A stretch of 64,000 nucleotides of DNA. It comes from Planctomycetota bacterium. GTDB lineage: Bacteria; Planctomycetota; Phycisphaerae; Phycisphaerales; UBA1924. A program made the position numbers and the translations under genes. The first letter of the stretch is position 1. Each line of letters begins with the position of its first letter. This document shows positions 1-64,000 of the stretch, piece by piece. Location: positions 50,935 through 114,934 of the forward strand of contig JAJRXR010000008.1 in NCBI GenBank assembly GCA_024276195.1, given 5' to 3'. The notes beneath the pieces were generated by a model. It searched no databases and was not told the origin of the DNA. It saw only the letters and a program-made list of their open reading frames with translations.

Positions 1-537
1 GGGTGTCTTCGTCGCGCACAGCGTCAGGTTCATGATGCTAAACGGCGAGTTGAACGGCGCCCGCACCAGCGCCACGATCCCTGTTGTCCGAACCCAGCCC
101 GCCCCGACCAGGGCGTCTCGAACCGCCCGGGCCTTGGCGTGGGACTCGATCTCGCGCTCGACGCGCTCGCCGGCGACGAGCTTGGTAATGGCGAACCCGA
201 TCAGGGCGGCGCCCGTGAACCCCGCCCAGGCCGCCCCAAACCCCCCCCACAGCCCGAAGGCGTACCCGCCGATGACCGCCTGCACCCAGGTGGGCAGCAG
301 GCCCAGGCCCGCAGCGAGCATGAACGCCCCGATATAGATCGCCATGCCCTCGGGTGAGCCCTGGGCCGCGAGCCAGTCGGAAACCTCCTGGCGGAACACG
401 ACGAACAGAGTGACGCCCAGCACGCCCGGGAGGATCGCCCAGAGCACCCCAAGCACGGCTGCGGGGCCGAGGCGCTTCAGGACTGCACTGGTGCTCGTGT
501 CGAGTGCTGGGCCTGTTGCGGTTGCGTCGTCGCTCAT
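1..537 (-). CDS. DedA/TVP38-type VTT-domain membrane protein (partial)
   Basis: Reading leftwards from an ATG at 537, an open frame runs off the window edge (179 codons seen, no stop). It encodes a cytosolic N-terminus, then hydrophobic segments around residues 20-45 and 55-100. The Gly/Ala-rich stretch GYAFGLWGGFGAAWAGFTGA, followed by a charged AGERVEREIE linker and VALVRAPFNSPFSIMN, follows the pattern of the VTT (SNARE-associated/TVP38-TMEM64/DedA) fold. In that fold a glycine-rich re-entrant region is followed by an Arg and a Pro-Phe containing segment. Family members are inner-membrane proteins linked to lipid or membrane homeostasis; the substrate here cannot be told. It is divergent from the MBL-hydrolase gene starting at 660. 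The family call is by pattern only and the C-terminus is missing. Confidence 0.7.
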   Translation of the reverse strand, partial: MSDDATATGPALDTSTSAVLKRLGPAAVLGVLWAILPGVLGVTLFVVFRQEVSDWLAAQGSPEGMAIYIGAFMLAAGLGLLPTWVQAVIGGYAFGLWGGFGAAWAGFTGAALIGFAITKLVAGERVEREIESHAKARAVRDALVGAGWVRTTGIVALVRAPFNSPFSIMNLTLCATKTP

Positions 538-659
538 GGGGCCAGCGTAGCCGCCGGGAGGCGGAGCGGCGGGGCCTACGATTCGCCCGTCCTGGCGCGT
601 GCCCAGGGCGCATTTGGTTCCCGCCCGCGCGACAGCGCGGGTTGACGGAGATTCTCGCG

Positions 660-1589
660 ATGATCCCAAAGCCACCCCCGCGCGAAGGTTCGCTCGGATT
701 TTTGCTGCTGCCCCCGTACCGCGTCCAAGGCTTCTCGGTCGCCGGCGAGGCGACCTCGATTCATATTCCTGAGCTCGACATCGTCTTCGACATGGGCCTG
801 TGCCCGCGTCCGGCACTGGCCGCGAAGTTCTGCGCCGTCACCCACGGTCACATGGACCACATCGGCGCGCTGGCGTACTGGTGCTCGCAGCGCAACTTCC
901 AGGGCATGGGTCCGGGCACGATCATCTGCGACGCGCGCATCGAGGACGACATCCGAAACATGATGAGCGGGTTTGTCGATCTCGAACGCCAGAAAACGCC
1001 GTACGAGCTGCTCACCATCGAGCCCGACCAAGAGATCGAGATCAAGAACAACACGGTTCTGCGCGCGTACAACACCGAGCACACCTGCCCGTCGCTCGGG
1101 TACTCGATCATCGAGAAGCGGACCAAGCTGCGCGACGAGTTCAACGGGTTTCCGCAGGAAAAACTGCGTGAGATCAAGGAACGGGGCGAGGAGATCACGC
1201 GCTCGTTCGAGGTGCCACTGGTCACGTTCACGGGCGACACGCTGCCCGGGGCGCACCTGCTGCGTGACGACGTGCGCACCGCCAAGATCATCATCGGCGA
1301 GTGTACGTTTTTCGAGCCGGAGCACCGCTCGCGCGCCAAGATCGGCAAGCACCTGCACATCGACGACATCGCCGAGTGGTTGCGTGTGGTCGAGTGCGAG
1401 CACATGGTTCTTGTGCACGTGTCGCGGCGCACGCACGTCGGGTTTGCCCACAAGCAGCTCAGCGAGCTTGTGGGCGAAAAGCTCGCGTCCAAGGTGCATC
1501 TGCTGATGGACCACCGGGCCAACCGCCAGCGGTACGAGCGCCAGGCCGAGGAGGCCGAGCGCCGCGAGCGCGAGTTGGCGCAGCGTTGA
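660..1589 (+). CDS. MBL-fold metallo-hydrolase, RNase Z-like
   Basis: A 309-residue protein with the metallo-beta-lactamase signature THGHMDHIGAL (HxHxDH) near residue 63, a later TEHTCPSLGY segment, FTGDT near residue 190 and a C-terminal HVSRRTHVG. This order of metal ligands matches the RNase Z/AtsA branch of the MBL fold, which binds two zinc ions and hydrolyses phosphoesters or related bonds. The ATG at 660 is chosen because a GGAG box lies about 9 bases upstream and homology-like sequence begins there; the frame is open further upstream to 504 but that part is compositionally non-coding. It is not clearly tRNase Z itself, so a general MBL hydrolase is the safest call. The C-terminus is a charged helix rich in Glu and Arg. 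Confidence 0.85.
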   Translation: MIPKPPPREGSLGFLLLPPYRVQGFSVAGEATSIHIPELDIVFDMGLCPRPALAAKFCAVTHGHMDHIGALAYWCSQRNFQGMGPGTIICDARIEDDIRNMMSGFVDLERQKTPYELLTIEPDQEIEIKNNTVLRAYNTEHTCPSLGYSIIEKRTKLRDEFNGFPQEKLREIKERGEEITRSFEVPLVTFTGDTLPGAHLLRDDVRTAKIIIGECTFFEPEHRSRAKIGKHLHIDDIAEWLRVVECEHMVLVHVSRRTHVGFAHKQLSELVGEKLASKVHLLMDHRANRQRYERQAEEAERRERELAQR

Positions 1590-1647
1590 TGAGCGCCGTG
1601 CCGACAGGTGTTTGCGCGTGCCCTGCGCCGCAATTGATTTTCGGTAG

Positions 1648-1676
1648 TTGACACCGACCCCAAGGACGATTACGTT
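1648..1676 (+). promoter_or_regulatory. Possible sigma70-type promoter upstream of dnaA
   Basis: A perfect TTGACA (1648-1653) is followed after 17 bases by TACGTT (1671-1676), a weak -10 match. It lies about 150 bases before the dnaA start, in a non-coding gap. The spacing is canonical but the -10 is poor, so this is only a candidate. Confidence 0.35.
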
Positions 1677-1823
1677 TGCACGGTTGCTGTCCGAATCTCG
1701 CGATCGCCTTGGGAGGCTCTCGCGGGGGGAAAGGCGGCATGGCAGTGAGTGGTTGGGTTGTGTGAACCGGCAGGGGCGATCCGCACGCGGCGTCGCCCCA
1801 TCAGACAATGAGGCTGTGTTGCT

Positions 1824-3263
1824 ATGGGCGACCCCGATCGCAAGATCTGGGATGATGTTCTTGCGTACCTGCGGTCGAGCCACCCGGTGGTTTGCAGGCA
1901 GTGGTTTCGCGAGCTTGAACCCCTGGGCATTGCGTCCGGGGCCTTTGGTGTCCGCGCCCACTCCGCATTGCACCAGAACTACCTGCGCCGCGAGTGCTTA
2001 GCCGCGTTCAACGATGCCGTTCGCTCGGCGACCGGGCAGCTCATCGGCGTCCGCTTCCTTGGCCCCGAGGACGACGCCTCCGTGTTCGAGCGGAGCCGGG
2101 CCAAGCCCTCAAAATCACGCTCAAAGTCCAAACTCAAGACGCCGGCCCCGACCCCACCCCCCACCCGTGGGGAGGGTGAAACCACGGTGTTCAGCGAGTC
2201 GATCCCGTCCGACTTTCCCGACACGCTGCCGATCAACCCTGATTTCGGGTTCGAGACGTTCGTGATCGGTCCCAACAACGAGTTTGCCCAGGCGGCCGCG
2301 GTTGCCGTCAGCGCCAGCCCGGGTCGCTCGTACAACCCGCTGTTCGTCCACGGCGACGTAGGGATGGGCAAGACGCACCTGATTCAGGCGGTCTGCCTGC
2401 GTGTCAAGCAGGCCCGTCCGGACGCGACGGTCGTTTATATCTCGTGCGACGGGTTCATGAGCCAGTTCATGGGCGCGGTCAAAGACGGCTCGATGAGCGA
2501 ATTCCGAAACCGTTTCCGCAACGTCGATCTGCTCGTCATCGACGACATCCAGTTCCTGGCCAAGCGCGACAGGACGCAGGAAGAGTTCTTCCACACGTTC
2601 AACAGCCTGTACCAGAACAACCGCCAGATCATCCTCAGCTCGGACGCGCCGCCCGAGGAGATCGCGCATCTCGAGCAGCGCCTCGTCAGCCGCTTCAAGT
2701 GGGGCCTGGTCGCGAACATCCAGGCGCCCTCGTACGAGACGCGCGTCGAGATCATGCGCTCCAAGGCGGAGCTGCGCGGCATCAAGCTCGACGAGCAGGT
2801 CGCCTGCTACGTCGCCCAGCACGTGGACACCAACATCCGCGAGCTCGAGGGCGCCATCACGATGATGCAGATGCAGGCGAGCGTCAGCGGGCGCGAGATC
2901 AACCTCGAACTCGCCCAGGACGTGCTCGCCGGGCTCGGCGCCGCCCCGGCCGCCGACGGACCCACCATCGAATCCATCATCCACACCGTCAGCGAGTTCT
3001 ACTCCGTGCGCAAGGCCGACCTGCTGGGCAAACGCCGGCACAAGTCCATCTCCCTGCCCAGGCAGGTCTCGATGTACCTCGCGCGTGAGCACACGCGCCA
3101 CTCGCTCGAGGAGATCGGCGCCCACTTCGGCGGCCGCGATCACACCACGGTCATGCACGCCGTGCGCACCGTCAAGGCCCGCAAAACCGGCGACACCGAC
3201 TTCGACGCGGTGGTCCGCACGCTCGAGCAGAAGGTCCGCCGACGCCGACCCGGGCGCGACTGA
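1824..3263 (+). CDS. dnaA: Chromosomal replication initiator DnaA
   Basis: A 479-residue DnaA. Domain I (residues 1-90) starts MGDPDRKIWDDVLAYL; a basic, proline-rich linker (roughly 92-125) forms domain II. Domain III carries Walker A GDVGMGKT (about 177-184), Walker B LLVIDDIQFL (about 236-245), a sensor segment ILSSDAPPEE, and the box VII/arginine-finger region LEQRLVSRF. Domain IV has the helix-turn-helix and signature GGRDHTTVMHA near residue 436, which binds DnaA boxes. DnaA-ATP assembles on oriC and melts the duplex. Length fits the family (440-520). It is not next to dnaN or gyrB as in many bacteria; instead it is followed by a non-coding stretch with DnaA-box-like sites and then mutM on the opposite strand. 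The start ATG at 1824 gives a normal domain I. Confidence 0.97.
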   Translation: MGDPDRKIWDDVLAYLRSSHPVVCRQWFRELEPLGIASGAFGVRAHSALHQNYLRRECLAAFNDAVRSATGQLIGVRFLGPEDDASVFERSRAKPSKSRSKSKLKTPAPTPPPTRGEGETTVFSESIPSDFPDTLPINPDFGFETFVIGPNNEFAQAAAVAVSASPGRSYNPLFVHGDVGMGKTHLIQAVCLRVKQARPDATVVYISCDGFMSQFMGAVKDGSMSEFRNRFRNVDLLVIDDIQFLAKRDRTQEEFFHTFNSLYQNNRQIILSSDAPPEEIAHLEQRLVSRFKWGLVANIQAPSYETRVEIMRSKAELRGIKLDEQVACYVAQHVDTNIRELEGAITMMQMQASVSGREINLELAQDVLAGLGAAPAADGPTIESIIHTVSEFYSVRKADLLGKRRHKSISLPRQVSMYLAREHTRHSLEEIGAHFGGRDHTTVMHAVRTVKARKTGDTDFDAVVRTLEQKVRRRRPGRD

Positions 3264-3750
3264 ACCCGCCTGCACCGACTCTCCCAGCCCCAATCTCCCC
3301 AGCACAAAGAGGCGCCCGCGCCATGCGCCGAAGTTGCGCTGACTCCCGGGCATTCTGTGCCGCACCGCCGTGTGGATAACTCGTGCAGAAGCGCTCGGTG
3401 TTCGGCGCTTGGACGCCGCAGGTTCGTACCCGAGAAACAGCGCACGATCTCGCCAGGATCGGGCCGCTCATCCGCAGACGCTTGAGCGCTCTGAGCGACA
3501 GAGAACTGACAGGTTTGGTGGCGCCGCTGGTTGGTCTAACACCTTGCGGCACAGCGACTACCCGCAGCAGTGGGGTGCGTATCCACAAGCGACAGGCTCA
3601 ATTCCTATGGAAGAAGAGTCTTCTCTCTCTATCAGGAGAAAGAGAAAGACAACAGACGCCTCTGTCGCTTCGTTCTGGAGGGTGTTCGGGCGACGGCGGA
3701 GCATTGTGGATGAACCCGTGGACAAAGGGCGTTCGGGCGGGGGTCGCTGG
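3264..3750. other. oriC: Candidate replication origin (oriC), non-coding
   Basis: A 487-base gap between the dnaA stop and the mutM stop has no believable gene. It holds a perfect DnaA box TGTGGATAA (3371-3379, minus orientation), two one-mismatch boxes, GTATCCACA (3579-3587, plus) and TGTGGATGA (3705-3713, minus), and a weaker CGTGGACAA (3717-3725). Between the boxes, about 3596-3660 is a purine/pyrimidine-skewed stretch clearly poorer in GC than the surroundings, including the 13-base palindrome AGAAGAGTCTTCT (3612-3624), a plausible unwinding element. Position beside dnaA is typical of bacterial origins. The number of strong boxes is small, so this remains a candidate. Confidence 0.6.
3371..3379 (-). 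promoter_or_regulatory. DnaA box (perfect match)
   Basis: TGTGGATAA is the exact reverse complement of the consensus TTATCCACA. It lies 108 bases after the dnaA stop codon, at the left side of the candidate origin. Confidence 0.65.
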
Positions 3751-4623
3751 CTACCGCTGGCAGGCCGGGCAAGAGACGGTGGTGCGCTGGGCGAGCTGCT
3801 CGCTGATGAGCAGGGCGTGGCATCGGGGGCAGGGCTGACCAGCCCGCCCGTAGACCTTGTGGGCGAGCTGAAAGGAGCCCGGGTCGCCGTCGGGGGTGCG
3901 GTGGTCGCGCAGGCTCGAGCCGCCGGCCTTGATCGCTCGCCTGAGAATCGACCGGATCTCGCGTGCGAGTGCCGTCGCCTCGGCGTTGGTGACCGCGTCG
4001 CAGGGGCGCCCCGGGGATATGCCCGCAGCAAAGAGGGCTTCATCGGCGTAGATGTTGCCCACGCCCGCGATCCGGGCTTGGTCGAGCAGGGCGCCCTTCA
4101 CGGGGCGCCTGACGCCCGCGAGGGCCTCGCGGAGCTGACGGGCGCTCAGCGAGAGCCCGTCAGGCCCGAGGGCGTTCCAGCGGGCGCTGAGCAGGGCCTG
4201 GACGCTTGGGAAGGACCAGAGCCCGCCGAAGCGCCGTGGGTCTCGGAAGATGAGGCGGACCCCGTCGTCAAACGTCCAATCGGCGTGGGTGTGCGTGAGG
4301 CTCTGGGAACGCGGTTTCGGGCTCGTGAGCAGGAGCTGGCCGCTCATCCCGAGATGGATGCACAGAACCCTGGCGTTGTCGGCGACGATCGCGAGCTGCT
4401 TGCCATGCCTGAGTGTGCGCACAACGACAGCTCCCTCGAGCAGGTCGGCACGCCGGACGCGCTTGGGCGTGCTCTCGCCGCACGATCGGGAGAAGCCGCC
4501 CGGCGGGTCGCCCGGCATCACGAGCATGTCGCGCCGATGCAGACGGGCGCGGGTGATGGTCCGCCCGACAAGGCGCCCGTCAAGGGCGAGGCGGATCGTC
4601 TCGACCTCGGGCAGCTCGGGCAT
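3751..4623 (-). CDS. mutM: Formamidopyrimidine-DNA glycosylase (MutM/Fpg)
   Basis: A 290-residue base-excision repair glycosylase/AP lyase that removes 8-oxoguanine and ring-opened purines. It starts with the invariant MPELPEVE; after Met removal the N-terminal Pro is the nucleophile and the next Glu is catalytic. Other landmarks are the lysine-containing turn RTLRHGKQL, the helix-two-turn-helix region with ARIAGVGNIYADEALF, and a C-terminal zinc finger of the form CPRC-x16-CPAC. It is slightly longer than the E. coli protein (269) because of a linker around PKPRSQSLTHTHADW. Its ATG shares one base with the tadA stop (TGATG), so it is the last gene of a tatC-tadA-mutM operon. The frame is open further upstream, but the family N-terminus fixes the start. 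Confidence 0.96.
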   Translation of the reverse strand: MPELPEVETIRLALDGRLVGRTITRARLHRRDMLVMPGDPPGGFSRSCGESTPKRVRRADLLEGAVVVRTLRHGKQLAIVADNARVLCIHLGMSGQLLLTSPKPRSQSLTHTHADWTFDDGVRLIFRDPRRFGGLWSFPSVQALLSARWNALGPDGLSLSARQLREALAGVRRPVKGALLDQARIAGVGNIYADEALFAAGISPGRPCDAVTNAEATALAREIRSILRRAIKAGGSSLRDHRTPDGDPGSFQLAHKVYGRAGQPCPRCHALLISEQLAQRTTVSCPACQR

Positions 4624-5126
4624 CAGGCGGACCCCGGACCGTCGCCAGCGCTCGCGCGGAGCGAACGAAAGAACACGCGCAGGCGCTCGGCGGATTCCTG
4701 CGCCATCACACCCGGGATCACCTCGCACCGGTGGTTTAGGCGGTCGTCTTCGAGGATGGTGAACAGCGTTCGGACGGCGCCCGCCTTCGGATCGGCGGCG
4801 CCGAACACGACGCGCCCGAGGCGCGCGTTGACGATCAACCCCGCGCACATCGGGCACGGCTCGAGCGTGACGCACAGCGTGCAGCTGTTCAGGCGCCAGT
4901 CGCCGATTGCGCGGGCTGCGGTGCAGACGGCGATGTGCTCGGCGTGGGCGCTCGGGTCCCGGTCGGTCTGACGCCGGTTGTGCCCCTCGCCCAGGACGGC
5001 GCCGGTTGCGGTCTCATACACCACAGCGCCGACGGGGGTTTCGCTCATCGCGCTGGCCTTGTCGGCAAGCTCGAGCGCCCGGCGCATCATCGTCAGGTCG
5101 GTTTCGCTGGCGGGATCGTCGGTCAT
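4623..5126 (-). CDS. tadA: tRNA-specific adenosine deaminase TadA-like
   Basis: A 167-residue cytidine/deoxycytidylate deaminase-fold protein. The zinc site is visible as HAEHIAV (His ligand and catalytic Glu) and PCPMCAGL (two Cys ligands), and the ending ESAERLRVFFRSLR is typical of TadA. The known role is deamination of A34 to inosine in tRNA-Arg(ACG). The start MTDDPASETDL overlaps the tatC stop by four bases (ATGA), indicating translational coupling, and its own stop overlaps the mutM start. A guanine or other nucleobase deaminase of the same fold is a less likely alternative. Confidence 0.9.
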   Translation of the reverse strand: MTDDPASETDLTMMRRALELADKASAMSETPVGAVVYETATGAVLGEGHNRRQTDRDPSAHAEHIAVCTAARAIGDWRLNSCTLCVTLEPCPMCAGLIVNARLGRVVFGAADPKAGAVRTLFTILEDDRLNHRCEVIPGVMAQESAERLRVFFRSLRASAGDGPGSA

Positions 5127-6172
5127 GACGCGCTCTCGTCGGGCGCGGCGACGGGCGGTTCGCCCGCGGGCCAGACCCGCAGCAGCAGCATGCCCAGCTC
5201 GAAGAGCAGGTACAGCGGGATCGCGAGCAGGACCATGCTCAGCGGATCGGCGGGGGTGAGCAGAGCCCCGGCCAGCGCGCACGCGCCGATGGCGTGGCGG
5301 CGGTACTTGGCGAGCGTCTGGCGTGTGACAATGCCCGCCCAGCCGAGCAGCAGGACCACCACGGGCATCTGGAACCCGATGCCGAACGCCAAGCCCATGT
5401 TCAGCAGCATGCGGATGTACTCGGAGATTTTGTACTGCTGGCTGATGCCGGCGCCGCGGGTCATCTCGGTCCCGAGGATGGTGGGCACGCCGTCGGCGCC
5501 GATGTCGAGGCAGACGCGCAGCTGGAGCAGCTCTGAGTTGATCCACATGGCGCCAGCTTCAATCTCGCTCGCGGGTGGGTCGCTCGCAAGGATGGGGATG
5601 GAGTTGAGGGTGACGCCCTCTGGCAGGGGGGCGGTGTGGATGTCGGGGGCGCCGATCTTGGAGCCAAAGCCGATGAAGAAGGCGAGGATGACGGGCAGGA
5701 TGACCCAGTAGAGGAACGCGATGCTGGAGGCGGTGAGCATCGTCGAGAGCGGGCCGAGGCGGTAGAAGAACTTGCGTTCGGAGGCGTAGAGCCCGGGCGA
5801 GACGAAGAGCCAGAGCTGGTAGAGGATCCAGGGGCTGCCGACGAGGACGGTGAGGATGACGGCGACGTGAACGACGGAGCCGAAGGTCTCGAACGGGGCG
5901 GTTGCAAGGAGCGTGGTGGACTGGCCCCCGGCGCGGAGCTGCGCGCGGGCGGGCTCGATGAGAATGTTGATGATCGGGCGCCCGAAGGAGAAGGCGACGA
6001 TGAAGAGCGGGACGATGCCGACGATGGACCAGATGAGTCGTCGGCGGAGCTCTTCGAGATGATCGCCGAAGGACATCAGCGCAAAGTCATCTGGGAGTTC
6101 GCGTCCCGGGAGCGAGGGCGCCTTGGGCGGGGCTGGGGGCGGGGTCGGGATGTGATCGGGGTCGGCGGTCAC
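5123..6172 (-). CDS. tatC: Sec-independent translocase subunit TatC
   Basis: A 349-residue multi-spanning TatC, the receptor for twin-arginine signal peptides. Family marks are the cytosolic N-terminal FGDHLEELRRRL, then YQLWLFVSPGLYASERK after the second membrane segment. The protein is about 90 residues longer than usual. Most of the excess is an insertion at about residues 172-246, between the third and fourth membrane segments, i.e. on the periplasmic side. The usually conserved Glu of the FExP motif reads Gln here (GFQMP, about residue 268). A proline-rich N-terminal tail precedes the family core. It is first of a tightly overlapping operon with tadA and mutM. No tatA or tatB gene is in the window. 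Confidence 0.93.
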   Translation of the reverse strand: MTADPDHIPTPPPAPPKAPSLPGRELPDDFALMSFGDHLEELRRRLIWSIVGIVPLFIVAFSFGRPIINILIEPARAQLRAGGQSTTLLATAPFETFGSVVHVAVILTVLVGSPWILYQLWLFVSPGLYASERKFFYRLGPLSTMLTASSIAFLYWVILPVILAFFIGFGSKIGAPDIHTAPLPEGVTLNSIPILASDPPASEIEAGAMWINSELLQLRVCLDIGADGVPTILGTEMTRGAGISQQYKISEYIRMLLNMGLAFGIGFQMPVVVLLLGWAGIVTRQTLAKYRRHAIGACALAGALLTPADPLSMVLLAIPLYLLFELGMLLLRVWPAGEPPVAAPDESAS

Positions 6173-6354
6173 GTCGTGGTGGTCTCTGGGCCAAGCCGGC
6201 GCGAGAGCATAGGGGTTCCGGGCGTGGGTCAGGGGCGGCTGTGTGTGTGTTCTGGGACGATCTGGGGCAGAGATTTGGACTAGAGATCCGGGCGTATCTG
6301 GGAGAATGTGACGGGCGGGCGCCCGGGGCGCATCGGAGTGTGCGGGAGGGTCTG

Positions 6355-6969
6355 TTGGACGAAGCGGAACACGCCTCGGACGAGCACGACGTGACCAGCG
6401 CGATTGCTGGCGATCGTGATGCGCTGCGCCGCCTCTGGCAGGAGCACCGACGATGGGTCGCTGCGATTCTCATCGCGTACAAGCCCCGCGAGAGCGAGGT
6501 CGAGGATCTGCTCCAGACGGTGGCGCTGCAGGTGGTCCGCAAGATCAGCGGGCTGCGCGAATCGGCGGCGTTCCGCCCCTGGCTGCGGACCATCGCGATC
6601 AACACGGCCCGGGGCGAGGGGCGGAAGGTGACGCGGCGCGGGCCGATGCTCCGCCTCACGGGCGAGACAGAGGGCGCCCCGAGCGGTCCTGGCGTGGACG
6701 GGCGCGACGAGGCGAGCCGGGTGATGGAGCTGGCGCGCGAGCTGCCCGAGGGCTACCGCGAGCCGCTGCTGATGCGCTGCGCCCGAGGCATGAGCTACCG
6801 ACAGATCGGCGCGATCCTGGACCTGCCCGAGACAACGGTAGAGACACGGATCGCGCGCGGGCGGCGGATGCTGCGCGAGCTGGTGGGCGAGTCAGCCCCT
6901 GCGGAGGGGGCGGGGGCTGGCCCGCGCAAGGCAGGACGGCGCCCGGGGCGCTGGTCCGTGGTGGTGTAG
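6355..6969 (+). CDS. ECF-type RNA polymerase sigma factor
   Basis: About 204 residues. A sigma70 region 2 is recognisable (WQEHRRWVAAILIAYKPRE, then VEDLLQTVALQVVRKI, then FRPWLRTIAINTARGEGRK). A short acidic/Gly linker precedes region 4 (ELPEGYREPLLMRCARGMSYRQIGAIL, with LPETTVETRIARGRRMLRE as the helix-turn-helix). The TTG at 6355 is preferred as start because GGGAGGG lies just upstream and region 2 follows at a normal distance; the frame is open back to 6241. The next gene is a single-span membrane protein of anti-sigma type, so this sigma factor is probably held at the membrane and released by an envelope signal. Confidence 0.85.
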   Translation: MDEAEHASDEHDVTSAIAGDRDALRRLWQEHRRWVAAILIAYKPRESEVEDLLQTVALQVVRKISGLRESAAFRPWLRTIAINTARGEGRKVTRRGPMLRLTGETEGAPSGPGVDGRDEASRVMELARELPEGYREPLLMRCARGMSYRQIGAILDLPETTVETRIARGRRMLRELVGESAPAEGAGAGPRKAGRRPGRWSVVV

Positions 6970-7011
6970 AGGCGGTGCTGTGGTGGTGATCTTTACGACG
7001 GAGGCGCTCCG

Positions 7012-7701
7012 ATGAGCGATGAGACAAACAACCCCGAGACCCGCGCGATCGAGGGCGGGGCGATCGACGACAGCGAGATGCGGCGCGAGATCCTCATCGG
7101 GCGCGCGATCGACGGCGAGGCCTCGCCCGACGACTGGGACGCGCTGCGCGCCCTCGCCGAGCAGGACCCGGCGATCTGGAACGATCTGAACGCGGCCCAG
7201 CGTCAGCAGGAGCTGCTGTGCGCGGGCGTGAGCCGGGCGTGCGCGATTGCTGACGAGATCGAGATTGACGACGCGCTCGTGAACCCGGAGCCGATGGTCA
7301 GGCGCCTGCGCCTGGTCGGGGCCTGGGGCGGGTGGGCCGCGGCGGCGGGGCTGGCGCTGTTCTGGGCGCTGGGGATCAACCCGCTGGAGGCGAACACGGG
7401 CGGGCCGGTCGCCAGTGCGATCCCCGTGGGCGGCGGTGTGATCGAACCCGACGACGCCCTGCGCCAATATATCCAGAGCGGGCAGGAAGCCGGGCGGGTG
7501 ATCCGCGAGGTACCCAACTGGGTGGTGGTCCGCGCCGAGCCGATCGACGGCGGGCGCCAGGTCGAGGTGCTGTACCTCCGTCAGATCCTTGAACGCCGGA
7601 TCGTTGACCAGGTCTACCGCGAGAGCATGGACGAGTTCGGCAACCCGCTGGCCGAGCCCGTGCGCCTCGAGGCGGACACAGACGCCGGCTCGATCTGGTG
7701 A
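7012..7701 (+). CDS. Putative membrane anti-sigma factor
   Basis: A 229-residue protein with a cytosolic, acidic N-terminal part (residues 1-98) containing LIGRAIDGEASPDDWDALRA. This resembles the short helical sigma-binding segment of anti-sigma factors, where the number of residues in the cell-facing helices is small. There is one membrane helix (about 103-122, GGWAAAAGLALFWALGI) and a periplasmic C-terminal domain of about 100 residues. No zinc HxxxCxxC motif is present, so it is not a classical ZAS protein. It follows the ECF sigma gene by 42 bases and precedes a PDZ protein gene. The function is inferred from position and topology. Confidence 0.65.
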   Translation: MSDETNNPETRAIEGGAIDDSEMRREILIGRAIDGEASPDDWDALRALAEQDPAIWNDLNAAQRQQELLCAGVSRACAIADEIEIDDALVNPEPMVRRLRLVGAWGGWAAAAGLALFWALGINPLEANTGGPVASAIPVGGGVIEPDDALRQYIQSGQEAGRVIREVPNWVVVRAEPIDGGRQVEVLYLRQILERRIVDQVYRESMDEFGNPLAEPVRLEADTDAGSIW

Positions 7702-7813
7702 CGGGCGGGCGGCGCCGGCGCATCCTGGTGATGAACCCCGCCCGGGCGGGGAGCGAAAATCGACACAGAACGAACGGACACACAGCCAACAGGCTCCCAC
7801 AGGAGAAGTTCCG

Positions 7814-9169
7814 ATGAGCAGCACGATGAAACTCAGGGTCGCCGCAGGCGTAGTTACTGCGGTCGGCTCCCTCGCCCAGGTCTCTCTGGCCTCGAACGAG
7901 GTTGAGAGAGAGGTTGAGATTGTCGTCGAGAGCGCCGGGGCGGAGGGCGTGAACCTTTCGGGCGCCGCCTGCCCGCAGGATGAGTCGGAGAAGGCGCACA
8001 AGGCGCACTCAACGAAGGTTCGGACCACCAGTCGCACCAACGTGGTCATCAAGCAGGACAACGGCGAAGGCGAGGTCTACGAGCTGAAGATGGGCGACAA
8101 GGACTTCATCGTTCTTCGCAACGGGAATCGTGTTCACGACAAGCATGTCAAGCGGTTCCCGGGCAAGGTGATGCTGCTCAATGACAGCGGCGAAGAGCTC
8201 ACCACCTTCGAGCTCGAAGGCATGGGAAAGGCTCCCGAGAGCGGCAAAGTTCGGGGGCTCTGGGTCGGCAAGGGCGGGCAGCACGGGCGTGCCAACGCCA
8301 ACATCAAAGCGGACTTTGTTGTCAACACACAGACTGAAAACGCCTTCACACCCCTCGGCGGCGCCAACCCGCCCGTGATGCTCGGCATTATGGTCGGCGA
8401 GCCCGGCCCGGCGTTGCGATATCACCTGGGCCTGGGCGAGCACGGGGCCATTCTGGTCGAGGGCGTCACCGACGGGCTCGCGGCCGACGAGGCGGGGCTG
8501 CGGATGTACGACGTGATCGTCTCGCTCGACGGCTCGGGCGAGGCGGACGGCAGGGTGCTGCGCAAGATCCTGTCCCAGAAAGGCCCGGGCGACGAGCTGC
8601 GCATGATCGTGATGCGCGGGTGCGACAAGATCCGTTTGACCGCCGACCTCGACGCGTACAACGCCGACAAGCTCAACACCAGGGGCTGGCAGTCTTTCGG
8701 GGGCGCCCCGGACAAGGAGGAGAACGTGCTCAAGTTCCGCACGGCGCCGAGGGTCATCGGCGGGCGCCCGTTCGTCTGGAGCGACGACCAGGGCGAGCTT
8801 CTTGAGCTGCTCCATGACAAGCTCAAGGGGCGCCTGACCGGCGAGCAGCTCGAGCAGACACACAAGGCGCTCCAGGAGGCGCTCAGCGGGATGGACTTTG
8901 ACTTTGAGTTCGGACCCGATTCGGGCGGCATGGGCGTGATGGAGTTCAAGTGGGACGGCAAGGACCGCAAGCTCGTGTTCCCGAAGATGAAGGACCAGGA
9001 GGCCGGCTATCTGCTGGAGTTGATGCCGCAGATCGAGCGCAAGATCGAGCGTCACACCGAGCACGCCGAGCGGAAGGCGGAGGAGATTCAGGAGCGTCTG
9101 AGCGAGCGTCTCGAGCGTCTGAGCGAGGAGATCGAGCGTTTGCGTGAGGCTCTGGACGATCTTGACTGA
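7814..9169 (+). CDS. Secreted PDZ-domain protein with C-terminal coiled coil
   Basis: A 451-residue protein. The N-terminus MSSTMKLRVAAGVVTAVGS is a signal peptide. A PDZ domain sits at about residues 195-275, with the carboxylate-loop-like LGIMVGEPGPALRYHLGL, then ILVEGVTDGLAADEAGLRMYD and KGPGDELRMIVMR, as in HtrA/CtpA-type PDZ modules. No protease triad is seen, so it is a binding rather than proteolytic protein. The last about 45 residues form a heptad-like coiled coil (repeating ERLSER/ERLSEEIERLRE). A strong AGGAG precedes the ATG at 7814. It is third in the sigma/anti-sigma operon and could sense or relay an envelope signal; that is inference. Confidence 0.8.
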   Translation: MSSTMKLRVAAGVVTAVGSLAQVSLASNEVEREVEIVVESAGAEGVNLSGAACPQDESEKAHKAHSTKVRTTSRTNVVIKQDNGEGEVYELKMGDKDFIVLRNGNRVHDKHVKRFPGKVMLLNDSGEELTTFELEGMGKAPESGKVRGLWVGKGGQHGRANANIKADFVVNTQTENAFTPLGGANPPVMLGIMVGEPGPALRYHLGLGEHGAILVEGVTDGLAADEAGLRMYDVIVSLDGSGEADGRVLRKILSQKGPGDELRMIVMRGCDKIRLTADLDAYNADKLNTRGWQSFGGAPDKEENVLKFRTAPRVIGGRPFVWSDDQGELLELLHDKLKGRLTGEQLEQTHKALQEALSGMDFDFEFGPDSGGMGVMEFKWDGKDRKLVFPKMKDQEAGYLLELMPQIERKIERHTEHAERKAEEIQERLSERLERLSEEIERLREALDDLD

Positions 9170-9247
9170 TTGACTCCGGAAAGGTGAAACCCCTCGCGTG
9201 GGTTCCCATATACCGAGTATCTGGCCCCTGATCCCCACGGGGCCATC

Positions 9248-9289
9248 GCGGCCGCGTGACGAGACCCCACGCGGCCGCATTTCATTTTT
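9248..9289 (+). terminator. Rho-independent terminator after the PDZ gene
   Basis: Perfect 11-bp stem GCGGCCGCGTG (9248-9258) with CACGCGGCCGC (9268-9278) and a 9-base loop, followed by ATTTCATTTTT. It closes the sigma/anti-sigma/PDZ operon. Confidence 0.85.
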
Positions 9290-9416
9290 CGATCTTTGGG
9301 CGTCATTGTGCAGACGCTTTCGTGGGGCGAGTCGGGGTGGTGGGCGCCGGTAAGATCGGGTGTCGGGCCAGGAGATGGCCCCGGGGCTGAGAAGTCGAAG
9401 TCAGGGAGGACGATCC

Positions 9417-10487
9417 GTGAGCGAGAACGAGCCAGCAGCGACCAACCCGGACGAGGCCCTGGAGGTGCGTGAGGCGTACCAGCGTCTGCGTGAGCAGATC
9501 AGCCGGGTGATCGTGGGGCAGGACGAGGTGGTGGACCAGATCCTGATGTGCGTGTTCAGCCGGGGGCACGCGCTGCTGGTTGGTGTGCCCGGGCTAGCCA
9601 AGACATTGTTGATCTCGACGGTGGCGCGGACACTGAACCTGGAGTTCAGCCGGATCCAGTTCACGCCGGACCTGATGCCCAGTGACATCACGGGCACGGA
9701 GGTGATCGAGGAGGACAAGGCGACGGGTCGGCGGGAGCTGCGGTTCGTGCGCGGGCCGATCTTCGCGAACATGATTCTGGCCGACGAGATCAACCGGACG
9801 CCTCCGAAAACGCAGGCGGCGCTGCTCGAGTCGATGCAGGAGCGACAGGTGACGATCGGGGGCGTTCGCCACGAGCTGCCCGAGCCGTTCTTTGTGCTGG
9901 CGACGCAGAACCCGCTCGAGCAGGAGGGGACATATCCGCTGCCCGAGGCGCAGCTGGACAGGTTCATGTTCCAGGTGCTCATCACCTACCCGAAGGCGGA
10001 CGAGGAGCTGGAGGTGATGCGGCGCAGCGCGCACAAGGGTGAGGAAGAGATCAACGCGATCATGGGCGGCGAGGACATCGTGCGCATCCAGCAGATCGTC
10101 AAGCACGCGCCGGTCGCGGATCATGTGCTGCGGTACGCGCTGCGATTGGTGCGGGCGACGCGCGTGCGTGAGGCGGCGGACCCGGCCAACCCACGCCCAC
10201 AGATCGTCGATGATTATGTTTCCTGGGGCGCCGGCCCTCGGGCGAGCGAGAACCTGGTGCTCGGGGCCAAGGCCCGGGCGGTTCTCGACGGCGCCAGCCA
10301 TGTCACGCCCGAGCACGTCCGCTCGGTCGCCCGCCCGATCCTCCGGCACCGGATCCTGACCAACTTCAACGCCGAGGCGGACCAGATCACGCCGGACGCG
10401 ATCATCGACGGGCTGCTCGAATCAATCGCGGTTGATGGGGCGAGCCCGCAGGATGAGGGGCGGATGGACCGGGTTCTGCGCGCGTAA
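9417..10487 (+). CDS. MoxR-family AAA+ ATPase
   Basis: A 356-residue AAA+ ATPase of the MoxR group, thought to act as chaperone in assembling or activating other complexes. Visible marks: LVGVPGLAKTLL (Walker A variant of MoxR), ILADEINRTPPKTQAALLE (Walker B and following conserved stretch), ATQNPLEQEGTYPLPEAQLD (sensor and signature) and a C-terminal lid with ILTNFNAEAD. The GTG at 9417 with GGGAGGA upstream is taken as start; an ATG exists at 9360 but lacks such a site. MoxR genes usually precede a DUF58/von Willebrand-type gene; here none follows, the next gene being an Rrf2 regulator. Confidence 0.92.
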   Translation: MSENEPAATNPDEALEVREAYQRLREQISRVIVGQDEVVDQILMCVFSRGHALLVGVPGLAKTLLISTVARTLNLEFSRIQFTPDLMPSDITGTEVIEEDKATGRRELRFVRGPIFANMILADEINRTPPKTQAALLESMQERQVTIGGVRHELPEPFFVLATQNPLEQEGTYPLPEAQLDRFMFQVLITYPKADEELEVMRRSAHKGEEEINAIMGGEDIVRIQQIVKHAPVADHVLRYALRLVRATRVREAADPANPRPQIVDDYVSWGAGPRASENLVLGAKARAVLDGASHVTPEHVRSVARPILRHRILTNFNAEADQITPDAIIDGLLESIAVDGASPQDEGRMDRVLRA

Positions 10488-10583
10488 TGCACACTTGAAG
10501 CGGACAAACGGGTACACTGATTGCGGACGTGGCAGGGCTGATCCGAACGGGGTTCGTTCGGGAGTCGAAGGCGGGGAACCAGA

Positions 10584-11048
10584 ATGCTCTCACAGACGGT
10601 GGAGTACGCGTTGCGTGCGATGGTGTGCCTGGCGCAATCTCCGGACGAGTTGACGCCGACGCCAGCGCTGGCGAGCATCACGAAGGTGCCGCCGAACTAT
10701 CTGGCCAAGGTGCTCCAGGTGCTGGCCCAGGCGGACCTGATCAAGGGCAGGCGTGGCGTCGGCGGGGGCTACAAGCTCACCCGCCCGGCGAACCAGATTT
10801 CGATGTTCGACGTCGTTGACGCGATCGACACGCTCAAGCCGATCCAGACGTGCCCGCTCGGCATCGAGGACCACGGCGAAAGCCTCTGCTCGCTGCACAA
10901 GCGTCTTGATTCGGCGGTACGGATGCTGATCGACCAGTTCGAGGGTGTGACGCTCGAGGACCTGATCAGCGAGGCGAACCCGAGCGCCCCGCTCTGTCGA
11001 TCAGACAAGCGCGTCGCCCTGGGTCTTCCGGGGAAGAAGTCCGGTTGA
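10584..11048 (+). CDS. Rrf2-family transcriptional regulator
   Basis: A 154-residue winged-helix regulator. The N-terminus MLSQTVEYALRAMVCLAQ and the wing GRRGVGGGYKLTRPA are diagnostic of Rrf2. The sensory loop has QTCPLGIEDHG with Cys90 and a second Cys102 (ESLCSLHKRL), close to the pattern of iron-sulfur binding members such as IscR and NsrR, which carry three cysteines in this loop. With two, a cluster is possible but not assured; a further Cys138 lies in the tail. No iscS/suf genes adjoin it, so the target is unknown. It lies between the MoxR gene and lysS. Confidence 0.88.
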   Translation: MLSQTVEYALRAMVCLAQSPDELTPTPALASITKVPPNYLAKVLQVLAQADLIKGRRGVGGGYKLTRPANQISMFDVVDAIDTLKPIQTCPLGIEDHGESLCSLHKRLDSAVRMLIDQFEGVTLEDLISEANPSAPLCRSDKRVALGLPGKKSG

Positions 11049-11092
11049 TCCTGGCGGGTTCGGCGCTGGGCGCTGGCGGGTAGGATTCCCGC

Positions 11093-12745
11093 GTGAGCGA
11101 CCAACCAGATCAAAAGAACGCGCCCCCAGTCCCTGTTCCGGGTGATGACATCCACCACCTCGAGGCCCAGCGGCGCACCAACCGTCAGAAGGTCTGCGAG
11201 CTTGGGCTTGATCCCTACGGCGGGCGGACCGACGGGCTGCTCTCGCTGCGCGACGCGGCGGAGCGGTACGACGCGGACGCGGACGCCGAGCACCAGTCCG
11301 GGAGCAAGGAGGACGGGTACGTCGATCGGCGCCTGGCAGTGAAGGTCGCCGGGCGGGTGGTGCTGCACCGGGACAACGGGAAGCTGGTGTGGATGAATCT
11401 GCGCGACCAGAGCCGCGACTCGCTGCAGGTGGCCGTCTCGAAGCGTGACGCGACCGAGGCGGGGTTCGGGCTGAGCAAGGCCGCGGACATCGGCGACATC
11501 CTTGTCGTCGAAGGCCCCGTGATGAAGACCCGGGCCGGCGAGACCACGGTCTGGGCGAGCGACGTGCAGAGTGCGAGCAAGTGCCTTGTGCCGCCTCCAG
11601 AGAAGCACAGCGGTTTGGCGGACGCCGAGACACGCGCCCGCCAGCGGTATCTGGACATGTGGGTCAACCCGGAGACGACGCGGGTGCTGGCGCTGCGATC
11701 AAAGCTCATCTCGCACACACGCCGGTTCATGGAGGGGCGGGCGTTCTTGGAGGTCGAGACGCCCGTGCTCCAGGCGCAGGCGGGCGGGGCTGCGGCCAGG
11801 CCGTTTATCACGCACATGAACGCGCTGGATATGCAGCTGTACATGCGCATCGCGACCGAGCTGCACCTCAAACGCCTCGTGGTCGGCGGCATGGGGCGCG
11901 TCTTCGAGATCGGGCGCATCTTCCGCAACGAGGGCGTGGACAAGCGACACAACCCCGAGTTCACGTCCATGGAGGCGTACCAGGCGTTCGGCGACTACGA
12001 GACTATGGCAGAGCTGACCGAAACGCTTATCCGCGAGCTGGCGACGCTCAGCGCCGGGTTCTGGCGGGACGCGGGCGAGGACCGGGCGGAGGGCTCGCTC
12101 ACGCTCCCGTTCGCCGATCTCTCGATCGACTACGCCCGCCCGTTCGACCGTGTGACATACAACGAGCTGTTCGAGCGGGCGCTGGGCTTTGCATCGAGCG
12201 ACACAGACCGCGTCTGGGCGGAGGCGCAGAAGCGTGGGCTGATCGGCAAGTACGCGCGCCACCTCAAGGACGAGGATCGCGAGATCGGGTCTGCCGGCGC
12301 GAGCGATCTGCGCGGGAAGATTGACGACGCGCTGATTGTCAACGAGTTGTTTGAGGAGGTCGCCGAGGCGAGCCTGGACCCGGCGCGCCCGACGTTTGTG
12401 TTTGATTACCCGTCGGCGTTGTCGCCGCTGACGCGCCCGAAGCGCGATGAGCCGCAGATCGCCGAGCGCTGGGATCTGTTCATCGCGGGCATGGAAATCG
12501 GGCCTGCGTACACCGAGTTGAACGACCCGGACATTCAGGAAGCCAAGTTCCGCGAGCAGCTCTCGGGCCTGGACGACGAGGAGTCCACGTTCAGGAATCT
12601 CGACGAGGACTTTCTGCGGGCGCTGAAGGTCGGCATGCCCCCGGCGGGCGGGCTCGGGCTCGGGATCGATCGCCTTGTGATGCTGATGTGCGACCGCCCG
12701 TCGATACGCGATGTGATCGCGTTCCCGTTCATGCGACCGGAGTGA
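11093..12745 (+). CDS. lysS: Lysyl-tRNA synthetase, class II
   Basis: A 550-residue class II lysyl-tRNA synthetase. The N-terminal anticodon-binding OB-fold spans about residues 60-165 (VKVAGRVVLHRDNGKLVW). The catalytic domain shows motif 1 (FMEGRAFLEVETPVL), motif 2 (FRNEGVDKRHNPEFTSME) and motif 3 (GGLGLGIDRLVMLMCD). It charges tRNA-Lys with lysine using ATP. The start is a GTG at 11093. The protein is longer than E. coli LysS (505) owing to a short N-terminal tail and insertions, one before SLTLPFADLSIDY. The gene ends in a strong hairpin shared with the convergent gene at 12820-13839. Confidence 0.96.
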   Translation: MSDQPDQKNAPPVPVPGDDIHHLEAQRRTNRQKVCELGLDPYGGRTDGLLSLRDAAERYDADADAEHQSGSKEDGYVDRRLAVKVAGRVVLHRDNGKLVWMNLRDQSRDSLQVAVSKRDATEAGFGLSKAADIGDILVVEGPVMKTRAGETTVWASDVQSASKCLVPPPEKHSGLADAETRARQRYLDMWVNPETTRVLALRSKLISHTRRFMEGRAFLEVETPVLQAQAGGAAARPFITHMNALDMQLYMRIATELHLKRLVVGGMGRVFEIGRIFRNEGVDKRHNPEFTSMEAYQAFGDYETMAELTETLIRELATLSAGFWRDAGEDRAEGSLTLPFADLSIDYARPFDRVTYNELFERALGFASSDTDRVWAEAQKRGLIGKYARHLKDEDREIGSAGASDLRGKIDDALIVNELFEEVAEASLDPARPTFVFDYPSALSPLTRPKRDEPQIAERWDLFIAGMEIGPAYTELNDPDIQEAKFREQLSGLDDEESTFRNLDEDFLRALKVGMPPAGGLGLGIDRLVMLMCDRPSIRDVIAFPFMRPE

Positions 12746-12759
12746 TAGCGCAAGCGAAA

Positions 12760-12788
12760 GGCGCCCCGGTCACGAGGACCGGGGCGCC
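12760..12788. terminator. Bidirectional terminator between lysS and a convergent gene
   Basis: Perfect 11-bp inverted repeat GGCGCCCCGGT (12760-12770) / ACCGGGGCGCC (12778-12788) with a 7-base loop, in the 74-base gap between two converging genes. There is no long T-run, so termination strength is uncertain. Confidence 0.7.
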
Positions 12789-12819
12789 GCTGTGCGATCA
12801 CGGTGTGCTTTGCGGTCGA

Positions 12820-13839
12820 TCAGCCGCCGGAGGGGGCTTCTTCCTCGTCGCCGTCTTTGATGATGGCGCCGGGCTTGATCTCGACGCCGCCGTCGGGACG
12901 GATTGTGCGTACCGATTCGGTCATTGTCTGGTCGGTCTTGCCTTCGCCGAAGTCAATGGGAACGACCGGGGGGATGGTCGGGTTCTCGCGCATAGCGATG
13001 ATGGCCCGGAGAACCCCCTGGTGCTCTTCAAAGGAGAGGCTCTTGAGGGCTTCGCGGAGCGAGGCCGCGTCGGTGACGCCGGCGATGGCGCTGGCCGCGT
13101 TGGGAGACAGAGACTGGCCCCGGAGTTCGTTGATCTTGCTTGCGCCCTCGTTGAGCATGAGCTGGTACGCGAGGCGGGCTTCCTTGATCGACTCGTTCAT
13201 GATGAAGCGCATGAAGTAGTCGAGGTTGTCGTCGGGGTAGCGCTCTTTGAGCTCGTCGTTGACAGCGATCTGGTACTGGCGGACGATGTTGTTGTTGCCC
13301 TCGGCCTGGATCCGGGTCAGGGCGCCGCGCTGCTTGAGCTCGTGCGTCAGTGACGGGTCGGCGATGAGCGGCTGGATGGTCCGGGCGACCTGTTGCATCC
13401 CTTCGATATCCGCGAGGCGGATCTGATCGATGATGCCGGTCTCGAGGTCCATCAGCAGATCGATGTTCTCGATGATCTGGCGTTCCATGCGGGCCTGGCG
13501 CTCGATGCGCAGGTCGTTGATCACTTTACTTTTGCTGGGGCCGATGTACGGGTTGCGAACCAGCGCGACCTCGTCGGGCAGGCGCTTCAGGGGCCTGATG
13601 AACCCGTCCTCGCCAAGCTCGGCGAGCGGGCGGTGGCGCGGTGTGGGGGCGGTGCCGACGGTTCTGTCCCGTGGTGATCGAGCGCTGGGCGCGGCTTGCG
13701 CCGCCTGCTTGGGCGGGGGGGTGTAGGCCTCGCCGGCATCCGCCTTGGGCGGGGGGGTCGTGACCTGGGCGATGGCGGGGGCGCCGATCAGCCCGATGGC
13801 TGCCAGCACGCCGAGTCGTTGTGTTGTTTGACGGATCAT
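12820..13839 (-). CDS. Secreted protein of unknown function
   Basis: A 339-residue protein not recognised as a named family. It has a signal peptide (MIRQTTQRLGVLAAIGLIGAP, cleavage probably after AIA), a proline-rich low-complexity segment (about 27-80), then a mostly helical, charged core (about 95-290) with ERQARMERQIIENIDLLMDL and HELKQRGALTRIQAEGNN. The C-terminal tail is acidic (KDGDEEEAPSGG). The composition suggests a periplasmic helical or coiled-coil protein. It converges on lysS and is divergent from pyrE. Codon use matches its neighbours. Confidence 0.75.
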   Translation of the reverse strand: MIRQTTQRLGVLAAIGLIGAPAIAQVTTPPPKADAGEAYTPPPKQAAQAAPSARSPRDRTVGTAPTPRHRPLAELGEDGFIRPLKRLPDEVALVRNPYIGPSKSKVINDLRIERQARMERQIIENIDLLMDLETGIIDQIRLADIEGMQQVARTIQPLIADPSLTHELKQRGALTRIQAEGNNNIVRQYQIAVNDELKERYPDDNLDYFMRFIMNESIKEARLAYQLMLNEGASKINELRGQSLSPNAASAIAGVTDAASLREALKSLSFEEHQGVLRAIIAMRENPTIPPVVPIDFGEGKTDQTMTESVRTIRPDGGVEIKPGAIIKDGDEEEAPSGG

Positions 13840-14061
13840 CCGTTGTGTCCTCCGATTTGATGCCCGGGGAGGGGGTTGCCTGCCCGGGGTCTTGCATCTT
13901 GGGTTGAGTTCCTGCCTCGCAGAGTAATTATGCCCGCCGGGAGAGCCCCGGCGTTCTTTCTCGTGTTTTTCTCTCTGGTTCTACGTCTGAGTGGGCAGAA
14001 AGATCCGGCGTATCGGCCTGTCCCTGGGCGTCTATTGCGTCTGGGCGCCCTAGGCTGGGCG

Positions 14062-14634
14062 ATGCCTGACCCGGACGTGACCCGACCGATCGACACACAA
14101 TCGCTCGCCCGGCAGATCGCCGAGGCCAGCCTGCTGCGTGGGACGTTCACCCTCCGGTCCGGGCGGACCAGCTCGTATTACCTCGACAAATACCGATTTT
14201 CGACGAGGCCCGAGGTGCTCGCCCCGCTGGCCGCGATGTTCGCCCAGCGGATCGGGCTGGTCGAGGGTGAGTTGGGCGCGCGGGCTGACCGTCTGGCGGG
14301 CGCCGAGCTGGGCGGGATCCCGCTCGTCACCGCGACGGCCCTCGAGACCGGGCGCCCCTGCGTGTTTATCCGCAACGCCAAAAAGGACTACGGCACAGCC
14401 AAGCAGCTCGAGGGCGCGCTCGAACCGGGCGACAGCGTCATCATGCTCGAAGACGTCGCGACCACCGGGGGCCAGGCCCTCGAGGCGGTCGAGTCCATCC
14501 AGGGCGAGGGGGGGCGGGTGCTGGCGATCATCGCCGCGATCGACCGCCAGGAGGGCGCCCGCGAGAACATCGAGCGCGCCGGGCTCCGGTTTGAGGCGCT
14601 GTTCACGAAGCGTGATCTGGGCGTGGACGAGTAG
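14062..14634 (+). CDS. pyrE: Orotate phosphoribosyltransferase
   Basis: A 190-residue type I phosphoribosyltransferase converting orotate and PRPP to OMP in pyrimidine synthesis. The PRPP-binding loop VIMLEDVATTGGQALEAVE is complete, the substrate side shows FTLRSGRTSSYYLDKYRFS, and the conserved catalytic-loop region FIRNAKKDYGTAKQLEG is present. The ATG at 14062 gives a normal length; the frame is open upstream to 13876 but that part lacks similarity. Other pyr genes are not adjacent; pyrB is at 51.6-52.5 kb in this window. Confidence 0.94.
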   Translation: MPDPDVTRPIDTQSLARQIAEASLLRGTFTLRSGRTSSYYLDKYRFSTRPEVLAPLAAMFAQRIGLVEGELGARADRLAGAELGGIPLVTATALETGRPCVFIRNAKKDYGTAKQLEGALEPGDSVIMLEDVATTGGQALEAVESIQGEGGRVLAIIAAIDRQEGARENIERAGLRFEALFTKRDLGVDE

Positions 14635-14646
14635 GTCGACAAGCTC

Positions 14647-14898
14647 TCAGAACACGAACATCATCAGGAACGCGGCAAGCACCAAAAACAGCGTGATCCA
14701 GGCCCACATAGGCAGGGGCGGCGAGCCGTCGCGGGGTGGCTCATCGAGGTTCTCGCCGCAGACGTGGCAGTCCTTGGCCTGGTCCCAGACCTCGGACCCG
14801 CAGTGTGGGCAGGTGCGGGTCTCGGCGCCGAAGCGGTCAAGGTCTTCGGCGGACGGGCCGTCGGGGTGGAGGCCCTCGCTGAGTTCGTAGTCGTCCAT
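14647..14898 (-). CDS. Small zinc-ribbon protein with C-terminal membrane helix
   Basis: An 83-residue protein. It has an acidic N-terminus, a zinc-ribbon (TCPHCGSEVWDQAKDCHVCG, two CxxC pairs 13 residues apart), a short proline-rich linker and one C-terminal membrane helix (MWAWITLFLVLAAFLMMFVF). It is likely tail-anchored with the ribbon in the cytosol. It converges on pyrE with a 12-base gap. The ATG at 14898 is taken; the frame extends to 14946 but that region belongs to the neighbouring repeat element. Function unknown. Confidence 0.75.
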   Translation of the reverse strand: MDDYELSEGLHPDGPSAEDLDRFGAETRTCPHCGSEVWDQAKDCHVCGENLDEPPRDGSPPLPMWAWITLFLVLAAFLMMFVF

Positions 14899-14937
14899 CT
14901 GGCGAAGGGTAGTGCGCGTGGTGGATGCGAAGACGGT

Positions 14938-15045
14938 GTTTACCACAGAGGCACAGAGAGGACAGAGGAAAATTGCATCAGACTTAGATCAGAATCCGAG
15001 TCTCTGCGTCTCTGCGTCTCTGCGTCTCTGCGTCTCTGTGGTGAA
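14938..15045. repeat. Imperfect inverted-repeat intergenic element (copy 1)
   Basis: About 108 bases with complementary ends ACCACAGAG (14942-14950) and CTCTGTGGT (15034-15042). The right half is a tandem run of five CTCTG(CG/TG)T units. The centre holds GCATCAGAC (14975-14983) and AGAATC (14991-14996). The same core recurs in a second copy at 35462-35578. It is richer in AT than the flanks and carries no gene. It resembles the widespread 'ACCACAGAGACACAGAG' type of bacterial intergenic palindromes; its origin is unknown. Confidence 0.75.
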
Positions 15046-15089
15046 TCTTTCTTTTGTGGCTTCAGAGACGCGCCCGCATCACAACGGCA

Positions 15090-15118
15090 AAGGCCCCGTC
15101 CACGATGGACGGGGCCTT
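15090..15118 (-). terminator. Terminator hairpin downstream of sat
   Basis: Perfect 12-bp stem AAGGCCCCGTCC (15090-15101) / GGACGGGGCCTT (15107-15118) with a 5-base loop, 25 bases beyond the sat stop. Only short T-runs flank it. Confidence 0.7.
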
Positions 15119-15142
15119 GTTCAATCATGTCGCGACGGGTGA

Positions 15143-16321
15143 TTACTTGGCGTTGGTCGCCCAGTTGATCAGGATGTCGGCGACCTCGGGGCGGGTGAAC
15201 TCGCCGGGGGGGCGCTTGCCCTCGTCGAGCATCGCGCGGACCTTGGTGCCGGACAGGAAGATCTGGTCGCCCTCGAGCTTGGGGAAGGTCTTGCCCGAGA
15301 CCATGCCCTGGGCCTTCTTGCTGAACGCGGCGTGCTCAAACTTGAGCGGCTCGATCTCCAGGTTGCTCTCGTCAAGATCGTTGAAGATGTTCTGCGCGTC
15401 GTAGGTGCCGTAGTAGCTGCCCACGCCCGCGTGGTCGCGCCCGACGATGAAGTGGGTGACGCCGTAGTTCTTGCGGACGAGGGCGTGGAGGATGGCCTCG
15501 CGCGGGCCGGCGTATCGCATGGCCGCGGGCATGACGCTGAGCATCGTCCGCTCGGGGACGAAGTACTCTTTGATGAGGGCCTGGTAGCAGTCCATGCGGA
15601 CGTCGGCGGGGATATCGCCGGGCTTGGTCTCGCCCACAAGGGGGTGGATGAGCAGGCCGTCGGTGATTTCCTGGGTGCACTTGCACAGGTACTCGTGTGC
15701 GCGGTGAATCGGGTTGCGGGTCTGGAAGGCGCCGACGGTTTTCCAGCCGCGGTTCGCGAACTCCGCCCGGGTCTGGGCGGGGGTCAGGCGGAAGTCGAGG
15801 AAGGCCTCTGGCCCGTCGGGATCGACGCAGGTCTCGACGGCTTCGATCGGGCCGCCCAGGCAGACAGCGCCTTCCTTCTTGACCGCCTCAGCGCCGGGGT
15901 GGTTCCCGTCGTCGTCTGAGGCCTTGTTGAAGAAGATGGTCGCTTCGAGCGCGGTGTCGTGGGGGTAGACCTCTTCGACGGTCATGACCGCCTGGAGCGT
16001 GCCGTTGGGGGCGTAGAGCGCGACGCGTTCGCCCGCCTTGGCCTTGCCCTCGTCTGTGCTGAGTGTGATGGGGATGGGCCAGATATCGCCGCTGGCGAGC
16101 TTCATGCCCTTGCACACACCCTCGAAGTCACCCTTGCCCATGAAGCCCGTCAGCGGGCTGAAGGCGCCGATGGCGATCATCTCGACGTCGCACGACTGCT
16201 TGGGCGAGAGATCGATGCGGGTCAGGCCCGCGGCTTCCTTGATGAGCTCGTCGCGCCGGGCGCCATCGCTGACCTGGTTGACGAGGGTTCCGCCGTGCGG
16301 GGGGATCAGGCCGTGGCTCAT
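15143..16321 (-). CDS. sat: Sulfate adenylyltransferase (ATP sulfurylase)
   Basis: A 392-residue ATP sulfurylase of the Sat/MET3 type (not the CysDN type). It makes adenosine 5'-phosphosulfate (APS) from sulfate and ATP. The nucleotide-binding motif QTRNPIHRAHEYL and the second signature GRDHAGVGSYYG are intact, as is the N-terminal PUA-like region with GAFSPLTGFMGKGDF. The start ATG at 16321 opens with MSHGLIPPHGG, typical of the family. It is divergent from the beta-helix gene and stands about 1.8 kb from cysC, which uses its product. No dissimilatory aprAB or dsr genes are in the window, so an assimilatory or sulfation role is more likely. Confidence 0.95.
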   Translation of the reverse strand: MSHGLIPPHGGTLVNQVSDGARRDELIKEAAGLTRIDLSPKQSCDVEMIAIGAFSPLTGFMGKGDFEGVCKGMKLASGDIWPIPITLSTDEGKAKAGERVALYAPNGTLQAVMTVEEVYPHDTALEATIFFNKASDDDGNHPGAEAVKKEGAVCLGGPIEAVETCVDPDGPEAFLDFRLTPAQTRAEFANRGWKTVGAFQTRNPIHRAHEYLCKCTQEITDGLLIHPLVGETKPGDIPADVRMDCYQALIKEYFVPERTMLSVMPAAMRYAGPREAILHALVRKNYGVTHFIVGRDHAGVGSYYGTYDAQNIFNDLDESNLEIEPLKFEHAAFSKKAQGMVSGKTFPKLEGDQIFLSGTKVRAMLDEGKRPPGEFTRPEVADILINWATNAK

Positions 16322-16590
16322 GAGCGAGTCTCCATGGGGATTGGGTTGCGGGACGCACGCTCGTCGCGCAACCCACAAATCGATTGGTTTATGTACGGGC
16401 TCGCCCGCGTCCATGCGGCGGGCGTCGAGGAGGGGACCATAGGGAGCGGCAAGGGCGCTTTCCAAGCGGAAGGAACAGGATCGGGCGTCTTCCGGGAGAT
16501 TTTCAGCTTCCGTGAGGCGCGCGGCGCCTGGGCGTCGCCTTGGAGTGTGAACCAGCCGCTTTGCGGCTCATACCCACGGAGGCACGCATC

Positions 16591-18015
16591 ATGATCCGCA
16601 CAACCATCCTTTCGATCGCCGTCTGCACACTCCTGGCCCCATCAGCCGGGGCGGAGATCATCACCGTCGGACCTGGGCTTGGGGTATTCGACCACATCAC
16701 CATCACCGCTGCGGTTGCGGCGTCGGTCAGCGGCGACGAGATCGTCGTCGAGCCCGGGCTCTACCCGGAGAACCTCGTTATCGGCGCCAAGACCATCACC
16801 ATCCGCAGGTCCGCGACGCCGGGCGAGGTCACTATCTTCGGCCAGTCGCTCGGCTCGGTCATCGACGCCAGCAGTGCGAACCTGACCCTGCGCGACCTGA
16901 CTCTTTCCGGCGGCGCAGCGCCAGTGGGCGCCGGCGTCTACGCGCCGAGCAACTCAACACTCGTCGTCGAGAACTGCGTCATCGAAAGCAACCACGCGTC
17001 GGGCGGGTCTGAGCTTGCTGGAGCGATCTACGCCTCCAAGAGCCTGGTGATGCGCGACTCCGTCGTGCGCAACAACTCCGCGACCGGGCGGGCGGGCGGG
17101 GTCGAGCTCCGGGGCGCCGGCCCACACCTGATCGAGGACTGCCTCTTCGAGAACAACGCCGCCGGAACAACCAACACCACGAACGAATCGGGCGGCGCCA
17201 TCGTCGTGAGCGTTTTTGCCAACGAGGTGCGGGTGACACGGACAACCTTCCGCAACAACTCCTCTACCGGGCGGGGCGGGGCGGTGGCGATCTTTGATTT
17301 CAGCACACGCTTTGACGACTGCACCTTCGAGACCAACACCTCTCCCCGCGGCGGAGCGTTATGGATCTCCGACGGCGACCTCGTCCGAGCCAACAACTGC
17401 TTGTTCGTTGGGAACGACGCCAGCGCCTTCGGCGGCGTGACCTACAACGAGGAAATCTTCGAGGCGGTCAACTGCACCTTCGTCGGCAACACCGACTCCA
17501 GCGACACCGACTCCTTCTGGGACACACGGGTCGACTCACAAACCCTCCTGCTCAACTGCGTTGTCACCAACCCCGGCGCGGGATCGTACGGCGGGATCGG
17601 GATCTTCCTGCCCGCGTTCTCGCTGATCCCTGAGGCGCCCTCCGCCACGCCCGACATCGACGGCAACTTCAACGCGGACCCGATGTTTGTTGACGCTGCG
17701 GGCGGGGACTACCGCCTGTTCGCCGGCTCTCCCGCGATCGACGCGGGCGACTCGCTCGGTGGGATCAGCGTCTCGGTCCTCTCGCTTGCGACCGATCTCG
17801 ACGGCAACGTTCGCAACCTCGACGACCTGGACACCCCCAACACGGGCGTGCCCGCCTGGGAGCTGAACATCGACCTCGGCGCCTACGAGTTCCAGCCCGC
17901 GGGCGCCCCCGGGCTGCCCGGGTGCAGCATCGCGGATGTCGCAGAGCCCTATAACACGCTCGACTTCAGCGACGTGCTCGGCTTCCTGACCGCCTTCGGC
18001 GCCGGGTGCCCCTAA
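16591..18015 (+). CDS. Secreted right-handed beta-helix protein with GC-type dockerin motif
   Basis: A 474-residue secreted protein. A signal peptide (MIRTTILSIAVCTLLAPSAG) precedes a parallel beta-helix core (about 25-400) made of short repeats such as LVVENCVIESN, LVMRDSVVRNNS, HLIEDCLFENNA and VRVTRTTFRNNS. This fold is shared by pectate-lyase-like and polymorphic surface proteins. The C-terminus ends LDFSDVLGFLTAFGAGCP, a single half of the GC-type dockerin. The start at 16591 has GGAGG upstream. It lies between sat and cysC but is probably unrelated in function. No catalytic residues were recognised. Confidence 0.85.
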   Translation: MIRTTILSIAVCTLLAPSAGAEIITVGPGLGVFDHITITAAVAASVSGDEIVVEPGLYPENLVIGAKTITIRRSATPGEVTIFGQSLGSVIDASSANLTLRDLTLSGGAAPVGAGVYAPSNSTLVVENCVIESNHASGGSELAGAIYASKSLVMRDSVVRNNSATGRAGGVELRGAGPHLIEDCLFENNAAGTTNTTNESGGAIVVSVFANEVRVTRTTFRNNSSTGRGGAVAIFDFSTRFDDCTFETNTSPRGGALWISDGDLVRANNCLFVGNDASAFGGVTYNEEIFEAVNCTFVGNTDSSDTDSFWDTRVDSQTLLLNCVVTNPGAGSYGGIGIFLPAFSLIPEAPSATPDIDGNFNADPMFVDAAGGDYRLFAGSPAIDAGDSLGGISVSVLSLATDLDGNVRNLDDLDTPNTGVPAWELNIDLGAYEFQPAGAPGLPGCSIADVAEPYNTLDFSDVLGFLTAFGAGCP

Positions 18016-18038
18016 ACAGGTTTCAACCCAAGAATCAG

Positions 18039-18072
18039 GCGGGCGGGGCCAGCGGGCCTCGCCCGCTTTTTT
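18039..18072 (+). terminator. Rho-independent terminator after the beta-helix gene
   Basis: Stem GCGGGCGGGGCC (18039-18050) pairs with GGCCTCGCCCGC (18055-18066), 11 of 12 pairs as Watson-Crick, followed by TTTTTT. A closely similar hairpin occurs at 18824-18853. Confidence 0.9.
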
Positions 18073-18160
18073 GCGGCCAATCAGGCCCGATCAGAGCGGT
18101 CGGGCCTAGCATGACCCCAGCAAAGAACTGGTACGAAACACGTTGTCGAGGAGGCGATCA

Positions 18161-18796
18161 ATGTCCGAGATCAAGAGCACCAACATCACCTGGCACGAGG
18201 GCGACCTGCCCCGCGACGAGCGCTACAAGGCCCTCGAGTGCACCGGCGCCACCCTCTGGTTCACGGGCCTGTCCGCCTCGGGCAAGAGCACCATCGCCAG
18301 CGCTCTGGAACAAGTTCTCGTGGCCAACGGCGTCAACAGCTACCGCCTCGACGGCGACAACGTCCGCTTCGGGCTCAACAAAAACCTGGGCTTCAGCGCC
18401 GAGGACCGGGCCGAGAACATCCGTCGCATCGGCGAGGTCGCCAAGCTCTTCGCCGACTCGGGGTGCGTCTCGCTGACGAGCTTCATCAGCCCGTACCGGG
18501 GCGACCGCGACCAGTGCCGCGAGTTGCACGTCGAGGGCAAGCTGCCGTTCGTCGAGATCTATGTGGACACGCCGCTGGACGTGTGCGAGGGTCGCGACCC
18601 CAAGGGCCTGTACAAGAAGGCCCGCGCCGGCGAGATCAAGGGCTTCACGGGCATCGACGATCCGTACGAGGAGCCCAACAACCCGGAGCTGGTCCTCAAG
18701 ACCGCCGAGTGCTCGGTCGAGCAGTGCGTCCAGCAGTGCCTCGAGCTGCTCTCAAGCATGAACATCGTCCACGTCACGTCGGGCTCGTCGGCCTGA
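18161..18796 (+). CDS. cysC: Adenylylsulfate kinase (APS kinase)
   Basis: A 211-residue APS kinase that phosphorylates APS to PAPS, the universal sulfate donor. P-loop GLSASGKST (about residues 36-44), the substrate region [35 protein letters not shown], and [15 protein letters not shown] are all family hallmarks, as is [19 protein letters not shown]. The ATG at 18161 follows GAGGAGG. It is bracketed by two terminator-like hairpins, so it may be a single-gene transcript with its own promoter in the 90 bases upstream. It is not fused to sat or cysN. Together with sat it completes PAPS synthesis. Confidence 0.96.
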
Positions 18797-18823
18797 GCCG
18801 GTTCCGACAACCGGGATAGCATC

Positions 18824-18853
18824 ACGGGCGGGGCCGCTGGGCCTCGCCCGTTT
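18824..18853 (+). terminator. Terminator hairpin between cysC and cysQ
   Basis: Stem ACGGGCGGGGCC (18824-18835) and GGCCTCGCCCGT (18840-18851), followed by TT. Nearly the same sequence as the terminator at 18039-18072. It probably ends or attenuates the cysC transcript. Confidence 0.7.
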
Positions 18854-18873
18854 CTATTGGAAGGAGCCAAACC

Positions 18874-19902
18874 ATGGCGGACTACGCGAAACTCTTGGAA
18901 GTCGGGCGCGAGGCGGTCTGCGCCGCTGCGATCGTGACCAACCAGGTCCAGAACGCCCTGGACGAGGTCCGGTCTCTGACCAAGGACGACAAGAGCCCCG
19001 TCACCGTCGCCGACTACGCGGCCCAGGCCATCGTCGGCAAGATCCTGCGCGACCGCCTGGGCGAGGTCATCCTCGTCGGCGAGGAGGACAGCGCCTTCCT
19101 GCGCGACGAGGACAACACGCTCTTTCTCGACGCCACGCTCGCGGCCGTCCGCGAGGTCTGGCCCGAGGCGGACCGCGATTCGCTGCTCGAAGCCGTTGAC
19201 GTCGGCTCGGGCGACACGAACCACCGGAACTTCTGGACGCTCGACCCGATCGACGGGACCAAGGGCTTCCTGCGCGACCAGCAGTACGCGATCGCGCTGG
19301 GCTACATCGAGGGCGACACCCCCACCGTCGGCGTGATGGGCTGCCCCAACCTGCCCGTGAATATGTCCGAGCCGCTGGATGTCCCGAGCGAGCACGGGTG
19401 CTTGTACGCCGCGATCAAGGGCGTCGGGGTGTATGAGGCGCCGTGCGATGATCCGAGTGGCGAGATGATCCGCATCACGCGCCTGGACCACATCGAGGGC
19501 GACCCGATCGTCGTGTGCGCATCGGTCGAGAAGGCGCACTCGAACGTGAGCGACACGGATCGCGTCCTCGAATACATCACCAAGACTCATGGCATCGAGA
19601 TCGGCGAGCCCGTGCGACTTGATTCACAGGCCAAGTACGCGGTGGTCGCGCGCGGGCAGGCGGACGCGTACCTGCGCCTGCCGACGAGGCCCGGGTACGT
19701 CGAGCGGATCTGGGACCACGCCGCGGGGTGCTGCATCGCGTGCGAGGCCGGGGCGTTTGTGACCGACATCTTCGGGCGGAACCTGGATTTCTCGCACGGG
19801 CGGGGTCTCGATAAAAACAAGGGCGTGATCTGCGCCCCCCCCCGCGTCCACGGGCGCGTGATCGAGGCGATCGAGGCGCTGGGGATCCAGCCGGCGGAGT
19901 GA
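18874..19902 (+). CDS. cysQ: 3'(2'),5'-bisphosphate nucleotidase (CysQ/HAL2-type)
   Basis: A 342-residue inositol-monophosphatase-fold phosphatase. It shows LVGEEDS, the metal-binding WTLDPIDGTKGFLR and the C-terminal WDHAAGCCIACEAGA. The length and internal arrangement fit the eukaryotic-like HAL2/SAL1 branch rather than short E. coli CysQ (246). These enzymes hydrolyse PAP (and PAPS) to AMP (APS), clearing the inhibitory by-product of sulfotransfer or PAPS reduction. It lies 77 bases after cysC with a good GGAAGGAG site, consistent with a role in PAPS metabolism. An inositol phosphatase is the alternative, but context and length favour PAP phosphatase. Confidence 0.88.
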   Translation: MADYAKLLEVGREAVCAAAIVTNQVQNALDEVRSLTKDDKSPVTVADYAAQAIVGKILRDRLGEVILVGEEDSAFLRDEDNTLFLDATLAAVREVWPEADRDSLLEAVDVGSGDTNHRNFWTLDPIDGTKGFLRDQQYAIALGYIEGDTPTVGVMGCPNLPVNMSEPLDVPSEHGCLYAAIKGVGVYEAPCDDPSGEMIRITRLDHIEGDPIVVCASVEKAHSNVSDTDRVLEYITKTHGIEIGEPVRLDSQAKYAVVARGQADAYLRLPTRPGYVERIWDHAAGCCIACEAGAFVTDIFGRNLDFSHGRGLDKNKGVICAPPRVHGRVIEAIEALGIQPAE

Positions 19903-20009
19903 ATATGAGCGAGCCGCATTCATTTCTCCGGTTTGCCTGATTCAGCTTGGTGATCGGATTCTCCCCGGATTACACTCGGGCAACCCTTTCACTCCGGGAG
20001 ATCCTCGCC

Positions 20010-21335
20010 ATGCGCTCACGCTCGATCCAAGTTGCTGCTCCGCTCGCGTTTCTGCTGGTCCAGAGCGGGGCGGCGCTCGGAGCCGGGCCGGACCTGATCG
20101 TCGGCTCGATCACCGCGACGAACAACTACGGACAGGTCGGCGGGATCCATGCCTACTCGCTCGGCGTCATCGCCTGCAACCTGGGCGACGCCAACTCGGC
20201 CTGGATCGACTCGACCGCGGACCACCCGCTGCTCGCCCAGAGCCTCTACCGCCTGCGCGACGGGCGCCTCGAACAGATCGGCATCTCGTTCGCCTTGCAC
20301 ACCTCCTCGGTCCTGGAGTCCAACTTCTGTTCCACCTGTCAGCCGGGCGGGAACTTTCAGTTCCTGGCGCCGGGGTGCTCGACCGCATCAAGCCCGAGTT
20401 TATCTGGTCTGCAATCAACGCTCGGCCCACGCTTTGAGGTCAACGCATCCACCGGCGTCTTCGCGTTCCCGTTCACCGGCGCCGGTCAGGCCGGCAACGC
20501 GATCTTCAAACGCATCCAGGCGCCAGCGTCTTCGCTGACGATGGGCGATGAGTACTTCGTCGAGGCCCAGTTGCTCGCGCCCGACGACACCGTCGCCGGC
20601 GCCGGCGACAACAACGCCTCCTACCGCCGGGCCAACCTGCTGCTCAGCGGCTCCCTCGCCCTGACCGGACCAACCCTCACCGAGACGCCAGCGATCTTCG
20701 CCTGGGGCGCGTCCGATCCGGGCGTCGCAATCAGCACGGTCGATATCCCGGGCGACGGGCGCATGCACGTCGGGGCCAACGCGACGGAGATCGCCCCGGG
20801 CCAGTGGCGCTACGACTACGCGATCCACAACCTCACCTCGCACCGGTCCGCCGGGTCGATCAGCGTGCCGGGCGTGGGGGCGGTGTCGGGCGACACGTTC
20901 CAGGCGCCGAGCTATCACTCGGGCGAGCCGGTGGACAACGCGCCGTGGTCGTTCGCGCTCGCCTCTGGCTTTGCGACGTGGAGCATCCCGGCGCACACGC
21001 CAGGGACGGATCAATCAGCCAACGCGGTCCGCTGGGGGACGATGTACACGTTCTCGCTGGTCAGCGACGCCCCGCCGGTGGACGGACCGATCGAGGTGGG
21101 TCTGTTCCGCCCGGGCGCCCAGGGCTCGTTCGTCGTCACCGGCCCCGTCCCGGGGATCGCGTGCGTCGCGGATCTGGCGCCGCCCGCGGGCGTGCTGGAT
21201 TTCTCGGATGTTGCGGCGTTCCTGAGCGCGTTCGGAACCATGTCGCCCGAGGCTGACCTGAGCGAACCCTTCGGCTCGTTCGACTTCTCCGACGTCGCCG
21301 CGTTCCTCACGGCGTTCGGGGCGGGGTGTCCGTAA
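20010..21335 (+). CDS. Secreted protein with full GC-type dockerin
   Basis: A 441-residue secreted protein of unknown core function. A signal peptide (MRSRSIQVAAPLAFLLVQSG) is followed by a long beta-rich region (about 30-385) with few charged stretches and SNFCSTCQPGG, a possible disulfide. The C-terminal about 55 residues hold two dockerin-like motifs, VLDFSDVAAFLSAFG and FDFSDVAAFLTAFGAGCP, each preceded by an acidic ADL/LSEP turn and bounded by Cys. This is the GC-type dockerin, presumed to bind a partner on the cell surface; no cohesin was recognised nearby. The ATG at 20010 follows GGGAG. Confidence 0.82.
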   Translation: MRSRSIQVAAPLAFLLVQSGAALGAGPDLIVGSITATNNYGQVGGIHAYSLGVIACNLGDANSAWIDSTADHPLLAQSLYRLRDGRLEQIGISFALHTSSVLESNFCSTCQPGGNFQFLAPGCSTASSPSLSGLQSTLGPRFEVNASTGVFAFPFTGAGQAGNAIFKRIQAPASSLTMGDEYFVEAQLLAPDDTVAGAGDNNASYRRANLLLSGSLALTGPTLTETPAIFAWGASDPGVAISTVDIPGDGRMHVGANATEIAPGQWRYDYAIHNLTSHRSAGSISVPGVGAVSGDTFQAPSYHSGEPVDNAPWSFALASGFATWSIPAHTPGTDQSANAVRWGTMYTFSLVSDAPPVDGPIEVGLFRPGAQGSFVVTGPVPGIACVADLAPPAGVLDFSDVAAFLSAFGTMSPEADLSEPFGSFDFSDVAAFLTAFGAGCP

Positions 21336-21350
21336 GGAACACGGCGCGGC

Positions 21351-22292
21351 CTAGTCCGTCGTCTTGAACAGGTCGAGGAAGCGGTTTTCGTACTCGCCGA
21401 AGACGCCGTGCTCGTCGAGCAGGCGCTTGAGGTTGACCGCGAGCGACCGGTCCCGGGCGGCGCTCTCGAACAGATCCTCGATCCGGCGGCGTGTTCTGGT
21501 GTCGAGCGCGTGCTCGGCGTTTGTGTCGGTCTCCGCGTCGTCCTCGGTCGAGGCACTCCAGGGCTCGTCGTCGTTGTCAGCTCGTTGCCCGGAGATCTGC
21601 TCCTGCATGCTCAGCAGCCTCGGCTCGGCGGCCTCGCTGGCGCTCTCGAGCACCGACGTGTCCATCTCGATCCCGCTGAGCTTTCCGAACAGACGCACCA
21701 CCGCGAGCGAGGCCTGCGGGTTGGGCACGCCCACCGCGTAGAACGGGATCTCGCCCAGCAGGCACGCGCCCTCGAGCCCGCGCTGGGCTGCGGCTCCGAT
21801 GAGCGCGCCGTTGAGCCCGCTGATCTGCCCTTCAAGCAGCACCTCGGCGCCGAGCTTGGTCAGGGTGTCGAGCAGCGCCTCGCTTGTCGCGGCGGCGTAG
21901 ACCGTGGGCTCGTCCTTCGGGCTCACCTGCGACCCGAGCGACGCGAACGTGAACACCCGCGTGACGCCCATCTCCTGGGCTCGGTCGAGGATGGTGTCGC
22001 ACAGGTCGCGCCCGCCGGTCTGCGGCTGGGCCTCGCCGACGAAAATCACCAGGTCGCGCTTGCCGGCGGGGTCTTCCCAGATGAAAAACATGTTGCGGGG
22101 CAGGCGCCCGGGGCGGGCGATGCCGTCCTTGATCTCGATGTGATCGACCTTGAAGTAGGGCTCCTCGGGGATCGTCCCGGCGGGGGTCGCCCCGAGCGAC
22201 TCGACCAGCGAGCCGCCCCCGAGCATCGCGACATTGCCCATCCCGGGCCAGACAGCCACGAGCCAGGGGTCATTGAGCTTCTTTTCGGTCAT
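21351..22292 (-). CDS. PAC2-family protein
   Basis: A 313-residue protein of the PAC2 (proteasome-assembly-chaperone-like) superfamily. It shows LVAVWPGMGNVAMLGG at the N-terminus, DLVIFVGEAQPQTGG, RVFTFASLGSQV, the central ISGLNGALIGAAAQRG and CLLGEIPFYAVGVPNPQAS. The C-terminal about 100 residues are acidic and helical and end in LKRLLDEHGVFGEYENRFLDLF. Bacterial members are widespread and often unassigned. ATG at 22292 is chosen because GGAG lies 7 bases upstream; a GTG immediately before it is an alternative. It converges on the preceding dockerin protein gene with a 15-base gap. Confidence 0.85.
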   Translation of the reverse strand: MTEKKLNDPWLVAVWPGMGNVAMLGGGSLVESLGATPAGTIPEEPYFKVDHIEIKDGIARPGRLPRNMFFIWEDPAGKRDLVIFVGEAQPQTGGRDLCDTILDRAQEMGVTRVFTFASLGSQVSPKDEPTVYAAATSEALLDTLTKLGAEVLLEGQISGLNGALIGAAAQRGLEGACLLGEIPFYAVGVPNPQASLAVVRLFGKLSGIEMDTSVLESASEAAEPRLLSMQEQISGQRADNDDEPWSASTEDDAETDTNAEHALDTRTRRRIEDLFESAARDRSLAVNLKRLLDEHGVFGEYENRFLDLFKTTD

Positions 22293-22576
22293 CACACATC
22301 TCCGTCGATCTCAGGGCTCTGGTGCAATCCAAGGGCCAGCGCCCCGGGGGCGTCAAGCGGGCGTCCAGGCTTCTCGCGGAGCCAAACAGGGGATTTGGGG
22401 GTGTGCCCCCTGTCAATCTGGCGGGTCCAAACATAGACTTGACAGCGAGTTATCAGAGATAGCTGGCCACACGCCCCGGATTCGGCAATAGTAGGGGCAG
22501 CGAGCTTTCACGAGCGATCGCTGTCGATTCGACGACCTCTCAGAGCGAGACCCCCGCCCCTTTCGAGGACACGACC

Positions 22577-24310
22577 ATGCTCCGTCACGCCGGCGCCATT
22601 CTCACCCTCACAGTCCTGACGTGCTCGGGCGCGAGCGCTCAGATTCTCTCGTTCTCCGACCAGACCGCCGCGAGCCAGATCGACGCGAGGTACGAGACGC
22701 TCTCGGGCGTGATCTCGCTCCCGCAGTTCATGTTCGCGGGGGGAGCCGCCGGCGACTTCGACCGCGACGGCGACCCGGATATCTTCATCCTCTCGGGCGG
22801 GCACGCGCCCGACCGGCTCTACATCAACAACGGCGACGGCACGTTCACCGACCGGGCCAGCGCCTGGGGTGTTGACTTTGAGCACGTCGGGTGCGGCGTA
22901 TCGGTCGCCGATTACGACAACGACGGCGACCTCGATATGTACGTCACCAGCTACGGACCCGCCAGCGGGTTTCTTGAGAACGATGTCCACATCCTCTACC
23001 GCAACAACGGCCCGGACGAGAACGGGCAGTTCTCGTTCACCGATGTCGCCCTCGAGAGCGGCGTCCGCATGACCAGCCCCGTCGATCCCGACGGGTTCAG
23101 CTCCACCTGGGGCGACTACGACATGGACGGCGATCTCGACCTCTTTGTCGCCGGCTGGATGGACGAGAATAACGGCGACCGCCTCTTCCGCAACAACGGC
23201 GCGAACGCCGAAGGACTCGTCACCTTCACCGATGTCACCGATGCGCTCACCGATCTCGCGTCCATCCCGGTGTACGGCTTCAGCCCCACCTTCCAGGATA
23301 TGAACGGCGATGGCTACCCGGAGCTCGTGATCGCCGCGGACTTTGCCACGTCTCAGTACCTGCGCAACGACGCGGGGGCTGGCTTTACAACCATCACCGC
23401 CGCCGCGGGCGTCGGGCTCGACGAGAACGGCATGGGCGCCACCACGGGCGACTTCAACAACGACGGCCTCGTGGACTGGTACGTCACCGCCATCATGCTC
23501 GTTGGCGGCAACAAGCTCTACATCAACCAGGGCGACCACTCGTACGAGGAGGTCAGCGTCGAGGCGGGCGCGAACCAGGGCGGCTGGGGCTGGGGCGCCG
23601 CCGCCGTCGATATCGACAACGACGCCGACCTCGATATCCTCGAAACCAACGGCTGGAATCTTTTCGATGATCCGTCGATGCTCTACCTCAACAACAACGA
23701 CGGCACGTTCACCGAGTCCGCCGTGAGCCTGGGCATGAACCACGTCACACAGGGGCGCGGCATCATCCTGCTCGATCACGACATGGACGGCGACGTGGAC
23801 GTGCTCTTCCTCTCGCACATCGACCCCGTGTACCTGTTCCGCAACGACCTCACCAAAGACACCGGCGCCGGCTGGCTCCGCGTCCGCCTGGACAACTGCG
23901 GCCTGTCCAGCCTCACGCCCGACGGCGTGGGCGCACACCTTGAGCTGACCAGCGCCGGGCTCACGCAGCACCGCTGGATCACCGCGGCCCCGTCGTACCT
24001 CGGGCAGGGCGAGATGGTCGCGCACTTCGGCATCGACGACGCAACCTCGATCGACGAACTCCGCGTCACATGGCCCAACGGGTTCTCGCGCGTCTTCATC
24101 GGCCCAGACACGAACCAGACGGTCATCGTCAGCGCCAACCCGGCGGACACGGCATCGCCCTGGGGTGTGCTCGACTTGACCGATGTGCTCGTCTTCTTCG
24201 ACGACTGGGTCCACGCCCGCGCCAGCGCCGATCTCGAGGTCCCGTTCGGGGCGTTCGATTTCTCCGACGTCATGGCCTATCTCCGGGCGTTCGAGCGGGG
24301 CTGCCGCTAA
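22577..24310 (+). CDS. Secreted FG-GAP/VCBS protein with ASPIC/UnbV domain and dockerin-like end
   Basis: A 577-residue secreted protein predicted as a seven-bladed beta-propeller. After the signal peptide (MLRHAGAILTLTVLTCSGASA) come repeated calcium-type motifs: DFDRDGDPDIF, DYDNDGDLDMY, DYDMDGDLDLF, DMNGDGYPEL, DFNNDGLVDWY, DIDNDADLDIL and DHDMDGDVDVL. An ASPIC/UnbV domain follows (WLRVRLDNCG, HFGIDDATSIDELRVTWPNG). The last 55 residues form a degenerate GC-type dockerin, with VLDLTDVLVFFDDWV and FDFSDVMAYLRAFERGC. Similar CRTAC1-like proteins are surface or matrix proteins; no enzymatic residues are evident. It is followed by a paralogue. Confidence 0.88.
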   Translation: MLRHAGAILTLTVLTCSGASAQILSFSDQTAASQIDARYETLSGVISLPQFMFAGGAAGDFDRDGDPDIFILSGGHAPDRLYINNGDGTFTDRASAWGVDFEHVGCGVSVADYDNDGDLDMYVTSYGPASGFLENDVHILYRNNGPDENGQFSFTDVALESGVRMTSPVDPDGFSSTWGDYDMDGDLDLFVAGWMDENNGDRLFRNNGANAEGLVTFTDVTDALTDLASIPVYGFSPTFQDMNGDGYPELVIAADFATSQYLRNDAGAGFTTITAAAGVGLDENGMGATTGDFNNDGLVDWYVTAIMLVGGNKLYINQGDHSYEEVSVEAGANQGGWGWGAAAVDIDNDADLDILETNGWNLFDDPSMLYLNNNDGTFTESAVSLGMNHVTQGRGIILLDHDMDGDVDVLFLSHIDPVYLFRNDLTKDTGAGWLRVRLDNCGLSSLTPDGVGAHLELTSAGLTQHRWITAAPSYLGQGEMVAHFGIDDATSIDELRVTWPNGFSRVFIGPDTNQTVIVSANPADTASPWGVLDLTDVLVFFDDWVHARASADLEVPFGAFDFSDVMAYLRAFERGCR

Positions 24311-24509
24311 GCGGCGAGCAAAGAATCCCATTCGCCGAGACGGTTCTTGCGAGAGCGAGGGCGGCGCGGTAGATTCCAATAATCCTCGTCAGGGATGACG
24401 CCCAGGCGCATTGTGTGCCCGGGGGCTCGTGGGGGCACGAGCCACATCCAGAGATTCGCGCTGGCGTTTGTGCCCGCGTGTTGTTGTGTGTCTGCGCGTG
24501 GGGGTCACG

Positions 24510-26339
24510 ATGCTGTCAAACAGAACGGTCTGGGGTTTGGGCGCGGCGGCGATCGTGCTGTTCTCCTTTCATAACTCCACCCTCGCACAAAGCGGTCCCC
24601 AGGCGGACCCGGCGTGGACCGACGTCACCACCGACAGGGGGATCACACATGTGATCAGGCCCGGGTCGGTCTTCCCGGGCAACAACTTCGACTTCCAGTT
24701 GATGCAGCGCATCATGGGGCACGGCGGCGCGTGCGGCGACTACGACAACGACGGCGATCTCGACCTCTACCTCGTCAACACCTACGGGAACTCCAACTCG
24801 CTGCTGCGAAACAACCTCGACCAGGGCGTCCCAACCTTTACCGATGTCACCCAAGAGGCCAACGCGGACAGCCTCGATCTGGGACGCATGGCGCTGTTTG
24901 TCGATCTCGACAACGACGGCTGGCTCGACCTGCTCATCGTCAACGACGATCACTGGTCGCTCGAGTGGGGACGCTCTCGAATCCTGCGCAACAACACCGA
25001 CGGCACATTCACCGACGTCACCGAGGGCTCTGGGTTCCGGGCGATCGGGCGCATCCGCGCCGGGTGCTCGCTGGCGGATTTCGATAACGACGGCGACCTG
25101 GATATCTACATCACCGACTGGGCCGCCGAACTCAACCACGGGTTCCCGTTCTTCGCCGGCGAGAACCGCTTCTTCGAGAACCTGGGAGATTTCAAGTTCC
25201 AGGATATCTCGGAGACCTCGGGCCTGGGCCTGATCGAGCGGGACAGCTTCACGACGCTGTTTACCGACTTCAACGGGGACCACCGGCCGGACATCTTTAT
25301 CGCGATCGATCACACCACCGACGAGTTTTTCCTGAATACACCGGGCGGGTTCGTGCGCATGACCGAGCAGGTCGGCGCGACCCACCTGGCCAACGACATG
25401 GGCGCCGCCCTGGCGGACTTCGACGACGATGGCGACCTCGATATTTTCACGACCAACATCGCCGACCCCACCAACAACTACGGCGGCGGCGCCCGCAACG
25501 CGCTGTACGTCAACACCCCTACGCCCGATGGCCTGCCCTCGTTCACCGACCTGGCGACCGAGCACGGCGTCGAATCCACCATGTGGGGCTGGGGTGTTGA
25601 CTTTATTGACCCGGACCAGGACGGCGATCTCGATCTGATCACCGTCAACGGGTTTGAAGCCTTCCTCTACGAGGGCTCCCCGCTCTCCATGCAGCCGCCG
25701 GTCTTCCTGCTCAACGACGGCTCAGGCCAGTACACCCAGAACAACGCCCCGGGCATGGACTGGATCGGGGACTCACGCTGCCTCATCGCCTTCGACTATG
25801 ACCGTGACGGCGACGACGACCTGCTCGTCACCAACCTCTTCGACGCCTCCATCCTTCTCGAAAACGTCTCGCCCAACACCGGGCACTGGCTCCGCGTCCA
25901 GGTCCGCCAGTCCAACGGCGCCAACCACTTCGGCATCGGCGTCACCGTCCGCGCGACCATCACGACCAAAGCCGGCCCCGTCACCAAGCGGCGCGAGATC
26001 ATCGCCGCCCGCTCGTACCTCGCCGGCGTCCCCGCCGAGGTTCACTTCGGGCTCGGCGCTGTCCAGACCATCGACGAGCTTTCCATCGAATGGACCGACG
26101 GCACGACCACCACGCTCGCCGACATCCCCGCGGACCAGCTGCTCACCATCACCCAGCCCGTCCGGGCGTGCGCCGCGGACCTGGACGCGGACGGGGGGCT
26201 CACCCTCGGGGATGTGCTCGCGTTCCTGAATCTGTACATCGACGCCGCCCCGGCCGCCGACATGGCCCCGCCAGCGGGCGTTTTTGACTTTGACGATGTG
26301 CTCGGGTTCCTCGGCGCGTTCGCGTCGGGCTGCCCGTGA
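24510..26339 (+). CDS. Secreted FG-GAP/VCBS protein with ASPIC/UnbV and GC-type dockerin
   Basis: A 609-residue paralogue of the protein at 22577-24310. It has a signal peptide (VWGLGAAAIVLFSFHNSTLA), calcium-type motifs (DYDNDGDLDLY, DLDNDGWLDLL, DFDNDGDLDIY, DFNGDHRPDIF, DFDDDGDLDIF, DPDQDGDLDLI, DYDRDGDDDLL) and an ASPIC/UnbV segment (LRVQVRQSNGANHFGIG, LSIEWTDGTT). The C-terminal module begins with a complete dockerin-type loop DLDADGGLTLGDVLAFL, then FDFDDVLGFLGAFASGCP. The first half thus keeps the classical calcium-loop spacing that the other copies in this window have lost. ATG 24510 precedes the signal peptide; upstream frame ignored. Confidence 0.88.
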   Translation: MLSNRTVWGLGAAAIVLFSFHNSTLAQSGPQADPAWTDVTTDRGITHVIRPGSVFPGNNFDFQLMQRIMGHGGACGDYDNDGDLDLYLVNTYGNSNSLLRNNLDQGVPTFTDVTQEANADSLDLGRMALFVDLDNDGWLDLLIVNDDHWSLEWGRSRILRNNTDGTFTDVTEGSGFRAIGRIRAGCSLADFDNDGDLDIYITDWAAELNHGFPFFAGENRFFENLGDFKFQDISETSGLGLIERDSFTTLFTDFNGDHRPDIFIAIDHTTDEFFLNTPGGFVRMTEQVGATHLANDMGAALADFDDDGDLDIFTTNIADPTNNYGGGARNALYVNTPTPDGLPSFTDLATEHGVESTMWGWGVDFIDPDQDGDLDLITVNGFEAFLYEGSPLSMQPPVFLLNDGSGQYTQNNAPGMDWIGDSRCLIAFDYDRDGDDDLLVTNLFDASILLENVSPNTGHWLRVQVRQSNGANHFGIGVTVRATITTKAGPVTKRREIIAARSYLAGVPAEVHFGLGAVQTIDELSIEWTDGTTTTLADIPADQLLTITQPVRACAADLDADGGLTLGDVLAFLNLYIDAAPAADMAPPAGVFDFDDVLGFLGAFASGCP

Positions 26340-26485
26340 TCTCCCTCTGATTCAGGGGAGAAATCGCCCTGGAAGGCAGGATCTGCGCCCCGCCCGGGCC
26401 GATAGACGCCCGGAGGGGGCGATCGGCGCGAACACCCCGGGGACGTAGAGTTCGGCGCGCCAGCCCGCGCAGGAGCCGCCGAGCC

Positions 26486-28318
26486 GTGACCGTTGCGATC
26501 GCACTGACACTTGTCATTCTCGCCCTGCTCGTCGTCGCCCTTGTTTCCGGCAAGGTCGGAGCCGACACAGCGATGGTCTCGGCGCTGACGCTGCTCATCG
26601 TCGTTGGCGCCATCGACGCCAAGATCGCCATCGCCGGCTTCGCCGACAGCGCCGTGCTCATGATCGCGGTGCTCTTTGTCGTCGCGACCGGCCTCTCCGA
26701 GACGGGCGCCATCCAGATGCTCTCCGAGAAACTCCTGGGCAAGCCCAAGACCCTCCGCGCCGCGCTCGTGCGCATGATGGTCCCCGTCGCGGCTCTCTCG
26801 GCGTTCATGAACAACACGCCCATCGTCGCGATGTACCTGCCCGTGATCGACGACTGGTCACGCAAGCTCCGCCTGAGCCCGTCGCGACTGATGATGCCGC
26901 TCTCGTTCGCCGCGATTCTCGGCGGCGCCTGCACGCTCATCGGAACCAGCACCAACATCGCCGTCAACGGGCTCTATGTCGAGTACTTCCTCGCTAACGA
27001 GGCGGACCTGATCGCCCGAGGCGTCACCCTGCCCTCGACCGCCAAGCAGTTCTGGTGGGTCGGCGTCGTCGGAGCGCCCGCGGCGGTCATCGGTATCATC
27101 ATGATCGTCCTCAGCGCCCGCTGGCTCTTGCCCGAGCGCCGCCCGCCCACGACCGAGGGCGACGAGGCCCGCAAGTTCACGACCGAGGTCGAGGTCGAGC
27201 CCGCCTGCCCGCTGATCGGCAAGAGCATCGAGCAGGCCGGCCTGCGTCAGCTCCCGGGGCTGTTCCTCACCGAGATCGAACGCGATGGCGACACCATCCC
27301 CGCGGTCGCCCCCGAAGAAATCCTCCACGAGGGTGACCGCCTGATCTTCGTCGGCGTCGTCGAATCCGTCGTGGACCTGCTCAAAATCCGGGGTCTCAAG
27401 CCCGCGACCAACCAGATCGACAAGATCGATGCCGACCGGCGCAACCGGACCATCGTCGAGGCCGTCGTCAGCCACAACTCCCCGCTCGTGCGCCGGACCG
27501 TCCGGGGCAGCCAGTTCCGCACGCGCTACAACGCCGCGATCATCGCGGTCCACCGCGGGGGCATGCGCATCCAGAAAAAGATCGGCGACATCGTCCTGCT
27601 CCCGGGCGACACGCTGCTGCTCTCGACCCACGCGGGCTTTGTCCCCGCGTTCCGAAACTCGGACCATTTTTATCTTGTCTCGAACATCGACAACACGCGC
27701 GAGGTCCGCCACGAACGCGCCTGGCTCTCGATGGCGATCATGGGCGCTCTGGTTGTTCTCCTGACCGTCCCCATCCCGGGATTCAAAATAGAACCCGTCG
27801 CCGCGGGCCTGCTCGCCGCGGTCGCCATGGTTCTGACGCGCTGCTGCACCGGGACCGTCGCCCGATCGAGCATCAACTGGCAGGTGCTCATCGTCATCGC
27901 CAGCGCCATCGGCATCGGGCGCGCCATGGACCAAACCGGGACCGCGCAGTGGATCGCCCACGGGATCTTCTCGATTGTCGGCCCCCTCGGCCCCCACGCC
28001 GCCCTCGCCGGGCTCTTCATCGCAACCACCATCTTCGCCCAGCTCGTCACCAATAAGGCCGCCGCCGTGCTCATGTTCCCCATCACCATGGCCCTGGCCA
28101 AGGACCTGGGCGTCAGCCCCGAGCCCTTCGTCATCGCCCTCATGCTCGCGAGCGCCTGCTCGTTCCTCTCGCCCGTCGGCTTTGTCACCAATCTCATGGT
28201 CTATGGACCAGGGGGCTATCGGTACAGTGATTACCTCCGCCTGGGCACGCCCCTGACGATCATGGTCCTGATCCTCACCCTGATCCTGGCGCCCATGGCC
28301 TTCCCCTTCACGCCCTGA
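26486..28318 (+). CDS. SLC13-type anion permease with two RCK_C domains
   Basis: A 610-residue inner-membrane transporter of the SLC13/ArsB-NhaD superfamily. Two halves of hydrophobic segments (about 1-215 and 400-610) flank a cytosolic centre with two TrkA-C/RCK_C domains (about 225-305 and 315-395; DRLIFVGVVESVVDLLKIRG, GDTLLLSTHAG). Transport motifs are FMNNTPIVAMYLPVI and GTSTNIAVNGL in the first half and FAQLVTNKAAAVLMFPI in the second. The two-RCK_C arrangement is that of algal and bacterial sulfate permeases (SLT/SAC1-like), and a sulfate-activation gene set lies nearby, so sulfate uptake is a reasonable guess. Dicarboxylate transport cannot be excluded. Start is GTG. Confidence 0.88.
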   Translation: MTVAIALTLVILALLVVALVSGKVGADTAMVSALTLLIVVGAIDAKIAIAGFADSAVLMIAVLFVVATGLSETGAIQMLSEKLLGKPKTLRAALVRMMVPVAALSAFMNNTPIVAMYLPVIDDWSRKLRLSPSRLMMPLSFAAILGGACTLIGTSTNIAVNGLYVEYFLANEADLIARGVTLPSTAKQFWWVGVVGAPAAVIGIIMIVLSARWLLPERRPPTTEGDEARKFTTEVEVEPACPLIGKSIEQAGLRQLPGLFLTEIERDGDTIPAVAPEEILHEGDRLIFVGVVESVVDLLKIRGLKPATNQIDKIDADRRNRTIVEAVVSHNSPLVRRTVRGSQFRTRYNAAIIAVHRGGMRIQKKIGDIVLLPGDTLLLSTHAGFVPAFRNSDHFYLVSNIDNTREVRHERAWLSMAIMGALVVLLTVPIPGFKIEPVAAGLLAAVAMVLTRCCTGTVARSSINWQVLIVIASAIGIGRAMDQTGTAQWIAHGIFSIVGPLGPHAALAGLFIATTIFAQLVTNKAAAVLMFPITMALAKDLGVSPEPFVIALMLASACSFLSPVGFVTNLMVYGPGGYRYSDYLRLGTPLTIMVLILTLILAPMAFPFTP

Positions 28319-28444
28319 ACCCGGGCGCCCCAGGCGGGGTACTGACCCTCAAGGCGAGCCCCCTGTTGGTCGATTCTGGGACCGCGGGGAGTTTGCCCGC
28401 ATAGATTCTCCGTGCGCGTGCGGAGCGGACACCCCGAGGAGCCC

Positions 28445-29731
28445 ATGCCCCCCAGCCGACGGACCATCCTGATCATCAGCCAGGTCTACCCGCCAGATGC
28501 GGCGGCGGTCGGGCAGCACTTCCACGATGTGGCTGCTGCCCTGGTCAAGCGCGGGCGCCCAGTCCGCGTCATCACCAGCGCCCGCGGCTACGACGACCCG
28601 ACCAAGGTCTACCCCGCCCGCGAGACCCGCGACGGCGTCGAGATCCGACGCCTCCCCTTGTCCAGCTTCGGAAAGGTCTCCATTCCGATGCGCCTGCTCG
28701 CGCAGATGCTCTTCCTTGTTCAGGCGATCCTGCACGGGCTCTTCACGCCCAACCTCGGCGCCCTCTTCGTCAGCACATCGCCGCCCATGTGCGCCGCCGG
28801 CGCCCTGGTCATCCGCGCCCTGCGCCGCGTCCCGCTGACCTACTGGGTCATGGACGTCAACCCCGACCAGGTCATCGAACTCGGCAAGATGAAGTCCAAC
28901 GCCCTGCCCTGCCGCGTGATGCGGGCATTCCAGCGCGCCGTGCTCAAGCGGGCCAAGGACGTCGTCGTGCTCGACCGCTTCATGGGCGAGCGCATCAACC
29001 GAATGCGCGACGTCACCGAAAATCTCTCGATCATCCCGCCCTGGGCGCACGACGACGTGCTCGAGTCCATCGAGCACGACGCCAACCCGTTCCGCGCCGA
29101 GCACGGGCTGGCCGGCAAGTTCGTCGTCATGTACTCGGGCAACCACGGGTTCTCGACGCCCGTGACAACGGTCCTTGACGCTGCGGTCCGCATGCAGGAC
29201 CGCGACGACCTCGTCTTCGCCTTCATCGGCGGCGGCGTCGGCAAGGATGATGTCCGGCGCACGATCAGCGAGCTCGACCCGGGCAACATCCTCGATCTGC
29301 CCTACCAGCCGCTCGAATCAATCAAGTTCTCACTCTCCGCTGCGGACCTGCACGTCGTCACCGTCGGCCCAGATGTCGTCGGCGTGGTCCACCCATGCAA
29401 GATCTACGGCGCCATGGCCGTGGCGCGCCCGATCCTGCTCGTCGCGCCCAATCCCTGCCACGTCTCGGACCTGATCGAGACCCACGATATCGGCTGGCAT
29501 GTCAACCACGACGACGTAGACGCCTGCGTCAAGGCGATCGAGGCTGCGATCGAGGTTGGCGAAACGCGCCGGAGCCAGATGGGCGCCAGCGCCAAGGCCG
29601 CCGTGGACGCCGACCTGCACTCGACCCGCTCGATCGACCGCGTGTGCGATGTCATCGAGCGGGGCCTGCCCGATTCGCCCCCCGCCACCGAGCGTCAGCG
29701 CCCGGAGCCAGCCCAAGAGCACGCCGCCTGA
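28445..29731 (+). CDS. Glycosyltransferase family 4 (WbuB-like)
   Basis: A 428-residue GT-B glycosyltransferase, first gene of the exopolysaccharide cluster. The N-terminal acceptor domain begins ILIISQVYPPDAAAVGQHF (typical WbuB/WcaI-type), followed by FVSTSPPMCAAGALVI and YWVMDVNPDQVIELG. The C-terminal nucleotide-sugar domain has VVMYSGNHGFSTPVTTVLDA, FIGGGVGKDDVR and HPCKIYGAMAVARPILLV, where the EX7E glutamate pattern of GT4 is not conventional. WbuB-like enzymes transfer amino sugars in O-antigen and exopolysaccharide synthesis; donor unknown. ATG 28445 has GAGGAG upstream. It is 17 bases from the next gene, suggesting an operon. Confidence 0.87.
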   Translation: MPPSRRTILIISQVYPPDAAAVGQHFHDVAAALVKRGRPVRVITSARGYDDPTKVYPARETRDGVEIRRLPLSSFGKVSIPMRLLAQMLFLVQAILHGLFTPNLGALFVSTSPPMCAAGALVIRALRRVPLTYWVMDVNPDQVIELGKMKSNALPCRVMRAFQRAVLKRAKDVVVLDRFMGERINRMRDVTENLSIIPPWAHDDVLESIEHDANPFRAEHGLAGKFVVMYSGNHGFSTPVTTVLDAAVRMQDRDDLVFAFIGGGVGKDDVRRTISELDPGNILDLPYQPLESIKFSLSAADLHVVTVGPDVVGVVHPCKIYGAMAVARPILLVAPNPCHVSDLIETHDIGWHVNHDDVDACVKAIEAAIEVGETRRSQMGASAKAAVDADLHSTRSIDRVCDVIERGLPDSPPATERQRPEPAQEHAA

Positions 29732-29748
29732 GCGAGAGGACGCCCCCG

Positions 29749-30627
29749 ATGCCCGATGCAACCACCGCTCCCGTCCCGGCGCCAACCCCAGAGCCCAGCG
29801 CTCCCGCGGCGCCGATGACCAAGGTGACCAAGTACGTCTTCATCCAGAACGAGCCGTTCTTCCTGCCCAAGGTCCTCGACAAGTATCTCCGCGAGTTTGC
29901 GGACACCACCGCCGGCATCAACGTCCAGTCCGTCGCCCAGGGCAAGCGCACCATCGCCCAGACCGCGTTCGACCTGCTCAAGATGTACGGCCCCTGGTAC
30001 TTCCAGTGGAAGCTCCGCAACTTCATCTGGCGCAAGCTCAAGGGCAAGCTCATCAACGACGTGCTCGGCTCGACGAAGACCTGCTACTCCGTCGGCGCCG
30101 TCGCCAAAAAATATGGCGTTCCCCTCCACGACATGCCCGACGTCAACTCCGACGAGTTCCGCCTGATGCTCCGTGATAACGAGGTTGATTTTATCGTCTC
30201 CATCTCGGGGACTCAGTTGTATCGCAAGGCCCTGCGCGAGCAGACGCCCCTGGGCATCGTCAACTGCCACGGCGCCCTGCTCCCGAAATACCGCGGCCTC
30301 ATGCCCAGCTTCTGGACACTCGCCAACGACGAGCCCGTCGGGGGTGTCAGCGTTCACTACGTCGATGCCAAGCTCGACAACGGGCCGATCGTTGTGCAGA
30401 AGACGTACAAGATCCACAGCCACGACACGCTCGAAGATGTCATGGCCCGGTCCAAGGACCTGGCCGCCGAGGCGATTATCGAGTGTGTCCGCAAGGTCGA
30501 GTCCGCGGCCCTCGCGGGCGAACCCGTCGAGACCATCCCCAACTGCGCCGAAGAGCAGAGCCACTTCTCGATGCCGACCAAGGACGATGTGAAGCGGTTC
30601 AAGGGCGCGGGGCATCGGTTCTTCTAG
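29749..30627 (+). CDS. Sugar N-formyltransferase-like protein
   Basis: A 292-residue protein with a formyltransferase fold. A proline/alanine-rich N-tail (1-23) precedes KVTKYVFIQNEPFFLPKVLD. The catalytic signature NCHGALLPKYRGLMPSFW matches the NxH...LLPxYRG pattern of 10-formyl-THF-dependent enzymes, and VHYVDAKLDNGPIV supplies the conserved Asp/Gly turn. There is no C-terminal tRNA-binding domain as in Fmt. In an exopolysaccharide cluster, N-formylation of a 4-amino sugar nucleotide is the likely reaction (inference). It sits between a GT4 and a polysaccharide deacetylase with 8-17-base gaps. Confidence 0.82.
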   Translation: MPDATTAPVPAPTPEPSAPAAPMTKVTKYVFIQNEPFFLPKVLDKYLREFADTTAGINVQSVAQGKRTIAQTAFDLLKMYGPWYFQWKLRNFIWRKLKGKLINDVLGSTKTCYSVGAVAKKYGVPLHDMPDVNSDEFRLMLRDNEVDFIVSISGTQLYRKALREQTPLGIVNCHGALLPKYRGLMPSFWTLANDEPVGGVSVHYVDAKLDNGPIVVQKTYKIHSHDTLEDVMARSKDLAAEAIIECVRKVESAALAGEPVETIPNCAEEQSHFSMPTKDDVKRFKGAGHRFF

Positions 30628-30635
30628 AGTTCACA

Positions 30636-31556
30636 TTGACGAATAGCCCAGAACAACTCGTCCATGCGCTCAGCTTCGACATCGAGGACTGGTTCCACAT
30701 CGTCGATGTCGCGGCCGTCGAAGACCCCGAGACCTGGCCCGGGCTCCACGCGCAGTCGTCGATTGTCGAGCGGTACACCGACCACATCCTGAGCCTGTGC
30801 GACAAGCACAGCGCCAAGGCGACGTTCTTCGTTCTTGGCTGGATCGCCGAGCGCCACCCGGAGCTGGTCCGGCGCATCGCCGACGCGGGGCACGAGATCG
30901 GGACGCACTCGTTCTGGCACCGGCGTGTCTACGACCTCACGCCCGAAATCTTCAGCAAGGACATCGAGGATTCAATCTCCGCCATCCGCGCCGCCCCGGG
31001 ACAGAGCCAGATCCCGATCACCGGCTTCCGCGCCCCCTCGTTCTCGATCACACCCGGAACCGAGTGGGCCTTCGACGTCCTGCTTGATCTCGGCATCGAG
31101 TACGACGCCTCGCTCTTCCCCGCCTCCCGAGGGCACGGCGGCTACGCCTGCCCCCAGGGCGCCCACGTCATCACCGCGCCCTCCGGACGCACCATCCCCG
31201 AGCTGCCCATGTCCATCGCCAGCTACGGCCCCAAACGCCTGTGCTACTCCGGCGGCGGGTACATGCGCCTGCTCCCCCAGGGCCTGATCCGGCGCGGGCT
31301 CGAGCAGGAAGCCGCCGCCGGTCGCCCGACCGTGATCTACCTGCACCCCCGCGATTTCGCCCCAGACTGCCCACGCGTCCCCATGCCCCCCCACCGTCGC
31401 TTCAAGTGCTACATCGGGCTCAAGGGCACGACCGCCAAGCTCGAGTCGCTCCTCGCGAGCTACCGATGGGACACCTGCCAGCGCGTCATCGGGCAAGCGA
31501 TGGTGGAGACCAAAGACAACCGTGCGGCCCCCAGGGCCGACGCGCCCGCTGCCTGA
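30636..31556 (+). CDS. Polysaccharide deacetylase (XrtA-system type)
   Basis: A 306-residue NodB-fold carbohydrate esterase. It opens HALSFDIEDWFHI (metal-site Asp and the Asp-Tyr/Trp-Phe pair seen in the PEP-CTERM/XrtA-associated subfamily) and continues ATFFVLGWIAERHPELVRRI and GHEIGTHSFWH (the metal-binding His motif), then GFRAPSFSI and VIYLHPRDF. Such enzymes remove N- or O-acetyl groups from exopolysaccharide. The start is uncertain: a TTG at 30636, eight bases after the previous stop, gives the shortest plausible leader; no ATG fits before the conserved core. The C-terminal about 75 residues (HRRFKCYIG) match the extension of this subfamily. No exosortase gene is in the window. Confidence 0.86.
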   Translation: MTNSPEQLVHALSFDIEDWFHIVDVAAVEDPETWPGLHAQSSIVERYTDHILSLCDKHSAKATFFVLGWIAERHPELVRRIADAGHEIGTHSFWHRRVYDLTPEIFSKDIEDSISAIRAAPGQSQIPITGFRAPSFSITPGTEWAFDVLLDLGIEYDASLFPASRGHGGYACPQGAHVITAPSGRTIPELPMSIASYGPKRLCYSGGGYMRLLPQGLIRRGLEQEAAAGRPTVIYLHPRDFAPDCPRVPMPPHRRFKCYIGLKGTTAKLESLLASYRWDTCQRVIGQAMVETKDNRAAPRADAPAA

Positions 31557-31558
31557 CT

Positions 31559-32491
31559 ATGCCCTGCACCGATCCAATCATCCTCATCGGAACGCACCGC
31601 TCGGGCACGACCTGGCTGGGCGATGTCTTCAGCCGACACCCGGCCCTGGCGTACTTCGAGGAGCCGCGCCACGTCTGGACCTGGGGCAACGCGTACACGC
31701 GCGACGATGTCCTGACCGAGCATCACGCCCGCCCACGGGTCAAGGCGCACATCCGGAAGACGTTCGATTCGTTTGTGCGGGCCAGTGCCAAAGACCGCCT
31801 CGTCGAGAAGACGCCGAGCAACACGCTCCGCCTCCGGTTTATCCGTGAGGTGTACCCGGAAGCGCGCATCGTCATGGTTGTGCGCGACGGGCGATCGGTT
31901 CTCCGATCGACGGACGAGATCATGTCAGGTGGTGTGCCCATGTCCAAGGTCATCGGGCGCGCCCGCCAGACGCCCCTGCTCGAGTGGCCCGCGTTTGCGG
32001 GGCAGGCCGGGGGAGCTGTCCTGCGCAGGCTCACGGGCAAGAAGCTCGCCTACTGGGGCCCGCGCCCCGCGGGCTGGCGGTCGTGGATCGGCGCGGACCA
32101 CCCGGACGTGATCCTGGCCAGGCAGTGGGCCGGGTGTATGACGCGGGCGCTTGATGACGCCGAGGCGCTCGAGCGCGAGGGGCGCCCGCCGATCCTCCGG
32201 TTCCGGTACGAAGACGTGCTCAGCAACCCGCGCCGGGTGCTGGGCCAGATCTGTGCGCACTGCGAGATCGACAGCCCGGAGAGCATTCTCAACTACGCCA
32301 GCGAGTCGGCGGACCCGACCCGCGCGGACAAGTGGCGTGCAGAGCTCGACGGGCAGACACTCGCGCGAGCCCGCCCCCACATGGAGCCGGTGCTCGAACG
32401 CCTCGGGTACCGCTGGGACGAGCGGGCGCCGGGTTCGGAGGGCGAGGCGCTCGGCGCCGTCGAGGGCGAATCAGAACGGTTGTGCTCGTAA
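31559..32491 (+). CDS. PAPS-dependent sulfotransferase (1)
   Basis: A 310-residue sulfotransferase. The 5'-phosphosulfate loop is IILIGTHRSGTTWLGDVF at the N-terminus; the 3'-phosphate element is IVMVVRDGRSVLRST near residue 105; a third segment LRFRYEDVLSNPRRVL follows near residue 220. These define the family that moves sulfate from PAPS to hydroxyls or amines. In this cluster, a polysaccharide or glycolipid acceptor is probable. ATG at 31559 is two bases after the deacetylase stop. The downstream neighbour is a secreted protein; a second sulfotransferase gene at 40225 shows the same arrangement. Confidence 0.88.
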   Translation: MPCTDPIILIGTHRSGTTWLGDVFSRHPALAYFEEPRHVWTWGNAYTRDDVLTEHHARPRVKAHIRKTFDSFVRASAKDRLVEKTPSNTLRLRFIREVYPEARIVMVVRDGRSVLRSTDEIMSGGVPMSKVIGRARQTPLLEWPAFAGQAGGAVLRRLTGKKLAYWGPRPAGWRSWIGADHPDVILARQWAGCMTRALDDAEALEREGRPPILRFRYEDVLSNPRRVLGQICAHCEIDSPESILNYASESADPTRADKWRAELDGQTLARARPHMEPVLERLGYRWDERAPGSEGEALGAVEGESERLCS

Positions 32492-32505
32492 AGGTGGGCT
32501 GTGCA

Positions 32506-33492
32506 ATGACACAACGATTCTTCGTCGCTGCAACACTGGCGATCCTGGCGCTTGTTCTCGGTGGGGCGGCTTCTGCCGAGCGCGAGCGCAGCGCCGGCGC
32601 CTTGACATTCCAGCCAGCGCCCCAGATCGCACCCGAGGACATCGCCATCTTCTGGCCCCTCGGTTCGTCCAGCGGGGGCAAGAGTGACAACCCGCTCAAC
32701 CAGGGCTTCGGCGTCAACACCCGCGGCGGGTTCGACGCCTGGCTTACTCAATGGATCAAGCCGCTCTATAACAAGGGCTTCCGACGCCTCATCATCCACA
32801 ACCCGCTGGGCAACGATCCCGCGACCAACAGCATGGACCTCGACCAGGTCTACGACGCCTACGAGCACGGGCGGGGCTGGAACGTGGCCGAGTTCGACGC
32901 GATGCTCGAGCGCATCGGGCGCGAGATGCCCGGGATGGAGATCATTGTCTACATCGGCACGCGAACCGAGGACATCGCCGCGGCCTCCAACGAAGGGCGC
33001 CAGCGGGACCACCTGATCCGGTCTGCGAGCATGTTCCTGTTCACGAAGATCCTGGATCACGAGCACGTCACCATCGCGTTCGACGCCGCGATGAACTACG
33101 AGGACGACAGCCCGGAGCGATACCTCGTGGACATGGTCCGCGCGTACAAGCGCCGCCAGGGGCACGAGGTGTACGTTGAGCCGCTGCCCTCGCGCGCGTG
33201 GGAGCGAGACTACTCGTGGATCGCCCTCGAGCGCTACTACGCGAGAAAGTTGGCCATGGTCGCCCGGTCCGCCGCCCCCGAGGGCATCCGGATCTTCAAC
33301 ACCCCGGGCGACTTCAAGGCCTGGAACAACGACGCCTGGGCCTGGCTGAGCGATTGCGTGCGCAAGGGGCACACCCCGGCCCTGGGCTGGGATCTGGGCG
33401 CCCGGGGCAAATCGCCCTGGGCGGGGATGTCCGCCGCCCAGATCGCGCGCCGGGCCAGCGCCGAGGCCTCCAGACCCGCCTCTCGCCCCTAG
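32506..33492 (+). CDS. Secreted TIM-barrel-like protein of unknown function
   Basis: A 328-residue secreted protein, not assigned to a family. A signal peptide (FVAATLAILALVLGGAASA) precedes a region with FGVNTRGGFDAWLTQWI, GFRRLIIHNPLG, MEIIVYIGTR, HVTIAFDAAMN and IRIFNTPGDFKAWNND. These alternate helix and beta-strand in the way of a (beta/alpha) barrel, with Asp/Glu at strand ends (e.g. AFDAAM), as in glycoside hydrolases. No named motif is complete. The 14-base gap to the sulfotransferase gene suggests co-expression. Possible role in trimming or modifying exported polysaccharide; this is inference. Confidence 0.65.
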   Translation: MTQRFFVAATLAILALVLGGAASAERERSAGALTFQPAPQIAPEDIAIFWPLGSSSGGKSDNPLNQGFGVNTRGGFDAWLTQWIKPLYNKGFRRLIIHNPLGNDPATNSMDLDQVYDAYEHGRGWNVAEFDAMLERIGREMPGMEIIVYIGTRTEDIAAASNEGRQRDHLIRSASMFLFTKILDHEHVTIAFDAAMNYEDDSPERYLVDMVRAYKRRQGHEVYVEPLPSRAWERDYSWIALERYYARKLAMVARSAAPEGIRIFNTPGDFKAWNNDAWAWLSDCVRKGHTPALGWDLGARGKSPWAGMSAAQIARRASAEASRPASRP

Positions 33493-33576
33493 GGACGCTG
33501 TTGGGGCTCTCCGGGCGCCCGTTCTCTCCTACCATCGCTCATTCCGCCCCCTCCCTGCGCCGATCTACGGACACCG

Positions 33577-34281
33577 ATGACCGACACCGCCTCCACATCA
33601 CCGCCGCCCCCTTCCGGGGTCCACACCCCCACCCACGGCCCGACGACCAGCATCGGGCCTGCGGAGTCGGCCACCGCCCGGGCTACCAACCTGAGCCGCA
33701 AGACCCCGTGGACGCTCAAGGAGAACATCGCCCGGGTCATGTGGATGACCTTCGGGGCGATCGCCTGGAAGCTCCTGCCCCCCGCCCGTCCGATGCTGAT
33801 CCGTCTGTTCGGGGGCAGGGTCGGGCGGGCGTGCCGGTTCGGGTCGCGCGTCGAGGTGACGATCCCGTGGAACGTGACGATCGGCGACAACGTCCGGGTG
33901 CGCGAGGGCGCGATCATCTACTCGCTCGGCCCGATCACGATCGGCGACAACTCCGTGCTCGACAGCCGGGCGCACCTGTGCGCCGGCACGCACGACATGA
34001 CCGACCCGACCTTCCCGCTGGTCAAGCCCCCGATCACGCTGGGCAAGCGTTGCTTTGTGGGGATTGATGCGTACATCGCGCCGGACATCGAGCTGGGCGA
34101 CGATTGCCGCGTCTGGCCCCGAACCAGTGTCTACAAGAGCGCCCCGAGGGGGACCTGCCTCAAGGGCAACCCGGGGCGCACGATCGACCCCGACGAAGAG
34201 TTGCTCAGCGAGGCGGAGCTGGCCCAGATCGACCGGGCGGGCGCAGGCGGGGCGGGCGCTGGCGAGGGCGACCCCGCGTGA
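33577..34281 (+). CDS. WcaF-like hexapeptide acyltransferase (1 of 3)
   Basis: A 234-residue left-handed beta-helix acyltransferase. A low-complexity Pro/Thr N-tail (1-50) is followed by a helix, then hexapeptide repeats (VTIGDNVRVREGAIIYSLG, ITIGDNSVLDS), the loop CAGTHDMTDPTFPLV and ITLGKRCFVGIDAYIAPD. The His-Asp of the loop is the usual catalytic pair of the colanic-acid acetyltransferase WcaF branch, which transfers acetyl from acetyl-CoA to a sugar. It is the first of three tandem paralogues and its stop overlaps the next start (GTGA). Confidence 0.84.
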   Translation: MTDTASTSPPPPSGVHTPTHGPTTSIGPAESATARATNLSRKTPWTLKENIARVMWMTFGAIAWKLLPPARPMLIRLFGGRVGRACRFGSRVEVTIPWNVTIGDNVRVREGAIIYSLGPITIGDNSVLDSRAHLCAGTHDMTDPTFPLVKPPITLGKRCFVGIDAYIAPDIELGDDCRVWPRTSVYKSAPRGTCLKGNPGRTIDPDEELLSEAELAQIDRAGAGGAGAGEGDPA

Positions 34282-34883
34282 AGCTGATCCGCCCGAACGA
34301 CGCCTCCCGCCACCCGCGGGCACAGCTCCCCGGGCACCGCTCGGGCGACCCGTTTATCCGCGGCGCCCTCTGGCGCGTCCTCGGGAGGCACGTCTGCCGC
34401 TTCTCGTTCCACAACTGGTACGCGCTGCGACGCCTCGTGCTCGCCGTCTTCGGCGCCAAGATCCACCCGAGCGCCAAGATCCGGCGCACCGCCACCATCG
34501 ACTGCCCCTGGAACCTGACGATGGGCGAGCTGAGCGCGCTCGGCGACCACGCCATGATCAACGCCCGCGCCCCCGTCTGGGTCGGCGCCAGCTGCACGCT
34601 CAGCCAGTACACCAAAATCCTCACCCGCGCTCACGACCCGCTCGACCCGGACTACCAGGTCTACACCGCTCCGGTCGTCATCAACAACGACGCCTGGATC
34701 GCGGCCGACGTTGTTGTCATGCCCGGGGTGACAATCGGCGAGGGCGTTGTGATCGGCGCCCGCTCGTTCGTGGACCGCTCGATCGAGCCCTGGAAGATCG
34801 CTGCGGGTGAGCCGGCGATCCCGCGCCGGGCTCGCCCGTTCCTCGGGCGCGCCGGCGCCGAGCACGAACCCGCCGCCGCGTAA
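34278..34883 (+). CDS. WcaF-like hexapeptide acyltransferase (2 of 3)
   Basis: A 201-residue acyltransferase paralogous to its neighbours, with FGAKIHPSAKIRRTATID, CPWNLTMGELSALGDHAMIN, the loop LTRAHDPLDPDYQ and IAADVVVMPGVTIGEGVVIG. Start is GTG within the overlap with the upstream stop. The His-Asp loop is retained, so it is likely active, presumably on a different position or sugar from the other two. It ends one base inside the start of the next gene. Confidence 0.84.
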   Translation: MKLIRPNDASRHPRAQLPGHRSGDPFIRGALWRVLGRHVCRFSFHNWYALRRLVLAVFGAKIHPSAKIRRTATIDCPWNLTMGELSALGDHAMINARAPVWVGASCTLSQYTKILTRAHDPLDPDYQVYTAPVVINNDAWIAADVVVMPGVTIGEGVVIGARSFVDRSIEPWKIAAGEPAIPRRARPFLGRAGAEHEPAAA

Positions 34884-35524
34884 TGGGGGATCCCGCGATG
34901 CCCGCTGCGCCCAGCGACACGCCGCAACAGCTCTCGACCGAGACCAAGCCCCACCCGCACACCCTGGGCAACCGCGCCGCGCGCATCGCCTGGGGGCTTG
35001 TCCAGGTGACGGTGTTCCGCTTCAGCCCGCGCCCGCTCTATCCCTGGCGGGCGATGCTCGTCCGCCTCTTCGGCGCCGACGTCCCCATGAGCGCCCGGAT
35101 CGGTCCCCGGGCCACCATCTGGGGGCCTTGGAACCTGACGATGGGCGAGCGGGCCACCATCGCCGACCATGTGGACTGCTACTGCGTCGCCCGAGTCATC
35201 ATCGGCGCCCGCACCACCATCAGCCAGTACACCTACCTCTGCGCCGCGACCCACGACTTTGAAGACCCCGCCTTCCTCCTTCAGCCTCAGCCGATCGCGA
35301 TCGGCTCTGACTGCTGGGTCGCGGCGGACGTTTTCGTCGGTCCGGGCGTGACGATCGGCGACGGCGCCGTCGTCGGGGCGCGCAGCTCGGTCTTCAATGA
35401 CCTGCCAGAATGGAAGGTTTGCGCCGGTTCACCCGCCAAGCCCGTCCGTGACCGCGTGCTCAGAGGTACGCAAAGTGCGCAGAATGACGCGGAGAGCGCT
35501 GAGAAAGAGCATCAGACAGGATAA
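34883..35524 (+). CDS. WcaF-like hexapeptide acyltransferase (3 of 3)
   Basis: A 213-residue acyltransferase with LYPWRAMLVRLFGADVP, GPWNLTMGERATIADHV, the loop CAATHDFEDPAFLL, VAADVFVGPGVTIGDGAVVG and EWKVCAGSPAKPVRDR, the closest of the three to WcaF. The last about 20 residues (RGTQSAQNDAESAEKEHQTG) are encoded inside the palindromic repeat at 35462-35578, so the original C-terminus has apparently been replaced or extended by repeat sequence. ATG overlaps the previous stop by one base. Confidence 0.86.
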   Translation: MGDPAMPAAPSDTPQQLSTETKPHPHTLGNRAARIAWGLVQVTVFRFSPRPLYPWRAMLVRLFGADVPMSARIGPRATIWGPWNLTMGERATIADHVDCYCVARVIIGARTTISQYTYLCAATHDFEDPAFLLQPQPIAIGSDCWVAADVFVGPGVTIGDGAVVGARSSVFNDLPEWKVCAGSPAKPVRDRVLRGTQSAQNDAESAEKEHQTG

Positions 35525-35578
35525 GAATCAACTGAATCACTCCGCGTCCTCCGCTCCCCTCCGCGTACGCCCTTTCTG
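35462..35578. repeat. Imperfect inverted-repeat element (copy 2), overlapping a CDS end
   Basis: About 117 bases. Complementary arms include GACGCGGAG (35486-35494) with CTCCGCGTC (35540-35548), plus an outer pair around the TACGC sequences near 35467 and 35566. The centre has GCATCAGAC (35509-35517) and AGAATC (35524-35529), the same core as in the copy at 14938-15045, with spacing of six instead of seven bases. The left arm supplies the last codons of the upstream acyltransferase gene. Confidence 0.7.
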
Positions 35579-35585
35579 AGACACG

Positions 35586-36902
35586 ATGCGAGTCAACCAC
35601 CTCCAACCCCGCCTCGCCTCGCCCCGCGACGATTGGCACACCTGGTTCGGGTACTACGACACCTGCCCCTGGTCGCGTGACAGCTTGCGCCTGCTGGCCC
35701 ACCGCGCCCGATTTTGCGACCGGTTCCCCTCGCCGACGGACCCGTGCGAGATCGGGTTCATTGAAGAGTGGAACACCGACGCGCCCCGGTTTGTCACGCT
35801 CAGCGAGAGCACCGCGTGGAACTGGCAGCAGGGCGCCCGCCTGCAGTGGGCGATGATCGACGGGGCTGAGCGAATCGTCTTCAACGACCGTCGAGGCGGA
35901 CGACCCTCGTGCGTGATCCTCAATCCTGATGGGTCAGAGCACCGCGTCCTGCCCGAGCCGGTGTACGCGATCTCGCCGGACGGGGCGAACGCCGTCACGC
36001 TCGACTTCGCCCGCCTCTCGCGCCTTCGCCCGGAGTATGGCTTGCCCGGGCTCACCGACCCGCACGCCGATGATCCAGCGCCCGCGGGCAGCGGGATCGA
36101 CTCGCTGGATCTCGACTCGGGCGAGCGACGGCTGATCGTGGACATCGCCTCGCTCGACGCCCGCGTCGCGCCGGGAGAAACGGCGCCATCGGGCGGCGCC
36201 CTCCACCAGCACGTCAACCACCTCATGTTCAACCCCTCGGGCACGCGCTTCTGCTTCATGCACCGCTTCGAGCGCACCGATGGCATCCTCCACTCACGCC
36301 TGTTCACGTCCGACATCAACGGGCGCGATGTCCGCCTGCTCTTCGAGGGCATGGTCAGCCACTACGCCTGGCGCGACGACGAGACCATTCTCGCCTGGGC
36401 GGGGCGGCGCTCATTGCTCGGCGGGGCGACGAGTACCCGGTCGCCGGCTCAGAGCGCGATGTCGCTGGCCCGGCGCACGCTCAAGCCCGTGTACTACGCG
36501 CTGGGCAAACCCCGGATCCTGATGAACAAGATCCTCAAGGATTCGTACCTGCTGATCGGGGACACCGAGGGGGCGCCGGTCGAGGCGTTCGCCCGGGGCG
36601 AGCTGATGACCGACGGGCACTGCACATTCTCGCCGGGCGGGGGCGGGGGTGATCCGGGGCGTTGGGTGCTGACGGACGGGTACCCGGATATGAAGGGTCG
36701 TCAGCCGCTGTTTGTGTGGGATACGAGCGAGGGGGCGGGCGTGGAGATCGCCCGCCTGGAGACGCCCAGGTCGCTCGACGGGGACGTCCGGGTGGATCTG
36801 CACCCCCGATTCAGCCGCGACGGCGGGCTCGTGTGCGTGGATTCGGCCATGGACGGGGGCAGGCGGATGTATGTGTTTGACGTTTCCTCTATCACGGGCT
36901 GA
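35586..36902 (+). CDS. Beta-propeller-like protein of unknown function
   Basis: A 438-residue protein with no signal peptide. The N-terminus holds WHTWFGYYDTCPWSRDSLRL, then DPCEIGFIEEWN, WNWQQGARLQWAM and LFTSDINGRDVRLLFEG, followed by HYAWRDDETILAW and VDLHPRFSRDGGLVCVDSAM. Paired Trp and Asp-Gly turns spaced 45-60 residues apart suggest a TolB/oligogalacturonate-lyase-like propeller. The lack of a signal peptide points to a cytosolic role in the pathway. Its name and substrate remain unknown. It lies inside the exopolysaccharide operon between acetyltransferase and glycosyltransferase genes. Confidence 0.7.
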   Translation: MRVNHLQPRLASPRDDWHTWFGYYDTCPWSRDSLRLLAHRARFCDRFPSPTDPCEIGFIEEWNTDAPRFVTLSESTAWNWQQGARLQWAMIDGAERIVFNDRRGGRPSCVILNPDGSEHRVLPEPVYAISPDGANAVTLDFARLSRLRPEYGLPGLTDPHADDPAPAGSGIDSLDLDSGERRLIVDIASLDARVAPGETAPSGGALHQHVNHLMFNPSGTRFCFMHRFERTDGILHSRLFTSDINGRDVRLLFEGMVSHYAWRDDETILAWAGRRSLLGGATSTRSPAQSAMSLARRTLKPVYYALGKPRILMNKILKDSYLLIGDTEGAPVEAFARGELMTDGHCTFSPGGGGGDPGRWVLTDGYPDMKGRQPLFVWDTSEGAGVEIARLETPRSLDGDVRVDLHPRFSRDGGLVCVDSAMDGGRRMYVFDVSSITG

Positions 36903-36965
36903 TAATCGCCGACCTTTGGCGCTCGGAGAGACGCGGTTTGCAGAACAGGACACACACCTAACACA

Positions 36966-37799
36966 ATGTCGGTTTCCATCTTCATCCAGACGCTCAACGA
37001 GGAGCAGAACCTGCCGAGCTGTCTCGACTCGGTGGCGTGGTCGGACGACATCGTCGTGCTCGACTCGCTCTCGACGGACACGACCGAGCGCGTCTGCCGC
37101 GAGCGCGGGGTGCGGTTTTACGCGCGCGAGTACGACGGGCGCGGCGCCCACCAGAACTGGGCCATGAACAACATCGAGTTCAAGCACCCGTGGGTGTTCT
37201 ATCTCGACGCCGACGAGCACATGACCCCCGAGCTCCGCGCCGAGATCGAGAGGATCGCCGCCGACCCGAGCGAGGAGCGGGTCGCGTTTTTCTGCGGGCG
37301 CAAGAACATGTTCCGCGGTCGGTGGCTGCGGTTCAGCATGCCGCCCGGGTTCATCATGCGGTTCTTCATGCCCGAGCACATCTCGTTCGAGCGCATGGTC
37401 AACCCGACGCCGCACATCGACGGCCCGCACGGGTACCTGAAAAACCACTTCATCCACTTCAACTTCTCCAAGGGCATCACCGAGTGGCTCGAACGCCACA
37501 ACCGGTACTCGACCTATGAGGCGATCGAGCAGAGCCGCGCCATGAAAGAGCGCGGCGTCACCTGGTCCAACCTGCTCTCGTCCGACGCGAACACGCGCCG
37601 TCTGGAGCTGAAAAACCTATCGTTCCGCCTGCCGTTCCGCCCATCGCTCAAGTTCATCATGCTGTATATATTCAAGCTCGGGTTCCTCGACGGGCGGGCG
37701 GGGTACACCTACTGCCGCCTGCAGTCGATGTACGAGCAGCAGATCTGTCTGAAGATGAAGGAGATGGCCCGGGCCGAGCGCGGCCTGGCGCCAAGCTGA
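36966..37799 (+). CDS. Glycosyltransferase family 2 (WaaE/KdtX-like)
   Basis: A 277-residue GT-A enzyme. N-terminal MSVSIFIQTLNEEQNLPSCL, then WSDDIVVLDSLSTDTT and the metal/donor motif VFYLDADEHM are those of WaaE-type beta-glucosyltransferases. The middle has a membrane-proximal KNHFIHFNFSKGITEWLERH, and the C-terminal half contains RPSLKFIMLYIFKLGFLDGR, a hydrophobic segment that may dock on the membrane. It should add a sugar to a lipid-linked repeat unit. Seven bases separate it from the next GT4 gene. Confidence 0.88.
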   Translation: MSVSIFIQTLNEEQNLPSCLDSVAWSDDIVVLDSLSTDTTERVCRERGVRFYAREYDGRGAHQNWAMNNIEFKHPWVFYLDADEHMTPELRAEIERIAADPSEERVAFFCGRKNMFRGRWLRFSMPPGFIMRFFMPEHISFERMVNPTPHIDGPHGYLKNHFIHFNFSKGITEWLERHNRYSTYEAIEQSRAMKERGVTWSNLLSSDANTRRLELKNLSFRLPFRPSLKFIMLYIFKLGFLDGRAGYTYCRLQSMYEQQICLKMKEMARAERGLAPS

Positions 37800-37805
37800 T
37801 ACACC

Positions 37806-38990
37806 GTGCACATTGTCCACTATCTCCAGCGGATCGATCTGGAAGAGGGCGGCGTTGTCCGCGCCGTGCTCGACATGGGCGCGCTCCAGGCCAGCGGATC
37901 GCGCACGGTCACGCTGCTGACTCACGATGCGCCTGACGCGCCCGAGCTTTGGAAGCGGGGCGAGCCCGGCGCGCCGAAGCTGGAGATCGTCCAGCCGCCG
38001 TCGCGCCCGCTGGGCTTGTTCTCGTCCGCCCAGCTCCGCGCCATCGAGCCGATACTCAAGCGAGCCGACGTGCTGCACCTGCACGCGTGCTGGACCAACG
38101 CGAACAACCAGCTCGCGAGCATGGCCCGCCGGCTTGGCGTGCCGTACGTTCTGTCCATGCACGGCATGCTCGACGACTGGTGTATGTCCCAAAAAACACT
38201 GAAAAAGAAGCTATATCTGGCGATGACCGGTCGCAAGACGCTCGAGCGCGCCGCGTTTGTGCATTCCACCGCCGAGGCGGAACTGGAGCAGTCAAAGAAG
38301 TGGTTCCCGAAAGGGCGCGGACGGATCGTGCCGCTGGTGTTTGATCTGGACCCGTACCGCGACCTGCCCGGGCCCGGCGCCGCCGATGCGCACTTTGGTC
38401 CCGCTGGCACTGGCGACATCGACTCGGACCAGCCGGTTGTGCTCTTTCTCTCGCGCATCCACCCCAAGAAGGGGCTCGAGCATCTCATCGGCGCGACGGC
38501 GCTCCTGCGCGAGCGCGGCGTCCCGTGCCGCACGCTCATCGCGGGGACCGGGGACGATGAATACCTCGCGCGCATGCGATTGCTTGCAAAGGAGCGCGGC
38601 GTTGAGAACGACGTCCGGTTCCTCGGTATGGTGACGGGCGAGCTCAAGACATCGCTGTTCGAGCGGGCGGACGTGTTCGCGCTGCCCACGAGCCAGGAGA
38701 ACTGGGGCTTTGTGTTGACCGAGGCGCTGGCGTGCCGGACGCCCGTGGTGACGACAAAGGCCGTCGATATCTGGCCCGAGCTCGAGCAGAGCGGGGGTTC
38801 GGTGCTTGCGGAGCAGAGCGAGGGCGCGTTCGCCGACGCGATCAAAGCGCTGATCGACGACGATGTTCGCCGGGCGAGCATGGGCGCCTCGGGGCGGGAG
38901 TGGATCCTTGAAAACCTCGATCCTGCGGCCGTCGCGGATCGGTACGAGAGCATGTACGCCGACGCCATCGCGAAGGGGGCCAAGGCGTGA
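37806..38990 (+). CDS. Glycosyltransferase family 4
   Basis: A 394-residue GT-B glycosyltransferase starting at a GTG. The N-terminal domain shows HIVHYLQRIDLEEGGVVRAV, LHLHACWTNANNQLA and VLSMHGMLDDWCM. The C-terminal domain has VVLFLSRIHPKKGLEHLIGA and FALPTSQENWGFVLTEALAC, with the EX7E-type glutamates of GT4 (ENWGFVLTE). Typical retaining enzymes using nucleotide sugars. It overlaps the next gene by four bases (GTGA), so the two are translationally coupled. Confidence 0.9.
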   Translation: MHIVHYLQRIDLEEGGVVRAVLDMGALQASGSRTVTLLTHDAPDAPELWKRGEPGAPKLEIVQPPSRPLGLFSSAQLRAIEPILKRADVLHLHACWTNANNQLASMARRLGVPYVLSMHGMLDDWCMSQKTLKKKLYLAMTGRKTLERAAFVHSTAEAELEQSKKWFPKGRGRIVPLVFDLDPYRDLPGPGAADAHFGPAGTGDIDSDQPVVLFLSRIHPKKGLEHLIGATALLRERGVPCRTLIAGTGDDEYLARMRLLAKERGVENDVRFLGMVTGELKTSLFERADVFALPTSQENWGFVLTEALACRTPVVTTKAVDIWPELEQSGGSVLAEQSEGAFADAIKALIDDDVRRASMGASGREWILENLDPAAVADRYESMYADAIAKGAKA

Positions 38991-40228
38991 GTGAGCACGA
39001 CTCCAAGCCGCGCCTGGCCATCGTCGCCAACGCGCCCAGTCCCTACCGCGTCCACCAGCACACGCGCATCGCGCGTGAGCTGAACGAGGTCAAGCTCTTC
39101 AGCGTCTTTAAGCACGAACGCAACAACCAGGATTACACGCTCGACCTGCCCGACGAGATCGGCCCGGTTGTCTTCGGTAAGGGCGAGCCGATGATCGGCA
39201 AAAACTCGCCCGGGCGCGCGCTCAAGCAGTGGTCCCGCGGCGGCGAGATCATCCGCTGGCTCACCGCCAACTCGATCGACGCGGTCATCATCACAGGCTA
39301 CAACGACCTGGGCCTCCTGCGCATCATCCGCTGGTGTCAAGCGCACTCGATCCCGTGCTACCTATTCACGGATTCAAACATCCACGGCGACAAGGCAACG
39401 GGTCTCGCTCGGGCATTCAAGAACTGGTACGTGCCGTACGTTCTGCGCAAACTGACCGGGCTGATGCCCTGCGGCTCAAAGGGTCAAGCCTTCTACGACC
39501 GCTACGGCGGGAAGCAAAAACCCGTCTTTTTTATGCCCCACGAGCCGGATTACCGCGCGATCGAATCAATCACTGATGAGCAGATCGCGGCGATGCGCTC
39601 CGAGTACTCGCTCGACCCGGCCCGCCGCTATATCAACTTCACCGCGCGACTCGCCCATGTCAAGCGCCCGGACCTGCTCATCGACGCCTTCGCGCGGATC
39701 GCCGACGCGAGGCCCGAGTGGGATCTGCTCATGGTCGGGGGCGGCCCCCTGGAGGACGAGCTGCGCCGGCGCGTGCCCGAGGCGCTCGCGGGGCGCGTCG
39801 TGTGGGCCGGCTTCCAGGACGGGATCGGGCGCCTCGCGTCGCTGTACCGGTGCTCGGATGTGTACGTTCTTCCTTCGAGCTACGAGCCCTGGGCTGTCAC
39901 GGTGCTCGAAGCGTGCGCCTGCGATCTGGCGATGGTCAGTTCTGATGTGGTTGGCGCCGCGGCGGAGGTCGTGATCGACGGCGTCAACGGGCGCCAGTTC
40001 CGGTCGGGCGATCTCGATTCGCTCACCGACGCCCTGCTCGATGTCACGGACCAGGCCAACATCGAGCGCTACAAACAAGCCAGCGCCGGCGTGCTCGCCG
40101 ACTGGCGCGATCGGGGCGATCCCGTCGAGGGTGTCCGAAATGCCCTGCGATTTGCAGGTATTTTGCCGCCCTTGACTGCGCAGACCGGCCCGGGGCATAG
40201 TGAACCGATCGAGGCGGGCGCCGCATGA
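38987..40228 (+). CDS. Glycosyltransferase family 4
   Basis: A 413-residue GT-B glycosyltransferase starting at GTG. Visible are LAIVANAPSPYRVHQHTRIA, ITGYNDLGLLRIIRWC, YLFTDSNIHGDK, YINFTARLAHVKRPDLLIDA, LLMVGGGPLEDELRRRVPE and VYVLPSSYEPWAVTVLEACA (EX7E: EPWAVTVLE). The N-terminal domain is of the type that has a DSN motif in place of the usual HxH, as in several amino-sugar transferases. It overlaps the sulfotransferase gene at 40225 by four bases. Confidence 0.9.
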   Translation: MSEHDSKPRLAIVANAPSPYRVHQHTRIARELNEVKLFSVFKHERNNQDYTLDLPDEIGPVVFGKGEPMIGKNSPGRALKQWSRGGEIIRWLTANSIDAVIITGYNDLGLLRIIRWCQAHSIPCYLFTDSNIHGDKATGLARAFKNWYVPYVLRKLTGLMPCGSKGQAFYDRYGGKQKPVFFMPHEPDYRAIESITDEQIAAMRSEYSLDPARRYINFTARLAHVKRPDLLIDAFARIADARPEWDLLMVGGGPLEDELRRRVPEALAGRVVWAGFQDGIGRLASLYRCSDVYVLPSSYEPWAVTVLEACACDLAMVSSDVVGAAAEVVIDGVNGRQFRSGDLDSLTDALLDVTDQANIERYKQASAGVLADWRDRGDPVEGVRNALRFAGILPPLTAQTGPGHSEPIEAGAA

Positions 40229-41112
40229 GCCTGCCGAGCTTTCTCATCATCGGCGCCATGAAGTGCGGCTCGACCTCGCTCTACCGCGATCTCGACACGC
40301 ACCCGCGCGTCTTCTTCCCGATCGACAAGGAGCCGTGCAATCTCTGCTCCGACCATGTCCTGACCGATGAGGGCCAGCGCGAGTACGAGGCGATCTTCAA
40401 GCGGGCGGCGCCGGACCAGCTCTGCGCCGAGGCGTCCACCGATTACACCAAGCTGCCCGACCGCCCGGGCGTGCCCGAGCGCGCGCTCAGAGTCCTCGGA
40501 CTCGAGCTGCGCGTGATCTACCTCGTCCGCGACCCGGTCAAGCGCATCATCTCGCACCATTACCACGAGTACTCGCGCGGCGCGATGCCCGCGGACATCA
40601 GCGACGCCGTCGAGCGGTTTCCTGAGTTGGTCAACTACTCGCGCTACGCCATGCAGCTCGAGCCCTGGATCGAAACGCTCGGGGCGGACCGCGTCAGGGT
40701 GGTTCGGTTCGAGGATTTTATCGCCGACCGCGCCGGCGTGGTCGGATCGGTTCAGGCGTTTCTCGGGCTCGACCCGCGCCCGGACCTCATCGAGGTGGAC
40801 ACGATCCATAACAAGAGCGAGGCGAAGCCCATCGCGCGCGGGCCGGTGGGGCGTCTGATCCACACGCGGGCGTACCGGAGCCTGATCCGTCCGCTGGCGC
40901 CTGCGGGGCTCAAGGGGAGGCTCCGCCGGGCGATGCTGCCTGCGGCTCCGCCTCGCCCGGATCCGCCCGGGGAGGAGTTGGTCAAGAGAATCAGAAGCGT
41001 TCTTGAGGTGGACTGGCAGCGTTTCGAACCGCATATTCATACGAAGAGTGGCGGGAGACAGGAGGGGGCGTTTGAAGCGGATGTGCTTGGTGTGCCGCCG
41101 GGGCAAGAATGA
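40225..41112 (+). CDS. PAPS-dependent sulfotransferase (2)
   Basis: A 295-residue sulfotransferase. P-loop-like LPSFLIIGAMKCGSTSLYRD (5'-phosphosulfate loop), IDKEPCNLC, and the 3'-phosphate element VIYLVRDPVKRIISHHYHEY are intact. It is closer to heparan/glycolipid-type (Sulfotransfer_1) sulfotransferases than the first copy. Start overlaps the GT4 stop by four bases, so it is co-translated with the glycosyltransferases; a polysaccharide repeat-unit acceptor is likely. Confidence 0.9.
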   Translation: MSLPSFLIIGAMKCGSTSLYRDLDTHPRVFFPIDKEPCNLCSDHVLTDEGQREYEAIFKRAAPDQLCAEASTDYTKLPDRPGVPERALRVLGLELRVIYLVRDPVKRIISHHYHEYSRGAMPADISDAVERFPELVNYSRYAMQLEPWIETLGADRVRVVRFEDFIADRAGVVGSVQAFLGLDPRPDLIEVDTIHNKSEAKPIARGPVGRLIHTRAYRSLIRPLAPAGLKGRLRRAMLPAAPPRPDPPGEELVKRIRSVLEVDWQRFEPHIHTKSGGRQEGAFEADVLGVPPGQE

Positions 41113-41253
41113 GGGACACGCCGGGTTGTAGGGGTGGAACGGGCGCCGCGGGCGCGTTCGGGCGAGTTTCGATGTACCAGCAGTTGCAAGATCGGCAAAC
41201 ACTCCCGATTGTTCATCTTGGACCGGATGGACCCCGCTCGATGGAGAATCACA

Positions 41254-42360
41254 ATGAGTATCTGGCGCAGTATGAAGACGAATATCCTTCTAACAGCCGT
41301 GATTGTGGCTTCGGCAGGGTCTGCGGCATCGGCCCAATCGCGAGATTCGGGCGACGCTCCGGCCAAGCCTATCTTTGACGCGACCAGATCCATCAACGGA
41401 TCCCGCGCAGGCCAGGGCGAACGAGTCGCGATCCCCGGATCCCACCGCGTCCGGTTCGTTGATGGATTCCGCCTGCACTTCGGGCGGAATGTCTACTGGG
41501 TCTCACGCAACGCGATTCGGCAGAGCGTCCAGGAGTGGGCCAACGAGCCTGCGGCCCTGACCGTCATTGACATCGAGCACATCCCTGTCGAAAACGTCAG
41601 GCGTGGACGCGGAAAGTCGGATAGACAAGTCCAGGTCGGTCAGGACGTGCTCTCGCACGTCGTCGATAGCATCCGTGAAGAAGCCCCAGGGCTTCGCATC
41701 GGCTTTTTCGATCTTCTTCCTCCCCAGCACATGTACGCCTGGAAAGAGGGAAACCGCAACAACGAAGTCTGGAAGCGGAGCTTTGAGCGAGCCTTCTACC
41801 GCATCGACCCGAACACCGGCGAACGCACGGAATACGGCTTCGTTGATCGTCTCGACTTCCTCGCCCCGGCGGTCTACCTCAATGACGGGCGCGTCAAGCG
41901 ATATCTCAAGGACAAGCAGGCTGGGAAACCCCTCGAGCGAAACGTCGGGGCCCGGCTGATCCGCGAATGGATCAGGGACACCGTCGCTGCGGCGCGTACG
42001 GCCAACAAACCCGTCTACCCCGTGGTTTGGCATCGCATGCACGGCGGGAGAAACCCGGACTCACGAGGGTTCGAGACCCGTGAGTACATCGGCGACGAAC
42101 TTCTCCGCATCGTTCTCGAAGCGACGCTTGAGTACGCCGATGGCGTCATCCTCTGGAGCGATACCGAGCAGTACGACGCGGAAGACCCCTGGCACGCCGT
42201 GATCGCAGAGTTTGTTCAGCAGCCCGTCGCGACCACATCGTTCGATGAGAATGGCTTCGAACAGGATGACGACGGCAACAACCGCGATGATGGCTCGGGC
42301 GCCAGCAATGCCGTCTCCAGCACTCCGCCCGCGAATCGCAAGAAGGGCTCCAGGCCCTAA
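41254..42360 (+). CDS. Secreted TIM-barrel-like protein of unknown function
   Basis: A 368-residue secreted protein. Start MSIWRSMKTNILLTAVIVAS with a GGAG nine bases upstream; cleavage likely after ASA. The core reads HRVRFVDGFRLHFGRNVYWV, TVIDIEHIPVENV, LRIGFFDLLPPQHMY, FLAPAVYLND, KPVYPVVWHRMHGG and YADGVILWSDTEQYDAEDPW, giving strand ends rich in Asp/Glu/Trp as in hyaluronidase- or glycosidase-like barrels. The tail is Asp/Asn-rich and disordered. Like the protein at 32506, it follows a sulfotransferase gene. Upstream non-coding 41113-41253 and the weaker GC bias suggest a separate promoter. Confidence 0.65.
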   Translation: MSIWRSMKTNILLTAVIVASAGSAASAQSRDSGDAPAKPIFDATRSINGSRAGQGERVAIPGSHRVRFVDGFRLHFGRNVYWVSRNAIRQSVQEWANEPAALTVIDIEHIPVENVRRGRGKSDRQVQVGQDVLSHVVDSIREEAPGLRIGFFDLLPPQHMYAWKEGNRNNEVWKRSFERAFYRIDPNTGERTEYGFVDRLDFLAPAVYLNDGRVKRYLKDKQAGKPLERNVGARLIREWIRDTVAAARTANKPVYPVVWHRMHGGRNPDSRGFETREYIGDELLRIVLEATLEYADGVILWSDTEQYDAEDPWHAVIAEFVQQPVATTSFDENGFEQDDDGNNRDDGSGASNAVSSTPPANRKKGSRP

Positions 42361-42387
42361 GATCGCCTCGCGCGGTGAAGATATCTG

Positions 42388-42413
42388 GCGTGTGCCCGTT
42401 CGCGGGCACACGC
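42388..42413. terminator. UUCG-capped hairpin between two genes
   Basis: Perfect 11-bp stem GCGTGTGCCCG (42388-42398) / CGGGCACACGC (42403-42413) with the loop TTCG, an extra-stable tetraloop. It lies 27 bases after the 41254 gene and 48 before the next start. No T-run follows, so it is either a weak terminator or an mRNA 3' end stabiliser. Confidence 0.5.
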
Positions 42414-42460
42414 GCAATTGAGATCCGCACGCCAGCCGTGCGACATGAGAAGAGCAACGC

Positions 42461-43864
42461 TTGGACCGAATTGACGCCTACCTTGAGATTGTCCCGCTGC
42501 CGGTCCTCATGGCAATTGCTGTGGTGGCCGCCTTCTCGATTCTGCTGATCCCCGGGCGAGTCCGCCTGCCCGCCGCGCTCATGTTCATGCCGGTGTGGCT
42601 TACCCTCGGGCGCCTTCCGGACCTCGGCCCCGTCCAGGCGCTCTCAAAGACAACCGGGTTTCTGCTCTTTGCGTTCGTCGCGTTCGCCGCGATCGTAGAT
42701 CCCAACCCGAAACGCCGCATCCCCGGCATCCTCTGGCTCTACCCCGCCGTCACCTTCTTCTCCCCGATGTGGGCCTTCGGTTCCGAAGAGGTGGCTCTCA
42801 ACTTCATCCTCAACCTTCAGTGGGGCATGCTCAGCCTCGCGGCGGTCCTTGTCGCCAGAACCTTCACCAGCCCCGAGTCGCTCCGCCGAGTGATTTTCAG
42901 CCTTGCCTTCGGATCCGCGATCGCGATGCTCATCCTGTTCGCGAGCATCATCAAATCGCCCGGCTCCATCTTCCGTGCCGGGCTGGGAAGGTTCGAGCCC
43001 TGGGGCGCCCTGTCGAACCACATCGGACCACTCTTTATCTTCGGCGTCCCTCTTCTTTCGTACTACGGCCTTCGCGGCCGCATCGTCATCCTCCGCCCGG
43101 TTGCGATCGGCTGTGCAAGCATTGGCGCCCTGATGGCCCTGCTTACGGCCAGCCGCTCGGCCGTCTTCCCGCTCGTCATTATGATGGGCGTCCTCGGCTG
43201 GGAGTTCCGGAAGAAACCGGTCACGATGATTGTCGGCGCCATCGCCATTGTTGGCGCCCTCGTGGTTGGCTCCAGCCTCGTGTCCGAGGCCAACCTCGGC
43301 AGGCTGGAAAACCTTGACTCTGGCAGGTATGCCATCTTCGCCGAGTACATCGAAGCCATCGCGCAAAGCCCACTTTTTGGGCGCCTGGTTGTTGAAAATG
43401 CGGAAGCGCCCGGGGGCACACACGCCCACAACGGCTACCTCGAAGTGCTGTACCAGTTCGGGTTTGTGATCGGCCTGCCCCTGTTCCTCCTCGCCGCGTG
43501 GAGCATGGTTGGGGTGCTTCGGGTCTGGCGCAAACGCCGTCTTATCCCTCTCGACCCGATCGAGATCACCCTTTTGTGCGCTTTGATGGGCGTGATCTAC
43601 CTCCATGGCGCCACCACGCTCGCGATCTATTACCCGACCTACTCATGGGCGTTCATCCAGGTGCTCCTCGCCTCGTTCTTCATCTCCGCCGCTTCGAGCC
43701 CCGAGACAGCCCTCGGCGCTCTCTCAACCGACGAGTACCACGATCCTGGCGATTACCACGCCTACGAGTACGAACAGCACGACGAAGACCAGGGCGCCCA
43801 CCACGAGCACGAGGGCGACCAACGCCCGGACCAGTTCTCGGACGCTCACCCACACCCGCACTGA
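42461..43864 (+). CDS. O-antigen ligase/polymerase-like membrane protein
   Basis: A 467-residue inner-membrane protein with about 11 hydrophobic segments. The Wzy/WaaL-type marks are LLTASRSAVFPLVIMMGVLG (conserved Ser-Arg in the loop), NLDSGRYAIFAEYIEAIAQS (DSGR...) and GTHAHNGYLEVLYQFGFVIG (HNxxLE). Such enzymes join or polymerise lipid-linked repeat units. Start is a TTG at 42461. The C-terminal about 45 residues are a soluble His/Asp/Glu tail (YEQHDEDQGAHHEHEGDQRP), odd for the family. With the next gene, it forms the polymer-assembly end of the cluster. Confidence 0.82.
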   Translation: MDRIDAYLEIVPLPVLMAIAVVAAFSILLIPGRVRLPAALMFMPVWLTLGRLPDLGPVQALSKTTGFLLFAFVAFAAIVDPNPKRRIPGILWLYPAVTFFSPMWAFGSEEVALNFILNLQWGMLSLAAVLVARTFTSPESLRRVIFSLAFGSAIAMLILFASIIKSPGSIFRAGLGRFEPWGALSNHIGPLFIFGVPLLSYYGLRGRIVILRPVAIGCASIGALMALLTASRSAVFPLVIMMGVLGWEFRKKPVTMIVGAIAIVGALVVGSSLVSEANLGRLENLDSGRYAIFAEYIEAIAQSPLFGRLVVENAEAPGGTHAHNGYLEVLYQFGFVIGLPLFLLAAWSMVGVLRVWRKRRLIPLDPIEITLLCALMGVIYLHGATTLAIYYPTYSWAFIQVLLASFFISAASSPETALGALSTDEYHDPGDYHAYEYEQHDEDQGAHHEHEGDQRPDQFSDAHPHPH

Positions 43865-43933
43865 CCAAAACTCTCGTCGCCCTGGCGCCACCCTCGCCCA
43901 ACTCGAACCCCTGAACGGCCGATAGAACGGGCG

Positions 43934-45406
43934 ATGGAATCCGCGCTCGCCGGCTATTTCTACGTCCTGGCTCTGGTCACGCTCGGGTGGGTGCTCCGCC
44001 AGTACCTGCGCGCGACGCACGACCTGCTCTCGATGCGCAACGTCGCGCTGCTGGGCTTTATCGTCTTCCAGCTCGTCTCCGCCGCCCGCGTGGTCCGCTC
44101 GCCCGTCTCGGGTGACTTCCGCCTCTACACCCCGATCGAGACCGCGACGACCTACGCCGCATGGTCCACGGTGTTTCTCATCGTGTTCATGGGCGCGTAC
44201 GCCTGGGGCTGGCCTTCAAGAAAGCTCGCCTCCCGCGCCCGGCGCATCCGAGCCGTCCCCGACGAGCGAACACTCTGGACCTTCATCGTCGTCTGCCTTG
44301 TCTGCGGCGCCATCTTCATGCGCCTGCCCATCCCCCTCGTCGGACTCGTCACCAGCAAGGTCGGCCTCGCGCTCGTCGCCATCAGCGCCGGGCTCGTCGG
44401 CTGGATCTGGGCGACGCGCCCGAGAGATCTCCGCACACTCATCGGCGCCGGCGTTGTGCTCGGCTCTGGCCTGCTGCTCGCCCTCGTGGGCGAGTTCGGG
44501 CGACGCCCGCTCATCGCGGTCTCGGTCTGTTTCATCTTCGGGGCGTACTACTCGCAGTGGCGCTACCTCCGCCCGCGGATGGTGCTCAAGCGGATCGCGC
44601 TCGTCGCGATCCCCGCGCTGGTCGTCGTCGGCATGTTCACCGCCGCCCGGGGCGGGCTGCGCGAAGCCATCCACACCGGCCCCGTCGCACAGCTCAAGGC
44701 CGTCGCCCGGGCCAACCCGATCGAGGGCATCGCCCTGCTCGCCGATGGACAGGGCGCCGCGTCCAAGTCCATGTGGATCATGGAACGCTTCCCCGAACGC
44801 TACGCCTACCGACCGCTCTCGACGCTTGTCTACAGCGCGTACTTCCCCGTGCCCCGCAACTGGTGGCGCGCCAAGCCCGATACGCTCTCCATGGACCTGC
44901 CCCACCTGGCCAAGATGGAGAAGGTCAACCGCGATTCGCTGACACTCGGCCCCGGCGCCATCGGACACGCCGCCGCCGACGGCGGGCTCCCCGTCCTCTT
45001 CCTCTACGCCATCATCGCCGGCTTCGCAATCCGCTACATCGACGAGCTGATCCTGCTCAGCGCCGACCAGCCGCTGATGCTCCTCCCGCTCGTCGCCGCG
45101 ACCGGGCAGATCCTGGGCCTGGCCCGCGGTGAGGCCGGCGTCTTCGCCTCCATCTACGCCATCAGCGCCATCGGCGCCTACGCCTTCATGCTCATCAGCG
45201 CCCGCGCGCTCGGCGCCATGCGCCTGATCACGGTCGAGAGCGCGTGCCGCCCCGTCACGCTCGACGATGACGCTCACGAACTCGACTTCGAACCCTACGG
45301 CTGGCCCGAACGCGACCCCGACCCCCCCGCGCCCCTCCCGCTCGAAGTCCAGCGCATCCTCCGCGGCGAGAACGACACAGAGATCGCGCGCAGGCGCGCC
45401 GCCTGA
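43934..45406 (+). CDS. Polytopic membrane protein, putative polysaccharide polymerase
   Basis: A 490-residue membrane protein with about 11-12 hydrophobic segments and the last gene of the exopolysaccharide cluster. Features: a central loop with GLREAIHTGPVAQLKAVARA, a large extracytoplasmic segment FPERYAYRPLSTLVYSAYFP, then VPRNWWRAKPDTLSMDLPHL, and a Pro/Asp-rich soluble tail. The size and the position of the large loop are like Wzy-type polymerases, but no sequence motif proves it. It follows the O-antigen-ligase-like gene by 69 bases and starts at ATG 43934. Confidence 0.65.
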   Translation: MESALAGYFYVLALVTLGWVLRQYLRATHDLLSMRNVALLGFIVFQLVSAARVVRSPVSGDFRLYTPIETATTYAAWSTVFLIVFMGAYAWGWPSRKLASRARRIRAVPDERTLWTFIVVCLVCGAIFMRLPIPLVGLVTSKVGLALVAISAGLVGWIWATRPRDLRTLIGAGVVLGSGLLLALVGEFGRRPLIAVSVCFIFGAYYSQWRYLRPRMVLKRIALVAIPALVVVGMFTAARGGLREAIHTGPVAQLKAVARANPIEGIALLADGQGAASKSMWIMERFPERYAYRPLSTLVYSAYFPVPRNWWRAKPDTLSMDLPHLAKMEKVNRDSLTLGPGAIGHAAADGGLPVLFLYAIIAGFAIRYIDELILLSADQPLMLLPLVAATGQILGLARGEAGVFASIYAISAIGAYAFMLISARALGAMRLITVESACRPVTLDDDAHELDFEPYGWPERDPDPPAPLPLEVQRILRGENDTEIARRRAA

Positions 45407-45785
45407 TCGCTCTGAGTCACCCGGTTTGCTCTGTGCTTGTGCGCCGCCCGCGCCTGCTCGAACCCGAACATCCGAGGGGCGTCAGGCCTCTGGCGGGGGC
45501 GAACGCGACACAAAAAAGCAGGGCGCCATGGTCAGACGGCACCCCGCTGGAGGAGAGAGAGATCAACGTTACTCTACGCCAACATCGGTTCTGATGAGGG
45601 CTATCGGGCCACAATCCACCACTTGAAATTGCCTAAACCAACATTGTTCGGCAAAAAACCGCCTATGCGGTATGCTTTTGTTCGGGAAAACGACACCACA
45701 GAGCGCAGGTCGCTTTCCCACTTTCATGCAAAATGTCACGGCACGCCGTGTGTCAGCGCGAGGCCAACCCGGGATGGGCGAAGGC
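45407..45785. other. Intergenic gap without a gene
   Basis: 379 bases between the last exopolysaccharide gene and a convergent secreted-protein gene. The right half (45560-45740) is poorer in GC. It contains one small terminator-like hairpin (45653-45671) and short reading frames without coding character. No RNA gene, repeat or mobile element recognised. Confidence 0.6.
45653..45671 (-). terminator. Rho-independent terminator for the minus-strand gene
   Basis: Read leftwards: stem ACCGC-ATAG-GCGGT (45671 to 45658) followed by TTTTTT (45658-45653, overlapping the last stem base). It lies about 115 bases beyond the stop of the gene ending at 45786. Confidence 0.6.
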
Positions 45786-46835
45786 TCAATCGTCCTTCTT
45801 AGGAGCGTTCGCCTTGCCGTCCTTCGGGCGGACGGGCGCGTCCGATCCCGACGAGCTGCGCTTCTGGCGCCGGCGCTCGATCGCCTCACGCCGCTGCTCG
45901 GGCGTCATCGCTTCGAGGCGCTGGCGAGCGCGCGTGGGCGCCCGATCGGCGCCGTCGCCCTCATCGGTCCCGCCAGCGCCCCGGCGCTGCGCGATCTTCC
46001 GCTGCCCACGCTTACGCATGGTGTCCTCGCGGATCTGCTCGAAGCGCGACTGAAGGCGCCCGCGCTGCGTCTCGTTGAGCACGCCCCAAATCTTGGAGAT
46101 CACAACACTCTCCTGAGGCCCCTTCGCCCGCAGCGCCTTCATCTTCTCTCTCGCCTCCGGGCTCATCGCGCCTTGGCCAGCGCGGCGCGACGCGCCCCGC
46201 CGCCGGGCCTGCCCGGTCTTCTTGTCGCTCTGGCCAGCATCTGAACCGGCGTTCCGATCGGTGCTCCGCCCGGTGTTCTGATCCCCGCGCCGATCCGTTG
46301 TTTGGTCTGTATTTTGCCTGTTATTCGCCCCTTGCCGATCTCCCCGCCGAGCCCCGAGGCGCGTCGAGTCTCGTGTCGCGGGGCTGATCGCATCGCTCGG
46401 GCGGTCGCCGCCGCGGATGGCCGCGATCTCGTCGCGGTGTTGCTGGTAGAACGCGCGCATCGCGCTGCGGTGCTCGCCGATGATCTTCTTGATCGCCGCC
46501 TCTTGTTCGGCGCTCAGGCGAACGTCGTCGCCCGCCTTCTCGCCCGAGAGCTTGCGCAGCTCTTTCTCGTACACGCCCAGCGGGATGGGGCGCTCGCTCT
46601 CGCGGCTGCGCTCCATGCCCATGCTGAATCGCGAGTCCGTCCCCGGGGCTCGCTCGTCGCTGACCTTTGGCCCCTGCAGCACCGGCGCGTCCGCCGCCGA
46701 ACCCGGCTTGACGTCGTCCTGCGCCAGCGCGGGCGCTCCAATGAGAAGCCCGCAGGCCGCGACCAGGAAAGCCGCTCGGGTCTTTGCTCTGGCCATCGCG
46801 CGGTTCGTCGTGCAGTTCATTGAGTTTCGTCGCAT
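45786..46835 (-). CDS. Secreted basic helical protein of unknown function
   Basis: A 349-residue protein. Start MRRNSMNCTTNRAMARAKTR at 46835 with AAGGAG upstream; signal peptide core FLVAACGLLIGAPALA. Middle: YEKELRKLSGEK and EQEAAIKKIIGEHRSAMRAF, then a Gly/Asn/Thr/Arg-rich disordered zone (NRQNTDQTTDRRGDQN), then helices with LNETQRGRLQSRFEQI and AMTPEQRREAIERRRQK, reminiscent of the LTxxQ motif of Spy/CpxP periplasmic proteins. The protein is strongly basic and ends KANAPKKDD. It may be a periplasmic chaperone-like or matrix protein; unsure. Divergent from mrp. Confidence 0.7.
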   Translation of the reverse strand: MRRNSMNCTTNRAMARAKTRAAFLVAACGLLIGAPALAQDDVKPGSAADAPVLQGPKVSDERAPGTDSRFSMGMERSRESERPIPLGVYEKELRKLSGEKAGDDVRLSAEQEAAIKKIIGEHRSAMRAFYQQHRDEIAAIRGGDRPSDAISPATRDSTRLGARRGDRQGANNRQNTDQTTDRRGDQNTGRSTDRNAGSDAGQSDKKTGQARRRGASRRAGQGAMSPEAREKMKALRAKGPQESVVISKIWGVLNETQRGRLQSRFEQIREDTMRKRGQRKIAQRRGAGGTDEGDGADRAPTRARQRLEAMTPEQRREAIERRRQKRSSSGSDAPVRPKDGKANAPKKDD

Positions 46836-46994
46836 GGCGCCGTCTCCTTGTGGGATCCCGGGGTTCACAGAGCCCAACGCCCGTCCCCCGCCCCCATTGC
46901 CGCCCAACCGGGCCAGCCGCCCGCCCGGGCCTAGCATCCAATATCGCCCGATTCTCGCCCAGGACATGGGCGAAACCGCCCTCGGAGGCCCCTT

Positions 46995-48140
46995 ATGCCC
47001 CTCTCCAAGCAGTTCATTCAGGACACCCTGCACCAGGTCGAGCTGCCCAGCGGGGGCGACCTCGTCTCCTCCGGCGCCCTGGCCTGGGTCGCCGCCAGCG
47101 ACACCGCCGCCAACCTCCGCATCCACCTTCCGGGCGAGCCCGACGAGCGCGCGATGAAAAACCTCGCGGCCCTGATCGACACCACCATCCGCGCCGAAGC
47201 TGGCGCACAGAACATCCCCATCGACCACCTCGGTGTTCAGTTCGTCTCCCACGCCGGCGACATCCTCGCTTCCTTCGGCGACGCCCATGCCCCCGCCCCC
47301 CCCGCCAACGCCGACCAGGGCTCGGGCATCCCGGGTGTCAAGCGCATCATCGCCGTCGGCGCTGGCAAGGGCGGCGTCGGCAAGTCCACCGTCGCCGTCA
47401 ACCTCGCCGCCGCCCTCGCGCGCGCAGGCCAGAGCGTCGGCCTGCTCGACGCAGACATCTACGGCCCCTCCCTGCCCACCCTCCTCGGGCTCGATTCGCT
47501 CGAACAAACCATCCTCGACGGACAGCTCCAGCCCTTCCTGGTCCACGGCTTCAAAGCCGTCACCCTCGGCAAAATGGTCGACCCCGACAAGCCGCTCATC
47601 TGGCGCGGCCCCATGGCCCACGGCGCCTTCAAGCAGCTCTACGAACGCACACGCTGGGGCGAGCTCGACACCCTCATCATCGACCTCCCCCCGGGCACGG
47701 GCGACGTCCCGCTGACCATGTCCCAGTCGCTCCGCCTCACCGGCGCCGTGATCGTCTGCACACCCCAGAAGGTCGCCCAGGACGACGCCGTCCGCGCCGT
47801 CAAGATGTTCGAGCAGCTCGGCGTCGAGGTCCTGGGCGTTGTCGAGAATATGTCCTGCTTTGTCGGTGACGACGGCAAAACCTACGACATCTTCGGGCGT
47901 GGCGGCGCCGAGCAGATGGCCCAGCGACTCGCCCTCCCCTTCCTCGGCGCGATCCCCATCAACACCACCCTCCGCGCCAACTCCGACGCGGGCGATCCGA
48001 CCCGCAACTTCGACCCCGCAACCGCCGGCGGCGACGCCCTCCCCGCAGCGCTGAACACAGTCGCCCGCAACACCGAGAGCCAGATCGCCCTCGCCTCGCT
48101 GCGCCACTCGGGCGCGACACCGACGCTGTCGATCAACTGA
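46995..48140 (+). CDS. mrp: Mrp/NBP35-family iron-sulfur cluster carrier ATPase
   Basis: A 381-residue P-loop ATPase. N-terminal MIP18/FeS-assembly-like domain (1-95), then deviant Walker A GAGKGGVGKSTVAVNLAAAL, DADIYGPSLPTLLGL, LIIDLPPGTGDVPLTMSQ and VGVVENMS-type switch. Mrp proteins bind and transfer [4Fe-4S] clusters. The usual CxxC of the C-terminal part is missing: after NMSC comes FVGDDGKTYDIFG, so only one cysteine lies there. This form occurs in other Mrp proteins but makes cluster bridging less certain. ATG at 46995; the next gene converges with a two-base gap. Confidence 0.9.
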   Translation: MPLSKQFIQDTLHQVELPSGGDLVSSGALAWVAASDTAANLRIHLPGEPDERAMKNLAALIDTTIRAEAGAQNIPIDHLGVQFVSHAGDILASFGDAHAPAPPANADQGSGIPGVKRIIAVGAGKGGVGKSTVAVNLAAALARAGQSVGLLDADIYGPSLPTLLGLDSLEQTILDGQLQPFLVHGFKAVTLGKMVDPDKPLIWRGPMAHGAFKQLYERTRWGELDTLIIDLPPGTGDVPLTMSQSLRLTGAVIVCTPQKVAQDDAVRAVKMFEQLGVEVLGVVENMSCFVGDDGKTYDIFGRGGAEQMAQRLALPFLGAIPINTTLRANSDAGDPTRNFDPATAGGDALPAALNTVARNTESQIALASLRHSGATPTLSIN

Positions 48141-48142
48141 AA

Positions 48143-49003
48143 TCAGAAGCGAAGCGTGATGCCCGCGAACACCCGCACGTCCTCGGCGCTCGGGTTGTCC
48201 AGACCGATTACCACGCCGAAGTCCAGCTGTGTGTCCTCGTTGACGCCATAGGTCAGCCCGGCGCTGAGCGATGGCATGTACTCGCCCATGTCGAGGTTCG
48301 CCTCGCCGATGTACTCGATGTACCCAGCCAGATCGCCCGCGATGTCATGCCCCAGCACCGCCGTGTGCGCGAGCACGGTGTCGTACCCGCTCCCGTCGTT
48401 CACGAGGGCAATCTCCGCTTGGAACCCAAGATCCCAGCCATGCTCAAGCGAGAACGCGACGGGGACGACCAGCCCGCTCTCGATTCGCGAACTCGAGACA
48501 TCGCTGTCCCCGGTGGGGAACACGATGTACGGCAGCAACGCGCCTGCAGACGAGCCGCCATCGATGCCCCACAGGTTGATCTTGGTGCGAACACCAAACG
48601 ATCCCACACCATCGGCGTCCGGGGTTCCGCCACCTTCTTGGCGTTCGTACGGATTGAACAACAGCTGCAAATCCACCCGCTCGGTCAGCCCCAGCTTCAC
48701 GTTCACCGGCGCAAAGGAGAGCGACCGGCGCGTCTCCCCGTCCTCGCTCTGAATGCCCAACTCGATAAAGCTCAGCTCGATCTGCACAGCCCCGGCGTCC
48801 ACCGGGTACGGGCTCTCGGTCGCGTCGGGACGATCGGCGCTCAGTGGTCGGCGAAGCTCACGCGGCGTCGGGTTCAGCAGCGAGTACCGCCCCGTCGCTG
48901 CCAGAGCCCCGTCGCCGCCGGGCTCGTCAGCCCGGGGCGCCCCGGGCTGGCCAGCCATCGCCGTTGTGAGCAGCATCGTGTGGATCAGGGTCGGAAAGCC
49001 CAT
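48143..49003 (-). CDS. Outer-membrane beta-barrel protein, MetA/phenol-degradation-type transporter-like
   Basis: A 286-residue protein with a short signal-like N-terminus and an all-beta pattern of amphipathic strands ending in a Phe-terminated strand (VRVFAGITLRF), the usual outer-membrane insertion signal. Segments FAPVNVKLGLTERVDLQLLF, PYIVFPTGDSD, GWDLGFQAEIALVNDGSGYD and SAGLTYGVNEDTQLDFG fit the 'transporter/Phenol_MetA_deg' barrel family. Start ATG 49003. The substrate is unknown. It converges on mrp; 140 bases upstream lies the gmk-fragment duplication. Confidence 0.8.
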   Translation of the reverse strand: MGFPTLIHTMLLTTAMAGQPGAPRADEPGGDGALAATGRYSLLNPTPRELRRPLSADRPDATESPYPVDAGAVQIELSFIELGIQSEDGETRRSLSFAPVNVKLGLTERVDLQLLFNPYERQEGGGTPDADGVGSFGVRTKINLWGIDGGSSAGALLPYIVFPTGDSDVSSSRIESGLVVPVAFSLEHGWDLGFQAEIALVNDGSGYDTVLAHTAVLGHDIAGDLAGYIEYIGEANLDMGEYMPSLSAGLTYGVNEDTQLDFGVVIGLDNPSAEDVRVFAGITLRF

Positions 49004-49144
49004 CAGTTCGCCCCCTTTGGATATGTAGCACTGGCTACGGACCGCACAAAAGTAGCCCCAGCTACAAACAAAGGCAAGGCGTCAAACGCCCATCCAGCAG
49101 GTTTTCTTCTGATTCAGGCTCGACCTGATCGTGAGCGACGCCGC

Positions 49145-49240
49145 TTACCGGCGGGCGAGACGAACCGTGCGGACAGCGTCGATCGCCTCGCCGATCGCCC
49201 GCTCCAGGCCGTCGTTGACGACAAACGCGTCGTACGCCCC
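49145..49240 (-). pseudogene. Duplicated 3' end of gmk (fragment)
   Basis: Read leftwards, the frame GAYDAFVVNDGLERAIGE and onwards (31 residues then TAA at 49145-49147) matches the last 31 residues of Gmk (GAYDAFVVNDDLDRAISE...) at 22 of 31 positions. The best-preserved part is 49203-49241, identical to 50988-51026 at 37 of 39 bases. The match stops abruptly two bases before the stop codon of the VCBS gene at 49243. No start codon or upstream gmk sequence is present, so this is a remnant or recombination footprint, not a gene. Confidence 0.85.
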
Positions 49241-49242
49241 GA

Positions 49243-50820
49243 CTACCCCCCCCGCACAACGTCGAGCACCTGATCGGGCGCAACGTCCTCGACGATCGTC
49301 ACGCCGCCGTCGGGCCACTCGACGATCACGCGGTCGATCAGCGTCTCGCGGCCAAGCCCGAAGTGCGCTTCGGCCGGCTCCTGCCCCATCATGCTCGTGC
49401 CGCAGGTGATCGGGCGTGAGAGCGTGCGCGCCCCGATCACGACGCGCACGACCGCCCCGATCCCGCGCGTGTTTGCACCCGATGACCTCGGGCGCACCAC
49501 CAGCCAGTGCCGCCCGCGCGCCTCCAGCGCCTCATTCTCGAACAGGAAGATGCGCCCGATGTTCGTGGTCACCGCCACGTCGAGGTCGCCGTCGCGGTCC
49601 ATATCGAACGTGATCGCGCAGCTGCCGTACTCGAGCCGGTCGAAGCCGACCGCCCGCTCGACACTCCGGAACGAGGGCGTCCCCACGCGCGTCAGATCGT
49701 TGAGAAACAGGCGCCACGGCATCGTGTTGATCGGCTCCGTCCCGTTGACGGCGAGCAGGTCCAGGTCCGAGTCGTTGTCGGCGTCGAAGAACGACGCCCC
49801 CCACCCGCCCCCGCCGTTGTCCACGCCGAGGGCGACCGCCGACTCGACGAACGCAAGCCCACCCTTGGTGCTCTGGTTGACGAACAGCACGTTGTGCTCG
49901 TCCACGCCCTGCACTGTGCCGAAGATATTGGTCACGTAGATCTCGAAGTCGCCGTCCTCGTCGATATCGCCGAGCGCGGCGCCCATCTCGTTGAACGACG
50001 TGTCCACGCCTGCGCTCGCCGCTACGTCAACCATCATGCCCACCGGGGCGCCCAACAGCAGGCGATTCGGCAGGAAGTCGTGCGCCATGAACAGGTCGCA
50101 GGCGCCGTCCCCGTTCAGATCGTGCGCCAGCGGCTGCCAGTAGAACCCATACCCGGCCCCGAGCATCGCCGAATCGTCCACAAACACCCCGCCACCCTGG
50201 TTGCGCAGCAGCCTCGGCTCGCCCTCCCAACGCGCGGCGCACACGTCGAGGTCGCCGTCCGCGTCGAAGTCCCCCGCGCACAGCCCGCCCTGGTGGACGG
50301 AGGAGTCTCCCGAAGGCGTGCCGAACAGTCCCGAGGCGAGCGTGACGTCGTCGAACGTGCCGCCCGCGTTCTGGAGGTACAGACGCAGCACCGTGTCGAG
50401 CGTCCCATCGCCCAGGAAGTCGTCCTGGGTGACGATCAGATCGAGGCGCCCGTCGGCGTCAACATCGACGAACAGCCCCCCTCGCGCCGGCGACATCGAC
50501 GCAAGACCCAGTTGCAGCGCCGACTCCTGGAAGAAGCCGTTGCCGTCGTTGAGGTACATCCGGTTCGGGGTTCCCCCGCCGGTCGGAACAAACAGATCGA
50601 TGTCACCGTCGTTGTCGATGTCCGCGCTCGCGAGTCCGAACACGATCCCCACCGGGACCGAGTAGGACGTCAGCCCGCGTTCGCCATCGACCCGCACAAA
50701 CCGGAAGCCGGGGTGATCCTGCCCAGGTCCAGCTCCCGGAGCCTGGACCTGCGCCGTCGCCGCGCTCGCCAGAGCGAGCCCCACCGCTACTACAAGACAT
50801 CGCTCTCCGAGCCCGACCAT
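49243..50820 (-). CDS. Secreted FG-GAP/VCBS protein with ASPIC/UnbV domain
   Basis: A 525-residue secreted beta-propeller protein. Signal peptide MVGLGERCLVVAVGLALASA; calcium-type motifs DIDNDGDIDLF, DVDADGRLDLI, DFDADGDLDVC, DLNGDGACDLF, DIDEDGDFEIY, DADNDSDLDLL and DMDRDGDLDVA; ASPIC/UnbV end with HFGLGRETLIDRVIVEWPDG. Unlike the copies at 22577 and 24510, it has no dockerin, ending DQVLDVVRGG just before the duplicated gmk end. It lies directly downstream of gmk on the same strand, between the two copies of the gmk 3' end. ATG 50820 has AGGGGG upstream. Confidence 0.88.
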   Translation of the reverse strand: MVGLGERCLVVAVGLALASAATAQVQAPGAGPGQDHPGFRFVRVDGERGLTSYSVPVGIVFGLASADIDNDGDIDLFVPTGGGTPNRMYLNDGNGFFQESALQLGLASMSPARGGLFVDVDADGRLDLIVTQDDFLGDGTLDTVLRLYLQNAGGTFDDVTLASGLFGTPSGDSSVHQGGLCAGDFDADGDLDVCAARWEGEPRLLRNQGGGVFVDDSAMLGAGYGFYWQPLAHDLNGDGACDLFMAHDFLPNRLLLGAPVGMMVDVAASAGVDTSFNEMGAALGDIDEDGDFEIYVTNIFGTVQGVDEHNVLFVNQSTKGGLAFVESAVALGVDNGGGGWGASFFDADNDSDLDLLAVNGTEPINTMPWRLFLNDLTRVGTPSFRSVERAVGFDRLEYGSCAITFDMDRDGDLDVAVTTNIGRIFLFENEALEARGRHWLVVRPRSSGANTRGIGAVVRVVIGARTLSRPITCGTSMMGQEPAEAHFGLGRETLIDRVIVEWPDGGVTIVEDVAPDQVLDVVRGG

Positions 50821-50926
50821 GGCGCCCCCTTGACCGATCCCCAGTATCGCCGATGACCCCCCGCGCAGGAAGCGCGATTCCCCGCAATAAGCGTAAAGAT
50901 TCGGCGAACAAGGCCCGCCACCGGGC

Positions 50927-51538
50927 TCAGACCCGCCGCGCCCGCCGGGCGCCCCGGACCGTCTCGACGGCCTCGCTGATCGCACGGTCCAGGTCGTCGT
51001 TGACGACGAACGCGTCGTACGCCCCGCACTCGCGGGCCTCGCGGATCTCTCGCTTGGCCTCGCGGAACCGGCGCTGGATCAGCTCCTCGCTCTCGCGCCG
51101 GCGCGAGCGCAGGCGCCCGAGCAGCACGTCCTCGCTCGGCGGCAGCACGAACAGCCCGAACGCCTCTGGCATCTTCGCCTTGACCTGCCTGGCGCCCTCG
51201 ACGTCGATCTCCAGAATAACCAACCGCCCGCGCGAGAGCTGCTCGTCCACCCACGCCGCGGGCGTGCCGTAGCGCTTGCCGAACACCTCCGCCCACTCAA
51301 GCAGCGCATCGCTGTCGATCATCGCCCGGAACTGCTCATCGCTGACAAAGCGGTAGTCCACGCCCTCGACATCGGCCTCGGTTTTGTCGCGTGTGGTGGC
51401 GCTGACGCTGAAGACGGAATCCGGGATGGCGCGCTCGACGCCGCGCGTGATGGTCGTTTTGCCCACCCCGCTCGGGCCAGAGATCATCAGCAGCATCCCG
51501 TCGTCGGTGTCGGTATGAAGTCGGCGCTCGGGCGTCAT
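50927..51538 (-). CDS. gmk: Guanylate kinase
   Basis: A 203-residue guanylate kinase (GMP + ATP to GDP + ADP). P-loop ISGPSGVGKTTITRGV, GMP-binding SVSATTRDKTEADVEGVDYR, EWAEVFGKRYGTPAAWV, VILEIDVEGARQVK and the lid FVLPPSEDVLLGRLRSRRRE are intact; the C-terminus is normal in length. It is 39 bases after pyrB. Its last about 31 codons are duplicated at 49145-49240, with the VCBS gene in between. Probable operon lipoprotein-pyrB-gmk. Confidence 0.96.
   Translation of the reverse strand: MTPERRLHTDTDDGMLLMISGPSGVGKTTITRGVERAIPDSVFSVSATTRDKTEADVEGVDYRFVSDEQFRAMIDSDALLEWAEVFGKRYGTPAAWVDEQLSRGRLVILEIDVEGARQVKAKMPEAFGLFVLPPSEDVLLGRLRSRRRESEELIQRRFREAKREIREARECGAYDAFVVNDDLDRAISEAVETVRGARRARRV
50988..51026. 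repeat. Direct repeat within gmk 3' end (partner 49203-49241)
   Basis: 39 bases starting TCCAGGTCGTCGTTGACG, same orientation as 49203-49241, with two mismatches. The pair flanks about 1.75 kb containing the VCBS gene. Wider but weaker similarity continues to the end of gmk. Confidence 0.85.
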
Positions 51539-51577
51539 GGCCTGAGCGTAGCCCCGCCCGCGGGCGCCCGTGTTCGC

Positions 51578-52522
51578 TCACGCCTGACGACAGCCCCGGG
51601 CGCACGAGACCAACGCCGCCATGCGAACGCTGACCCCCGCGCTCACCTGGCGGAGGACCAGCGAGCGTTCCCCGTCGCTGACCCCGGAATCTATCTCCAG
51701 CCCGCGATTCATCGGCCCCGGGTGCATCACCCACGCGCCCGGGCGCATCCGCCCGCCCCGCTCGTCCGTCAGCCCGTAGCGTTGTCGGTACTCCCGCTCC
51801 GAGCCGATCCCACCGCCGCCCGACCCAATCCGCTCAAACTGGATCCTCAGCGTCATCACCGCGTCAACCTCGGGGATCAGCCCGTCCAGATCGTGCGTCA
51901 CAGCGCACCCCAGGCTCGTCAGCGAGCCCGGCGCCATCGCCGGCGAACCGCAACACACCACCTCCGCCCCCAGCGCCGTCAGGCACGCGATGTTCGACCG
52001 CGCCACACGCGACGCCACGCAGTCGCCCACGATCGCCACGCGCACCCCGCTCAGGTCAAAGTCCGCCTCCCGCCCCAGCGCCCGGCTCAGCGTCAGCGCG
52101 TCAATCAACCCCTGCGTCGGGTGCTCGTGCCTCCCGTCGCCCGCGTTGATCACGGCGCACTCGGTCGAATCGGCGACCGCTTTCGCCCCCCCGCTCTGGC
52201 GGCAGCGGACCACGATCACCCCCGCCCCCCCCGCCCCCATCATGGCCTCGATCGTCCGGGCCGTGTCGCGCAGCGTTTCGCCCTTGCTCACGCTCGAGCC
52301 CTTGCCCGAGACATCCACAACGCTCGCCCCGAGGCGCTGGGCCGCGAGGGTAAAGCTCACGCGCGTCCGCGTGGAATCCTCGAAAAACAGGTTGGCGATG
52401 GTCACACCGTCGAGTTCATCCGCCCGGAAGGCGGACGAGTCGCGCGACGACGCGAGCAGCCGCCGGATGTGTTCCGGGTGAAGCCCGCGGAGCTGGAGCA
52501 GAAGCCTCGGAGAGCCGCTCAT
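51578..52522 (-). CDS. pyrB: Aspartate carbamoyltransferase, catalytic subunit
   Basis: A 314-residue ATCase. The carbamoyl-phosphate motif FFEDSTRTRVSFTLA, second-subunit loop region SGKGSSVSKGETLRDTARTI, GDGRHEHPTQGLIDALTL, VAIVGDCVASRVARSNI and MHPGPMNRGLEID are all as expected. It catalyses the committed step of pyrimidine synthesis. ATG 52522 (MSGSPRLLLQL) is used; a TTG at 52555 is possible. pyrC does not follow; the neighbours are a lipoprotein gene upstream and gmk downstream. Confidence 0.95.
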   Translation of the reverse strand: MSGSPRLLLQLRGLHPEHIRRLLASSRDSSAFRADELDGVTIANLFFEDSTRTRVSFTLAAQRLGASVVDVSGKGSSVSKGETLRDTARTIEAMMGAGGAGVIVVRCRQSGGAKAVADSTECAVINAGDGRHEHPTQGLIDALTLSRALGREADFDLSGVRVAIVGDCVASRVARSNIACLTALGAEVVCCGSPAMAPGSLTSLGCAVTHDLDGLIPEVDAVMTLRIQFERIGSGGGGIGSEREYRQRYGLTDERGGRMRPGAWVMHPGPMNRGLEIDSGVSDGERSLVLRQVSAGVSVRMAALVSCARGCRQA

Positions 52523-52564
52523 TGCGTTGAGTCTAGGGACCGCCCGATTGGTCAACGACCCGCC

Positions 52565-53353
52565 CTACGGGTTGATCTCAATCACATCTGGCGAGTCCGT
52601 CGGCGCGCTCGCCTCCGGACGCCCCTCATCGGGCAACGCCTCGTCATCAAACGCCCACTCGTCGCCCCCCTTGGAGGACCAGCCAGAGGACCGCTCAGAC
52701 GACCAGCGTTCATCGTTCGAGACGCTCCGCTCATCGCTCGCGCCGCCCGCGTCCGTTTCGCCGACGAACCGGTCATCACCGCCCTCGGCCAGGGCGTCGC
52801 CCCCTTCGCCGGGGAAAGCCGCCTCGTCGATGAAGTTGGGAGGCGCGTCCGCCAGCGTCCCGATCGCCCACGGCCGGTACCGGACCACACGCCACGGCTC
52901 AAGCCCGCCCTCAAGCTCGATCGTGATCCCCTGCGTCGGGTACCGCCCGTCCGGGTTCTTCCCGAGCACGAGCACGGGGCGCACAACATCAACCTTCGCC
53001 TGCCCGGAGCGCACCCAAACGCGGGTGACCGAGTACCTGGGCAGATCCGTGTTCGACGAGCTGAGCGCCTCGCCCCCGACCGCCGACGCGATCGCTGCGT
53101 ACGCATCCGCGTTGATCCCCTCGGGCAGGTTGATCGCAAACCGCTCGGGCGTTCCCGAGGTTCTGCTGGTGGTCCAGCGGAGCGACTCGCGCATCACCGC
53201 GACCGCCGAGCGTGTGCTGGTGGTGCTGCGCGTCAGCGAGCCCGAGGCGTTGGGGTACGAGCTGTACCCGGTACACCCGGGCGCCGTCGCCAGGGCGAGC
53301 GCCCCGAGCGTAAATCCGAGCGTGATACGTTGAGCGTTCCGGGCGTGTGCCAT
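52565..53353 (-). CDS. Predicted lipoprotein of unknown function
   Basis: A 262-residue protein. ATG 53353 with GGAGG upstream gives signal sequence LGFTLGALALATAPGC; APGC is a plausible lipobox, Cys about residue 27. The core (about 60-185) contains FAINLPEGINADAYAAIASA and YSVTRVWVRSGQAKVDVVRP, then GKNPDGRYPTQGITIEL, an alpha/beta domain not recognised. The C-terminal 75 residues are low-complexity, rich in Ser/Asp/Glu/Gly (VSNDERWSSERSSGWSSK). Upstream of pyrB by 42 bases. Anchored probably to the outer or inner membrane facing the periplasm. Confidence 0.72.
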   Translation of the reverse strand: MAHARNAQRITLGFTLGALALATAPGCTGYSSYPNASGSLTRSTTSTRSAVAVMRESLRWTTSRTSGTPERFAINLPEGINADAYAAIASAVGGEALSSSNTDLPRYSVTRVWVRSGQAKVDVVRPVLVLGKNPDGRYPTQGITIELEGGLEPWRVVRYRPWAIGTLADAPPNFIDEAAFPGEGGDALAEGGDDRFVGETDAGGASDERSVSNDERWSSERSSGWSSKGGDEWAFDDEALPDEGRPEASAPTDSPDVIEINP

Positions 53354-53492
53354 CGAGCCGATCCTCCCTGATCCCGTGGGCGTGGTGTTCATCTGGGCAG
53401 GTATGCCACCCAGAAACGCACTGTATCCGGGCGGATCGGCGCCTGCCCGCCGGGCGCGCCTGTGGACGCCCCGCCCCTACCATCCGCCGCCC

Positions 53493-54125
53493 ATGACGAC
53501 ACCACCCAGCCAACCCGGGCGCCCCAGGCGCATCGTCGTCGGAATCACCGGCGCCTCGGGCGCCCTCTACGCCCGTCGCCTGCTCGAGCTCCTGCTCGCC
53601 TCCGGCGCCGAGGTCCACCTCGTCATCAGCGAGTACGGACACCGCCTGCTGTTCGATGAGCTCGAGATCCGCAAGGCCGAGTTCGCCCAGCTCGTACCCA
53701 GCCTGGCCCAAGGCTCCGACGCGGACGACTACCGGCGCCGCCTGGTCATCCACCCGAACAAAGACGTCGGCGCCGTCATCGCCTCGGGCGGGTTCCTGCA
53801 CGACGGCATGGCCATCCTCCCGTGCACCTCAACCACGCTCGGCGCCGTCGCCTCCGGCTCCGGCTCGAACCTGCTCACCCGCGCCGCCATGGTGACGCTC
53901 AAAGAACGCCGCCCGCTCATCCTCTGCCACCGCGAATCTCCCCTGAGCCTGATCGACATCGAGAACATGCGCACGCTTGCCCTGAGCGGCGCGACCATCT
54001 GCCCGACCAACCCCGGCTTCTACCTGCGCCCAAAGAGCATCGACGACATCATCGACTTCACCGTCGGCAAAGTTCTCGACCTGCTGGGCATTGAACACGG
54101 GCTCGAGACGAGGTGGAGAGGCTGA
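53493..54125 (+). CDS. ubiX: Flavin prenyltransferase UbiX
   Basis: A 210-residue UbiX/Pad1 flavoprotein. FMN-binding IVVGITGASGALYARRLLEL, SEYGHRLL, CTSTTLGAVASGSGSNLLTR and the conserved RESPLSLIDIENMRTLALSG and NPGFYLRPKSIDDIIDF are complete. The enzyme makes prenylated FMN for UbiD-type decarboxylases. No ubiD is in the window. A short Pro-rich leader (MTTPPSQPGRP) precedes the core; ATG 53493. It is divergent from the lipoprotein gene and converges on the Fic gene with a 23-base gap. Confidence 0.95.
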   Translation: MTTPPSQPGRPRRIVVGITGASGALYARRLLELLLASGAEVHLVISEYGHRLLFDELEIRKAEFAQLVPSLAQGSDADDYRRRLVIHPNKDVGAVIASGGFLHDGMAILPCTSTTLGAVASGSGSNLLTRAAMVTLKERRPLILCHRESPLSLIDIENMRTLALSGATICPTNPGFYLRPKSIDDIIDFTVGKVLDLLGIEHGLETRWRG

Positions 54126-54148
54126 CGCAGATCGTCGCTTGTTTCGTG

Positions 54149-55366
54149 TTATTCCGAGCCCGACGTTTCGATAATGGCCAGCACCTCGGGCGCATACCAG
54201 ACCTTGCCGTAGCTGACCTCATCAGTGGGACGCAAGAGCCCGACGCGTTCCATGAGCGAGATGTCTTTCCTCGCCGTCGGGTCTGTCACACCGAGCATGG
54301 TCGAGACGCTCTTTGCGGTCACGACGGGCCAGGTGAGCACATGATCCAAGAGATCAAGGAGCCGTGTCGGCGCCCGCTGCTCTCGAAGCGCCTCAGCGTA
54401 TCTCTGGCGAAGAAGCACCACCCGCTCGGCAAGGGAGCGTGTTATTGCCGCCTCGGCTGCGACCGCTTGAGCAAAGAACCTGATCCATCCGATCCAGTCG
54501 CCGTCCGCGCTCACAGCGAACATCCGATCGACATACTCCTGCCGATGACTCTGGAAGTAGCCGCTCACGGATGTGACAGGCAGATCCAGGAGTTCTCGTT
54601 TGGCGAGTTGATGGAGAATCAACGCTCGACCGATTCTGCCGTTGCCGTCTCGAAATGGGTGGATCGTCTCGAACTGATAGTGCATGATCGCCACACACGC
54701 CAGCGCAGGAATATCGCTCCACTGAGCATTGACAAACTGCTCCAGCCTGGTCATGCACTCAACAACCTGCCCGGGCAGTTCCCCGGGCGGAGGTGGCACG
54801 AACCTCGCCTCTTCGGGCTTATTCTTTGGCCCGATGTAAACCGGAATATCTCGATACTCGCCCGGACGCTGGTCCTCTCCCCGGACGCCCGAGAGGAGTT
54901 CCCGGTGCATCTCTCGGATGAGCCTCCCAGAGAACGGCAGATCAGACTCGAGCGCAACCTGCACTGCCTTCATCGCGTTCCACGCCTCTCGACCCGCGTT
55001 GCTTTCGGTGCGTTGTTCTCCCGACCCCGCCAGCACCATGTCCAGCGCCGTGGTGTGTATGTTCTCGATCTCAGACGAGAACTTGGCCTCTCGAAGCCAG
55101 AGCGATTGAATGAGGATCCGAGTGTTGGGCACGATCGTGCTCAGCCCATTCACATGCGCGAGTGCCGCAGAAGCTGCGGTGAGATCATCGAATAGATCGG
55201 CTTTGATCGCGCGCCAATCGATTTGGGGCGGGAGCGGGTCCGGGACGAACGAGAAAGCCGAGACTGGATCAATCTCGACTTTCCCAGAGGCGCCAACCCG
55301 CTTGCGATGGAGCGTTATCGGGACCAAGCCCCCCGGGCTCTCGCCAGTGAACCGCTCCCGTCTCAT
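54149..55366 (-). CDS. Fic-family protein with N-terminal inhibitory helix and C-terminal winged helix
   Basis: A 405-residue Fic protein. The N-terminal Fic_N-like region has IDPVSAFSFVPDPLPP; the inhibitory helix motif SSEIEN ([ST]xxxE[GN], about residues 97-102) is present, so it is a class II Fic. The core FETIHPFRDGNGRIGRALIL (about residue 235) carries the catalytic His and the nucleotide-binding loop; such enzymes transfer AMP or other nucleotide monophosphates to proteins. The end SVSTMLGVTDPTARKDISLM is a winged-helix DNA-binding module. ATG 55366 gives the family N-terminus; an in-frame ATG at 55393 is possible. Coding sequence is lower in GC than neighbours, suggesting acquisition. 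It is self-contained, without an evident antitoxin gene. Confidence 0.9.
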   Translation of the reverse strand: MRRERFTGESPGGLVPITLHRKRVGASGKVEIDPVSAFSFVPDPLPPQIDWRAIKADLFDDLTAASAALAHVNGLSTIVPNTRILIQSLWLREAKFSSEIENIHTTALDMVLAGSGEQRTESNAGREAWNAMKAVQVALESDLPFSGRLIREMHRELLSGVRGEDQRPGEYRDIPVYIGPKNKPEEARFVPPPPGELPGQVVECMTRLEQFVNAQWSDIPALACVAIMHYQFETIHPFRDGNGRIGRALILHQLAKRELLDLPVTSVSGYFQSHRQEYVDRMFAVSADGDWIGWIRFFAQAVAAEAAITRSLAERVVLLRQRYAEALREQRAPTRLLDLLDHVLTWPVVTAKSVSTMLGVTDPTARKDISLMERVGLLRPTDEVSYGKVWYAPEVLAIIETSGSE

Positions 55367-55396
55367 CAAACATGGCTTTGAATGATGGGGCATGAA

Positions 55397-55422
55397 TTAA
55401 AGCAAATCGCCAAATGCTTTAA
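55397..55422. promoter_or_regulatory. Palindromic operator-like site upstream of the Fic gene
   Basis: TTAAAGCA (55397-55404) and TGCTTTAA (55415-55422) are perfect 8-base inverted arms separated by 10 bases, in an AT-rich island directly upstream of the Fic start. It is placed where a dimeric regulator would block transcription. The Fic protein has its own winged-helix domain, making autoregulation plausible. Confidence 0.6.
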
Positions 55423-55582
55423 ATGTCAAGTGGAGACCCCAAATCCCTCTTCAAACGCCAAAATAGATGATTTTGGTGCGATGTCTACATTGGGTGGGGT
55501 ATAAAATTGCAGGCCATACAAGGTGTAGGCATAGTGTCAATGGCCAAACTGAACCGGGTGGCTCCAAGTCGGGCTCCCCCCG

Positions 55583-56671
55583 CTACAGCCACAACAACTT
55601 CCCCCCAACCTCCGCCGGCATCGGCTCCACGCTGATGTCCTTCCCCCCCACATCGAACCCGCCCAGCCCGTTCCGCGTCCACCGGTAGTGCCCCGTCACC
55701 GTCTCACTCGCGGCCCCTGACTGTGTCGGAGGCTCCCACGCCGGGTTCGGCGTGTACGCGAACCGCGTCGGCGACACGCTCTCCGGATCGTTCGGGCGGA
55801 ACCCCAGGCCCGTCTCCCCCGTCGCGTACCGCCGCACCGATCCGTCGAAGAACAACAGCGGCACACGCGAATCCTTGTACGCGTAATACTGCGACTGGGT
55901 CCCCGAATGCCGGTCCTGCCAGTCGTACAGCCACACCTTGCTCGACGGCATCCGCGCCTCCGTCACCCGACGCCCGCCCAGCGGCGTCTCGGGCGCCACC
56001 ACCCACGAAAAATGCCCAGGCCCGCTCTCGACCGTCGCGATGTTCCCCCGCCGACGGTCGGGCGTGTACGCGCACACCACCATCTGGTACGAACTGTTGA
56101 GCGCGATCGCGCGCGAGAACGGCCCCCGATCGCCCGCCAGCGGGCGGTTGTTCAGATCCAAAAACGCCTCACCAGAAGGGTCTTGCGTCAGCGCCCGGAA
56201 CCAGTCCTGCAAAGGCCCATCGTTCGGACAAGCGTTCGTCGAATCGAACAACGGAACATCGGTGTAGTCGCGCAGCAGCAGGTAGTACCCCGCCGGGAAC
56301 GGGAACACGAACCCCGGCAAACGTCCGATCTTCCACCCCGTCAACTCCTCGATCATCGTCGCGGCCTGATCGACCACCGCCTGCTGGCGCGTGTCCGCAA
56401 CCCCGAACGCCTGGTTGTACACCCGCCCGGGCCTCCAGCTGAACGCCGCGATTCGGTCGCTGTTGTCAGTCGCGTACAGCGCAAGCGCCGTCGCGCGCTG
56501 GCTCATGTTGTTCTGGCACACACTCAATCGCGCCGACTGGCGCGCCGCGCCCAGCGCCGGCAGCAAGATCGAAATCAACACCGCGATGATCGCGATCACC
56601 ACCAGCAACTCGATCAGCGTGAACGCCGACCGCCGCCCGCCCCGAGCCGAAGTATCACAGCGCATGCGCAT
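55583..56671 (-). CDS. Prepilin-type N-terminal cleavage/methylation protein (planctomycete type II pseudopilin-like)
   Basis: A 362-residue secreted protein. The N-terminus [21 protein letters not shown] ends in the type IV prepilin signature, [20 protein letters not shown], where a prepilin peptidase cleaves before Phe and methylates it. The following helix anchors the pilin-like domain. The soluble domain (about 60-362) has [38 protein letters not shown] and [17 protein letters not shown], the latter being the DG-type end block common in planctomycete proteins of this class (DUF1559-like). It probably functions at the cell surface or in type II secretion. ATG 56671 with GGGGGG upstream. 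Confidence 0.85.
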
Positions 56672-56766
56672 CGCAACGCCCCCCTTGCCCCATCCTTCGC
56701 GGCCGATAACCAGTGGTTCCACGGGCGCCCCGCCCGAGGGGCCGCGAAGACACGCGCAAGTCGTTG

Positions 56767-59700
56767 TCAGGCCGTGCCTTGCGGCCTTCGTCGCCGCTCG
56801 TCCCGCTTGTTCAGCTCGATCGAAACCCCACCCATCAGGCGGACCGCGCCCTGCCCGAGCGCCTCGCTGAGCGAACGCACCACCTCGGGCGTGAGCGCGA
56901 TGCGCCGGTCCTCGCTCGGGCGCATCTCGATCCACGAATTTTCGGTTTCGACAAGCACATCCAGCGGCACGCGCTCGATGTCGTCCGTCGCCGCGCGCCC
57001 CGGATCCGTTAGCTCACGCAGCCGCTCGAGCGCGCCCCGCCCGCTCCCGTTGAGGCGCTCGCTCCGCACGATCACGCGCAGGCGCCCCTTCTCCAGCGGC
57101 GCCCCGTCCACGGGCGTCATCTTGTCAACGATAATCTGCGGATCGCCCCGCGAATGATCGATCCGCCCCAGAATAAACTTGGGCGCGTCGGACTCGAGCA
57201 GGTGCCCGAACTTCGCGTAGCAATCCGTAAACATCACCGCCTCGGCGCTCGCGCCCGTGTCCTCAACGGTCAGGATCGCCATCCGCTGCCCGGCGCTGCG
57301 CCCGTTGCGCACCACGATCGCTCGCTGCGACTGCACCAGCGCCGCCACGATCACCCGCTTGTCCTGGGCCAGCCCCTTGAGTCGCTCGACCGTCGTCGTC
57401 GGGAACGCGCCCGTCCACGCCCGCCACTCCTCGAGCGGGTGGCTCGACACATAAAAACCCAGTGTTTCCTTCTCCTGCGACAGCGTCTCAGACTCGCTCC
57501 AGGGCTCGACCCGCGTCAGCGGCGTCGCCGTATCCGCGGAGGGGGGGGCTTCCAGTCCCCCCGCGTCGTCACCACCAAACCCGAACAACTGGTTCTGCCC
57601 CGCGGCCTTGTCGCGCGCGATCTTCTGCCCCGCGCTGACCGCCTGCTCGATCGACGCCGACATCGACGCACGCTCGTCGCGGGAATGCACCGCGTCGAAC
57701 GCGCCCGATTTAATCAACGCCTCGATCGTCGCCTTGTTCACCGTCCCGCTCGGGACACGCTCGCAGAAGTCAAACAACGATGTGTACGGACGCCGCGCAT
57801 TGCCGGCGATAGACGAAGAGACGGAGCTCCGAAGAGACGAAGCCTCGCCGCTTTCCGCTTCGTCTCTTCGTCTCTCCGCCACTCCGTCTCTTTCCCGAAT
57901 AATCGCCTCGATCGCCTTGACGCCCGCCCCCTTGAGCGCCTTGAGCCCGAACCGGATGTGCCCGCCCGCAGCCTTGGGTGTCTCTTCCGGGTCGAACACC
58001 ACGGAAAAATCAGCCTCAGAAAGGTTCACGTCCGGCGGGCGCACCTCCACGCCCGCGCGCACAACCTCTCCCGTTTTAGGGTCGATCGCCCTTGTTTTTC
58101 GGCAATCCTCCAGGTACGGCGTCCAGTCCGCGATCTTCTGCGCCTGGCTCTCGAAGCTCAAAAACGCGGCCATGTACTGCGCCGGGAAAAACGTCTTGAG
58201 GTACGCCGTCTGGTACGCCACGATCGCGTACCCCGTCGAGTGGCTCTTGTTGAACCCGTACCCCGCGAACTTGAGGATCAACTCAAACAGCTCGTCGGCG
58301 CCCTTCTTCCCCAGCCCGCGCTCGCCCGCGCCCTCGATGAACTTCGGGCGGTTCGCGTCGATCACGCTCGCCTTCTTCTTGCTGATCGCCTTGATCAGCG
58401 TGTACGCCGAGCGCAGCGGGATCCCGCCAAGCTCGTGCACAATCTGCATCACCTGTTCCTGATACACCATCACGCCGTACGTCTCGGCGGTGAACCGATC
58501 CACAATCTCATGCACCTTGGGCACACTGTCCTGCCCGTGCTTGCGCCGGTTGTAATCCGGGATCAGGTCCATCGGCCCGGGGCGGAACAGCGCGTTGGCC
58601 GCGATGAGGTCTTCAAGCCGGTCGGGCTTCATCTCGACAAGCAGCCGGCGCATCCCGCCCGATTCAAACTGGAACACACCCGTCGTGTCGCCGCGCCGGA
58701 ACATGTCAAACACGCGCTGGTCGTCGCAGTTGATCCGGTCCAGATCTAGAGGGTGAGGCCCGCCGTCGCCCGCCTCGCGCCCGACCCCGTCCCAGATCGC
58801 AGGGTCGTCTAAGGTCTTTCGTATCAAGAGCTTGGCTCGCTCGATCACCGAGAGCGTCCGCAGCCCGAGGAAGTCCATCTTGAGCAGGCCCATGCTCTCG
58901 CACGTCGGCCCGTCCCACTGCGTGACAACCTCGTTCTCGCCCGCGCCCGCCTGCTTATACAGCGGCACAACCTCGCACAGCGGGCGCGTCGCGACGATCA
59001 CGCCCGCGGCGTGAACGCTCGAGTGCCGCGCCTGCCCCTCGATCACGCGCCCGGTATCGATCACCCGGCGCGCCAGCTCGTCGGTGTCGTACGCCTTCTT
59101 GAACTCCGGCTCCTGCTCGAGCGCATCGTCGAGCGTGATGTTGAGCTGCTCGGGCACGAGTTTGGCCAGCTTGTCCGCCTCGCTCAGCGGCATCTCCAGC
59201 ACCCGCGCCACATCCCGGATCGCCGCCCGCGCTTTCAATGTCCCGAACGTGATGATCTGCGCCACATGCCCGTACTTCTGGCGCACATAGTCGATGACGC
59301 GCGCACGCCCGTCCTGACACAGATCAATATCGATATCCGGATACTCGCTCCGGTCCGGGTCCGTGAACCGCTCGAACAGCAGCCCGTAGCGCACCGGGCA
59401 CGCGTTGGACAACCCCAGCACATACCCGACCATCGTGCCCACGCCCGAGCCGCGCGCGATCGCCGGGATCCCCTGCTGGCGCCCCCAGTTCACAAAGTCC
59501 CACACGATCAGGAAGTACGCGCTGATCACTTTGTCCGACAGGATCTTCAGCTCCCGGTTGAGCCGCGCCCACTTCCTCCACTCCTCGGTGGTATGGGCGT
59601 CCCGCCCGTCTTTTTCTCCTCCGCCCTCCCCCTCAACCACATCATGCCGATGCTCCAGAATCCCCGCCCCGTACCGCCAGACCATCCCCGCCTCGCTCAG

Positions 59701-60867
59701 CAACCGCAGCGCTCGGTCGCAGTCCTTGACCAACTCCTCTTGCTTGAGGTCCGGATCGGTCGCCGGCTCGAGCTCGAACGCGGCGCAGTACGCCTTGTAC
59801 CACGCGGTCAGATCACCCCCGAAAGCCTGGTCGCCGTGCTTGGGCAGCGACCTGATCGGGGGCGCCTTGACCACCACCACCGGCGCATGGTTCGCCCCGA
59901 TCGGCAGCTCGACGTTGCACCTGCCCGCGATCTTGACCGTGTTGTCGAGCGCCTCGACGCCGGCGCTGCCCATCGACTCGTTGTTGTACGTCTCGCTCTC
60001 GAAGATCGCGCGCATCTCCTCCGGGCCTTTGACGTACAGCTCCTCGGGATAGCGCATCCGCGACGGGTCGCTCTTGACCTTGCCCGTCGAGATGCAGATC
60101 AGCGTGTCGTGCGCGTCGTGGTCGTCCTCGAGCAAAAAGTGGCTGTCGTTGTCGCACACCAGCGGCAACTCCAGCTCCCGCGCCAACCGGATCAGGTGCG
60201 GGTTGATCGAGTTCTGCAGCCCGATGTGGTGCTGCAACTCGACGTAAAACCCCGGCCCCGCGTCCGAGCCGCGGAATGTCTCCGCGTGCCATCGCGCCGC
60301 CTCGACCGCCTTGTCCCACGCCGCCCGGTCCTTGCTTTGCTCGTACTCCACCAACGGAACGGCCAGCTCGCTGCTCAAATGCCCGGAGATCGCGATCAGC
60401 CCCTCGCTGTGCGCCTCAAGAATCTCCCGGTCCATCCGCGGCTTGAAATAGAACCCCGTCAGGTACGCCTCCGAACACAGGTACAGCAGGTTCTGCCACC
60501 CGGTCTCGTTCTCGGCCAGCAGCACCAGGTGGTACCCGCCGTCGTGGGCGCCCGTGAACGTTCGGTCCCGCCGGTCGCCGTGGGCGACGTACGCCTCGAC
60601 CCCCAGAATCGGCTTGATCCCCGCCTTGCGAGCCTTGGTATAGAACGAAACCGCCGCGTGGACGTTGCCGTGGTCCGTCACCGCGACCGAGTCCATCCCG
60701 AGCTCTTTGACGCGGGCCACGAGCTTGTCGAGGCGGTTGCCCCCGTCCAGCAGCGAGTACTCGCTGTGCAGGTGCAGATGGACAAACCCCCCGCCCGCCG
60801 GGGCGGTTTCGGGCGCATCGCCGCCCGCCGAGGTTGTCGCTCCATCGGTCTTGCTCATCGTCCCCAT
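56767..60867 (-). CDS. dnaE: DNA polymerase III subunit alpha
   Basis: A 1366-residue replicative polymerase. PHP domain at the N-terminus ([38 protein letters not shown]). Polymerase core: [19 protein letters not shown] and [20 protein letters not shown] (catalytic Asp residues, about 510-516), then [17 protein letters not shown] and [19 protein letters not shown]-terminal helix-hairpin-helix region ([20 protein letters not shown]) and OB-fold ([20 protein letters not shown]) follow. It is about 200 residues longer than E. coli DnaE. Part of the excess is a palindromic repeat inside the frame at 57811-57893 (residues about 992-1019, [20 protein letters not shown]), just before the HhH region. 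Start ATG 60867 or the next ATG at 60858. Confidence 0.96.
57811..57893. repeat. Palindromic repeat element inside dnaE
   Basis: Inner arms GAAGAGACGAAGC (57831-57843) and GCTTCGTCTCTTC (57857-57869) are a perfect 13-bp inverted repeat with a 13-base loop; outer arms AAGAGACGGAG (57816-57826) and CTCCGTCTCTT (57882-57892) add 11 bp. The element is in frame and adds about 28 residues of Arg/Glu/Ser-rich sequence to the alpha subunit. It is not the same family as the copies at 14938 and 35462, as the core differs, but has a comparable nested-palindrome design. Confidence 0.8.
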
Positions 60868-61150
60868 CCTGCTCCAGAGGCGAGCCCAAGTCTACCAGAC
60901 CTGCGCCCCGCCCCCGCCGCCTGACAGCTTCCCCACGCCCCGCGCAGGCCCACCAGCCGAAATCGGACCCGCCCGCAGCCCCGCGCACCCCGCACGCCCG
61001 GCGCCCCCCGCGCCATGACCCCCCCCGCCCGCGCCACCCCTCCCCCAAACGCGCGTCCGCACTTGCACACGCCCCGCGGGGCTGCATCTTACACGCGGGG
61101 GGATCACCCCTCGACAGCACAACCGAGAGACGACACACAGGAGAGAAGCC

Positions 61151-61855
61151 ATGACCAGCACACTTCGTGCACTCGCTATCGGAGCGCTCGCGATGAGCGC
61201 CTCCGCCGCCGCCGCCCAGAACGTTGACATGCGGTTCCTCGACACCGGCGCTGGCAAGGGCGTCAAAATCTGGTCCGACGGCTACGACGGCAACGTCTTC
61301 GCCGGGCAGCTCATCCACGAGATCGACGCCGGCGATTCTGACCTCACCGGCATCTACACCACCTACTGCATCGACGTCCACGACTTCGTCACCAGCCGCT
61401 TCAAGACCTACCAGGTCTCCAACCTCGCCGACGCCCCCGACGCCCACACCATGGGCGAAGACACCGCCCAGGCCCTCCGCGACCTCTACGCCTACGCCGA
61501 CGGCGCCCAGCTCGCCGCCGACGCCTCCAACACCTTCGCCGCCGCCTTCCAGATCGCCGTCTGGGAAATCGTCGAGGACTACGACGCGAGCGTCGGCATC
61601 GCCAGCCTCGACATCACCTCCGGCTCGTTCAAAGCCTCCAAAACCAACGGGCGACGCCTCCGCGGCTCCTTCACCAACTACCTCAGCGACCTGTTCGGAT
61701 CCATCGGCTCCGGCGCCCGCAACCCCGGCCTCATCGCCCTCACCAGCGACCGCTACCAGGACCAGATCATCCAGACCACCATCCCCGCCCCGACAACCCT
61801 CGCCGCCTTCAGCCTGCTCGGCGCCGGCGCTATGCGTCGTCGACGCCGCGCCTGA
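61151..61855 (+). CDS. Secreted thioester-domain-like protein with PEP-CTERM-type tail
   Basis: A 234-residue secreted protein. Signal peptide ALAIGALAMSASAAAA. The core shows GIYTTYCIDVHDF (Cys73) and NTFAAAFQIAVWEIVEDYD (Gln134). The CID and FQxAxW blocks are the Cys and Gln elements that form the internal thioester of surface 'thioester domains' in Gram-positive adhesins and related bacterial proteins. The C-terminus is IPAPTTLAAFSLLGAGAMRRRR: a PxP motif, a hydrophobic helix and an Arg cluster, the layout of PEP-CTERM sorting signals with Ala in place of Glu. It is likely exported and sorted by an exosortase located elsewhere. ATG 61151 with GAGAG upstream. Calls are by pattern. Confidence 0.72.
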   Translation: MTSTLRALAIGALAMSASAAAAQNVDMRFLDTGAGKGVKIWSDGYDGNVFAGQLIHEIDAGDSDLTGIYTTYCIDVHDFVTSRFKTYQVSNLADAPDAHTMGEDTAQALRDLYAYADGAQLAADASNTFAAAFQIAVWEIVEDYDASVGIASLDITSGSFKASKTNGRRLRGSFTNYLSDLFGSIGSGARNPGLIALTSDRYQDQIIQTTIPAPTTLAAFSLLGAGAMRRRRRA

Positions 61856-61977
61856 CCCCGTACGCCCCCATCTTCAAAGCACACCCACGCTTACCACGCC
61901 CCGCTCCCGCGCTTCACGCCCGGAGCGGGGCGTTTGGCGCAACCCGACGCCCCGCCCGCCCAACTACCATCTGGATG

Positions 61978-62274
61978 ATGAGCCCCACCCTCTGGATCAG
62001 CTCCGCAGGCGATGACCCCGCATCGCCCAACCAAGGCCCGCGCGTCCGGCGCGTCGGCCCCGTCGGGCGCATCCTCATCGCGCTCACGGCCCTCGCCCTG
62101 ATCGCTCTGGGCCTGCTCGTGGCCATCCCCCTGCTGCTCATCGGATCCGTCGCGGTCTTCATCCTGCTCCTCATCACCCGCGTCCGCAGATCAATCCGTC
62201 TGCGCACCGAGACGACCGCAGGACGCAAGAACGTCCGCGTGATCCGCCGGGACAACCATTCGTCCTCCCGGTAG
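61978..62274 (+). CDS. Small membrane protein of unknown function
   Basis: A 98-residue protein. The N-terminal soluble part (1-28) is Pro/Gly-rich. It is followed by two closely spaced hydrophobic stretches, GRILIALTALALIALGLLVA and IPLLLIGSVAVFILLLI, which could be a hairpin or one long segment, and a strongly basic cytosolic tail (RVRRSIRLRTETTAGRKNVR). Codon usage is like that of neighbouring real genes. Start ATG 61978 (or 61975). No family recognised. Confidence 0.55.
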   Translation: MSPTLWISSAGDDPASPNQGPRVRRVGPVGRILIALTALALIALGLLVAIPLLLIGSVAVFILLLITRVRRSIRLRTETTAGRKNVRVIRRDNHSSSR

Positions 62275-62319
62275 CACCCAAGAGCAACTCGCTCGCCCGG
62301 TTGCCCACCCTTTCCCGGC

Positions 62320-63261
62320 TCAGTCGCCTTCGCCTTCGCCCTCGCCCCCAACCCCAACCCACGCCTCACGCAGGCTCCGCGTCAGCTCCCCCACCGCACC
62401 GTCCCCGATCGCCTCCGCCTCGACGCGCACCGCCGGCAGCACCCCCCACGAGCTGTTCGTCAAAAACACCTCGTCCGCGTCGAGCACATCGTCAATCGTC
62501 AGCATCCGCCGGGCGCACCCGACGCCCTGGCCCGAGGCGATCTCGATCACCTCAGCTCGCGTGATCCCGGGCAGCACCGGGCTGGGCATCGCGACCTTGC
62601 CGTCCTCGCTCGCCTCTTCGCCTCGCGCAATCGGCGTGACGAGTGTCCCGTCCTTGACCGCGAACAGGTTGCTCACGCACCCCCCGCAGACGTGGTTGGT
62701 CACCTGAAACATCAGCGCCTCGCCCGCGCCCTTGCCCGCCGCCCGCTGCAGCTCGCGCAGGCGCTGCCAGTAGTTGAGCGTCTTGTGACCCGCAGTCGGG
62801 TCCAGCGGGTTCGCCCGGGCGTCGGCGATGGTCACCCCCACGCCCCGCTCGAACATCTCATCCGGGTACGCCGTCGCCGGCTGGACCTGAATCAGCACCG
62901 TCGGCGTGTGCCCGCTCCGCCCCGTCGTCTGCAGCAGGTTCAGATCCCCGCCCGTGAGCGTCAGACGCACCCGCGCCCTCGCAAGCCCGGGCCGCGCGAC
63001 AACCAGCCGCACCGCCTCGCCCAGCGGTCCTGACCGCAGATCATCGCTCAGCCCCAACTCCGCCGCGGACGAGCACAGACGCTCGAGGTGCTCATCAAGA
63101 CGCCGAACACGCACCATCCCGGGGTCACACCCCGGATCCCCGGGTCCGGTCGCGTCCATGGTCTCGAACAGCCCGACGCCGTGCTGGAGCCCCGCGTCGA
63201 ACGCGGAGACCCGGGCGTCGTCGCGGTCGAGCAGCTCGCCGTTGAGAAAGACACTGGTCAT
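62320..63261 (-). CDS. Class IV aminotransferase / aminodeoxychorismate lyase-like
   Basis: A 313-residue fold-type IV PLP enzyme. It starts SVFLNGELLDRDDARVSAFD, typical of the family; the catalytic Lys is in PTAGHKTLNYWQRLREL and the phosphate-binding end is DEVFLTNSSWGVLPAVRVEA. This group includes 4-amino-4-deoxychorismate lyase (PabC), branched-chain aminotransferase (IlvE) and D-amino-acid transaminase; TNSxxGxxP and the short length favour PabC-like, but no pabA or pabB lies near. The C-terminus is low-complexity (VGVGGEGEGEGD). ATG 63261. Confidence 0.82.
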   Translation of the reverse strand: MTSVFLNGELLDRDDARVSAFDAGLQHGVGLFETMDATGPGDPGCDPGMVRVRRLDEHLERLCSSAAELGLSDDLRSGPLGEAVRLVVARPGLARARVRLTLTGGDLNLLQTTGRSGHTPTVLIQVQPATAYPDEMFERGVGVTIADARANPLDPTAGHKTLNYWQRLRELQRAAGKGAGEALMFQVTNHVCGGCVSNLFAVKDGTLVTPIARGEEASEDGKVAMPSPVLPGITRAEVIEIASGQGVGCARRMLTIDDVLDADEVFLTNSSWGVLPAVRVEAEAIGDGAVGELTRSLREAWVGVGGEGEGEGD

Positions 63262-63441
63262 GCCCGAGCGTAGGGAAGCGCCCCCCACCCCCGCCCCCAC
63301 CGCCGCTCACGCCCCAGGTTTTTCTCCCCGGGCGGAGAGATCCGACCCCGGCGCGCAGAGACCAGTTGATCGGTCACTCCCCGCTGACCAGCCCAGGCCC
63401 GTGGGGCTCGGGACACGCAGTTCTAGATGGAGAAGAAGATC

Positions 63442-64000
63442 ATGTTCACCAGCACACACAAGCGTCTGTATGTCCTCACCGCCCTCGTCGGCTCCGCGAT
63501 GTCCTCCACCGCCTCGGCCCAGCTCTACGAGCGCGCCATCGGCGACGCCAACGAGCAACGCTCCGACTGGGTCATCTCTGTCAACGACGCCGCCAGCCCC
63601 GGCTCGGCCCACGCCGGCACGACACGCGACAACGCGGACATCGACATGTACATTGCCCGCCTCAAGGTCGCCGGCGACACGCTCTGGGACACCCGCATCG
63701 GCACGCCCAACTCCACCGACACCGCCAACCGCATCGAACACTCGCAGACCCCCGATGACGGCTACCTCGTCGCCGGCGAGACCGACGTGTTTGCTATTCC
63801 CGGAATCGCCCCCTTCGCCATCTCCCTCACCCGCCTCGACAACGCCGGGAACATGCTCTGGAGCCAGCTCTACCAGGGCACGCCCTTCGCCGGCGGCTCC
63901 TTCGGCGCGACCGGCCTCGACGTGTACGCTGGCGGACGCTCGCTTCTGTGCGGACGCATCCAGATCCAGCAGTTCGCCGACCAGGGCGCCGTCGTCCACA
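63442..64000 (+). CDS. Secreted protein, partial
   Basis: The start of a secreted protein that runs off the window end (186 codons seen). Signal peptide MFTSTHKRLYVLTALVGSAM with cleavage after ASA; ATG at 63442 with GGAGAAG upstream, or ATG at 63427. The seen part has repeated short beta-blade-like phrases (WDTRIGTP, GYLVAGETD, LDNAGNMLWSQLY, GGRSLLCGRI) spaced about 40-50 residues, like Delta-60/beta-propeller repeats of planctomycete surface proteins. A GC-type dockerin or PEP-CTERM tail may follow beyond the edge. Function unknown. Confidence 0.6.
   Translation, partial: MFTSTHKRLYVLTALVGSAMSSTASAQLYERAIGDANEQRSDWVISVNDAASPGSAHAGTTRDNADIDMYIARLKVAGDTLWDTRIGTPNSTDTANRIEHSQTPDDGYLVAGETDVFAIPGIAPFAISLTRLDNAGNMLWSQLYQGTPFAGGSFGATGLDVYAGGRSLLCGRIQIQQFADQGAVVH

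Follow-up and report, generated by a model that had tools for sequence, protein, structure and literature searches.

The gmk locus in the planctomycete DNA analyzed here, a stretch of 64,000 nucleotides (the window) that is part of contig C40 of a 3.04-Mb genome in 88 contigs, is probably a recombination scar left by a one-sided exchange between two alleles of a variable gene slot, both directions of exchange taken together. The interval between gmk and mrp is a slot of variable content that turns over among related planctomycetes, and from comparison of its alleles we infer both the direction of the exchange and its mechanism, homology-facilitated illegitimate recombination by housekeeping functions. 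Our best reading is that the locus preserves, with unusual clarity, one example of a known process that is itself fairly ordinary. The features concerned, by window position, are as follows.

46995..48140, plus strand: mrp-type P-loop ATPase gene, convergent with gmk and forming the right border of the slot (Pfam PF10609, 4.2e-86)
48143..49003, minus strand: PF13557 (Phenol_MetA_deg) gene (Pfam, 7.6e-11; 72% to its counterpart in G002)
49145..49241, minus strand: second gmk 3' end, about 31 codons with its own TAA stop, the putative scar (repeat, alignment)
49241..49245, minus strand: presumed recombination joint, comprising the VCBS stop codon (49243-49245), one spacer base, and gmk-like sequence (sequence, alignment)
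49243..50820, minus strand: VCBS gene (FG-GAP plus UnbV_ASPIC, CRTAC1-type), 525 aa (Pfam, synteny, tree)
50927..51538, minus strand: intact gmk, guanylate kinase, 203 aa (Pfam PF00625, Guanylate_kin, E 1.8e-40)
50955..51026, minus strand: repeated part of the intact gmk 3' end (direct repeat D3, 86% over 72 nt)

A tblastn comparison of the gmk tail with the 8 kb downstream aligned 31 residues, 22 of them identical (70.97%; E 4.9e-11), with an E value of 1.4e-20 at the DNA level, and the direct repeat (49170-49241 and 50955-51026) retains 62 of 72 bases (86%). These values confirm the claim of an earlier note on this DNA that the last 31 codons of gmk recur downstream of the VCBS gene in the same orientation; the 37 of 39 bases that it reported for the best core were likewise recovered by re-alignment, the longest exact match between the two tails being 18 nt. 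The similarity is not due to chance, since in a codon-step test the best 72-nt match reached 61 with the real tail, and none of 200 codon-shuffled tails exceeded 46. The frame of the copy is open to its own TAA at 49145-49147. The copy also begins where the VCBS gene ends, as the earlier note stated, give or take a single spacer base: gmk similarity starts at 49241, and the VCBS stop codon occupies 49243-49245. The VCBS protein stops at the same residue in the window and in the congeneric genome G001 (ending DVVRGG and DVVASP, respectively), and the copies in genus g89 extend further. The tail region also has a 38-nt match on contig C84, which was set aside because none of its six frames is gmk-like.

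The gmk-mrp interval was then compared across the family, represented by 164 genomes with the window's own (G000) included, of which 148 contain gmk (E ≤ 1e-30) and 155 contain mrp (E ≤ 1e-80). We read 73 gmk loci, namely, the window, 33 of 36 genus and family genomes (the other 3 had no gmk match), and 39 more, of which 29 were chosen by eye for closeness of gmk and mrp, 2 for a nearby VCBS gene, and 8 as further near relatives. gmk and mrp are convergent in 37 of the 73 loci, with a gap of 495 to 7776 nt (median, 1757), and because of the way in which loci were picked, these 37 are a non-random sample. A second gmk tail was present at the window locus and absent from the other 72 loci scanned (two of the 73 had less than 1500 nt downstream), in agreement with an earlier scan of 34 loci that found it in the window only. 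Thus, VCBS-less relatives with two gmk tails, which the earlier note had named as evidence against its reading, did not occur. Short DNA matches of the gmk tail (14-30 nt; E 0.002-0.01) lay downstream in 6 of 33 other loci, none with protein support, and were not counted.

Between these conserved flanks, the content changes. The open reading frames chosen in the 37 intervals fall into 31 similarity groups, 1 of which occurs in 28 of the 37 genomes and 24 of which were seen once, although some of these singletons may not be genes because the choice of reading frames was mechanical. The commonest slot gene, a small gene on the strand opposite gmk that is found at 28 of the 37 family loci and is absent from the window's genus, presumably encodes a protein resembling the SnoaL type. 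An AraC-type gene (HTH_18, 1.2e-15) with its neighbor occupies the slot in G001, G003, and G169, whereas G162 has an AraC-type match after gmk where its contig ends; the neighbor has no Pfam match and is called PEP here only from the appearance of its C terminus. The four genomes of the window's genus present four arrangements.

G001: gmk-VCBS-AraC-PEP-mrp
G003: gmk-AraC-PEP-mrp
G002: gmk-PF13557-mrp
Window (G000): gmk-VCBS-[gmk tail]-PF13557-mrp

On synteny and phylogeny, the VCBS gene appears to be a long-standing neighbor of gmk and not a recent intruder. It lies in 7 of the 37 convergent gmk-mrp loci (G000, G001, G155, G158, G167, G170, and G171) and downstream of gmk in six genomes of genus g89 (G155, G158, G159, G167, G170, and G171), five of which have mrp beyond it on the same contig; in G159 the contig ends before mrp. 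In G166, also of genus g89, a contig end carries a VCBS gene some 1.1 kb away from mrp, and the contig with gmk stops 610 nt past gmk. The VCBS protein of the window matches FG-GAP_3 (3.5e-32) and UnbV_ASPIC (2.7e-17). In an unrooted tree of 24 proteins (21 matches and three more distant ones), the nine copies at this locus, the window's included, fall on one side of one branch, whose support of 89/92 is not of the best class, and none of 500 label shuffles gave a grouping as low; the window and G001 copies are sisters (100/100). Third-position identity between these two copies is 54%, with seven other genes at 52-68% and fic lower, at 41%. The tail is not a regular companion of the VCBS gene, since the gene follows gmk with no second tail in G001, G155, G158, G159, G167, G170, and G171. 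An origin of the VCBS gene as phage or plasmid cargo was rejected: the protein had no match in phage records, 24 plasmid records matched it (the six listed at 27.6-32.3% identity), and four viral contigs matched parts of it at 24-34% identity. Ten VCBS-type matches at E ≤ 1e-20, the slot copy counted, are present in the genome, and two of the VCBS-type genes lie side by side elsewhere in the window (22712-26153, plus strand; G000:C40:73646-75028 and 75657-77087), with comparable side-by-side pairs in G001, G002, and G003.

The PF13557 gene is the less regular occupant of the slot. Among the 73 loci, it was found in the slot only in the window genome and G002, and it is absent from G003 and G001. 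Matches at E ≤ 1e-10 occur in 37 other family genomes, with the listed match off the gmk contig in 28, on the same contig at least 18 kb away in five, and in a genome with no listed gmk in four. Third-position identity between the window and G002 is 48.9% for this gene versus 62-75% for seven others (dnaE, ubiX, lipo, pyrB, gmk, mrp, and a 490-aa gene). Pairwise identities place G002 and G003 closest together for each gene that they share. For each of these genes G000 comes nearer to the two than G001 does, with the exception of ubiX, for which G001-G002 (80.4%) slightly exceeds G000-G002 (79.7%); the window's gmk is 86-87% identical to those of G002 and G003, and in gmk trees G001 groups, with weak support, with other genera. 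On this picture, a PF13557 gene shared by G000 and G002 and missing from G003 and G001 requires transfer or else repeated gain or loss. A slot gene following gmk in G075 clustered with the PF13557 gene but shares just 22-25% identity with it and was left out of the count.

The spacer before the PF13557 gene measures 141 nt from the tail in the window and about 330 nt from gmk in G002, and the two spacers resemble each other (28/34) only over the 34 nt that immediately precede the gene. Paired TGTAGC/GCTAC-type palindromes upstream of the gene (49010-49070), similar in G002, look to us like repressor operators (BlaI/CopY-like). The spacer in G002 (L038, 13001-13291, plus strand) also contains a segment similar to the C terminus of an IS5-family transposase (51% over 49 residues to an annotated member, E 7e-5; no Pfam match), so an insertion sequence may have joined in the slot change of that lineage. 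Elsewhere in the window, a Fic/DOC-family gene (54149-55393) has a similarly low third-position identity to G002, 44.7%, and no counterpart was found in the stretch of G003 examined; it may be another exchanged gene.

A model of the event is proposed in which two alleles met, one arranged gmk-VCBS-... as in G001 and the other gmk-PF13557-mrp as in G002, with the window's slot as the resulting chimera. Incoming DNA would have undergone homologous recombination in a core flank at one end. At the other, it would have been joined immediately beyond the VCBS stop codon without extended homology, and the second allele's gmk 3' end would have stayed behind as the tail. With one crossover in gmk and another in mrp, the slot content would have been exchanged cleanly and without a scar, whereas a one-sided event would leave a second gmk end, as observed here. 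The window joins two arrangements known separately, G001-like on the left and G002-like on the right; the tail copy sits where gmk sits relative to the PF13557 gene in G002, this gene being the immediate downstream neighbor of the tail in the window and of gmk itself in G002. Against the model, windowed identity along gmk and mrp gave no clear switch of ancestry and located no homologous crossover, and the likeness of the spacer to that of G002 is confined to the short stretch described above. We lean modestly toward the direction in which the VCBS gene was resident and a newcomer consisting of the gmk tail and the PF13557 gene, anchored at mrp, displaced the AraC-PEP pair; gene content favors the VCBS gene as resident because one event would then explain the tail, the new gene, and the missing pair.

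Alternatively, the exchange may have run in the opposite direction, which we consider the less likely part of the probability given above to a one-sided exchange. Here, gmk-PF13557-mrp would be the resident arrangement and a gmk 3' end with the VCBS gene would have entered from another lineage, anchored in gmk, so that the old tail was pushed downstream and the gene received a new end; this is the geometry of the earlier note without an integrase. Some of the tail comparisons point this way. Among the 16 relatives listed, with the 26 of 73 gmk rows that failed a motif filter left out, the intact tail matches G001 (57/69) about as well as it does G002 and G003 (55 and 59), and the fragment is closer to G002 and G003 (55 and 58) than to G001 (52). 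In a split-row gmk tree, holding the intact tail with its own body costs 3.1 log-likelihood units (p 0.13), and holding the fragment with that body costs 0.2. However, none of these tree contrasts is significant (p 0.12-0.36), two events (arrival of the PF13557 gene with loss of the VCBS gene and then its regain) would be needed instead of one, and the divergence of the VCBS gene from that of G001 is within the range of most of its neighbors. For either direction of exchange, the fragment is as distant from the intact tail as the tails of different species are from one another and falls inside the G000/G002/G003 group (97/99.9), as expected of the gmk of another lineage; the trees favored no single position for this short, 96-base fragment within that group, and by the AU test grouping it with G001 was not rejected (p 0.34).

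A local tandem duplication of the gmk end and VCBS gene, followed by loss of the second VCBS gene and arrival of the PF13557 gene, appears improbable. Consistent with it, the fragment and the intact tail as sisters were not rejected (log likelihood 0.12 lower; p 0.44), and the two tails share a similar short terminus, R-x-A-R-R, where those of G002 and G003 are longer. However, the fragment matches the intact tail at 58 of 69 positions, and G002 and G003 match each other at 61, so that the two tails of the window are as distant as those of different species, and yet the frame of the fragment is open to its stop. Tandem duplication would also require more events, and no VCBS remnant was seen between the tail and the PF13557 gene.

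Still less probable is an assembly chimera of two strains in a metagenome-assembled genome. The number of contigs, the origin of the close relatives as metagenome assemblies, and the union at the joint of two arrangements known from relatives could all fit such an artifact. Against it, the longest exact match of the tails is shorter than the word lengths usually used in assembly, and the genes on either side of the joint are similarly distant from G002 and G003.

That an integrase inserted a minimal VCBS cassette at the gmk 3' end, as the same-orientation duplicate gene end flanking a single gene would suggest, is extremely unlikely and was rejected in view of the VCBS loci with one tail in two genera, a core of ordinary conserved coding sequence, a genome search for Phage_integrase (PF00589) whose three matches were on contigs C37, C38, and C73 and none on C40, and the lack of any tRNA within the 64-kb window. 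The 39-base core is identical (39/39) between the gmk genes of G000 and G003, so its conservation between the tails is ordinary coding conservation, and no att site is needed to explain it. The earlier note was right that the insert has no recognizable integrase, only the VCBS gene lying between the tails. Its view of the locus as the footprint of an integrative element targeting gene 3' ends did not survive the comparison of gmk-downstream regions that it had proposed: in place of empty sites with one tail and filled sites with two, seven VCBS-filled loci in G001 and genus g89 have one tail. Among the origins that it had offered, a minimal cassette and a decayed element are unsupported, and recombination between gmk copies of different strains is favored.

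The one-sided exchange that we propose has known parallels. Homology-facilitated illegitimate recombination has been described in Acinetobacter, Pseudomonas stutzeri, and Streptococcus pneumoniae (PMC2884548, PMC5361080); the same one-sided exchange has been invoked for small variable loci (PMC2884548) and proposed for gene ends left downstream in Vibrio type VI secretion system (T6SS) loci (PMC5361080). The window locus would be similar in that one end could be explained by homology in a shared flank and the other joint would lack extended homology. The displaced gmk end left behind also recalls orphan Rhs ends and the immunity genes orphaned in Vibrio T6SS loci; unlike in those cases, the displaced end belongs to a housekeeping gene and not to a toxin or immunity gene, and the process is deduced from comparison alone. 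Many hotspots, according to PMC5635113, lack mobile elements and show raised recombination in flanking core genes; gmk and mrp similarly provide constant flanks around variable content, with no integrase found on the contig, but the variation here is across species and genera and not within one species.

Integrative elements that target the 3' ends of conserved genes leave a duplicated 3' end in the same orientation, as is seen in the window. In contrast to such elements, no integrase was found near the tails of the window, these tails are no more alike than codon conservation accounts for, and the gene taken as cargo is a long-standing neighbor of gmk. A displaced gene end, usually read as the footprint of an integrase, can instead be the trace of a one-sided allelic exchange in a variable slot, and synteny in relatives separates the two.

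More tentatively, with somewhat less than an even chance in our estimation, the gmk-mrp interval may be a long-lived exchange slot in this Phycisphaerales family, in which modules are swapped between species via the flanking housekeeping genes, with the window as a half-failed swap. If our interpretation is true, the locus would also document gene exchange between species in a bacterial group that is known here mainly through metagenome assemblies, and if several such scars exist, they would indicate that uncultured planctomycetes acquire and recombine DNA between species that differ by about 15%.
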